Shown here: positions 1-35,082 of the stretch, piece by piece
Position numbering within the stretch: position 1 is the first letter of the stretch
Layout of the letters: every line of letters begins with the position of its first letter
Assembly: GCA_021648625.1 (NCBI GenBank)
Contig: JAKISK010000010.1
Span: 1 to 35,082, forward strand
DNA length: 35,082 nucleotides
Origin: Thiomicrorhabdus sp.
GTDB taxonomy: Bacteria > Pseudomonadota > Gammaproteobacteria > Thiomicrospirales > Thiomicrospiraceae
Reading direction: 5' to 3'
The notes under the pieces: model-generated
Databases searched by the model: none
What the model was told of the DNA's origin: nothing
The model's input: the letters and a program-made list of their open reading frames with translations, nothing else
Program-made: the position numbers and the translations under genes

Positions 1-2
1 CG

Positions 3-401
3 CAAGCCAATCAACCTCCACCATCCTCTTCCATGTTTTGGCGCTGGAAACCCTACACTGACTTGGCAGAACTGTACCTTAACTATGGACAGGCCACCAA
101 AGCACTGCAAGTAATGAGCCAGCACAATATTTTAGATAACTTGGTATTAAAAATCATTCGAAGCTCAGACCTAAACTTAATGGACGTTTGGCCACGCTAT
201 CAAATCTGCATAGAAGATCAGCTTAATCTCAGCAACAATAACGCTTATAAACAGGCGATTCAACTGATGGAAGAGGTGCTCAACCGCACAGCATCCGAAA
301 CCGAACGAGAAGAGGTAAAACAGTGGATGGTCGATTGCAGAGAACGCTTTAAAAGAAAACGCAATTTTGCTCAGTGGTTTGATGAGTTTTGGACAGAATA
401 A
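3..401 (+). CDS. 3' end of an unidentified protein with TPR-like helices (5' end outside window)
   Basis: The frame is open from the left edge to the TAA at 399-401, so the gene almost certainly begins upstream; the first in-window ATG (33) is preceded in frame by a Gln/Asn/Pro/Ser-rich stretch that looks like a linker. The visible 132 residues begin, after the linker, with a helix pair of the type PYTDLAELYLNYGQATKALQ, which resembles a tetratricopeptide helix-turn-helix. A second helical part (AYKQAIQLMEEVLNR) and a very basic, aromatic tail ending in WFDEFWTE follow. I do not recognise the family. It converges on hisI, with a palindromic MITE between the two genes. The short-linker plus TPR layout suggests a protein-interaction role, but no function can be assigned. 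Confidence 0.7.
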   Translation, partial: QANQPPPSSSMFWRWKPYTDLAELYLNYGQATKALQVMSQHNILDNLVLKIIRSSDLNLMDVWPRYQICIEDQLNLSNNNAYKQAIQLMEEVLNRTASETEREEVKQWMVDCRERFKRKRNFAQWFDEFWTE

Positions 402-412
402 AAAAGTTATTT

Positions 413-533
413 GTAACGACTCAGATGGCCCCTGAAAAGGGTCAACTCTGTGTTAAAAAATGATTATTTACAGGTGTAAATTCACATTTTTCGCCTTGAT
501 TTGACCCTTTTCAGGGGCTAGCTAAGTCGTTAC
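413..533. repeat. 121-bp palindromic MITE, copy 1
   Basis: Starts with GTAACGACTCAG and ends with its near-complement CTAAGTCGTTAC. The next ~20 bases on each side (GCCCCTGAAAAGGGTCAA) also pair, and there is a small central hairpin around TTTACAGGTGTAAA, so the whole unit can fold on itself. A second copy of exactly the same length lies at 28372-28492 with roughly 17 mismatches. No target duplication is clear. It sits between two convergent genes, 3 bp past the hisI stop codon, so its hairpin may also end transcription from both sides. Confidence 0.85.
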
Positions 534-535
534 CG

Positions 536-994
536 TTATTTTTGATACAACGTATCAGGATCAATCAAGGGTTCGCTGGTGATTTCCAGTTTATTGCCCT
601 TCACTTGACTATAAAAACAGCTTCGTCTGCCCGTATGGCAGGCGGGGCCGGTTTGGTCAACGGTTAATAAAATCGTATCGCCATCGCAATCAAACGCTAA
701 TGATTTCAACAATTGAATCTGTCCAGACTCCTCGCCTTTTCGCCAGTAATTTTGGCGCGAACGAGACCAGTAGCAAACCCGGCCTGTTTTAAGGGTCTCT
801 TCCAACGATTGTAGATTCATCCATGCCATCATCAACACCTCTTTGGTGTCAAACTGTTGTGCAATGGCAGGAATTAAACCGTTTTGATCAAACTTAATCT
901 GGGTTTTAAGTTGTGACCAATCAAAACGGTCTCCTTGCGACGCTTTTTCAAGTTGCTTAAAGGAAAGGGGGGGGGGAGAATTTTTTTGGCACAT
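536..994 (-). CDS. hisI: Phosphoribosyl-AMP cyclohydrolase
   Basis: HisI opens the purine ring of phosphoribosyl-AMP, the third step of histidine synthesis, in the cytoplasm. Family hallmarks are all present, numbering from the ATG at 992-994: AWMN (57-60), CYWSRSR (74-80), WRKGEESG (84-91), the metal-binding DCDGD (102-106), and CHTGRRSC (119-126), which with C103 supplies the zinc cysteines. It is the 152-residue monofunctional form with no HisE domain. The ATG at 994 was preferred over an in-frame start at 1045 because the catalytic domain begins only near residue 24 and the upstream stretch is part of an inverted repeat. Residues 5-10 (NSPPPL) are encoded by a run of ten C, so any length change of that run would shift the frame before the catalytic domain. 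Confidence 0.95.
967..976 (+). repeat. G10 tract of the dispersed G-run motif (in hisI N-terminus)
   Basis: Ten G followed by AGAATTTTTTT on the + strand. It is read as C10 (Pro-Pro-Pro) near the hisI start and forms the left outer end of the nested inverted repeat. Confidence 0.9.
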
Positions 995-1332
995 AATTTT
1001 GGCTCTTCTAAATTTTGAGTGGGTAAAGTAATTTAAGTTACCCAAAGATTTATTGTGAAACCCCGATATGGAACAAAGAACTCAGCTCAGAATCTGAGCA
1101 AGTTACTTGCCCATCACAGCCTCTTCTCTACGCCTATAATCCCACAACACATTGGTTTGACAAGGACTACTCGGGCCAATAGCCCTGCGTTCCTCCTTGT
1201 CAAACCAATGCTTATGCGGAATAAAGGCTGCGCGAAGCGACGATGATGGGCAAGTAAATAACCCCAAACCCACATAAAAAAACAAAAATAGAATTATTTA
1301 CCCACTTAAAATTCATAAGAGCCATAATTTTA

Positions 1333-1339
1333 CCCCCCC
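1333..1339 (-). repeat. G7 tract of the dispersed G-run motif (overlaps exonuclease stop)
   Basis: On the minus strand the stop codon TAG runs straight into seven G, then TAAAATTAT. It forms the right outer end of the nested inverted repeat. Confidence 0.85.
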
Positions 1340-2415
1340 TATTTACGCTTGGCATTGGCAAATGCGGCGGCAAATGGGTTGTTAGTAATCACATCTTTCA
1401 CCTTGGCAACTTTCTTTTGTTGAACCTGCGATTTACGCCCCTTTTCTAACATGGCCTTAAACAGCTCGGCCGTGGCACGAGCATCGGCTAAGGCATCGTG
1501 CGCATCGCCCGGAAATTCTTTGCCCAACACTTTTTCATACGCCATGGTGAGTTTGGGGGTTTTATAAAACCAGTACATTTTTTCACTGTGCCAGCGCATT
1601 GCACCGTGTAAATCTTTGCTTAATTCCGCCGCATCTAACCAATGGTTGTAATCCAGTTCAAAGGTAAGCATCTTCTTTTCGGCACTTTTTTCAAGGTACA
1701 TAAAATCGCTTTCGGTGCTGTACGCTAACACCACGTCGGCCTCTTTTAATACGGCATGAATATCATCCCACGCTTCGGCCAACAACGGCTGTCCCTCAAC
1801 CATTTCTGTGGTGATATTATGCTTTTCATTCTCAGGCACATCGTAGCCAGGGTTAATCAATTGATTAAACAGCTCATTGCCTTCAAGATCACAGGCGGAA
1901 ATTTGAATAATATCCGCTTCAGGATGGGTTGAGACATTGGTGGCTTCAATATCAATGCACACCACTTTTTTGCCTTTCAGCTCACTGTCATGCTGCTTTA
2001 ATTTATACAAGGCATCATTGCGACGCTCTTGAATCAAATCAATCACATCCGATTCGCAAAACTCTTTTAATAGCGCTTCTATTTTTTTACGCATCTTTGG
2101 CAACGATTTGGTTAATGCAGCTTTCACCGCTTCATCATCCGAACACTTTTCAATAAACGCTTCTACCGATACCGCTTCTTCACCAATCATCAACTGCTCA
2201 AGTAAAGCGTCCGTTATTTTTTTAACATCAAAATCAAAGGACTCTAACGGCGGAATAACCACATTGGCATTCAGCAATGAACGCTCTCCTTTTGCGGGAG
2301 AGGCCATAATTTCGACACCACGAATATTCAAACCATCCGACGCCGCGACGGCAACTAGGTACTCTTTTAAAGGTTGATTACGTTTATCAATTAGGATTAG
2401 CTGTGCATTGCTCAT
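1339..2415 (-). CDS. DEDDh-family 3'-5' exonuclease with an unassigned N-terminal region
   Basis: Residues ~150-325 form a DnaQ-like exonuclease domain that would remove nucleotides from 3' ends of DNA or RNA using two metal ions. The catalytic set is visible: D155 and E157 in CIDIEATN, D237 in STESDFMYLE, and H306 and D311 in AHDALADARA, i.e. the DEDDh type. The N-terminal ~145 residues are not part of that fold. They start with a possible small beta unit (AQLILIDKRNQPLKEYLVAV) followed by charged helices, and I do not recognise them. The C-terminal 35 residues are basic, which could aid nucleic-acid binding. Next downstream on the same strand is hisI, across the nested inverted repeat; mobA lies upstream. 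It is not the DNA polymerase III epsilon subunit, which is shorter and lacks this N-terminal part. The true substrate is unknown. Confidence 0.85.
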   Translation of the reverse strand: MSNAQLILIDKRNQPLKEYLVAVAASDGLNIRGVEIMASPAKGERSLLNANVVIPPLESFDFDVKKITDALLEQLMIGEEAVSVEAFIEKCSDDEAVKAALTKSLPKMRKKIEALLKEFCESDVIDLIQERRNDALYKLKQHDSELKGKKVVCIDIEATNVSTHPEADIIQISACDLEGNELFNQLINPGYDVPENEKHNITTEMVEGQPLLAEAWDDIHAVLKEADVVLAYSTESDFMYLEKSAEKKMLTFELDYNHWLDAAELSKDLHGAMRWHSEKMYWFYKTPKLTMAYEKVLGKEFPGDAHDALADARATAELFKAMLEKGRKSQVQQKKVAKVKDVITNNPFAAAFANAKRK

Positions 2416-2471
2416 AGGAATTCGTTTTATTTTATTAATTAAGAAGTGGCTATTCTAACAGCAAGCACTTA

Positions 2472-3065
2472 TTAAGACGATTCAAGCGTGTTTATATTTT
2501 GAAACGCTTGAGGCTGGTCTGAAAAGTCGACACGGGTATGAGGGTTCTCTTGAATCCAACGCGAGACGCTTAAATGAGACTTCTCTAATGCCCGCTTTAG
2601 ATTCAATGCCATGCTACGGTGCATAAGCAAATACAGAGGCTGCACTCGTTGCCCGTCATAAGCAACGACCAGTGGCGCAGGATCAATGGAATAACCTTGG
2701 ATCAATCGTTCCATTAAATCGATGGGCAAACTTGGATTATCGCATGGCACAAATACAATCCAATCAAGTGCAACCCACTTCCAAGCCGCTTGCATCCCAG
2801 CAAGCGGCCCTAAAAAGCCTTGATATTCGTCTGGAAACAGCGGTAGATCGTAGGTTTTATAGGCCAAATCCTCCGAGTTTACATTCAATAAAATGGGGAG
2901 TTCTTTCTTAGGTAAACACTGCAACACCCAATGCAACAACGGCTTACCTTGGTGTGGCAGCAGCGCTTTTTGACGCGCACCCACTCGCTTTCCTTGCCCT
3001 CCCGCTAAAACCACCACTGAAATATTCGAAAAACAGGGGGGGGGTATTTTTTTAAGCTCACTCAT
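2472..3065 (-). CDS. mobA: Molybdenum cofactor guanylyltransferase
   Basis: MobA transfers GMP from GTP to molybdopterin to make the guanine dinucleotide form of the molybdenum cofactor used by DMSO-reductase-type enzymes. The nucleotide-binding loop VVVLAGGQGKRVGARQK is at residues ~17-33 and the metal/active-site motif VPCDNPSLP follows mid-protein; the length (~197 aa) is normal. The loop carries RVGARQK where many homologues have RMGGxxK. ATG at 3063-3065 was chosen over the GTG two codons earlier because a purine-rich GGATAAAGGGGG lies just before it. It starts 18 bp after the kinase stop, so the two are probably co-transcribed. Residues 8-10 are Pro-Pro-Pro encoded by a C9 run, the same arrangement as in hisI, placed just before the conserved domain. 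Confidence 0.88.
   Translation of the reverse strand: MSELKKIPPPCFSNISVVVLAGGQGKRVGARQKALLPHQGKPLLHWVLQCLPKKELPILLNVNSEDLAYKTYDLPLFPDEYQGFLGPLAGMQAAWKWVALDWIVFVPCDNPSLPIDLMERLIQGYSIDPAPLVVAYDGQRVQPLYLLMHRSMALNLKRALEKSHLSVSRWIQENPHTRVDFSDQPQAFQNINTLESS
3036..3044 (+). repeat. G9 tract of the dispersed G-run motif (in mobA N-terminus)
   Basis: Nine G followed by TATTTTTTT on the + strand; read as C9 (Pro codons) just after the mobA start. Confidence 0.85.
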
Positions 3066-3083
3066 TGACACCCCCTTTATCCA

Positions 3084-6080
3084 CTACGGTGCCGTGATCC
3101 ATTTAATCAAGGTTTGATTAAATAACTCAATATCAATCGGCTTGGTAATGTAGTCGTTCATGCCCACTGAAAAACACCGTTCTCGGTCTTCAGGCATGGC
3201 ATTCGCGGTGAGCGCTACAATTGGAATGGTTCGTTCTGAACACGATAAGAGCTCTTCTTTACGAATAAGAATCGTGGCCTCATAACCATCCATTACTGGC
3301 ATTTGGCAGTCCATTAAAATCAGATCGTATTTTTGGACGCCCATTCTCCAAAAGGAGAGCCCTTCCAGTCCATTTTTGGCAATGTCCACTCGCCCGCCCA
3401 AACGGTGAACAAAGGCCATAACAATCTCTTGGTTGGTTTCATTGTCCTCAATTAATAAAATGGCTTTTCCCGCTAAAATGGCAGATGCATCGGTTGTTTT
3501 AGCGGGTACCATGGGCAAGGTTTCTTTCTTATCCAATGATTCCACACGAGTTTCAACATCTTTAGACGTCGCGGATAAATCAGGCAGTAACGCCGCATCA
3601 TTTTGCCGACTCTTATCGTTCTGCTCCAAACAGGGCTGAGGTAAAACACACTGAAACGGCATCTCAATCCAAAACAAACTCCCTGAATTCTCTTCAGAAA
3701 TCACGCCAATAGTCCCTCCCATGAGCTCAACCAACTGTTTTGAGATGGTTAACCCCAAGCCAGTCCCGCCAAATTTACGCGTAGTGGAGTCGTCTGCTTG
3801 GGTGAAGGAGTCAAACAGTTGCTCTAAAGCCTCTTCTGCAATGCCGATTCCCGTGTCTTTTATTTCAACCAGAACCTTTACCTCACAAGGCGATTGCAAT
3901 TCAACCACCTGATTAGTCACTACTATGTCCACTCGACCTTGTGGTGAAAACTTAATCGCATTGCTTAATAAGTTCAATAAAACTTGTTGTATTCGCCCTG
4001 CATCACCCAGCAACTTAAGCTGAAGGGGTAAATTACTTTCAAAAAATAGCTCCACTTCATTTTCAATGGCCTGCAAATTCAAAATTTGCATTGCATCTCG
4101 AACCACAGAGTTTAAATCAAATACTTTCTTCTCTAAATTTACCCCCCCCTCATCCAACTTGGCAAAATCCAAAATATTATTCACTACTTTTAATAGCGCT
4201 TGTCCACTCTGTTCTATCGCCTGCAAATACATCGTTTGCTGAGGCGTTAAGGTGGTATTCATTAATAAATTAGACATGCCCAACACACCATTTAGAGGGG
4301 TTCTTATCTCATGACTCATGGTGGCAACAAATCGACTTCTTGCTTTTGCCAACGCCTCTGCACGCTCTTTAGCCAGTTGCATTTGCGTTTGCGCTTGAAG
4401 TTGTATCGAGACATCTCGAATGGTATGCACCAACTGAATGTCGTCCAACGTGTTTACTCGACTAAAGCCCACCTCAACCGTAAACGTTTCCCCTTCATGG
4501 GTAATTGCTGAAATAAAGCCATCGGTACCCAGCAAAACAGAATCCCCCTCGTTACTCAGCAAGAGGTTAATTCGTTGCTGCCAGTTATCATGCGTTTTTT
4601 CATAAATGCATAAATCCAGCGAAAGCCCGACTAAGTCTTGGCGCGCGTAACCAAACATCTTCTCAAATGCCTGATTCACCCTAAGCACCACACCATATCG
4701 GTCGGTTACCGCCATCGCATCGGGAGCACTCTCAATCAAACGATTGGCACGTTGTTCGGCCATTTTTTGCGCATGAATCGACGTCACATAACTTTGTAGA
4801 TGCGAGGCTTTTCCTTGTTCGTCATACACAATGCGCGTTAAATCATACACCCAGTGATACCCTTGGTACTGCGCAAATTTAACGCGATACTCTAAGCTCA
4901 CCTCTTGTTCATGATGGGTGCACGCATTTAACACCGCCATGCGCACCGATGCCACGTCTTCCAATAAAATCAACTCCACAAAAGAGCCTTTATTTAAAAC
5001 CTCTTGCACCCCTATACCTAGTAACGCATGTACATTAGGGGATACATACTCTACCGCCATATTGCTGTCGGCTTTTTTCTGAAACAACACCGTGGGACCC
5101 GTGTTAAATAAAGCGTCTTGTACCGAATTACTCTCTAAACGTTGCCTCGCTTGCTCAATTTTACGAAGGTAACGTAGAAGTAACATCATAAAAATTAAAA
5201 AGGTGCCTAAAAAAAGAGCCGCCGTCCAACAAACACGCTGCACATAACGGTCAAACACCTCTTGTTTAGGCAGCCCAAGCAATAACCACTGACCATTTAA
5301 CACAGGGGTTTGAACCAAAGCGCGCTCTAACACCTCAAGAGGCAAGTGATCGCCATACTCACTCACCGCTACCCCTGATGCGGATAAGATCACCTTCGGA
5401 AACGCCTCTGATTTAACAAGAATGAACTCAAAAGTATCGGTATTAAAATGGACAATTTGTTCATGGAACTCTTCAAAATTAAAACTTAAAAAAAGAATCG
5501 CACGCTGTTCTTTATTGCCTATATTTTTTTTAAGAGGGTAGGCCACATCATAATGAATACTGCCATCGGGCGAGCTATGAGGGCCTAAAAACGAGACCTC
5601 AGTTGGAAAGGAGGTCATGCTATGTTGTATATCGGTGTGACAGCCAGCACCAATGTGCAATCGTTCACTCCCCGCGACCAAGTAGCCTTGCGCATCTAAA
5701 ATAGCAAACTGAGTTGTATTGGGTAATAAATCTTTAATGTGCTCCGATAACTTGAAAAGATCGAATGGGTAACCGCCCCCTGTTGCTAACTCATAAATTT
5801 GTTGTTCATTATGAATCGCTAAGGCCTTTACCATCAAACGCTGTTGATCAATACGCTCATCGATTACATTCGCCAAGCCTTTTGCCGAGATCGTGACACC
5901 CGTCTTTACTCGTTCATGTTGTTGCTGAATCAAATAGCCTGAAAAAAAATAGACAAATACGGCCAAAGCAATCATAAACAGCCAAAACAGCAACGAAAAT
6001 GTACCTGAAGATACCCCTCTCTTTTTTAAAATGGGAGAGTGTGCAAGTGGAGTGCTGAACGAGATCTTATTTTTATACAA
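3084..6080 (-). CDS. Membrane-bound hybrid sensor histidine kinase (sensor-PAS-PAS-HisKA-HATPase-REC)
   Basis: Domains in order: cytoplasmic start; membrane helix ~27-47; periplasmic sensor ~55-280 of Cache-like character; second membrane helix ~287-306; two PAS domains (~325-440 and ~445-560); HisKA with MSHEIRTPLNG and phospho-acceptor H590; HATPase with LLSNAIKFSP, DTGIGI and GGTGLGL; and a receiver with acceptor D924 in LILMDCQMPVMDG and the conserved KP near the end. There is no HPt domain, so the phosphoryl group must pass to a separate protein. The frame has no ATG before the first membrane helix. A TTG at 6078-6080, preceded by AGG and an in-frame TAG, is the only reasonable start. 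The signal and output are not evident; no response regulator is adjacent, and mobA follows in the same direction. A G8 run encodes Gly-Gly near residue 645. Confidence 0.9.
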   Translation of the reverse strand: MYKNKISFSTPLAHSPILKKRGVSSGTFSLLFWLFMIALAVFVYFFSGYLIQQQHERVKTGVTISAKGLANVIDERIDQQRLMVKALAIHNEQQIYELATGGGYPFDLFKLSEHIKDLLPNTTQFAILDAQGYLVAGSERLHIGAGCHTDIQHSMTSFPTEVSFLGPHSSPDGSIHYDVAYPLKKNIGNKEQRAILFLSFNFEEFHEQIVHFNTDTFEFILVKSEAFPKVILSASGVAVSEYGDHLPLEVLERALVQTPVLNGQWLLLGLPKQEVFDRYVQRVCWTAALFLGTFLIFMMLLLRYLRKIEQARQRLESNSVQDALFNTGPTVLFQKKADSNMAVEYVSPNVHALLGIGVQEVLNKGSFVELILLEDVASVRMAVLNACTHHEQEVSLEYRVKFAQYQGYHWVYDLTRIVYDEQGKASHLQSYVTSIHAQKMAEQRANRLIESAPDAMAVTDRYGVVLRVNQAFEKMFGYARQDLVGLSLDLCIYEKTHDNWQQRINLLLSNEGDSVLLGTDGFISAITHEGETFTVEVGFSRVNTLDDIQLVHTIRDVSIQLQAQTQMQLAKERAEALAKARSRFVATMSHEIRTPLNGVLGMSNLLMNTTLTPQQTMYLQAIEQSGQALLKVVNNILDFAKLDEGGVNLEKKVFDLNSVVRDAMQILNLQAIENEVELFFESNLPLQLKLLGDAGRIQQVLLNLLSNAIKFSPQGRVDIVVTNQVVELQSPCEVKVLVEIKDTGIGIAEEALEQLFDSFTQADDSTTRKFGGTGLGLTISKQLVELMGGTIGVISEENSGSLFWIEMPFQCVLPQPCLEQNDKSRQNDAALLPDLSATSKDVETRVESLDKKETLPMVPAKTTDASAILAGKAILLIEDNETNQEIVMAFVHRLGGRVDIAKNGLEGLSFWRMGVQKYDLILMDCQMPVMDGYEATILIRKEELLSCSERTIPIVALTANAMPEDRERCFSVGMNDYITKPIDIELFNQTLIKWITAP
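4142..4149 (-). repeat. G8 tract of the dispersed G-run motif (in the kinase gene)
   Basis: Eight G followed by TAAATTTAG on the minus strand, encoding Glu-Gly-Gly-Val just after the HisKA helix pair. Confidence 0.85.
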
Positions 6081-6317
6081 AATAATCGCCTAAAATAATC
6101 AAAATAAACCAACCCCCCACTCTACCTGAGGCGGTTTTAAATTTCAATGAAACTTACCGCCTAAAACCTAGTATTTTTACCAGTCACGCACTTACATACT
6201 GATAAGCAGTTATTCCCATTTATAGACAAATAAAAAGGTTTCTTTCTTTTACACTAGCAACCCGTCAAACTTTACCATAGAATGAGTTCAACCATTACCA
6301 TTCACAGGAGTTAAGGC

Positions 6318-9083
6318 ATGCGCAATAATCAGCCCATTACGAATGAAGAGTACATTGTTCCAGACGGTTTAACACTGGTTTCTAAAACCGACTTAACGGG
6401 AAACATTATCGAATGCAATGATGCTTTTGAGGCCGCCAGTGGCTTCAGCCGTAAAGAGCTGATTGGGCAACCGCACAACATTATTCGCCACCCCGATGTA
6501 CCTGAAGCCGTTTTTGCGGATTTATGGCGCTCCCTAAAGGCAGGCGAAACGTGGTCTCAAATTGTAAAAAATCGCCGTAAAAACGGAGGGTTTTACTGGG
6601 TAAGAGCCAATGCCACCCCAATCTACACCAAGGGTAAAGTCAGTGGTTACATGTCGATTCGTACGCCTGCGACAGAAGCTGAAAAACAGGCTGCGACCAA
6701 AGCCTATCAAGATATTAAAGCCGGTAAAGCCAAGATTCAGTCTGGGCGTATTTTTTATGGACTTAACTGGAAAAAACTGAATGTATTATCCAGACTGACC
6801 CCACAATACCAGCTTCCTTTACTGGTATTTCTACTCTATATTATTCCATTCTTAATCTACGCCATCTCAGATGGCTACAGTGCACTCACTATATTGGGCG
6901 TTATTTTTCTTGGCCTCGTTCCACCCTTTATATACGGTTTATACCTTAATAAATCACACAATCTAACACAACATGATCTCAAAACCATTGCATCACGAGA
7001 GCATTTAAACAACGAATGGTTTGATGCTAACACCCCATTAGGGCAACGCAAAACGGCGATTCGCTCCGTTTACTTAGCCGCTCGCGAACAAATTGAAGAG
7101 TCTGCTTACCAGCTTGATCAAGCACACCTGCTGCAAACGGCGATGGATCAAGTATCCACTAACATCATGATTACCGATGCCAACTTAAATATTACCTACA
7201 TGAATGGCCACATGATTGACTTTTTAACGGATAAAGAACCGGTATTAAAAAGTGCTCTACCTAATTTCAAGGTCAATACCCTCCTTGGAGAGAACATTGA
7301 TGTCTTTCATAAAGACCCATCGCATCAACGTGGTTTACTGAATACACTAACCGAGCCTTATTTAGGAAAAATCACCATTGAAGACACCCATTTAGAACTG
7401 TATGTTATTCCCGTCTTTAACCGAGTGGGGGTTCGTACCGCAACCATTGCCGAGTGGCGCGATAAAACGGCCGAAGTACAACTTCTGCAAGAGGTCAATG
7501 CCACCATCCAAGCTGCGAAACAAGGAAAGCTCGACGTTCGAATTAATTTAAGTCGCGTAGACGGCGTCGCCAAAGAGCTCAGCCAATCTATTAACGACCT
7601 ATTGATTGCCATTGAAAAACCCATAAACGAAACCGTTAAAGTGGCTATATCCCTCTCAGAAGGGAATTTAACGCAACACATTGAAGGTGAGTATTCTGGA
7701 CTGTTTGCAGTACTGCAAGACAGCTTAAATGTAGCGGTAGACAGTTTAAACTCCATGATTGCTCAAACCAAAGCGGCCACTGACGCTGTGAATGGGGGTG
7801 CCGAGCAAATTTATCAGGGCAGTATTGACCTCAATAATAGAACGCAAGATCAAGCGGCCTCCCTGGAGGAGACCGCCTCCAGTATGGAACAAATGACGGC
7901 GGCCGTAAAACAAAATGCCGACAATTCACGTGAAGCGTCTCAAGTGACACAAACCACCGCACAACAAGCCAGTTCGGGGGTCGAGGTCATGCATCGTGCC
8001 ATTAATGCAATGGAGCAGATCAACGAGTCCAGTCAAAAAATTAATGACATTATTGGACTCATCGACAGCATAGCCTTCCAAACCAACCTATTGGCACTCA
8101 ATGCCGCCGTAGAAGCCGCTCGTGCCGGTGAACACGGCAGAGGATTTGCCGTTGTCGCAGGCGAAGTGCGGAGTTTGGCTGGAAAATCTTCTGAAGCCGC
8201 TAAGGATATTCGCAAATTAATAGAAGATACGGTTAAAAAAGTCTCCGAAGGAACGGTTCACGTTAAAGGGTCTGGCGAGGTATTGAATGATATCGTCAAG
8301 TCCGTCTCAAATGTAAATCAAATTATTGAAGAGATTGCCGCTTCCAGCAACGAACAGAGCGAGGGGGTAAGCTTAGTCAACTCCTCCATTACCAACATTG
8401 ATACCGCCGTACAGCAAAATGCGGCACTGGTAGAGGAGACCGCGGCCACTTCTGAAGAACTGGGTAATATTTCAAAACTAATGCAAAGCAATGTGGCTAA
8501 ATTTATCATTAATGCACCCAAAAACATTAACCTTCAAAACAATGGAGGCTTTGACTTTGAAAGTGCACGACGCGGTCACAAGCAGTGGCGCGTTAAGGCA
8601 CGTGCCTATGTGAATGACATTGAGATTGACTTTGATCCAACCTCCGCAAAAGACCCGACACTCTGCGCACTGGGCAAGTGGATTAACGGCGAAGGGCAAC
8701 AGTTTGCCAACTCAAATACCTTTCAAAAACTAATTCAAATCCATAATAATTTGCATGCACAAATTGGAACCATTGTGGATCTAAAACACGACCACAAAAT
8801 CCAAGAGGCCAATGACGCCATTGAAACACTGATTAAGCAATCCAACGAAGTCATTGAACTCATTACCCAGTTAGAACAAGAGGTCGATGGCTCCATGGGC
8901 ATGAGCATGCCCGTACCGTCTAACACACCTAAAAAAGCACCCAAAAGAGCAACCAGAGCGGCAGCTAAAGCTGTGCCCGCAATAAAAACCTATGTTAAAA
9001 AAGAGGCCAAACCTGCGGCACTGCAAACACCCGCTCCCGCACAACCCAGTGCAAGTTCAGATGATGAATGGGCTGACTTTTAA
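6318..9083 (+). CDS. Aer-type chemoreceptor with two PAS-like regions, HAMP/signalling domain and C-terminal CZB domain
   Basis: Transducer protein controlling CheA/CheW. An Aer-like PAS domain begins the protein (PDGLTLVSKTDLTGNI, then IIRHPDVPEAVF and NGGFYWVRANATP, ~14-125). Two membrane helices with only a short loop follow (~170-215), so sensing is cytoplasmic or redox based rather than periplasmic. A second PAS-like region (~270-385) and a HAMP-like part precede the methyl-accepting domain, whose hairpin tip QTNLLALNAAVEAARAGEHG is near residue 588. A CZB zinc-binding domain starts about residue 754 (HKQW) and contains CALGKW and later histidines. After a long Ala/Pro/Lys linker the protein ends in DEWADF, which fits the xWxxF tether known to bind CheR/CheB in other receptors. 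AGGAG at 6307-6311 supports the start. The ligand is unknown; redox or energy taxis is the likely role. Confidence 0.92.
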   Translation: MRNNQPITNEEYIVPDGLTLVSKTDLTGNIIECNDAFEAASGFSRKELIGQPHNIIRHPDVPEAVFADLWRSLKAGETWSQIVKNRRKNGGFYWVRANATPIYTKGKVSGYMSIRTPATEAEKQAATKAYQDIKAGKAKIQSGRIFYGLNWKKLNVLSRLTPQYQLPLLVFLLYIIPFLIYAISDGYSALTILGVIFLGLVPPFIYGLYLNKSHNLTQHDLKTIASREHLNNEWFDANTPLGQRKTAIRSVYLAAREQIEESAYQLDQAHLLQTAMDQVSTNIMITDANLNITYMNGHMIDFLTDKEPVLKSALPNFKVNTLLGENIDVFHKDPSHQRGLLNTLTEPYLGKITIEDTHLELYVIPVFNRVGVRTATIAEWRDKTAEVQLLQEVNATIQAAKQGKLDVRINLSRVDGVAKELSQSINDLLIAIEKPINETVKVAISLSEGNLTQHIEGEYSGLFAVLQDSLNVAVDSLNSMIAQTKAATDAVNGGAEQIYQGSIDLNNRTQDQAASLEETASSMEQMTAAVKQNADNSREASQVTQTTAQQASSGVEVMHRAINAMEQINESSQKINDIIGLIDSIAFQTNLLALNAAVEAARAGEHGRGFAVVAGEVRSLAGKSSEAAKDIRKLIEDTVKKVSEGTVHVKGSGEVLNDIVKSVSNVNQIIEEIAASSNEQSEGVSLVNSSITNIDTAVQQNAALVEETAATSEELGNISKLMQSNVAKFIINAPKNINLQNNGGFDFESARRGHKQWRVKARAYVNDIEIDFDPTSAKDPTLCALGKWINGEGQQFANSNTFQKLIQIHNNLHAQIGTIVDLKHDHKIQEANDAIETLIKQSNEVIELITQLEQEVDGSMGMSMPVPSNTPKKAPKRATRAAAKAVPAIKTYVKKEAKPAALQTPAPAQPSASSDDEWADF

Positions 9084-9110
9084 TTTAAAAAAACTCTGAT
9101 CTAAAAAAAT

Positions 9111-9136
9111 AACCGCCTCATTCTGGCGGTTTTTTT
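9111..9136. terminator. Bidirectional intrinsic terminator between the chemoreceptor and truD
   Basis: Perfect 7-bp stem AACCGCC / GGCGGTT with a 7-base loop, followed by T7 on the + strand and preceded by A7, so it works in both directions. The truD stop codon sits in its T tract. Confidence 0.92.
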
Positions 9137-10310
9137 AGGCCAAAATTCGCTTCTTAACTTGATAATCCACCCCCAATAAAAGCTCTCGCACAACCATCGT
9201 GGCATAACTCCCTGCACGCAAGGTAAACGACAACTTTAATACGGGATTCTCTTGCCACAATTCACTCCCTGTTAGCGGTGTAAATAACGGCGTTAACACG
9301 TCCACCTCCTCTAAACTACCATTTGAGGCTTCTAGCCACTGCCATGTTAACGCTTGAGGCAACACGCGCAATGCTCTGCGTGCCTGTTGCACCCCATACT
9401 GATCTAACCCCTGAACCCAGTCTAAAAATGGCTCTACAACCTGCTCTTCAATACTTAATGCCACCGCCTTCGTCGGCAACTCTCCACAACCATACAGAGC
9501 CCCTGTAGGGTGCAAATCACCACTGGCAATGCGCGCTAACAACTCCGCTGTGCCATCTTCGACAAACCACTTGTTTGATCCTTCTAACTGCAATACATCG
9601 CCATCAAGCAGCTGATTCCAACTGCCATCTTCAACTCGATGGCTCAACAACACATTAAATAGCCAAGACCGAATGGAAGAGAGGTAGAGGCTTTTTTGAT
9701 TACGTTTTACCTTTGGCAATTCACCTGCCAGTAATTTAATGCCCTGCTTGATATTGCGCCCATGTAAACCAAACCGTTGTTCACCAAAATAATTTGGCAC
9801 GCCTGTTGTTTGAATCGCTTGCAAGCGGTTTTGCAATATTTCAATTATATTTTTATCCCCCCCCCTTTTTTCGACTCTCTTAATATCACGAATAATTAAG
9901 GTAAACCGATTACCTGACAAGCCGCCTTTTTGCAGCTTTCGCTGATGACGAACGGTCTTTAGAATCGTGATGTTCTTAACCTTAAAACCTTCAAGACTTG
10001 GGTTATTGCGTTTAGGAAGATGAAGGCTAAACCACTGGCGCGTGATTGCATGGCGATCTTTTTGCCCTGCCACACTCACTTTAGCCGGAGAAATTCCTGC
10101 CCACTTTGCCAACTGCTGTGCCACCCAATCGGTATTTTCACCCTTTTTTTCAACCCAACACCACAAGTGCTCTCCTTCACCACTTAACTCAAAGGCAATT
10201 TTCTCTTCCACCATAAAGTCTTCGGGAAGCACTTTGTAAAGTCCTGATATCTCCGGCTTACTCCAAGCATAGTTTAAAGCGGTAACGTCTGCAGTTTGAA
10301 TGTCGTTCAT
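9135..10310 (-). CDS. truD: tRNA pseudouridine(13) synthase
   Basis: TruD isomerises uridine 13 of some tRNAs to pseudouridine. The catalytic motif VAGQKDRHAITRQW is at residues ~80-93 with D85 as the expected nucleophile (D80 in E. coli), and NYFGEQRFG mid-protein is the other family signature. At 391 residues it is about 40 longer than the E. coli enzyme. Part of the extra length lies in the loop around residues 140-160, where a G9 run encodes the Arg-Gly-Gly at 149-151. The ATG start is supported by AGGA about 7 bases upstream. A terminator separates it from the lipoprotein gene upstream, so it probably has its own promoter. Confidence 0.94.
   Translation of the reverse strand: MNDIQTADVTALNYAWSKPEISGLYKVLPEDFMVEEKIAFELSGEGEHLWCWVEKKGENTDWVAQQLAKWAGISPAKVSVAGQKDRHAITRQWFSLHLPKRNNPSLEGFKVKNITILKTVRHQRKLQKGGLSGNRFTLIIRDIKRVEKRGGDKNIIEILQNRLQAIQTTGVPNYFGEQRFGLHGRNIKQGIKLLAGELPKVKRNQKSLYLSSIRSWLFNVLLSHRVEDGSWNQLLDGDVLQLEGSNKWFVEDGTAELLARIASGDLHPTGALYGCGELPTKAVALSIEEQVVEPFLDWVQGLDQYGVQQARRALRVLPQALTWQWLEASNGSLEEVDVLTPLFTPLTGSELWQENPVLKLSFTLRAGSYATMVVRELLLGVDYQVKKRILA
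9857..9865 (-). repeat. G9 tract of the dispersed G-run motif (in truD)
   Basis: Nine G preceded by A6 and followed by ATAAAAATAT on the minus strand, read in frame as Arg-Gly-Gly-Asp. Confidence 0.85.
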
Positions 10311-10328
10311 TTTGCTTCCTGTAAATAC

Positions 10329-10360
10329 AAAAAAAGCCCAGTTTTAACACTCGGCTTTTC
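10329..10360 (-). terminator. Intrinsic terminator after the small lipoprotein gene
   Basis: On the minus strand AAAAGCC pairs with GGCTTTT, extended inside by AGT/ACT, and a T7 run follows. It lies between the lipoprotein stop and the truD start. Confidence 0.85.
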
Positions 10361-10380
10361 TAAAAAAATGAAATGAAACT

Positions 10381-10857
10381 CTATAGGTTTCGAAACAGTT
10401 TCTCGGCAATCGGCAACTCTTTGCCTTTGGGTTTTTCGTTGAATACCTGAATAAGCACTTGGCTTACATTACCAGCTACCACATAATCTTTAATTAACTG
10501 ACGCGCTTCAATGGGCGAATCTTTATTAATATAAGAGTACACATTCCGTAAATGGCACTTGCTCGTGGGATCCGATGCCAATGGCTTTAAAAAACCACCG
10601 CCAAGAATTTTGACGTTCTCTTTGGTGACAATGGCCACTTTATGATAATAAGTGTCTTTTAATGGCGCTGAAAAACAGATTTGCAACACTCGATCAAAAT
10701 TACCAGATCCTTTATCAAGACTCTCTAAAAACTGTACCGAGGTGAGTGTCACGGGGGCTTTGCTGCACCCCACCAATCCAACTAAAAAAAATGAAAGTAG
10801 ACCCATAAAATAGAAAACAGGCCAACCCTTTTTGCTAGTTACATGTCGCATCACCAT
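10381..10857 (-). CDS. Small putative lipoprotein of unknown function
   Basis: Residues ~14-30 are a hydrophobic signal segment ending in the lipobox LVGC, with the cysteine at about residue 31; the mature protein (~125 aa) should be anchored to a membrane by lipid. It contains two further cysteines (in QICFSAP and SKCHLRN) that could form a disulfide. I do not recognise the family. An upstream GTG at 10866 is possible, but AGGAG lies about 8 bases before the ATG at 10855-10857 and abuts the GTG, so the ATG was chosen. That AGGAG overlaps the stop codon of the Tim44-domain gene, so the two genes are translationally coupled and may act together at the envelope. Confidence 0.75.
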   Translation of the reverse strand: MVMRHVTSKKGWPVFYFMGLLSFFLVGLVGCSKAPVTLTSVQFLESLDKGSGNFDRVLQICFSAPLKDTYYHKVAIVTKENVKILGGGFLKPLASDPTSKCHLRNVYSYINKDSPIEARQLIKDYVVAGNVSQVLIQVFNEKPKGKELPIAEKLFRNL

Positions 10858-10868
10858 CGTAGTCACTC

Positions 10869-11819
10869 CTAGCTATTTTGCTGAATACCCGATACCTGCC
10901 AACTGCCGTCATCATTGGCCAAACGACGAATATGCCAAACTTCATTAAAGGCGTGCGCGCCTTCTGAAGCGTCTTCTTCAATAAAGCCAGTGAAACGAAT
11001 GCTGACCACAAAATAGTCACCATCCACAGCCATGTCGGCAATTTCAGCGTCCAGCGTATCGACAACGGTGTGGTTTTCGCCAGCCATCACACCTTGCATC
11101 TCTTGCTTAATCGCTTCAAACAACTCTGGCGAACAATAGGATTCGACTTCCGATAAATCGGCACTGTCCCATGCTTTTTGCAAGGTCACAAAATGCCCTT
11201 TAGCCCCTTCCACAAACTGCTCGGCATTAAACCAAGCGGGGGCTTCATTAAGATGCACCGCGTCTTCACTGACCGCGCCGCCTAAGTTGGAACCAAAAAT
11301 AGACTGACCCGATTTTGGATCATAGTCTTGCACGGTTTCACGTGAAGCAATGTTCTGTTTTTGAACCGGCTCAGGCTGATCGTTCATGGCTTCATGTTGC
11401 GTTTGATAAGCGGGTTGCGCTGTATTTTCAGCGCGAGAACGCCCCGCAAAATGTCTAAAGAGTTTAAACAGAACAAAGGCCAGTAAGGCAAACAGGAGAA
11501 TATCCATAATTTGAATGCCTTCAAAACCACCGCCCATAAACATCGCGGCTAATAAACCACCCGCGGCCAAACCACCTAATATACCCATCATGCCTGAACG
11601 TGATTTAGCGCCCGCGGCTGCCCCAGCGGCGGCTGGAGCCGCTTTTGGTGCGGCTTGCTGCTTAGACGACTTATCAAAGGACTTTGAAGGAACGGATTTA
11701 GAGTACCCAAAACTTTTACCCCCCCCAAAACGCTTAGCTTCCGCCGCTTGTGAAATGGTAAATAACGTAAAAAATGCCACTAAAAATAGGGCAAAGGATG
11801 GTTTAAAAACACTCAACAC
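10869..11819 (-). CDS. Tim44-like domain membrane protein
   Basis: A cleavable-looking signal (residues ~5-27, ending QAAEA) is followed by a Gly/Ser/Lys and Ala/Pro-rich linker, a Gly/Met-rich hydrophobic patch (~75-98), a membrane helix (~104-120, MDILLFALLAFVLFKLF), another low-complexity linker, and a C-terminal Tim44/Tim44-like fold (~190-316, from EQFVEGAKGHFVTLQKAW). Bacterial proteins of this layout are common but their role is unsettled; the fold resembles the membrane-associated domain of mitochondrial Tim44. Start is GTG at 11817-11819 with GGAG 8 bases upstream. It overlaps regulatory sequence with the downstream lipoprotein gene. A G8 run encodes Gly-Gly-Gly right after the signal peptide (KRFGGGKSFG). 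Confidence 0.85.
   Translation of the reverse strand: MLSVFKPSFALFLVAFFTLFTISQAAEAKRFGGGKSFGYSKSVPSKSFDKSSKQQAAPKAAPAAAGAAAGAKSRSGMMGILGGLAAGGLLAAMFMGGGFEGIQIMDILLFALLAFVLFKLFRHFAGRSRAENTAQPAYQTQHEAMNDQPEPVQKQNIASRETVQDYDPKSGQSIFGSNLGGAVSEDAVHLNEAPAWFNAEQFVEGAKGHFVTLQKAWDSADLSEVESYCSPELFEAIKQEMQGVMAGENHTVVDTLDAEIADMAVDGDYFVVSIRFTGFIEEDASEGAHAFNEVWHIRRLANDDGSWQVSGIQQNS
11719..11726 (-). repeat. G8 tract of the dispersed G-run motif (in the Tim44-domain gene)
   Basis: Eight G followed by TAAAAGTTTT on the minus strand, read as Gly-Gly-Gly. Confidence 0.85.
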
Positions 11820-11897
11820 AATATATTCTCCAAATAATAAATAACATAATTTTAAGGCATTGTACCTTTTTTAGAGCAAAAACATAAATAGTTTAGT

Positions 11898-11944
11898 AAA
11901 AAAAGGGGGGGAGAAAAATTAGTCGTTAAATTTTCTCCCCCCCC
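11898..11944 (-). terminator. Intrinsic terminator built from an inverted pair of G-run motifs
   Basis: On the minus strand a G8 run with AGAAAATTT (11937-11944 and beyond) is followed after a ~6-base loop by its complement ending in C7 (11905-11911), then a T7 run. The stem is about 17 bp. It lies 13 bp past the stop of the methyltransferase gene, which it should terminate. Both arms match the dispersed G-run motif found elsewhere in this window. Confidence 0.9.
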
Positions 11945-11957
11945 TATTCCAACGCCC

Positions 11958-12539
11958 TTACAGTTTCACCGCTCGTGAAATGGTGTAGTCTTTGCCTTGT
12001 TTTACTTTTTCATAATTGCCAAATACCTCTATGAAGTTGCGCTTCATATACTGACGCAAGCCATTAATGGTCACCACCACAAACTGCCCGCCGGGTTTCA
12101 GTTGACGATGCACATCATGCAACATAATACTCAACATCTCTTTGCCCACTTTGGCGGGTACATTAGACACTACCGTTGAAAATTGAACCTCTTTAGGCAC
12201 TGCGCTTAATCCATTCGAAAGATAGGCTTTGGCATGAGGCAGATTATTTTTTTGCGCATTTTTATTGGCGTAATCCACCGCCACAAAATCTTTATCCACC
12301 ATATGCACCTCCCCTTTGGGTGCATTGGCGGCAATGGCCAAGCCTAACGGACCATAACCACAACCAATGTCCAACGCAACTTCATCCTCTTCAATGGTTA
12401 AGTACTTTAAAAACAGCGCGGTGCCCGAATCAATTTCACGCGGGCTAAACACCCCCCATGTAGTAGCAAAGGTAAGGGGTACGCCCATCAACTCGGTTTG
12501 AATCTGTAAATCTTTTTTAAGTTCGTCAATTGTGGCCAC
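11958..12539 (-). CDS. Class I SAM-dependent methyltransferase, RsmC/RlmG-like ('MTS' type)
   Basis: The S-adenosylmethionine-binding motif I is VALDIGCGYGPLGLAIA (~residues 54-70), motif II ends in MVDKD, and motif IV reads STVVSNVPAKVGKEM. RsmC-type base methyltransferases normally carry NPP at motif IV; here it is NVP, which keeps the Asn and final Pro and may still place an exocyclic amine. At 193 residues it is a single-domain protein, unlike the two-domain RsmC and RlmG. The substrate is likely RNA but is not shown by the sequence. The start is GTG at 12537-12539 with AGGA upstream; no ATG is suitable. It is divergent from rep, with a strong terminator downstream. Confidence 0.82.
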   Translation of the reverse strand: MATIDELKKDLQIQTELMGVPLTFATTWGVFSPREIDSGTALFLKYLTIEEDEVALDIGCGYGPLGLAIAANAPKGEVHMVDKDFVAVDYANKNAQKNNLPHAKAYLSNGLSAVPKEVQFSTVVSNVPAKVGKEMLSIMLHDVHRQLKPGGQFVVVTINGLRQYMKRNFIEVFGNYEKVKQGKDYTISRAVKL

Positions 12540-12560
12540 GATACTGAATTCCTAAAGTAA

Positions 12561-12588
12561 TTGATGCGTTTTTGAATTATCATATTGT
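12561..12588 (+). promoter_or_regulatory. Candidate sigma70 promoter for rep
   Basis: TTGATG at 12561-12566 and TATTGT at 12583-12588 with a 16-bp spacer, about 50 bp before the rep start, in the short gap divergent from the methyltransferase gene. Confidence 0.35.
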
Positions 12589-12637
12589 ACCTTTTTACTT
12601 CACCCTCTTTTTAAAAACTGATACCCCTATACCTCTT

Positions 12638-14671
12638 ATGCATAGCCTAAATGACCGACAACGCGAAGCCGTACTTCACATTGAAACCCCTACCCTTGTT
12701 TTAGCGGGGGCTGGATCGGGGAAAACCCGTGTGATTACTGAAAAAATCGCCTACTTAATTCGAAAATGCGATTTAAAAGCCCACAATATCTATGCTCTAA
12801 CCTTTACCAATAAATCGGCCAAGGAGATGAAAGAGCGCGTCACCAAGTTGCTCAAAAATGAGAATGCGAAAGGCTTAAATGTCTCGACCTTTCATAACTT
12901 GGGTCTGAACATTATTCGCCAAGAGTATAAGGCGCTGGGTTATAAATCGAACTTTTCGATTATGGATGCGGCCGACAGCGGCCACATTTTAAAAGAGCTG
13001 ATGCTGAAACAAACCATTGATCCCGAAGTGCTCGACGGGGTTCAATGGGATATTTCGGGCTGGAAAAACGATCGTGTCACGCCTGAGCAAGCGCTGGAAC
13101 AAGCCGAGGATGCCCAACAACAAGCGCGTGCCATTTTATATCAAGCCTATCAAAAACAGCTTCACGCTTATAACGCGGTGGATTTTGATGACCTCATTGG
13201 CTTGCCCGTTAAATTGTTCAGCGAGAACCGTGAAGCCCTAGAAAAGTGGCAAAATAAAGTGCGTTATTTATTGGTGGACGAATACCAAGATACCAATGCT
13301 TCACAATACGCACTGGTTAAATACCTTGTAGGGGTTCAAGCACGGTTTACGGTGGTGGGCGATGACGATCAATCCATTTATGCCTGGCGTGGTGCGCAAC
13401 CTGAAAACTTAGCGTTACTGCAAGAGGATTTTCCAGCACTTAAACTCATCAAACTGGAACAAAATTATCGCTCCAGCAATCGTATTTTACAAAGCGCCAA
13501 CCAACTCATTTCAAACAACCCGCATCTGTTTGACAAAAAATTATGGAGTAACATGGGATTAGGCGATCCATTAAGAGTGATCGCTTGTGCCAATGAAAAC
13601 CAAGAAGCCGAGCGTGTGGTGTCTGAAATCATTGTGCATAAATTTAAAGCGCGCAGTAAGAATAGTGACTATGCCGTTTTGTACCGTGGTAACCACCAGT
13701 CGCGCTTAATTGAACGCGCGTTACGAGAGCAAAACATTCAATATGTGATTTCAGGCGGTAAGTCCTTTTTTGACCACGCCGAAATCAAAGATATCATGGC
13801 TTACTTACGCCTCATTGTGAACCCCGATGACGATGCGGCCTTTTTGCGCATTGTGAATACACCACGAAGAGAGATCGGGGCTTCCACCTTAGAAAAATTG
13901 GCCACTTACGCCACCGGACGGGAAATTAGTCTATTTGATGCCTCGCAAGAGTTCGGCCTCACCACCATTTTGTCTGAAAAAGCGTTAAAACGCGTGCAGT
14001 TTTTTGGCGAACAACTGCTCGGCTGGGCAAAAGAGGCAGAGGCCGCCTCAGGCGAAGAGGTCACTGCCTTTATTAAACGTTTTATTGAACAAATCGACTA
14101 CGACAGCTGGATTCATGAAAATTCCAGCACCCCTAAAGCGGCCGAAAAACGCATCAACAACATTCGAGAATTGGTCGTTTGGATTGAGCGCATTGTCAAT
14201 AAAGCCAAAGAGGAAGATGGCGAAGAGAAAAAGCTCGAAACCATTGTGACCCACATGATGTTAATGGATATGATGGAGCGCAATGAGTCTGACAAAGATC
14301 ACGATATGGTGAGCTTAATGACGCTTCATGCCTCTAAAGGCTTAGAGTTTCCACACGTGTTTTTGATTGGCATGGAAGAGGAGATGCTTCCCCACAAACA
14401 AAACATGGAATCACCCGGGTTAGAAGAAGAACGACGACTGGCCTACGTGGGCATTACACGCGCCAAACGCACCATGACCATGACCTATGCCACCAAACGA
14501 CGTAAATACGGTGAAGACATAGCCTGTGAACCCAGTCGTTTTTTAGCGGAACTGCCTGAAGAGGCCTTAAAATGGGAAGGAAAACCCGGACAAGTGGTCA
14601 GCAAAGAAGAGCAGCTTGAAGAGGGCAATGCCCATATTGCCAATTTAAAATCCTTTTTGAAAAAAGACTAA
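12638..14671 (+). CDS. rep: ATP-dependent DNA helicase Rep
   Basis: Superfamily 1A 3'-5' helicase that helps replication forks past bound proteins and restart. Visible motifs: Q-motif LNDRQREAV, Walker A AGAGSGKT (~23-30), motif Ia ALTFTNKSAKEM, motif II LLVDEYQDTN, motif III VVGDDDQSIYAWRGA, motif IV LEQNYRSS, motif V LMTLHASKGLEFPHVFLIG and motif VI EERRLAYVGITRAK. The 677-residue length from the ATG at 12638 matches E. coli Rep; it is chosen over an ATG at 12572 because family members begin directly with the Q-motif. Rep and UvrD are close relatives; the length and absence of the long UvrD C-terminal tail favour Rep. The alcohol dehydrogenase gene begins 12 bp later and is probably co-transcribed. 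Confidence 0.92.
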   Translation: MHSLNDRQREAVLHIETPTLVLAGAGSGKTRVITEKIAYLIRKCDLKAHNIYALTFTNKSAKEMKERVTKLLKNENAKGLNVSTFHNLGLNIIRQEYKALGYKSNFSIMDAADSGHILKELMLKQTIDPEVLDGVQWDISGWKNDRVTPEQALEQAEDAQQQARAILYQAYQKQLHAYNAVDFDDLIGLPVKLFSENREALEKWQNKVRYLLVDEYQDTNASQYALVKYLVGVQARFTVVGDDDQSIYAWRGAQPENLALLQEDFPALKLIKLEQNYRSSNRILQSANQLISNNPHLFDKKLWSNMGLGDPLRVIACANENQEAERVVSEIIVHKFKARSKNSDYAVLYRGNHQSRLIERALREQNIQYVISGGKSFFDHAEIKDIMAYLRLIVNPDDDAAFLRIVNTPRREIGASTLEKLATYATGREISLFDASQEFGLTTILSEKALKRVQFFGEQLLGWAKEAEAASGEEVTAFIKRFIEQIDYDSWIHENSSTPKAAEKRINNIRELVVWIERIVNKAKEEDGEEKKLETIVTHMMLMDMMERNESDKDHDMVSLMTLHASKGLEFPHVFLIGMEEEMLPHKQNMESPGLEEERRLAYVGITRAKRTMTMTYATKRRKYGEDIACEPSRFLAELPEEALKWEGKPGQVVSKEEQLEEGNAHIANLKSFLKKD

Positions 14672-14683
14672 ACGAGCAGACCT

Positions 14684-15898
14684 ATGAGCCTCCCCGCACG
14701 ATCAAACCCGATTTCCCCTTTTAAATTTGCTCCCATGCCTGCCATTCATTTTGGCTGGGGCATTCGCCAACAACTTATTGAGTTTTTAATTCAGAATTTT
14801 TCCAAAAAACTGGTGGTGATCACTGGAAAAACCCTTGCCAATCAAGGCTATTTTGGTCATGAATTGCTCAAGCAACTGCATGCACAAAACATATCTTTGC
14901 AACACTTCATTATTTCTGGCGAACCCTCTCCCGAACAAGTGGATGAGATCGTACAACAATGCAATTGCAATACTCAAGCGGTCGTTGGCTTGGGCGGCGG
15001 CAGTGTACTCGATGCGGCAAAAGCCATTGCAGGGTTAATTCCCAGTCAAACCTCGGTAATGGACTATTTAGAAGGGGTTGGACTGGGTAAACCATTTAAT
15101 ATGGACACCTGCCCATTCATTGCGGTTCCCACCACCGCTGGAACGGGCAGTGAAACCACCAAAAACGCAGTGTTATCTAAATTAGGGCAGTTTAAAAAGT
15201 CGTTTCGAGACGATAAATTACTGGCCAAACACGTTTGGCTCGATCCAGAGTTACTAACAACCTGCCCCAAAGAGACGCTGTACGCAACGGGCTTGGATGC
15301 TTTTACACAGCTTTTGGAGTCTTATACCACGTTAAAAAGCAATCCCATGACGGATGCACTGTCGTGGCAAGGCATGACGCTTTTTCAAGGGGCGTTTGAA
15401 AAAATTGACAGCTCAGATAAAAGTATTCAACAAGAGGGCTACAGCAACCTCATGCTCGCCGCGTCTTTATCCGGCATTACCTTAGCCAATGCAGGACTGG
15501 GCGCAGTGCATGGCTTAGCAGGCCCCATTGGAGCGTTTTTTAAAGCCCCACATGGCATTGTTTGCGCTCGACTGTTAGCGCCCATCACTCAAATGAACAT
15601 TGAAACATTGCTCAAAACAAAGAACGCGGAAGCCAAACGGTGCTTAGAAAAATATCAGAAAATCAGCGTACTGCTAGCACCCAATCAAACACAAGATAGT
15701 GCATTTATTTTGAAAGCACTGATTCAAACCCTGAACAAACTGACTTTGCGGTACGCCCCTAACGGTTTAGCGGAGCATGGGCTAAAAGCAAACAATTTAC
15801 ATAACATTATTGAGAACTGTCGAAGTGGCAGTATGCTAGGGAATCCAGTTGAATTAAACGACCAGCAACTTTTAAAGGCTCTCAAAAGAGCACTTTAA
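14684..15898 (+). CDS. Iron-containing (group III) alcohol dehydrogenase family protein
   Basis: NAD(P)-dependent oxidoreductase of the Fe-ADH family, acting on an alcohol/aldehyde or related substrate that cannot be named from sequence. The nucleotide-binding loop GLGGGSVLDAAKA is at ~103-114, PTTAGTGSE at ~149-157, and the metal site motifs are GLDAFTQLLES (~203-213), AVHGLAG (~274-280) and KAPHG (~287-291). The expected metal ligands are an Asp and three His. Here D205, H276 and H290 are present, but the position normally held by the second ligand (FucO-type DxxxH) is Gln 209. The enzyme may therefore bind its metal differently or use Zn. It follows rep closely with no visible terminator. 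A weak A/T-rich inverted repeat after its stop is not convincing as a terminator. Confidence 0.85.
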   Translation: MSLPARSNPISPFKFAPMPAIHFGWGIRQQLIEFLIQNFSKKLVVITGKTLANQGYFGHELLKQLHAQNISLQHFIISGEPSPEQVDEIVQQCNCNTQAVVGLGGGSVLDAAKAIAGLIPSQTSVMDYLEGVGLGKPFNMDTCPFIAVPTTAGTGSETTKNAVLSKLGQFKKSFRDDKLLAKHVWLDPELLTTCPKETLYATGLDAFTQLLESYTTLKSNPMTDALSWQGMTLFQGAFEKIDSSDKSIQQEGYSNLMLAASLSGITLANAGLGAVHGLAGPIGAFFKAPHGIVCARLLAPITQMNIETLLKTKNAEAKRCLEKYQKISVLLAPNQTQDSAFILKALIQTLNKLTLRYAPNGLAEHGLKANNLHNIIENCRSGSMLGNPVELNDQQLLKALKRAL

Positions 15899-16039
15899 AA
15901 AAGTTTTAAAAAAAACAACCTAAAGGGTGACTTTTTTCGCAAAATTGAGTAGTATCCTTTACCATATAAAAAAACGTGTATGTTTTGTAGGATTAAAGCT
16001 AAACAAATTCGTTCCAAAACCCAAATCTCAGAGTCCTTT

Positions 16040-16957
16040 ATGAAAAAAATTAAAATCGCCCTTATAACCAGTAGCCTACTTTCCGCTGGACTTTCCTTCC
16101 CATCTTATGCCGAAGATGAACATGGCATATTAACACATGCCATAGAAAGCATAACGAGCCATGATGTAAATAAAACAACTACCTACTACCGAGATTTGGA
16201 TCAAGACGGGGTTAGTGATGAACACGATCATTGTCTCAATACGATGTTTGGCGTTCCTGTTGACCAGAACGGGTGTGAATTGGATGATGATAAAGATGGC
16301 GTTGTCAATCGCATTGATCAATGTCCAAACTCTGCACCTGGCGCTTTTGTAAACCGTGTAGGCTGTGAACTGGACAGTGACGGTGATGGCGTTCCTAACA
16401 GTAAGGATAAATGCCCTAGAACCCCTAAAGGAGTCTCCGTAGATGCTCATGGATGCGAATTTATTGACACCGACCAAGACTTGGTCAATGATAAATTTGA
16501 CGAATGCCTTGATACGCCTCTGGATGGTTCTGTAAACCGACATGGTTGCGAACCTCACGAATATGTTTTAACCAACATTATTTTCCAGTCGTTCGCACAT
16601 GATATTCAAGAAAGTCAAAGACCTATTTTAAGAAAAGATGCCGCACTCTTAAGTAATTTAAAAGAAGGTGAAGTGGTCTTAATTACAGGACACACTGATT
16701 ATACGGCTTCTGATGACGTAAACCTTCGCCTCTCTTGGCGCCGTGCAGACAGTACAAAACAATTTATCATTGATGAATTAGGGCATATTGAGCAAAAAGT
16801 CTACATTAATGGCTATGGTGAAGATCAACCAACTGCCAGCAATGCTAACGAAGAAGGAAAGCAAGAAAACCGTCGCATTGAACTAAGAGTAATTACGCGG
16901 GATGAACTTCCTAGCGATGCAATGCTAACGTTGCCTCCAGAAATGATACCAAGATAA
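16040..16957 (+). CDS. OmpA-family outer-membrane protein with thrombospondin type 3 (TSP3) calcium-binding repeats
   Basis: A Sec signal peptide (MKKIKIALITSSLLSAGLS, cleavage likely after SYA) is followed by several Asp-rich TSP3 repeats (DLDQDGVSDEHDHC, DDDKDGVVNRIDQC, DSDGDGVPNSKDKC, DTDQDLVNDKFDEC), each with paired Cys, which bind calcium in related proteins. A C-terminal OmpA/MotB peptidoglycan-binding domain follows, with GHTDYTASDDVNLRLSWRRA and NRRIELR. No beta-barrel is present, so it is probably a periplasmic or surface linker to peptidoglycan. ATG at 16040 is chosen over 15980 because the signal peptide starts there. It is first in the Lap-type locus; OmpA-like genes next to lapG/lapD are also known from Shewanella bpf loci, suggesting a role in adhesin handling. 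Confidence 0.88.
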   Translation: MKKIKIALITSSLLSAGLSFPSYAEDEHGILTHAIESITSHDVNKTTTYYRDLDQDGVSDEHDHCLNTMFGVPVDQNGCELDDDKDGVVNRIDQCPNSAPGAFVNRVGCELDSDGDGVPNSKDKCPRTPKGVSVDAHGCEFIDTDQDLVNDKFDECLDTPLDGSVNRHGCEPHEYVLTNIIFQSFAHDIQESQRPILRKDAALLSNLKEGEVVLITGHTDYTASDDVNLRLSWRRADSTKQFIIDELGHIEQKVYINGYGEDQPTASNANEEGKQENRRIELRVITRDELPSDAMLTLPPEMIPR

Positions 16958-17055
16958 GTATTTTGTACAATACAAACTGATATCCCTTACTGTTTTGAAT
17001 GAAACTTAATGGATATCAGTTGCCTTTACTCCCCTCCTTATATAGACTTCTTCAA

Positions 17056-17718
17056 ATGAAACAGTTATTAAGGCTCGTGGGAGTTTTTTTGTGCGTTACG
17101 TTAACCCTTGCTTTAAACGGTGCAAAGGCGACTCCTCCCCCCAACATTGTCTCAAAGCAAGACATTCAAGATGCAATACAAAAATATGGCCTATTCGCTG
17201 GAAGGCGGCTCGAAGCATGGCAACAGCTCGTAAATGATAACGTTAATCAACCAGAATCCGTTCAGCTCAGAAATGTAAATAATTTTTTTAATGAAGTACG
17301 CTTTATTTCTGACATTGATCACTGGAAACAAACCGATTACTGGGCAACGCCGATTGAAATGCTTTCAACCGATGCTGGAGACTGCGAAGACTATACCATC
17401 GCTAAATACTTTACTCTTAAGGCGCTCGGAGTACCTGAAAAAAAACTGTACCTTACTTACGTTAAGGCGATCCGTTTAAATCAAGCGCACATGGTTCTCA
17501 CTTATTTTAAAACACCACAATCCATCCCTCTCGTGTTAGATAACATTAACAAGCGTATTTTAGAGGCCACAAAACGTAGCGATCTTGTCCCTATCTACAG
17601 CTTTAACGGTGATGGTCTATGGCTTGCGAAACAACGTGGCAAAGGACGTTCCGTTTCAGGTGGAACGAGAAAATTAAAAGCTTGGAACAACTTACTAGAG
17701 CGACTTAAAACGCAATAG
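17056..17718 (+). CDS. lapG: LapG-type periplasmic calcium-dependent cysteine protease
   Basis: LapG proteases cut the N-terminal region of large RTX adhesins and so release cells from a biofilm; LapD binds and restrains them when c-di-GMP is high. Numbering from this start, the transglutaminase-like triad is C110 in DAGDCEDYT, H145 in NQAHMVL and D162 in LVLDNI; the acidic residues beside the cysteine are the calcium ligands in characterised LapG. A signal peptide (MKQLLRLVGVFLCVTLTLAL) directs it to the periplasm. A start at 16999 is possible and would add 19 residues before the signal peptide; neither start has a good Shine-Dalgarno, so the choice rests on the signal peptide. It lies between the OmpA-like gene and lapD. 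Confidence 0.92.
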   Translation: MKQLLRLVGVFLCVTLTLALNGAKATPPPNIVSKQDIQDAIQKYGLFAGRRLEAWQQLVNDNVNQPESVQLRNVNNFFNEVRFISDIDHWKQTDYWATPIEMLSTDAGDCEDYTIAKYFTLKALGVPEKKLYLTYVKAIRLNQAHMVLTYFKTPQSIPLVLDNINKRILEATKRSDLVPIYSFNGDGLWLAKQRGKGRSVSGGTRKLKAWNNLLERLKTQ

Positions 17719-17735
17719 CCATTTTAAATTATAAT

Positions 17736-17775
17736 GAGACCTTTGCACGAAAAGGTGCACGGATGAAAAAGTCTC
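17736..17775. repeat. Terminal fragment of a GAGACCTTTGCACG-ended MITE
   Basis: The 36 bases from 17736 match the right end of the complete element at 32258-32417 closely (GAGACCTTTGCACGAAA, then GGTGCACGGAT). It ends in GTCTC followed by ATAAC, with ATAAT on the left side, so it may be an internally collapsed copy. It sits in the gap between lapG and lapD. Confidence 0.7.
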
Positions 17776-17810
17776 ATAACGGCTAAATAACAGTTAGAAG
17801 GATAATCTGC

Positions 17811-19766
17811 ATGAGTTTAAATAAACAAATAGTTCTTTTTATCACATCACTGCTCATGACTTTATTGATCGGTACATTTACCTTAACTCTAAACAATACC
17901 AAGCATTTTTTACAAGAACAATTAAGTGCCCATGCACAAGACACTGCAACATCTTTAGGGCTCTCTCTTAGCTCCCTTGCAGACCCTAACGACATTTCCA
18001 GCATGGAAACCATGATTAATGCGGTATTTGATCGAGGTTATTATGCAAACATCACCTTAACAAACACTGAAAACAAAGTACTTTACCAACGCTCAAATCC
18101 CAAAGAGATGGACGATGTCCCTGATCTTTTTATACAAACGATTAAACTTTCTGCGCCCGTCGCTGAATCCTTAGTTCAAGCAGGCTGGATTCCCGTTGGA
18201 ACACTTTCCGTAACCAGTCATACTGGCTACGCTTACACCGAACTATGGAACTCAGCCTTAAGCATTTTAACTTGGTTTCTGCTTTTAGCCTTTTTAGCCA
18301 TAATCATTATCATTTACGCCCTTAAAATCATGCTCTCCCCTCTTAAAAAAATGGAAGAACAAGCGCAAGCGATCGTAAAAAAAGAGTACTTGATACAAGA
18401 AAAACTTCCTAAAACTGCTGAATTTCGTAAAGTAGCCTGCGCCATGAATACGATGGTCGGTAAGCTAAAAACGGTCTTTGAACGCGATGCCAATACCGCA
18501 GAAAAATTACAAAAAATGGCCTACCAAGACCCTGTGACAGAACTTCATAATCGGCGACACTTTGAAATGCTTTTAGACAGTTTATTAGATCCGACAGATG
18601 AATCCGCAACGGGCACAATTTGCCTCTTACGCATACAAAACTTGAAGGAAGTCAATGAACACTATGGCTACATTACAGGCAATAAATTTATAAAGTCACT
18701 GTCTGAGTCCTTACAAGTTAGCTTGCACCATCGTAACAGTATTTTTGCCCGATTAAACGGAGCAGAGCTTATTGCCGTTTTACCCATTACGAACCCAGAA
18801 CAAGTTAAACCACAGGCCGAACATATTGCCAAAAACATTCCAAGCATCCTAAAGTCCTTATCCGCTGAAGCGGCAAAAACAAGCGTATCAATCGCCTATA
18901 TTTGCTATGAACCTGGGCAAACACGCAGTGCATTACTTGCTAAACTTGATTTTGCGATCACTCAAGCGGATCAGCTAGGCCGCAACCAAGTGTATTGCTA
19001 TAAAACAGATGAAACCAAGCAAGTGTCTCATGCCTCATGGGAAAAAAAGCTGGATCAAGCCTTTTTTGAAGAACGTTTTGTACTGTTTCAACAAAGCGCT
19101 TACAATAAAAACCGTGAAATTCACGACCAAGAAGTTTTAATTCGTTTAACCGATGTTGATGGCATCATCCGATCCGCAGGGTATTTTATGCCCTTCATCG
19201 AACAGCTTAATCGAATCGAAGAAATTGATAAATTTGTTATTAAATCTGCCATACACTTTTTACAGTTGCAATCACCTCGTAACGCGATTGCCATCAATTT
19301 ATCTAAATCGATTTTAGAAAATGTGCTTTTCAAGGACTGGTTCATCAAAACATTAATAGACGCCAAAGGCATCGTGTCAAACATCTCCTTTGAACTCTCT
19401 GAAAGATTAATTTTTGAAGAAAAAGGAACCGCATGGCCTCTTATCTCTGAGCTAAAAAAACTTGGCGTAGGCTTTGGAATCGATCATTTTGGAAGCGGGC
19501 TAACCAACATGAGCTACCTTCAAACCTTACAGCCAGACTACATTAAATTAGACCCTTCATTTAGCAAATCCATTACGGATGACGAAAAGACGAAAAGCTA
19601 TATTGAAAGCTTGTGTGGACTGACCAACAGCTTGGATATTAAAATTATTGCTACCTCTATTGAAAATAAAGCACAACAAAAAAACTTTTCTGTCCTAGGA
19701 ATTAAATATTTTCAAGGCTACTACTACGGAGCTCCTACGGCTTTGGCTCATAATACTAAACTTTAA
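17811..19766 (+). CDS. lapD: LapD-type inner-membrane c-di-GMP receptor (HAMP-degenerate GGDEF-degenerate EAL)
   Basis: Membrane helix ~7-27, periplasmic LapD/MoxY N-domain ~28-150, second helix ~152-172, HAMP ~173-235, then GGDEF-like and EAL-like domains. The periplasmic output loop contains QAGWIPVG with W126, matching the Trp (W125 in Pseudomonas fluorescens) that docks LapG. The GGDEF signature is replaced by NGAEL (316-320) and EAL by EVL (441-443), and the usual DDFG is IDHFG (557-561). It should therefore bind but neither make nor break c-di-GMP, as in known LapD. When loaded with c-di-GMP it sequesters LapG and protects the adhesin. An AGAAGGA-like sequence lies ~10 bases before the ATG. 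It lies directly between lapG and the secretion genes. Confidence 0.93.
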   Translation: MSLNKQIVLFITSLLMTLLIGTFTLTLNNTKHFLQEQLSAHAQDTATSLGLSLSSLADPNDISSMETMINAVFDRGYYANITLTNTENKVLYQRSNPKEMDDVPDLFIQTIKLSAPVAESLVQAGWIPVGTLSVTSHTGYAYTELWNSALSILTWFLLLAFLAIIIIIYALKIMLSPLKKMEEQAQAIVKKEYLIQEKLPKTAEFRKVACAMNTMVGKLKTVFERDANTAEKLQKMAYQDPVTELHNRRHFEMLLDSLLDPTDESATGTICLLRIQNLKEVNEHYGYITGNKFIKSLSESLQVSLHHRNSIFARLNGAELIAVLPITNPEQVKPQAEHIAKNIPSILKSLSAEAAKTSVSIAYICYEPGQTRSALLAKLDFAITQADQLGRNQVYCYKTDETKQVSHASWEKKLDQAFFEERFVLFQQSAYNKNREIHDQEVLIRLTDVDGIIRSAGYFMPFIEQLNRIEEIDKFVIKSAIHFLQLQSPRNAIAINLSKSILENVLFKDWFIKTLIDAKGIVSNISFELSERLIFEEKGTAWPLISELKKLGVGFGIDHFGSGLTNMSYLQTLQPDYIKLDPSFSKSITDDEKTKSYIESLCGLTNSLDIKIIATSIENKAQQKNFSVLGIKYFQGYYYGAPTALAHNTKL

Positions 19767-19821
19767 AAAAACATATTTTTCTCGAACAAACTCTTTGTAT
19801 GACAACAGCATTACATTCAAG

Positions 19822-21996
19822 ATGATAGGCGATATGGAACCAATAAAAAACGAAACCTTACAGAAACATACAGAGCTCCACAGCCCCTTACTTGACTGCT
19901 TAGTCATCTATACCAAATTAAACCGCCAACCTTTTTCCAAAGAGGCCTTGATTTCTGGCCTTCCCATTGAAAAGAGTAACGTGCCACCTGATATTTTTAT
20001 ACGTGCAGCAGAACGCGCCAATTTAATTGCCAGCTTTAAAGAGAGGCCGCTTCAAAATATTTCAAACTTAGTACTTCCCTGTATTCTTATTTTGAAAAAC
20101 AATCAAGCGTGTATTCTAGAGCACATAGACCTAGAAGCAGACAAAGCCAGAATTATTTTACCTGAAGCCAAAGAGGGATCCATTAATATTGACCTTACCA
20201 AGCTTGAGTCCGACTACACAGGGTATACCATTTACCTCACCATAAAAATGCGCCACGAGAAGAAAACAGAAAATATACTTGGCTTTCAAGACTGTCACTG
20301 GTTTTGGGGGACCTTATGGTCATCAAAATCCATTTATCGAGATGTATTGATTGCATCCATTGTCATCAATATATTCGTACTCGCCACCCCTCTCTTTGTA
20401 ATGAATGTGTACGATAGAATTGTGCCCAACAATGCCATTGAATCCTTGTGGGTGCTTGCAATAGGCGTCAGTGTTATTTATCTATTTGATGTTTTACTGA
20501 AATATTTGCGCTCCTACTTTCTTGAAGTCGCGGGGAAAAAAAGTGACGTTATCATGTCAGGTAAAATTTTTGAACAAACACTTGGCCTCACCATGGAAAA
20601 TCGAAATGGATCCATTGGTGCGTTTGCAAACACACTTCGAGAATTTGACAGTATCCGAAACTTTTTCACCTCGGGTACCATTGCCTCATTAGTCGACCTG
20701 CCTTTTACCATTATTTTTTTACTGGTTATTTTTTATATCGCAGGCCTAATTGTTTTAGTCCCTATTTCCATCATTCTTATTATTTTGCTTTACAGCATCC
20801 TATTCAAAGGCCCTATTCAACGCAGTATAGAAGCAACTTATGAAGCCAATAGCCAAAAAAATGCCGTACTTATAGAAACCCTAACTGCAATGGAAACCAT
20901 TAAATCCATGGGCATTGAAGCACGTTCTCAATGGAAATGGGAACAAGCCATTGGAGAGATTGCACAAACCAGCTTACGCTCTAAAATGCTGCAAAGCTCA
21001 ATTGGGAGAATGACAGGGTTTATGCAACAAATTAGCACCGTTGTGATTGTTCTTGCGGGGGTCTATTTCATTACCAAAGGTGACTTAACCATGGGAGGGC
21101 TTATTGCAACCGTCATGATTAGCCAGAGAGCCATCGGCCCAATGGGACAATTTGCGAATTTAGCGACAACCTACTCTCAAACAAAGACGGCATTTAACTC
21201 TTTAAACGAACTCATGATAAAAGAAGTTGAAAGACCTGCCAATAAACGCTTTATCCAGCACCCACTCATTGAAGGACGAATTGAATTTAACAATGTGAGC
21301 TTTACCTACCCAGGAGATACAAAGCAAGCGCTTCATCAAGTCAGCTTTATAATTGAACCTGGAGAAAGCGTCGCCATTATTGGACGTATTGGTTCTGGAA
21401 AATCGACCATTGAAAAACTTATTTTAGGGTTTTATCGTGTCGATGAAGGCGCCATTTTAATTGATGGCATTGATATTTCACAACTAGATCCCGCCGAACT
21501 AAGACGAAATATAAATTATGTTCCGCAAGATATTACCCTATTTAGTGGCGATGTTCGTGACAACATCTCTTATAAAGCGCCCTACATTGATGACAGCATT
21601 ATTTTAAAAGCCGCTAAACTTGCAGGTGTCGATGATTTTATAAAACAGCACCCTTCTGGCTACAGTTTAAAGATTAATGAAGGGGGAAAATCCCTCTCTG
21701 GTGGACAGAGACAAAGCATTGCTGTCGCACGAGCACTGTTACTAGAGTCTCCCATCTATATGTTTGATGAACCAACCAATGCAATGGATGCAAAAACAGA
21801 GCAAATCATGATCGACCGACTCAAAACAGGTACACTCAATAGCACCACTTTATTAGTCACCCATAAAATGAGTTTACTGCAACTTGTTGATCGCCTCATG
21901 GTCATGGATAACGGCAAAATGATTGCTGATGGCCCAAAACAAACCGTATTAGACGCCCTTAAAACGGGCAAAATAAGTAAAAAGACATCCACATGA
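19822..21996 (+). CDS. lapB: Type I secretion ABC transporter, RTX/adhesin exporter (LapB type)
   Basis: Inner-membrane motor that exports large RTX-type adhesins through a channel with the fusion protein and TolC-like partner. The order is an N-terminal C39-like domain (~15-135) that appears to lack the catalytic Cys, as expected for non-cleaved RTX substrates; six membrane helices (~170-440); and an ABC ATPase with Walker A GRIGSGKST (521-529), signature SLSGGQRQ, Walker B PIYMFDEP and an H-loop in LLVTHKM. The frame opens at a TTG (19795), but the first ATGs are 19822 and 19834, neither with a strong ribosome site; 19822 is a compromise. The gene overlaps the next by 4 bp (ATGA). The exported adhesin is not encoded in this window. 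Confidence 0.9.
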   Translation: MIGDMEPIKNETLQKHTELHSPLLDCLVIYTKLNRQPFSKEALISGLPIEKSNVPPDIFIRAAERANLIASFKERPLQNISNLVLPCILILKNNQACILEHIDLEADKARIILPEAKEGSINIDLTKLESDYTGYTIYLTIKMRHEKKTENILGFQDCHWFWGTLWSSKSIYRDVLIASIVINIFVLATPLFVMNVYDRIVPNNAIESLWVLAIGVSVIYLFDVLLKYLRSYFLEVAGKKSDVIMSGKIFEQTLGLTMENRNGSIGAFANTLREFDSIRNFFTSGTIASLVDLPFTIIFLLVIFYIAGLIVLVPISIILIILLYSILFKGPIQRSIEATYEANSQKNAVLIETLTAMETIKSMGIEARSQWKWEQAIGEIAQTSLRSKMLQSSIGRMTGFMQQISTVVIVLAGVYFITKGDLTMGGLIATVMISQRAIGPMGQFANLATTYSQTKTAFNSLNELMIKEVERPANKRFIQHPLIEGRIEFNNVSFTYPGDTKQALHQVSFIIEPGESVAIIGRIGSGKSTIEKLILGFYRVDEGAILIDGIDISQLDPAELRRNINYVPQDITLFSGDVRDNISYKAPYIDDSIILKAAKLAGVDDFIKQHPSGYSLKINEGGKSLSGGQRQSIAVARALLLESPIYMFDEPTNAMDAKTEQIMIDRLKTGTLNSTTLLVTHKMSLLQLVDRLMVMDNGKMIADGPKQTVLDALKTGKISKKTST

Positions 21997-23426
21997 CAAA
22001 AAACAACAACGCTTCTAAAAGCACACATGAAAGCATTATGCCTGCGGTAGCCGAAAATTCTCAAGCTTTAACAAAGAGTCAAGAAGCCATAAAGCAACAC
22101 AAAGAAGAGATCATTAAGCAAGACATTGAGTTTATGTCTAGCTTAAGTCAAGCCGCGCTTGAAAGACCCACAGCAAGATCACAATGGCTCGTTTGGATTA
22201 TTTTATTGGTTGTGATTTGGCTCATTACTTGGGCAAACTATGCCGAACTGGATAAAATTGTACGTGGTGAAGGAAAGGTTGTTCCTTCCACCAAAATCCA
22301 AATCATTCAAAACCTGGAAGGTGGGATTGTTGAAGAAATTTTTGTCAATACAGGCAGCCATGTAACCAAAGGGCAAATATTGATGAAGCTGAACAATATT
22401 CAGTTCTCAAGCTCTTTTGACGAAAGTGAGATTAAAGAAGCCCAATTAACCGCTCGAGCACAAAGATTAAAAGCCGAGGCCTTTAACAAACCCTTTAAGC
22501 CCCATACAACAGCACAAGATCAAAAAATACAAATCCTTTATGACCGAGAGAAAAGGCTATACAAAGCAAGAGCAAGGCAGCATAAAACCAATGACAACAT
22601 TATTGCCGAGCAAATTGAGCAAAAAAAACTGGAGCTGCGCGAAGCAAAAAACCAACTCATACAGCTCAAGCGAACACTTCAATTACTTCAACAAGAAATC
22701 GCTTTAACTCAGCCTCTTGTTAATCAAGGAATAGCCTCGCATGTTGATTTATTAAAACTTCAACGAGAAGAAAACGAAGCGTACTCGAAATTAAAATCCG
22801 TGGAGTACTCAATCCCAAAGTTTCAATCCGTGATCACTGAATTTCGTTCAAAACGAATTGAAGCAAAAGAAAACTTGATGAATGAAGCGCATGAAGAGTT
22901 CAACCAAGTGCTTGCTGAAATTAGTCAGCTCGAAAAGTCCAATACGGCACTGGCTGATCGAGTCACGCGAACCGAAATAAAATCCCCTGTTAATGGAACG
23001 ATTAAGCAAATGTTTGTCAGCACCATCGGAGGCGTTATTCAACCAGGCCGTGATATCATCGAAATTGTACCCGAAAATGACGCCCTAGTACTCGAAACAA
23101 AAATATTGCCCGCAGATATTGGCTTTATTTACAATGGACTCGTTGCAAAAGTTAAATTTACCGCCTATGATTTTTCTATTTACGGTGGACTTGATGGAAC
23201 CGTTTCCCAGATTTCAGCCGATACAATTACAGACGAAGAGGGAAACAGTTTCTATATTGCACGAATTAAAACAAACGAGACCCATTTAGGTTCGGTGGAC
23301 AACCCTTTATACTTACTTCCTGGAATGACCGCAAGTGTTGATATTATAGTCGGCAAGCACACACTATTAGACTATTTATTAAAGCCTATTATTAAAGCAA
23401 AAGACCTCGCCTTGCGAGAGTCCTAA
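21993..23426 (+). CDS. lapC: Type I secretion membrane fusion protein, HlyD family (LapC type)
   Basis: Periplasmic adaptor joining the ABC exporter to the outer-membrane channel. A cytoplasmic N-terminus (~1-63) is followed by one membrane helix (~64-82, WLVWIILLVVIWLITWA), a biotinyl-lipoyl-like half (IQNLEGGIVEEIFVNTGSHV), a long coiled-coil hairpin rich in Gln/Glu/Lys (~140-315), the second lipoyl half (IKSPVNGTIKQMFVSTIGGV), and beta-barrel parts up to LLPGMTASVDIIVGKHT, the usual HlyD end. The start overlaps the stop of the ABC gene, showing tight coupling. Two repeats (a MITE fragment and a complete MITE) lie directly downstream before the regulator gene. Confidence 0.92.
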   Translation: MTKNNNASKSTHESIMPAVAENSQALTKSQEAIKQHKEEIIKQDIEFMSSLSQAALERPTARSQWLVWIILLVVIWLITWANYAELDKIVRGEGKVVPSTKIQIIQNLEGGIVEEIFVNTGSHVTKGQILMKLNNIQFSSSFDESEIKEAQLTARAQRLKAEAFNKPFKPHTTAQDQKIQILYDREKRLYKARARQHKTNDNIIAEQIEQKKLELREAKNQLIQLKRTLQLLQQEIALTQPLVNQGIASHVDLLKLQREENEAYSKLKSVEYSIPKFQSVITEFRSKRIEAKENLMNEAHEEFNQVLAEISQLEKSNTALADRVTRTEIKSPVNGTIKQMFVSTIGGVIQPGRDIIEIVPENDALVLETKILPADIGFIYNGLVAKVKFTAYDFSIYGGLDGTVSQISADTITDEEGNSFYIARIKTNETHLGSVDNPLYLLPGMTASVDIIVGKHTLLDYLLKPIIKAKDLALRES

Positions 23427-23463
23427 AATAAACCCTCTTACAGAATAAAGTTTTATATATAAT

Positions 23464-23502
23464 GAGACCTTTGCACGAAAAGGTTCATCAATGCACCGTC
23501 AA
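23464..23502 (+). repeat. Second terminal fragment of the GAGACCTTTGCACG element
   Basis: TATAAT, then GAGACCTTTGCACGAAAAGG, matches the fragment at 17736 including the flanking TATAAT, then diverges. It is cut off on the right by the CTAG-flanked MITE that follows at once, so this element may have landed inside the older one. Confidence 0.65.
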
Positions 23503-23669
23503 CTAGGAGGCTGCCCGAGAACTAGAGTCGTAACGAAAATCACAGAAACGTTATAAGGTGACTTTATCAAAAAAGGCGAATAGCACGGCTATTTAACGAC
23601 TTTGATAAGGTCAGCTTATGATGTTTATGGGGTTTACAGTCGATTTTTAGTTCTCGAACAGCCTCCTAG
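23503..23669. mobile_element. CTAG-flanked palindromic MITE upstream of the LuxR-type gene
   Basis: Ends are GAGGCTGCCCGAGAACTA (from 23507) and the complement of GAGGCTGTTCGAGAACTA (ending 23665), flanked on both sides by CTAG, the target duplication typical of the IS5 group. The interior is also palindromic (ATAAGGTGACTTTATCAAA against its near-complement) with a small centre AATAGC/GCTATT. It has no coding capacity. It interrupts the lap locus between lapC and the regulator gene and could affect read-through. Confidence 0.85.
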
Positions 23670-23701
23670 ATAACATTACTGACACTACATTAAGGCTCCC
23701 G

Positions 23702-24304
23702 ATGCAAATGAAACGTCCTTTTATTTTTATACAAAACCCTAATGCCCTCAAAAACTGGCTGGCTGCTGCTGGCTCAGAAACCAAAATATTATACGATCTT
23801 AATAATCTAGATCAAAAAATTACGCCTGCTAATGCAACGTTGCTTATCCAGCTTTCTGAAAAGGCCAACCAAGAAACCGTCCTTCAACTTTGCCAACAAA
23901 ACTTTAATATTTTAGCGTTCAGTGACCACCCTTCGACAGAGGAAGGCATACAACTTTTTAAAGCTGGTGTTAAAGGTTATCTAAATACCCATGCCTCGGT
24001 AGAACGAATACAAAAAGCGCTTTCAACAATTGAATCCGGCAGCATTTGGCTAGGCCAAGCCATTATGCAAACCATGATTGGCCAAGTTGGCCAAACACCT
24101 ATGAAAAACAATGATTGGAAAAACTTACTCACAAACAGAGAAAACCAAGTAGTTGACCAAGTGCTTAACAAAAAAAGCAACCTCGAAATTGCAACCCTAT
24201 TGGGCATTACAGAACGTACGGTAAAATCTCATTTACACAATGTTTTTGAAAAACTCCATGTTTCTGACCGACTAGGCTTGGCTTTAAAGGTACACAACTG
24301 GTAG
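23702..24304 (+). CDS. LuxR/NarL-type regulator with a degenerate receiver domain (CsgD/VpsT-like)
   Basis: Residues ~143-198 are a LuxR helix-turn-helix (LTNRENQVVDQVLNKKSN, then LEIATLLGITERTVKSHL). The N-terminal ~125 residues have receiver-like secondary structure but lack the acceptor Asp: the third strand reads TLLIQLSE with Gln 50 at that place, and the usual Lys is Thr (YLNTHAS). It is therefore unlikely to be switched by phosphorylation. The segment GSIWLGQ (W116) lies where VpsT carries its c-di-GMP-binding W[FLM][ST]R motif; here the last two residues differ, so binding is uncertain. Its place between lapC and the TolC-type gene suggests that it controls the adhesin or secretion genes. 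AAGG precedes the ATG. A NarL-family regulator of other targets cannot be excluded. Confidence 0.85.
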   Translation: MQMKRPFIFIQNPNALKNWLAAAGSETKILYDLNNLDQKITPANATLLIQLSEKANQETVLQLCQQNFNILAFSDHPSTEEGIQLFKAGVKGYLNTHASVERIQKALSTIESGSIWLGQAIMQTMIGQVGQTPMKNNDWKNLLTNRENQVVDQVLNKKSNLEIATLLGITERTVKSHLHNVFEKLHVSDRLGLALKVHNW

Positions 24305-24319
24305 AATGAAGACAATTAC

Positions 24320-24360
24320 CTAGGGGCTTGCCCAAAGAACTCGTTCTTTCGCCCCCCCTC
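24320..24360. repeat. Palindrome with an end resembling the CTAG MITE, plus a C7 tract
   Basis: CTAG then GGGCTTGCCCAAAGAAC, a TC loop, then GTTCTTTCG and C7. The 7-bp stem AAAGAAC/GTTCTTT is perfect and the outer G and C runs can also pair. The left half resembles the end of the MITE at 23503 (CTAGGAGGCTGCCC). It stands 15 bp after the regulator stop codon, lacks a T run, and may be a MITE remnant serving as a weak terminator. The C7 run (24352-24358) is a weaker match to the G-run motif. Confidence 0.6.
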
Positions 24361-24475
24361 CTTTAACGTATTGATAAGTAAGAACTAAGAACTAAAAAGT
24401 AACGTTTTCGTTGAAACGGCCATTATCTGAGAGGAAAATGGTCTAATTAATTATTAATTAAAAGATGATTTACCT

Positions 24476-25810
24476 ATGAATAAACAATTTTATTACCCTA
24501 GACTTCTCATTACCTTTGGCGGCATTGTCGCGTTATTTAGTATGGCAAACACCACTCATGCCATGGATCTTTCAACCACCGTAGAGGATGCCATCCTACA
24601 TAATCCCGAGTTTCGAGAGCAACTTAAAATACACCAAGCCGTACGTGCTGATTTAAAGGGTGCTGAAGGAAGCTGGTACCCTGTCATTGATTTAAACGCA
24701 GGCATCGGTAAAGAGATTATTGATCGAAAAAACACGCCTGAAACCGACTTAACAAGAACCGAAGCCAGCTTACGATTAACCGAAAATATTTTTGAAGGTT
24801 TTGCAACGGTTAATGAAATTGATCGTCAAAAAGCGAGGCTGGATGCCGCTGGATACAGTGCCCAAGCCTCAGCCAATCAAATTGCAATTGACATGACCTC
24901 TGCTTATATTGAACTTGTTAAGCAACAAGACTCTATGAGGTTGGCGCATGAGAGCAAAGCAACCCATGAACGTATTTTAGATCAAATTCAACAGCGTACT
25001 GAAGCGGGCGTTGGAAACCAGGTTGAAGTGGATCAAGCGAAAGCTCGATTGGCACTCTCAAATTCAAATTTAATTGCCACACGAAATAACTACATTGATG
25101 CAAAAGCAAAGTTTCAACGTGTATTAGGCCGCTTGCCTGAAACACAGTTAATTAAGCCAACCATGCAATTTCAATTTCCTGATACCCTTGACAAAGCAAT
25201 CAATGTTGCATTAACGGATCATCCTACGCTACGTTCTGCAAATGCCGATATTGCCGAAGCACGCGCACAACACGCCTCAGCTGCTAGCCCTTATTATCCG
25301 CGTATTGATCTAGAGCTTCAAAAAACAATGGATAACAATATTAACGGATTTGAAGGAAAAAATCACAATCTACAAGCCATGCTACGGATGCGATACAATC
25401 TTTATAATGGTGGCAAAGACAGTGCAAGAAGAGATGTCACAGCAAGCGAAGTACAGCAAGCAACCGAAATTCGAAATAATTCTCGTAGACAAACCATTGA
25501 AAATTTAACCTATGCTTGGGCGGCTAAAGAGTACCTAGAAGAACAGATGATCTACATTGATCAACACATTAAACTTACCCACGATACGTTGGAAGGTTAT
25601 CGCAAACAGTTTAGCCTAGGTCGTCGCTCTCTACTTGATTTACTTAACACTGAAAATGAATATATTAGTGCGCTATTAACACGAATTAATACCGAAAGTG
25701 AGCTCAACACGGCTCAATACAGAACCCTTAATGCGATGGGAAAACTGATTGAAGCACTCAATATAGACATTGATTACGCGAGCGTAGAGCAAGACTACTC
25801 TAAAGAGTAA
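24476..25810 (+). CDS. lapE: TolC-family outer-membrane channel of the type I secretion system (LapE/AggA type)
   Basis: Outer-membrane exit duct for the adhesin exporter. A signal peptide (cleavage likely after THA at ~30) is followed by two OEP repeats of long helices. Features include the start LSTTVEDAILHNPEFR, the first-repeat strand region NLNAGIGKEI-like (DLNAGIGKEI), RLTENIFEGFAT, the second repeat beginning KAINVALTDHPTLRSANADI, and RYNLYNGGKDSARR, typical of TolC relatives. Length (444 aa) is normal. It is separated from lapC by the regulator gene and repeats, so it may have a separate promoter in the A/T-rich 115 bp upstream, though none is convincing. A hairpin terminator follows. 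Confidence 0.9.
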   Translation: MNKQFYYPRLLITFGGIVALFSMANTTHAMDLSTTVEDAILHNPEFREQLKIHQAVRADLKGAEGSWYPVIDLNAGIGKEIIDRKNTPETDLTRTEASLRLTENIFEGFATVNEIDRQKARLDAAGYSAQASANQIAIDMTSAYIELVKQQDSMRLAHESKATHERILDQIQQRTEAGVGNQVEVDQAKARLALSNSNLIATRNNYIDAKAKFQRVLGRLPETQLIKPTMQFQFPDTLDKAINVALTDHPTLRSANADIAEARAQHASAASPYYPRIDLELQKTMDNNINGFEGKNHNLQAMLRMRYNLYNGGKDSARRDVTASEVQQATEIRNNSRRQTIENLTYAWAAKEYLEEQMIYIDQHIKLTHDTLEGYRKQFSLGRRSLLDLLNTENEYISALLTRINTESELNTAQYRTLNAMGKLIEALNIDIDYASVEQDYSKE

Positions 25811-25820
25811 ACGGAACAAG

Positions 25821-25853
25821 CCCTCTCTCCCTCAAAAATAGAGCAGGAGAGGG
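25821..25853. terminator. Hairpin terminator between lapE and the TauE-like gene
   Basis: CCCTCTC pairs with GAGAGGG (7 bp, extendable with one bulge) around a ~19-base loop, followed by TTCTATTT. It lies between two convergent genes and may serve both. Confidence 0.65.
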
Positions 25854-25863
25854 TTCTATTTAC

Positions 25864-26550
25864 TTACAAGCTTACCGAGAAAGCTAAATACAGCTGCCAA
25901 ATTCCCATCAAAATCACACTCAATCCTGCAAACCGTCTGACCCAAACATTACGGGCTAGTTTTGTAAAATAAAAAGCAAAAACACCCATCAACAGTAAAC
26001 TTGGCAACGTCCCCAATCCAAACGCTAACATAATAAAAGCTCCGTCCAGCGCACCGCCTGAACTCATCGCCATAATAAGCATACTGTAAACCAAACCACA
26101 GGGTAGCCACCCCCAAATTAAGCCATACAACCAAGCTTGAGGCAGTGTTTTAACAGAACCAAGGCGTTTCGTATAGGGAGCCAGTTTTTGCCATAGGCGC
26201 TGTCCTAATTTTTCAACGGCTACAACGCCAAACCACCATCCCCCTAAATAAAGGCCTAATGCAATCATAAACAGCCCTGCAATCACTTGTAGTCCCTGTT
26301 GAACAGGCAAAAGTGTCGCAATCGAGGAAAATGATGAACCTAAGAAACCAAACAACGCGCCAACCAAAATATAACTTGAAATTCGTCCACTGTTATAAGC
26401 AATCTGATAAGGGAACATTCGCCACCAACTGGCTTGCACTTTAGGGCTTAAACTAAACGTTAAGGCTCCAACAACGCCACCACACATTCCCAAACAGTGA
26501 ACGCCTCCTAAAAACCCGACCATTAACGCCGTAATTAACATTGGATCCAT
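25864..26550 (-). CDS. Sulfite exporter TauE/SafE-family (UreH/DsbD-like) inner-membrane protein
   Basis: About six membrane helices over 228 residues. The first helix ends GFLGGVHCLGMCGGVVGAL, the hallmark of the short TauE/SafE-type group that shares a fold with the DsbD core and with UreH-like metal transporters; its two cysteines could bind metal or thiols. The central LIWGWLPCGLVYSML repeats the Cys-Gly pattern, as expected for an internally duplicated fold. Relatives often sit near cytochrome cbb3 assembly genes, but here the neighbours are comM and ubiK. GGAG lies 9 bases before the ATG and only 5 bp separate it from comM. Substrate (copper, sulfite or other) is unknown. Confidence 0.8.
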   Translation of the reverse strand: MDPMLITALMVGFLGGVHCLGMCGGVVGALTFSLSPKVQASWWRMFPYQIAYNSGRISSYILVGALFGFLGSSFSSIATLLPVQQGLQVIAGLFMIALGLYLGGWWFGVVAVEKLGQRLWQKLAPYTKRLGSVKTLPQAWLYGLIWGWLPCGLVYSMLIMAMSSGGALDGAFIMLAFGLGTLPSLLLMGVFAFYFTKLARNVWVRRFAGLSVILMGIWQLYLAFSVSL

Positions 26551-26555
26551 AGGGT

Positions 26556-28094
26556 CTATCTCCGTGTTGCTAAACGATCTAAGGAGCGGTAACTCAAAGC
26601 CTCGGCAATATGCTGGCTACTCACGGATTCAAAACTTGACATATCCGCTAAGGTTCGTGCAATACGCAATACGCGATGGTATCCTCTGGCGGATAACCCC
26701 AATTGATTTACCGCTCGCTTTAAAATATCTTTGCTTACGGCATCTAAGACAACATAACGTTGTAAATCTGGCACACTCAATGCTGAATTTAAACACCCTT
26801 GACGCACTAACTGACGCTCGCGAACGGCAATCACTCTCTGGCGCACCACGGTACTTTTCTCCCCCCCATCCCCCTCTCCTTGTAAATCTGAAACATCAAC
26901 AGGAGGAATTTCTAAATGAAGGTCAATTCGATCAAGCAAAGGGCCTGATATTTTTTTCTGATACCGATGAATTTGATCGGGCGTATCCGAACAACGTCCC
27001 AAAGGATCGTCTGCAAAAAATCCCGATGGGGATGGGTTCATTGCGGTAACCAACAAACAGTCTGCGGGAAATCGTACTTGTTGATTCACGCGAGAGATAT
27101 CAACATACCGAGCTTCCAGCGGCTCTCTAAGTGCTTCCAGTGCATTACGATTGAACTCAGGTAGTTCATCTAAAAAAAGAATGCCGTGATGCGCTAATGA
27201 AATAGCGCCTGGCTTGGGGTAAGAGCCTCCGCCCACCAACGCGGCCGAAGAGGAAGTATGGTGCGGGCTAACATAGGATCGCTGATGAAACCCTTGCACT
27301 CGAATATCCGTATTTGAAATAGAGCGAACAGCGGCAGATTCAATCGCTTCTTCATGCGTTAAAGGGGGCAGTAAAGTGACCAAACGAGACGCCAACATGC
27401 TCTTGCCTGAACCCGGTGGACCGACCATAATCAGAGAGTGGTGTCCACTTGCACAAATTTCTAACACGCGTTTTGCCTGATACTGACCCACCACATCCGA
27501 TAAATCATTAACGTAATTTAATGTTTTCAATGAAGCCTTTAACGAGTTCATGGCTGGCTGAGGAATGGACTCTCCTTGCAAGACTCGACACACCTCTTTT
27601 AAATCATTCACTAAGATAAAATGTGCTTGATCGCCATCACCCAGTAAAGAGACAGAGGCCTCTTCATGATTATCCATTGGCAAAATACAAAACCGACCCA
27701 CTTTTTTCGCCGCCAAAACACTCGGTAACACCCCTTTTACAGGACGAATTAACCCATTTAAAGCAAGTTCGCCAATCAATTCAAACTGAATTATATTGAC
27801 CGCATTCAACTGCCCTGTTGCGATTAAAATACCAATCGCTATCGGTAAGTCGTAACGACCGCCTGATTTAGGCAGATCTGCAGGCGCTAAATTCACGGTA
27901 ATTCTTTTAGGCGGAAATTCAAATCCAGAGCTTAACAGCGCACTGCGAACGCGATCTTTGCTCTCTTTTACCGAGGCCTCTGGCAATCCTACAATTGAAA
28001 AAGAGGGTAACCCATTGCTGGCATGAACTTCCACCGAAACCTTTGGAGAATCGATTCCGCTTAACGCACGACTTGTGATTTCGGCAAGATTCAT
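26556..28094 (-). CDS. comM: ComM/YifB family AAA+ ATPase (magnesium-chelatase-like)
   Basis: ComM is a hexameric helicase that drives branch migration during natural transformation and is also widely conserved in other bacteria. Domain order: N-terminal Lon-like ChlI fold (~20-140, with APADLPKSGGRYDLPIA), AAA+ core with Walker A GPPGSGKSM (225-233), ILFLDELPEF as Walker B, a C-terminal helical domain with SARGYHRVLRIARTLAD. The zinc-associated segment TAMNPSPSG and the following Cys are also present. ATG at 28092-28094 has AGGAG 5 bases upstream and is preferred to the GTG two codons earlier. It follows ubiK by 13 bp and precedes the TauE-like gene. A G7 run encodes Gly-Gly in GDGGEKS. Confidence 0.93.
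   Translation of the reverse strand: MNLAEITSRALSGIDSPKVSVEVHASNGLPSFSIVGLPEASVKESKDRVRSALLSSGFEFPPKRITVNLAPADLPKSGGRYDLPIAIGILIATGQLNAVNIIQFELIGELALNGLIRPVKGVLPSVLAAKKVGRFCILPMDNHEEASVSLLGDGDQAHFILVNDLKEVCRVLQGESIPQPAMNSLKASLKTLNYVNDLSDVVGQYQAKRVLEICASGHHSLIMVGPPGSGKSMLASRLVTLLPPLTHEEAIESAAVRSISNTDIRVQGFHQRSYVSPHHTSSSAALVGGGSYPKPGAISLAHHGILFLDELPEFNRNALEALREPLEARYVDISRVNQQVRFPADCLLVTAMNPSPSGFFADDPLGRCSDTPDQIHRYQKKISGPLLDRIDLHLEIPPVDVSDLQGEGDGGEKSTVVRQRVIAVRERQLVRQGCLNSALSVPDLQRYVVLDAVSKDILKRAVNQLGLSARGYHRVLRIARTLADMSSFESVSSQHIAEALSYRSLDRLATRR
26861..26867 (-). repeat. G7 tract of the dispersed G-run motif (in comM)
   Basis: Seven G followed by AGAAAAGTAC on the minus strand, read as Gly-Gly-Glu-Lys. 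Confidence 0.85.
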
Positions 28095-28107
28095 ACACAC
28101 TCCTTGC

Positions 28108-28344
28108 TTACTTTTCTAATTCAGAGACCACTTTTTCAAGCGCTTCCAATTTTTGGCGTGTTTTCGCTAACACACCCGCTTGAACATCAAACTCTTCGCG
28201 GCTCACTAAATCCATTTTTTCTAACGAACGTGATAAAACCACCTTAACCTGATCTTTAATTCCAGAAGGAATATTTCCCACGCCTTGAGGAATCATTTCC
28301 GCTATCTTTTTTGCCATCTCTTCCAACTGACTTGGATTTAGCAT
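28108..28344 (-). CDS. ubiK: Ubiquinone biosynthesis accessory factor UbiK (BMFP/YqiC family)
   Basis: UbiK is a small coiled-coil trimer that binds UbiJ and lipids and aids aerobic ubiquinone synthesis. The 78 residues consist of an amphipathic N-terminal helix (LEEMAKKIAEMIPQGV), a linker, and a C-terminal coiled coil with the family signature LVSREEFDVQAGVLAKTR. It lacks only the variable tail of E. coli YqiC. AGGAG lies 6 bases before the ATG. It is first in a leftward operon with comM and the TauE-like gene, an arrangement with comM that is common in gammaproteobacteria. Confidence 0.92.
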   Translation of the reverse strand: MLNPSQLEEMAKKIAEMIPQGVGNIPSGIKDQVKVVLSRSLEKMDLVSREEFDVQAGVLAKTRQKLEALEKVVSELEK

Positions 28345-28371
28345 ATGTTGCTCCTAATCTATTCATTTATC

Positions 28372-28492
28372 GTAACTGCTCAGCTAGCCCCTGAAAAAGG
28401 TCAACTCTGTGTTAAAAAATGATCATTTACACTTGTAAACGCACATTTTTCGCCTTGATTTGACCATTTTCAGGCGCCATCTGAGCCGTTAC
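28372..28492. repeat. 121-bp palindromic MITE, copy 2
   Basis: Same length as and about 86% identical to the copy at 413-533, with ends GTAACTGCTCAG and CTGAGCCGTTAC. It lies 27 bp upstream of ubiK in the divergent gap with the diguanylate cyclase gene, so it may carry or disturb promoters. The rest of that gap (28493-28720) is A/T-rich and shows no gene or clear promoter. Confidence 0.85.
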
Positions 28493-28720
28493 TATACATA
28501 TTGACTACTCGCTGAATAGTTACAGTTTATCTCAATTATTCTAAACAATATGTAGCCAAACTATACTCGGTTCTCCCGAGTTATACTACTCAAGATATAA
28601 AAATCAAACTTTTCTTCCCTCCCCTTAATCATACAATAGATACCTAGTATTCCTGCTTTTATTCATGTTAGAATCTTAGGCCTAAATGCCATTATATTTT
28701 TAGAAAAGGTCTAAATTGTT

Positions 28721-29767
28721 ATGCTCATTAATGTACAGGACACACCTCAGAAAGCCATTCGTATTTTTGATCGACTTGTCGAAACATTTAAAGAGCAAGA
28801 CATAAATCCAAGCCCTTTAAATTATTATGTGTGGTATCAATACGTTAAAGGAAACATCCCTGCTTTACGCCAAGAAATGGACTCCATTCTACACGACCCC
28901 TTTGGCTATAATGACCGCGTAGGAAAACGACTTTATGATACCTATTTACTAGAACCAGAAGAAAATACCAACGAATTTGATCGTGCATTTAGACGTTTAA
29001 TTGATGCCATGGTTAAAAAAATGGACGCTTGGAGCGACAAGCTTGAAAGCCATACTCAACAACTTGACGAATGCTCAACCCAACTTTCCAATCCCAATCT
29101 AAACAGTGAAGAGATTCAACGCATTACCAACACCGTAATTACCGCCGCATCATCCATTAAGGAAGGCTCTCTTAACATTCAAAATGAAATGATTCGCAAT
29201 GCCGAAGCCGTTAAAGACCTTCGTAAACAATTACAAGAAGCACAGACAGAAGCCTTAACGGATGAGCTGACTCAAATAGGCAATCGAAAATCGTTTAATC
29301 ATGCCATTGAAGAGTTAATACAAGAAGCACAAGACACCCCTGAAAACCTGTGTCTAATTCTTTGCGATATTGACCATTTTAAACAATTTAATGACACCTA
29401 TGGTCACTTAGTCGGAGACAGCGTCTTACGATATTTTGCAAAAATCTTACAAAAAGAGGCGCAAAAATTCGAAACCATTTGTCGGTATGGGGGGGAAGAA
29501 TTTGTTATTTTACTGGCAAACTCTAGCTTAGAAGAAGCCATCGAACGCGCCAATAACGTGCGAGAAGCCATTCAATCGGCTCAATTAAAGCGCAAAAACT
29601 CTTCTGAGCCACTTAAAACAATCACCGCATCCTTTGGCGTAGCCAGCTACCATGGAAACGACGAAACGGCACAAAGCTTTATTGACAGGGCAGATAAAGC
29701 GCTCTATATGGCCAAAGAATCTGGACGAAACTGCGTCATCGATGAAAGACAACTGCAACTCGAATAA
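28721..29767 (+). CDS. Diguanylate cyclase with a cytoplasmic helical N-terminal domain
   Basis: Makes c-di-GMP from two GTP. The C-terminal GGDEF domain (~185-345) has an intact active site GGEEF (257-261, in RYGGEEF), plus DIDHFKQFNDTYGH and the closing ALYMAKESGRN. The product-inhibition site RxxD normally nine residues before the signature is absent (QKFE there), so feedback control may be weak. Residues 1-180 are all helical, without membrane segments, and end in a coiled coil that could link dimers; the first ~90 residues (including SPLNYYVWYQYV) occur in other soluble cyclases but have no known ligand. AAGG lies ~14 bases upstream of the ATG. It converges on the SPOR gene with a 10-bp gap and no terminator. 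It could feed the LapD system, but nothing in the sequence proves it. Confidence 0.92.
   Translation: MLINVQDTPQKAIRIFDRLVETFKEQDINPSPLNYYVWYQYVKGNIPALRQEMDSILHDPFGYNDRVGKRLYDTYLLEPEENTNEFDRAFRRLIDAMVKKMDAWSDKLESHTQQLDECSTQLSNPNLNSEEIQRITNTVITAASSIKEGSLNIQNEMIRNAEAVKDLRKQLQEAQTEALTDELTQIGNRKSFNHAIEELIQEAQDTPENLCLILCDIDHFKQFNDTYGHLVGDSVLRYFAKILQKEAQKFETICRYGGEEFVILLANSSLEEAIERANNVREAIQSAQLKRKNSSEPLKTITASFGVASYHGNDETAQSFIDRADKALYMAKESGRNCVIDERQLQLE
29489..29495 (+). repeat. G7 tract of the dispersed G-run motif (in the GGEEF codons)
   Basis: Seven G followed by AAGAATTTG. It encodes the two catalytic-loop glycines of the cyclase. Confidence 0.8.
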
Positions 29768-29777
29768 CAAGCTGTGT

Positions 29778-30467
29778 CTATTTTGATGATTTAATGAGTA
29801 ACGTATCCACACCCAGTTTTCGCAATTCATTTCGTCGCTTATTCATTAATAAGCGATCGGTAAAAGGTCCCATCCTTAAACGATAATAGGTTCGGTCTCC
29901 TTTCGTCAAAGCCGACACCTCTAATTTTTGTCCATGCTTTTTTAAACGATTAACTTCTTCCATCGCAACCGATTTTGACCCAAAAGAACCTGCTTGAATA
30001 TAGTAGGGTTGCTCAAGCGCTACGGATATAAGCTCTGCCTCAACAACAACCTTCGTCTGACCCAGTCCTTGATAAAAAGAATAAAAGTTAGAATCGACAT
30101 TATCGGGCGCACGCTCTTTTTCATTTTTACCCTCTTTTTCAGTGGGTAAAACGACCTCACTCACCAATGGCTCGGTTGGCGTAGAGCGTTCTTTCGATTC
30201 TGGCTCAACGTCTTCTACAGCCAACTCTTTTTCATGAACCTCCACTGCTTTAAATATTGTTTGTGTCTCAAGCTCTGATAATTTACCCCCCTGAAAAACA
30301 AAATGTTTTACCACAAAAAAAATGGCCACAAACGCGACAGAGAGCAACAAAGCTACTCCCCAAATTAAAAAAGAAGACCTTTTTTCAGTCGATCGCGCAC
30401 CCTCTTGTTGAGATTTACGCTGAAAAGACCTCCTGTGCGCATGGCCATGTCGATAGTCTCGTGCCAC
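29778..30467 (-). CDS. SPOR-domain inner-membrane protein, FtsN-like
   Basis: A basic cytoplasmic start (ARDYRHGHAHRRSFQRK), one membrane helix (~32-54), a charged periplasmic linker rich in Glu and Pro, and a C-terminal SPOR domain (~152-226, YYIQAGSFGSKSVAMEEVNRL then YYRLRMGPFTDR). SPOR domains bind denuded septal peptidoglycan, so a cell-division role like FtsN is likely. It has no other FtsN-specific part that I can confirm. The start is a GTG directly after the argS TAA (ATG TAA GTG), so the two are translated from one mRNA. A G6 run at 30286-30291 just after the membrane helix is a short version of the dispersed motif. Confidence 0.88.
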   Translation of the reverse strand: MARDYRHGHAHRRSFQRKSQQEGARSTEKRSSFLIWGVALLLSVAFVAIFFVVKHFVFQGGKLSELETQTIFKAVEVHEKELAVEDVEPESKERSTPTEPLVSEVVLPTEKEGKNEKERAPDNVDSNFYSFYQGLGQTKVVVEAELISVALEQPYYIQAGSFGSKSVAMEEVNRLKKHGQKLEVSALTKGDRTYYRLRMGPFTDRLLMNKRRNELRKLGVDTLLIKSSK

Positions 30468-32231
30468 TTACATTTTCTCTGGGGCAGAAACACCCAAAAT
30501 GGCTAATCCATTTTGCAACACCTGCTTCACCGCACTAATCAATGTCAAACGAGCCTGACGAACCGACGCCTCCTCAACAATAAATTGGCTTGCGTTGTAG
30601 TAAGCGTGCAACGCATGCGCTAAGTCTTTTAAATAATAAGCAATTTGATGTGGCTCATAAACCAGTGCCGCACGTGCAACAATATCAGGATATTTTGCCA
30701 ACTCTGTCGCAATATGCGTCTCTTGTTCACTGTTTAAACACGAGAGAGCCGCCAGACCTGCTTTTGCATCAAGCGAATACCCTCTCTCCTCCGAAAGTGC
30801 CAATACTCGGCAAATACGAGCGTGTGCATACTGAATATAATAGACAGGATTTTCATTGGATTTTGAGACCGCCAAGTCCAAATCAAAATCCATGTGCTGT
30901 TCTGATTTACGCTGAACATAAAAGAAACGCGCAGCGTCACGCCCCACTTCATCTCGTAACTCTCTTAGGGTGACAAACTGCCCACTTCGAGTAGACATAG
31001 CAAGTTTTTCTCCCCCCCTATATAAAATAGCAAATTGAACCAATAATACTTCTAACGCATTAGGATCCGTATCCATCGCTTGCATGGCGGCTTTTACACG
31101 CGGTACGTACCCATGATGATCCGAACCCCAAATATCAATTAAAAGATCAAAACCTCGCACCAGTTTATTAAAATGGTAAGCAATGTCCGAGGCAAAGTAG
31201 GTTTTTAAACCGTTCTCGCGCACCACAACACGGTCTTTTTCATCGCCATAATCCGTTGAACGAAACCAGAGTGCGCCCTCTTTTTCATAAATTTTATCGG
31301 CCGCTTGCAGTTTTTCAATCGCTGCATCAATCACGCCCGTATTCATTAAAGCGCGTTCCGAAAACCACTGATCAAATGTCACACCAAAACCAGATAGGTC
31401 CGCTTTAATATCCGACAATATAGAATCAACGGCCGCACTAAACACCGCTTCATAATGTGTTACACCCAATAAGTTTTTAGCCTTCACAATCAAGTCATCA
31501 ATGTGCTTCTCTTTATCACCACCGTCTTGACCTTCATCTGCATGAACACCTGAAAACACCTCCAATCTCGTACGCTTTAAGGTCTCTCCAAAACGTGCTT
31601 GTAAGGCTTTACTGATGTCATAAATATACTCACCTTTATAGCCATTGCTTGGAAACACAAGTTCCTCACCGCATAATGAAAGGTAACGCAACCAAACAGA
31701 GGTGGCCAAAATATCCATTTGACGACCTGCGTCATTCACATAATATTCTCTAGAAACCTTAAAGCCTGCCACGGCTAATAGATTAGCAACGCTAGCACCA
31801 TAAGCGGCTCCCCTGCCATGACCAACGTGCAAAGGCCCTGTTGGGTTGGCCGAAACAAACTCTACTAACACAGAGCGACCTTGCCCAACATTGCAGCTAC
31901 CAAAATCATCTTGTTGCTTTAAAACTGTATTTACTACCGAAAACTTAGATGTATCACTTACAAAAAAATTTATAAATCCTGGGCCTGCAATCTCAACCTT
32001 TTCAATTAAAGGCTCATCTACAACGAGCGCAATAATCTTTTTAGCTAAGTCTTTTGGAAGCATTTTGGCGGGCTTGGTAAGCATCATAGCCAAGTTGGTG
32101 GCAAAATCACCATGAGCTTTATCGCGCGTGTTGTCAACATTTATGCTTGGGTCAAGTGATTCTGGAATAACGCCATCTATTTTTAGCTGTTTAACCACAT
32201 CGGATAATATTTGTGCAATTTTGTGCTTCAT
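30468..32231 (-). CDS. argS: Arginyl-tRNA synthetase
   Basis: Class I synthetase that charges tRNA(Arg). The N-terminal Add-1 domain is followed by the HIGH-type signature NPTGPLHVGHGRGAAYG (~130-146), the KMSKS equivalent KLAMSTRSG (~410-418) and a C-terminal anticodon-binding helical bundle (DALBR). The 587-residue length is normal. ATG at 32229-32231. Two bases after its end begins the SPOR gene, a pairing seen in other gammaproteobacteria. A G7 run encodes RGGEK just before the KMSKS loop. Confidence 0.96.
   Translation of the reverse strand: MKHKIAQILSDVVKQLKIDGVIPESLDPSINVDNTRDKAHGDFATNLAMMLTKPAKMLPKDLAKKIIALVVDEPLIEKVEIAGPGFINFFVSDTSKFSVVNTVLKQQDDFGSCNVGQGRSVLVEFVSANPTGPLHVGHGRGAAYGASVANLLAVAGFKVSREYYVNDAGRQMDILATSVWLRYLSLCGEELVFPSNGYKGEYIYDISKALQARFGETLKRTRLEVFSGVHADEGQDGGDKEKHIDDLIVKAKNLLGVTHYEAVFSAAVDSILSDIKADLSGFGVTFDQWFSERALMNTGVIDAAIEKLQAADKIYEKEGALWFRSTDYGDEKDRVVVRENGLKTYFASDIAYHFNKLVRGFDLLIDIWGSDHHGYVPRVKAAMQAMDTDPNALEVLLVQFAILYRGGEKLAMSTRSGQFVTLRELRDEVGRDAARFFYVQRKSEQHMDFDLDLAVSKSNENPVYYIQYAHARICRVLALSEERGYSLDAKAGLAALSCLNSEQETHIATELAKYPDIVARAALVYEPHQIAYYLKDLAHALHAYYNASQFIVEEASVRQARLTLISAVKQVLQNGLAILGVSAPEKM
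31012..31018 (-). repeat. G7 tract of the dispersed G-run motif (in argS)
   Basis: Seven G followed by AGAAAAACTTG on the minus strand, read in frame as Arg-Gly-Gly-Glu-Lys with the codons AGG GGG GGA. Confidence 0.85.
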
Positions 32232-32257
32232 TTAAAAAATATCTCTATTAACTATAC

Positions 32258-32417
32258 GAGACCTTTGCACGGAGAGGGGTGCGAGAGAAAAAAGTGATAA
32301 AATTTGACTGATTGAGGCGGAAAATGCAGGGAATAGCTAGCTATTCGCAAGGTTTTCAACGAAAATCAGGCATATTTTAGCCTTTTTTATCCGTGCATCC
32401 TTTCGTGCAAAGGTCTC
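32258..32417. mobile_element. Complete 160-bp MITE with GAGACCTTTGCACG ends
   Basis: Both ends read GAGACCTTTGCACG inward, and the pairing continues imperfectly for about 55 bp to CTGATT on each side; the centre holds GAATAGC/GCTATTC. A direct repeat TATAC flanks it (32253-32257 and 32418-32422). No coding capacity. Ends of this kind are known from IS5-related elements, so a transposase elsewhere in the genome probably moved it. It lies 27 bp upstream of argS. The rest of the gap up to the lipoprotein stop holds only a G9 tract and a hairpin. Confidence 0.88.
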
Positions 32418-32557
32418 TATACGAAGTATTTTACTAAAAATTAACGTAGTTAAGTTTTTTTAGATAGATTAAATGTTTTAGCCTGACAAAATTATGTATG
32501 GCGCTTATAGATTGCTTAGAAGATTCATAATGAATGAATAGAAAAAGAAGGAAGGGA

Positions 32558-32566
32558 GGGGGGGGG
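32558..32566 (+). repeat. G9 tract of the dispersed G-run motif (intergenic)
   Basis: Nine G followed by TAAAATCC, in a purine-rich stretch between argS and the repeat lipoprotein gene. Confidence 0.85.
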
Positions 32567-32576
32567 TAAAATCCTA

Positions 32577-32605
32577 CATCAATACCCGTTTTATTGGTAT
32601 TGATG
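32577..32605. terminator. Hairpin after the peptidoglycan-binding lipoprotein gene
   Basis: Perfect 10-bp stem CATCAATACC / GGTATTGATG with a 9-base loop, 16 bp past the stop. Only a short ATTTT follows on the minus strand, so termination may be partial. Confidence 0.7.
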
Positions 32606-32621
32606 CAGAATAAAAGATTGC

Positions 32622-34247
32622 TTAGTCTTTATGATGATCCATGACAGAAACACCAAGTGCTTTAATAGATTTAACATTTAAATACTTATCAACCGGCAAT
32701 TTATTCGCCTTTTGAAATTTATTCATTGCCGCAATCGTTTGAGAACCAATCACGCCATCAATTGGCCCTGGATTATAGCCTTTTGACTTTAATGCCTGTT
32801 GAATCTGATAAATACGTGAACGAGTCATATTCGTTTCACATAGAATTGAACGCCAATCCATACGACCATCTTCAACCAACTCTTGACGAGTAATGGTTCG
32901 ATAAACGGCTGGAATTTTAGTTCTTTTTTCAGACGCTGAAGACACCAATGTTTTCACTTTAATAGATTCACTTACCGCAGGAATCGCCACTTTCGTCGTA
33001 CTTGCGGGCGTTAAGACCACTCGTTTATTGGTCGTTCTATAAACCGCGGGTTCATTAACCAAACAAATTTGACGCCCAGTACGAGATTTAGCACTCATTG
33101 TATTGTCATGAATTTCATGCCATACCAATGCACCATCAGACTCAACAACCGTGTTTGTCACCGTTTTATATTTAGCAGGAACCGTTTTGCGAAGCTCTTT
33201 TGCAGCCGCCACTTCTTGACGAACTTTAATGGTTTTTATAACCTGAGGAATGTTAATCGTTTTAGTCGTTGCAGGCTTATCAACAACACGTGTAGTTACT
33301 GTTTTATATTCTGCTGGCACATCCACTAAACACATGATTTCTCCTGTTGCAGAATCAATTTTTTGAATCGGCCCTGTCCCTTTTTTCCAAACGGTGGTTG
33401 CAGGTTTTACTAAAATTCTTTGCGTTTCCGTTTTATAAGTTGCTGGCACGGCCACCATTCTTGTTGATGCCTCAGAAACAACAATGGTTTGCTCTACCAT
33501 TTTATACTGCGCAGGAGCGGTATCAACTACGTCATACGCTTCACTAACCAAAACTTGCTCGGCCACTTTTTTATATTTTGCAGGTTTACGGTGTTCATGA
33601 AAGCAGGTTCCAGGAGCGGCTCCAGCAATTTTATCCGTTGAATGTTTTTTCGCAAACTCAAGCAAGTCATTTGTGACAAGCGGGCTATTTTTAGAACGTG
33701 TTTCTCTCCAATCCGTGCGCTCTTCACTTACCAGCGTTGTTACTTTTTCAGTGCCATAAACGGCTGGCTTAGTAACCAACTTACTTGTCGCACCTTTCAC
33801 TTCAACACGTTTTACTTTCCACTGATATTTTGCTGGAATAATCGTGATTTTTTCACCTTCCGCTTCAACTAACACTCTTTCCGAAACGGCTTTATAGCGT
33901 GGCGCTTGCCAAATTCTAGCAAAACATTCCCCTTTTTGTGCATTGGGTGGTAATAAGTCAGAACCAAATGTAGCGGGTGGTTGAGCAGACGAACTCTCTT
34001 TTGATTTTAAAGACTGATCTCTAAGCGCACTTTCTTTTTGACTTAAACTCGCTTCTTTTTGACTCAAACTTTTTGCTTGTGACTCCAAGGAAGCTTCACG
34101 ACTGTCCAGTACCGCTTGGCGATTATCAAGCTCTGCTTGCAAGCCACTCGCTCCCGCAGTCGTTGTTGGCGCAGTTGTTGAACACCCTGAAGCAAGTAAT
34201 GCAGCAACAACAACCGCGACGGGCGTAATGCGTTGTAATGTTTTCAT
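32622..34247 (-). CDS. Lipoprotein with coiled coil, tandem PAxYK repeats and C-terminal peptidoglycan-binding domain
   Basis: Signal peptide with lipobox LASGC (Cys ~22). A heptad-like segment follows (~38-80, repeats such as DSREASL and SQKEASL). Then come four tandem units of roughly 80-100 residues. Each has beta-strand triplets of the type PAxYKxVxxxVLV and ends in a Trp segment (DWRE, VWKK, VWHE, DWRS); a Cys-containing linker (ECFARIW, TCFHEH, MCLVD, ICLVN, LCETN) precedes, separates and closes them. The last ~65 residues are a PG_binding_1 domain (QIQQALKSKGYNPGPIDGVI). It probably spans from membrane lipid to peptidoglycan as a stalk. AAGGAAGG precedes the ATG. I know similar repeats only as uncharacterised families; no biochemical function is known to me. 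Confidence 0.85.
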   Translation of the reverse strand: MKTLQRITPVAVVVAALLASGCSTTAPTTTAGASGLQAELDNRQAVLDSREASLESQAKSLSQKEASLSQKESALRDQSLKSKESSSAQPPATFGSDLLPPNAQKGECFARIWQAPRYKAVSERVLVEAEGEKITIIPAKYQWKVKRVEVKGATSKLVTKPAVYGTEKVTTLVSEERTDWRETRSKNSPLVTNDLLEFAKKHSTDKIAGAAPGTCFHEHRKPAKYKKVAEQVLVSEAYDVVDTAPAQYKMVEQTIVVSEASTRMVAVPATYKTETQRILVKPATTVWKKGTGPIQKIDSATGEIMCLVDVPAEYKTVTTRVVDKPATTKTINIPQVIKTIKVRQEVAAAKELRKTVPAKYKTVTNTVVESDGALVWHEIHDNTMSAKSRTGRQICLVNEPAVYRTTNKRVVLTPASTTKVAIPAVSESIKVKTLVSSASEKRTKIPAVYRTITRQELVEDGRMDWRSILCETNMTRSRIYQIQQALKSKGYNPGPIDGVIGSQTIAAMNKFQKANKLPVDKYLNVKSIKALGVSVMDHHKD

Positions 34248-34447
34248 TTGTAAGCCTTCCTTTTAAATTCATCTGTTTTTGGTTAAGCACTCAATAAGAA
34301 ACCCCTTAAAACATTCAAGCCTTCTTACCACTTAATGAAGATAATACGCTCATTTAAAGGGAATTTGTACTAAAAATGCGGCTTCACCCCCTGTTTTTAG
34401 GTTATTTTAACCACAATAAGTAAAAAATCTTATTCAAGATCAAAATT

Positions 34448-34476
34448 TTGTGACTTTAGCCCCTTTCCGTTAAAAT
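34448..34476 (+). promoter_or_regulatory. Candidate sigma70 promoter for metH
   Basis: TTGTGA (34448-34453), 17-bp spacer, TAAAAT (34471-34476), about 32 bp before the start codon. The leader is too short to hold a riboswitch, and the rest of the gap back to the lipoprotein gene (34248-34447) shows nothing I can name. Confidence 0.5.
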
Positions 34477-34508
34477 ATTCCGCTTTAACATCAAAAAATG
34501 GTTTTTAC

Positions 34509-35082
34509 ATGACACAGCGCGCAAAACACTTAACGATCTTAAAGGATTTACTCAACAAACGCGTTGTTGTGCTCGATGGCGCCATGGGCACGATGATACA
34601 AGAGCAACACTTAACCGAAGCGGATTTTAGGGGGGGGCGTTTTTCGAATTATCATATGGACATCAAAGGCAATAACGACATTCTCGTAATTACAAAGCCC
34701 GATGTGATTCGAGACATTCACCTCGCCTTTCTTCGACAAGATGCCGACATTCTTGAAACCAACTCCTTCAATGCCACCACCATTGCACAAGCCGATTACG
34801 ACATGGAAGGGTACGTCACCGAGATAAACTTTCAAGCGGCGAAGCTAGCAAAAGAAGCCTGTGATATTGCCGAAGCGGAAGATGGCAAGCCACGCTTTGT
34901 GGCGGGCGTTCTTGGCCCCACAAACCGTACGGCGTCCATGTCACCAGATGTAAACGACCCGGGTTACCGAAACACCCATTTTGATGAACTGGTCACCGCG
35001 TTTAAACAAGCGACCATTGCACTGCTTGAAGGTGGATCTGATCTTATTTTAATCGAAACCGTTTTTGACACACTCAATGCCA
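34509..35082 (+). CDS. metH: Cobalamin-dependent methionine synthase, 5' part (runs off right edge)
   Basis: Transfers a methyl group from methyl-tetrahydrofolate via cobalamin to homocysteine. Only the first 191 residues of the ~1200-residue protein are in the window, all within the homocysteine-binding domain: [15 protein letters not shown] (~21-35), [34 protein letters not shown] and [19 protein letters not shown]. The frame is open to the last base. ATG at 34509 fits the family start. A G8 run encodes Arg-Gly-Gly in DFRGGRF. Monocistronic as far as visible, divergent from the repeat lipoprotein gene. Confidence 0.95.
34630..34637 (+). repeat. G8 tract of the dispersed G-run motif (in metH)
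   Basis: Eight G followed by CGTTTTTCGAATT, read in frame as Arg-Gly-Gly-Arg. Confidence 0.8.

Follow-up and report, generated by a model that had tools for sequence, protein, structure and literature searches.

Our analysis suggests that the hairpin at positions 11898-11944 of a 35,082-nucleotide stretch of Thiomicrorhabdus sp. DNA, which we call the window, is an intrinsic terminator built from a dispersed G-run motif and a second, inverted copy of it, and that the motif itself is kept for a reason at the level of DNA, most likely uptake or recombination. We give this combined reading a probability of roughly 55%. In the proposed scheme, the two copies would allow a G-C stem followed by seven U to fold in the nascent RNA, and the hairpin would bring about Rho-independent termination of the methyltransferase gene. 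Another cause, acting on DNA and common to hundreds of unpaired copies, would maintain the motif in the genome, most probably preferential uptake or recombination of motif-bearing DNA as with the USS of Haemophilus and the DUS of Neisseria; two of these copies would secondarily have come to serve as a hairpin. That uptake drives the motif, an argument from analogy, is less certain than termination.

The hairpin and its surroundings

Read on the minus strand from 11944 to 11898, the sequence consists of G8-AGAAAATTT, a 7-nt spacer, AATTTTTCT-C7 and T7. The first motif copy, G8-AGAAAATTT (G8AGAAAATTT; 11928-11944, minus strand), is an exact match and makes up the 5' arm of the RNA hairpin. The second, inverted copy, G7-AGAAAAATT (G7AGAAAAATT), lies on the plus strand at 11905-11920, its complement supplying the minus-strand 3' arm that ends in C7. 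The spacer between them (11921-11927, minus strand) contains the 5-nt loop, and the T7 tract (11898-11904, minus strand) follows immediately 3' of the 3' arm as the U tract of the candidate terminator. The initial annotation had the arms matching the motif base for base. Its coordinates, G8 arm, C7, T7 and inverted copies stand, but the two arm sequences differ at one position (AGAAAATTT versus AGAAAAATT), giving a mismatch in the stem. Both variants are common (15 and 6 of 176 runs of at least 7), and the 17-mer of the first copy has 24 exact copies in the genome. The evidence is good that inverted copies of a dispersed motif make up the hairpin.

The predicted RNA fold has 14 bp, one mismatch, 3 bp and a 5-nt loop, at -26.9 kcal/mol. 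None of 200 dinucleotide shuffles matched this energy (z = -4.9), nor did any of 200 when the flanks were included (z = -4.0). The hairpin stands 13 nt past the stop codon of a methyltransferase small domain (MTS) gene (11958-12539, minus strand; Pfam PF05175, E 1.5e-34). Thus the features of an intrinsic terminator are present, namely a stable GC stem-loop, a directly adjoining U tract and a position after a stop codon, and the minus-strand hairpin is likely to act as the terminator of this gene. Of the possible readings of the hairpin, termination is the best, because its position, its stability, the T tract, the excess of pairs between convergent genes and the retention of the hairpin in relatives (both described below) all agree. 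The hairpin resembles Rho-independent terminators of the TransTermHP type in its GC stem, T tract and post-stop position, but differs from them in that its 14 + 3 bp arms are set by a dispersed motif and its T tract is not conserved in the clade loci. The site was absent from the output of a mechanical consensus terminator scan whose rule was a loop of 3-8 nt, and an Rfam search of six sources gave no family at gathering threshold.

The methyltransferase has its nearest named relatives in Thiomicrorhabdus metagenome-assembled genomes (MAGs), with 91-94% protein identity at five loci from four assemblies. One MAG, WFNQ01, contributes two different copies of the locus (L045 and L048, on G001:C16 and C38), which suggests mixed strains or a duplicated region. 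A G-run hairpin occurs at the orthologous site in three of the five loci (L044, L045 and L048, the latter two thus from one assembly), with differing loops and run lengths; C-run lengths across orthologues at the site are C7, C11 and C8, and the L044 hairpin has an extra outer ATGACAT/ATGTCAT stem. At the same site L046 has an unrelated hairpin of -19.0 kcal/mol, equalled by 3 of 200 shuffles, and L047 only a decayed copy, equalled by 40 of 200. Of these six sequences only the window has the T7 tract, which is not conserved in L044, L045 or L048. Ten motif-free loci, at 190 bases each, show no G-run hairpin. The genome G017 stands outside this comparison, its methyltransferase gene being only a 23-residue fragment match. 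A consensus fold of four sequences keeps the stem; it shows a single two-sided change, its covariation term is slightly unfavourable, and it therefore gives no proof of selection on the RNA.

The next gene downstream on the same strand encodes a Tim44-like domain protein (10869-11819, minus strand; PF04280, E 2.2e-18). Between it and the hairpin lies a box read by eye, GGTACAATGCCTTAA (11852-11866, minus strand), which is possibly a promoter -10 region. The window, L044, L045, L046 and L048 contain GGTACAATGCC, L047 carries GGTTACAATGCC instead, and TACAATGCC, upstream of the Tim44-like gene, is common to the window and all five loci L044-L048. The Tim44-like gene itself holds a single G8 run (11719-11726, minus strand) in the codons TTT GGG GGG GGT AAA for residues FGGGK. 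At the same codons its orthologues have a G run of 8-9 in L045, L046 and L048 and of 6 in L047; L044 has the same residues, yet no G run of at least 6. Neither do L050, L051 and L098, the motif-free loci in which we saw the orthologous protein, have such a run in this gene; L050 and L051 keep RFGGG. Other single G runs of 9-10 with AT-rich 3' sides occur in the window at 967-976, 3036-3044, 9857-9865 (within a TruD-like gene) and 32558-32566.

The motif in the genome, singly and in pairs

The single motif is approximately A-G7-10-WRAAAWTT, directional and present in both orientations, in and between genes. A sample of 811,754 bases of the genome (41 stretches, 42%) contains 341 G or C runs of at least 7, or 0.42 per kb. 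There are 596 runs of 5, 153 of 6, 103 of 7, 106 of 8, 76 of 9 and 38 of 10; since the decay from 5 to 6 predicts a steep fall that is absent from 6 to 8, runs of at least 7 are over-represented. Runs of A and T decay smoothly with length. In the first 418,553 bases, A precedes 0.78 of the 176 runs of at least 7, and the tail [AT][AG]AAA[AT]TT follows such runs but not runs of 4 or 5. A strict form of the motif has 115 matches in the genome (52 forward, 63 reverse), against 3 (1 and 2) for the reversed pattern, where one place may count twice owing to the variable gap. Runs of at least 6 are denser between genes than within them (1.40 versus 0.48 per kb). However, of the 341 longer runs 280 have no partner, and 201 of these fall inside called genes. 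Termination cannot explain the motif, because most copies are unpaired and many are inside genes.

The window and forty stretches beyond it make up this sample. The stretches from contigs C1-C26 and C28 were picked in numerical order, and those of C27, C29, C32, C60, C63, C70, C75, C92, C93 and C96 were chosen after motif matches, so that densities may be slightly high; the stretches of the related genome G012 were likewise chosen after motif matches, and those of G003, G014 and G011 were taken blind. Motif and pair counts over whole genomes are free of this bias. The assembly (GCA_021648625.1, with the window on contig JAKISK010000010.1) has 1,923,344 bases in 96 contigs and is 79.6% complete. 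Genes were called by our own open reading frame (ORF) and codon scoring (669 genes, 86% coding, over the 811,754 bases), and some "coding" pairs may sit in false ORFs. An earlier calling (281 genes, 77% coding, over 418,553 bases) was replaced by this better one; a very strong convergent bias of all intergenic runs (24 convergent, 2 divergent) appeared with the earlier calling only, and we dropped it. With the second calling, single runs are mildly depleted in divergent regions (0.53 versus 0.73-0.78 per kb).

How do so many copies come to lie within genes? Codon usage shows that they are built by synonymous choice. In the genome's ORFs, GGG-GGG encodes 161 of 1059 Gly-Gly pairs against 45.7 expected (3.5-fold), and CCC-CCC encodes 109 of 408 Pro-Pro pairs against 33.4 expected (3.3-fold). 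Stretches of other motif genomes show 22 GGG-GGG (8.6 expected) and 7 CCC-CCC (3.2 expected), and motif-free relatives show 3 (5.2 expected) and none (1.9 expected). The runs are also retained. Over 77,024 columns aligned to other motif genomes, runs of at least 7 are kept in 16 of 30 run-by-partner comparisons, covering 17 distinct runs, whereas 8-mers outside runs are identical in 9.1% of 5698 GC-rich cases and in 15.8% of all. Alignments below 400 columns were dropped here, and L044 was left out since it lies on the same contig as L122; with both included the figure is 18 of 34. Synonymous construction together with retention implies that something acts on the DNA sequence itself.

The window contains no close pair besides the hairpin, which the initial annotation regarded as a single case; this holds for the window only. 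Genome-wide, at spacings of 6-30 nt, there are 52 pairs in the order G...C and 17 in the order C...G. The annotation would have taken a lack of other inverted pairs in the genome as refuting its reading; such pairs do exist, so that it is not refuted on this point, and each of five other motif-bearing genomes has 11-24 of the G...C kind. Within 30 nt, the 811,754 bases contain 27 G...C, 7 C...G, no GG and 1 CC pairs; beyond 30 nt the order bias is absent. Random placement at matched coding and intergenic density (300 simulations) gives about 4 of each kind, with a G...C mean of 4.0 and a maximum of 10, the simulations counting a wider range (8-53 nt start to start, runs of at least 6). Since 27 are observed against a simulated maximum of 10, chance is excluded for the pairs as a class. 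Their spacings are 8-13 nt in 9 of the 27, 17-30 nt in 17 and 1 nt in one. Of the 20 intergenic G...C pairs that were classed, eight have convergent genes on either side, an arrangement that accounts for 17.8% of intergenic bases (p = 0.016), and one has divergent genes (p = 0.076). A G...C pair lies no more than 150 nt from 24 gene ends, and at 8 of these at least 5 of the 8 bases past the stem are T. With tails this weak at many pairs, not all of them need be efficient terminators.

The genome contains other repeats and elements as well. In L017:13577-15634 (G000:C9), four copies of a block of about 60 nt, all in the same direction and each ending just before a G run, separate small cassettes of ParE/Phd-like ORFs, MazEF-like ORFs and a membrane ORF (names given by eye). 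The block looks like a cassette boundary element other than attC. An integron integrase scores above the NCBIfam cut-off at L028:929-1879 (G000:C27:929-1879), with G-run pairs flanking its gene on both sides (L028:290-327 and 2361-2395). Near it, at about L028:100-197, we saw by eye a palindrome with CTAAC...GTTAG ends, which looks like attC. The idea that the G-run hairpins are themselves integron attC sites was rejected, a different attC-like palindrome sitting near the integrase. MITE-like elements have outward-facing TCTATCTGGGGATTAGGG ends about 130 bp apart (e.g. L102:18158-18286 and L015:10672-10800), and their 10-mer TCTATCTGGG occurs at least 36 times among the matches listed in 812 kb. 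The G012 stretches L120-L124 have another dispersed inverted repeat, AGACCTTTGCACG...CGTGCAAAGGTCT, among their top 10-mers, with 14 matches of AGACCTTTGC in 99.5 kb; a similar palindrome stands 3' of the integrase gene at about L028:1919-1955.

Relatives and known uptake sequences

The strict form of the motif is found in six of 32 genomes of the genus (21-115 matches each) and has no match in the other 26; a shorter exact form has no match in 26 genomes of other genera. Among 14 named genomes, GGGGGGGWRAAA has 143-236 matches in four (reversed control 31-66) and 0-1 in ten (control 0-2), though the two counts overlap and are not independent, as G058, G059, G060 and G061 appear to be the same as G012, G001, G023 and G029. 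The named genomes with the motif are all MAGs. We infer that the six motif genomes form one clade. In the five besides our own, G...C and C...G pairs number 24:17, 19:10, 24:10, 11:6 and 17:23, so that the G...C order is favoured in five of six and reversed in G017 (17:23). The 26 motif-free genomes of the genus have 0-1 G...C pairs each.

Terminators of the kind found in Neisseria and Haemophilus were what the initial annotation had invoked, and passages of PMC1852404 do describe an order bias and tail-to-tail enrichment of pairs for the uptake sequences of Neisseria and the Pasteurellaceae. For inverted USS pairs of H. influenzae, within the spacing limit that the paper uses, they give +- over -+ as 50:25, and for DUS pairs of N. 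meningitidis Z2491 226:5 in favour of +-. The predominance of G...C pairs, the rarity of same-strand pairs and the tail-to-tail enrichment agree with this comparison, and the reversed order in G017 departs from it. The passages explain the order bias by an A-rich 5' flank turning into a T tail. We did not reproduce the strand-specific tail pattern given there: among 5 reverse and 7 forward tail-to-head pairs, the five reverse ones have tails opposite to expectation (A-tail 3.4, T-tail 4.4).

The motif resembles the USS of Haemophilus influenzae and other Pasteurellaceae in having a GC-rich core with an AT-rich 3' side, in its many copies in both orientations, in and between genes, in its close inverted pairs with a +- excess (52:17 here), and in the two groups of pair spacings (about 8 and 19-22 nt for USS in passages of PMC1852404, 8-13 and 17-30 nt here). 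It differs from the USS in that its core is a G run of 7-10 rather than AAGTGCGGT, and in having one AT-rich segment, no second being apparent in the 25 bases examined. With the DUS of the Neisseriaceae it shares inverted pairs near gene ends, the +- order bias and confinement to a clade; DUS dialects are confined to subclades according to parts of PMC1852404 and PMC12616744. The sequence is unrelated to DUS, whose motif is continuous and at most about 13 nt long (PMC12616744, in part), and the homopolymer core is unlike those of both DUS and USS. The receptor for known uptake sequences, as parts of PMC12616744 have it, is ComP in Neisseria and unidentified in Pasteurellaceae, for which PpdA/ComN are proposed. 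Thus over-represented copies, nearly equal orientations, order-biased inverted pairs and clade restriction, all genomic features of uptake sequences, are present, and we call the motif uptake-sequence-like rather than an uptake sequence; that it serves as one is plausible but unproven. The idea of an uptake sequence, already raised in the initial annotation, has the genomic pattern on its side, and this likeness is one of genomic analogy. Among the open-licence PMC papers that our searches listed, titles and abstract openings mention no G-run uptake sequence and no uptake sequence in Thiomicrorhabdus.

Competence genes are present in the genus but do not appear to track the motif. At E <= 0.001, ComEC is found in 5 of the 6 motif genomes and 23 of the 26 motif-free ones, ComEA in 3 of 6 (one above the family cut-off) and 25 of 26, several assemblies being incomplete, and DprA in all 6 and all 26, which makes 28, 28 and 32 of the 32 genomes of the genus. 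Our own genome (79.6% complete) gives no match to ComEC or ComEA, and G012 (93% complete) none to ComEA.

Alternative explanations and significance

The main rival also has the hairpin terminating transcription, but would have the motif serve another function in DNA, as a Chi-like recombination hotspot or a site for a nucleoid or segregation protein. Over-representation, directionality, synonymous construction and clade restriction fit it equally well, and so do the less frequent matches to ComEA in motif genomes. In its favour, too, single runs are unevenly oriented from one stretch to another (chi2 75.1, about 40 df, p 0.0006; the contigs are too short for replichores), and runs within genes favour the coding strand, 125 to 76. 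However, this last bias can be explained by the excess of Gly-Gly over Pro-Pro pairs, 1059 to 408, and in intergenic tandem regions the bias is opposite, with 14 single runs on the same strand and 32 on the opposite one, which a replichore-skewed Chi or KOPS would not give. Close inverted pairs are, to our knowledge, not expected of Chi. We judge this rival unlikely, at about the odds of drawing one named suit from a pack of cards.

Two further explanations are each improbable. In the first, the pair would belong to a mobile, REP/MITE-like family of palindromic repeats rather than be two assembled motifs. It draws on a pair subfamily with a common GGATT/AATCC loop, and on the block of about 60 nt before the G run: this has 12 profile matches in 811,754 bases (two weak, and 9 being the seeds themselves), in 10 of the 12 the following run is paired, and BLAST gives 10 matches at E <= 1e-3 in our own genome and none in the 31 others, so that among 32 genomes the block is found in this one only. 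In several motif genomes, pairs with a common TTGGATT loop are closer alike than two independent copies should be (e.g. L020:19463-19505, G029:C70:7283-7317 and G001:C262:33109-33145). Yet the window pair has no block match and no GGATT in its spacer, single motifs inside genes are made by synonymous codons and not by insertion, and arms and loop vary among the clade loci while a G-run hairpin stays in L044, L045 and L048. Although REP/REPIN and MITE repeats are likewise dispersed and palindromic when paired, they are unlike the present case of 280 unpaired runs in 341, 201 of them in genes, and synonymous-codon construction.

In the second, to which we attach an equally small chance, G runs would grow in this clade by a mutational process such as slippage or biased repair, with pairs and terminators as by-products. 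The homopolymer core and the differing run lengths of orthologues (C7, C11, C8) fit such growth. But the flanks are specific and directional (115 versus 3), with an AT tail after runs of at least 7 and not after those of 4-5; slippage gives no reason to expect an order bias in inverted pairs within 30 nt; and the numbers of A and T runs fall off smoothly with length. Lastly, any intrinsic terminator has a GC hairpin and a T tract, but an ordinary terminator with G-rich arms, like other runs only by chance, is contradicted by the exact 17-mer in one arm with its 24 copies, by the excess and order bias of pairs and by the hairpin's recurrence at three of five orthologous clade sites, and is very hard to credit.

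We thus return to a terminator made from two copies of a motif that is most likely kept for uptake or recombination. An uptake bias would jointly explain the copy number, directionality, synonymous construction, retention and patchy occurrence of the motif, and its paired terminators. Detailed knowledge of self-specific DNA uptake comes from two families, whose motifs are unrelated. We tentatively suggest, at slightly below even odds and by analogy with those families, that this Thiomicrorhabdus group has evolved its own mark for recognition of self DNA, with a G-homopolymer core and an AT tail, a mark that would form a new sequence class of uptake sequence outside the Pasteurellaceae and Neisseriaceae, would have been gained or lost inside a single genus and would have its inverted pairs reused as terminators. 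If so, it would be an independent case of an uptake sequence, present in six and absent from 26 genomes of one genus, and would open to study the origin of such a mark, the factor that reads it and the question whether terminators regularly come with it. Gene exchange among marine sulfur oxidisers could then also be followed by a marker that needs no culture.
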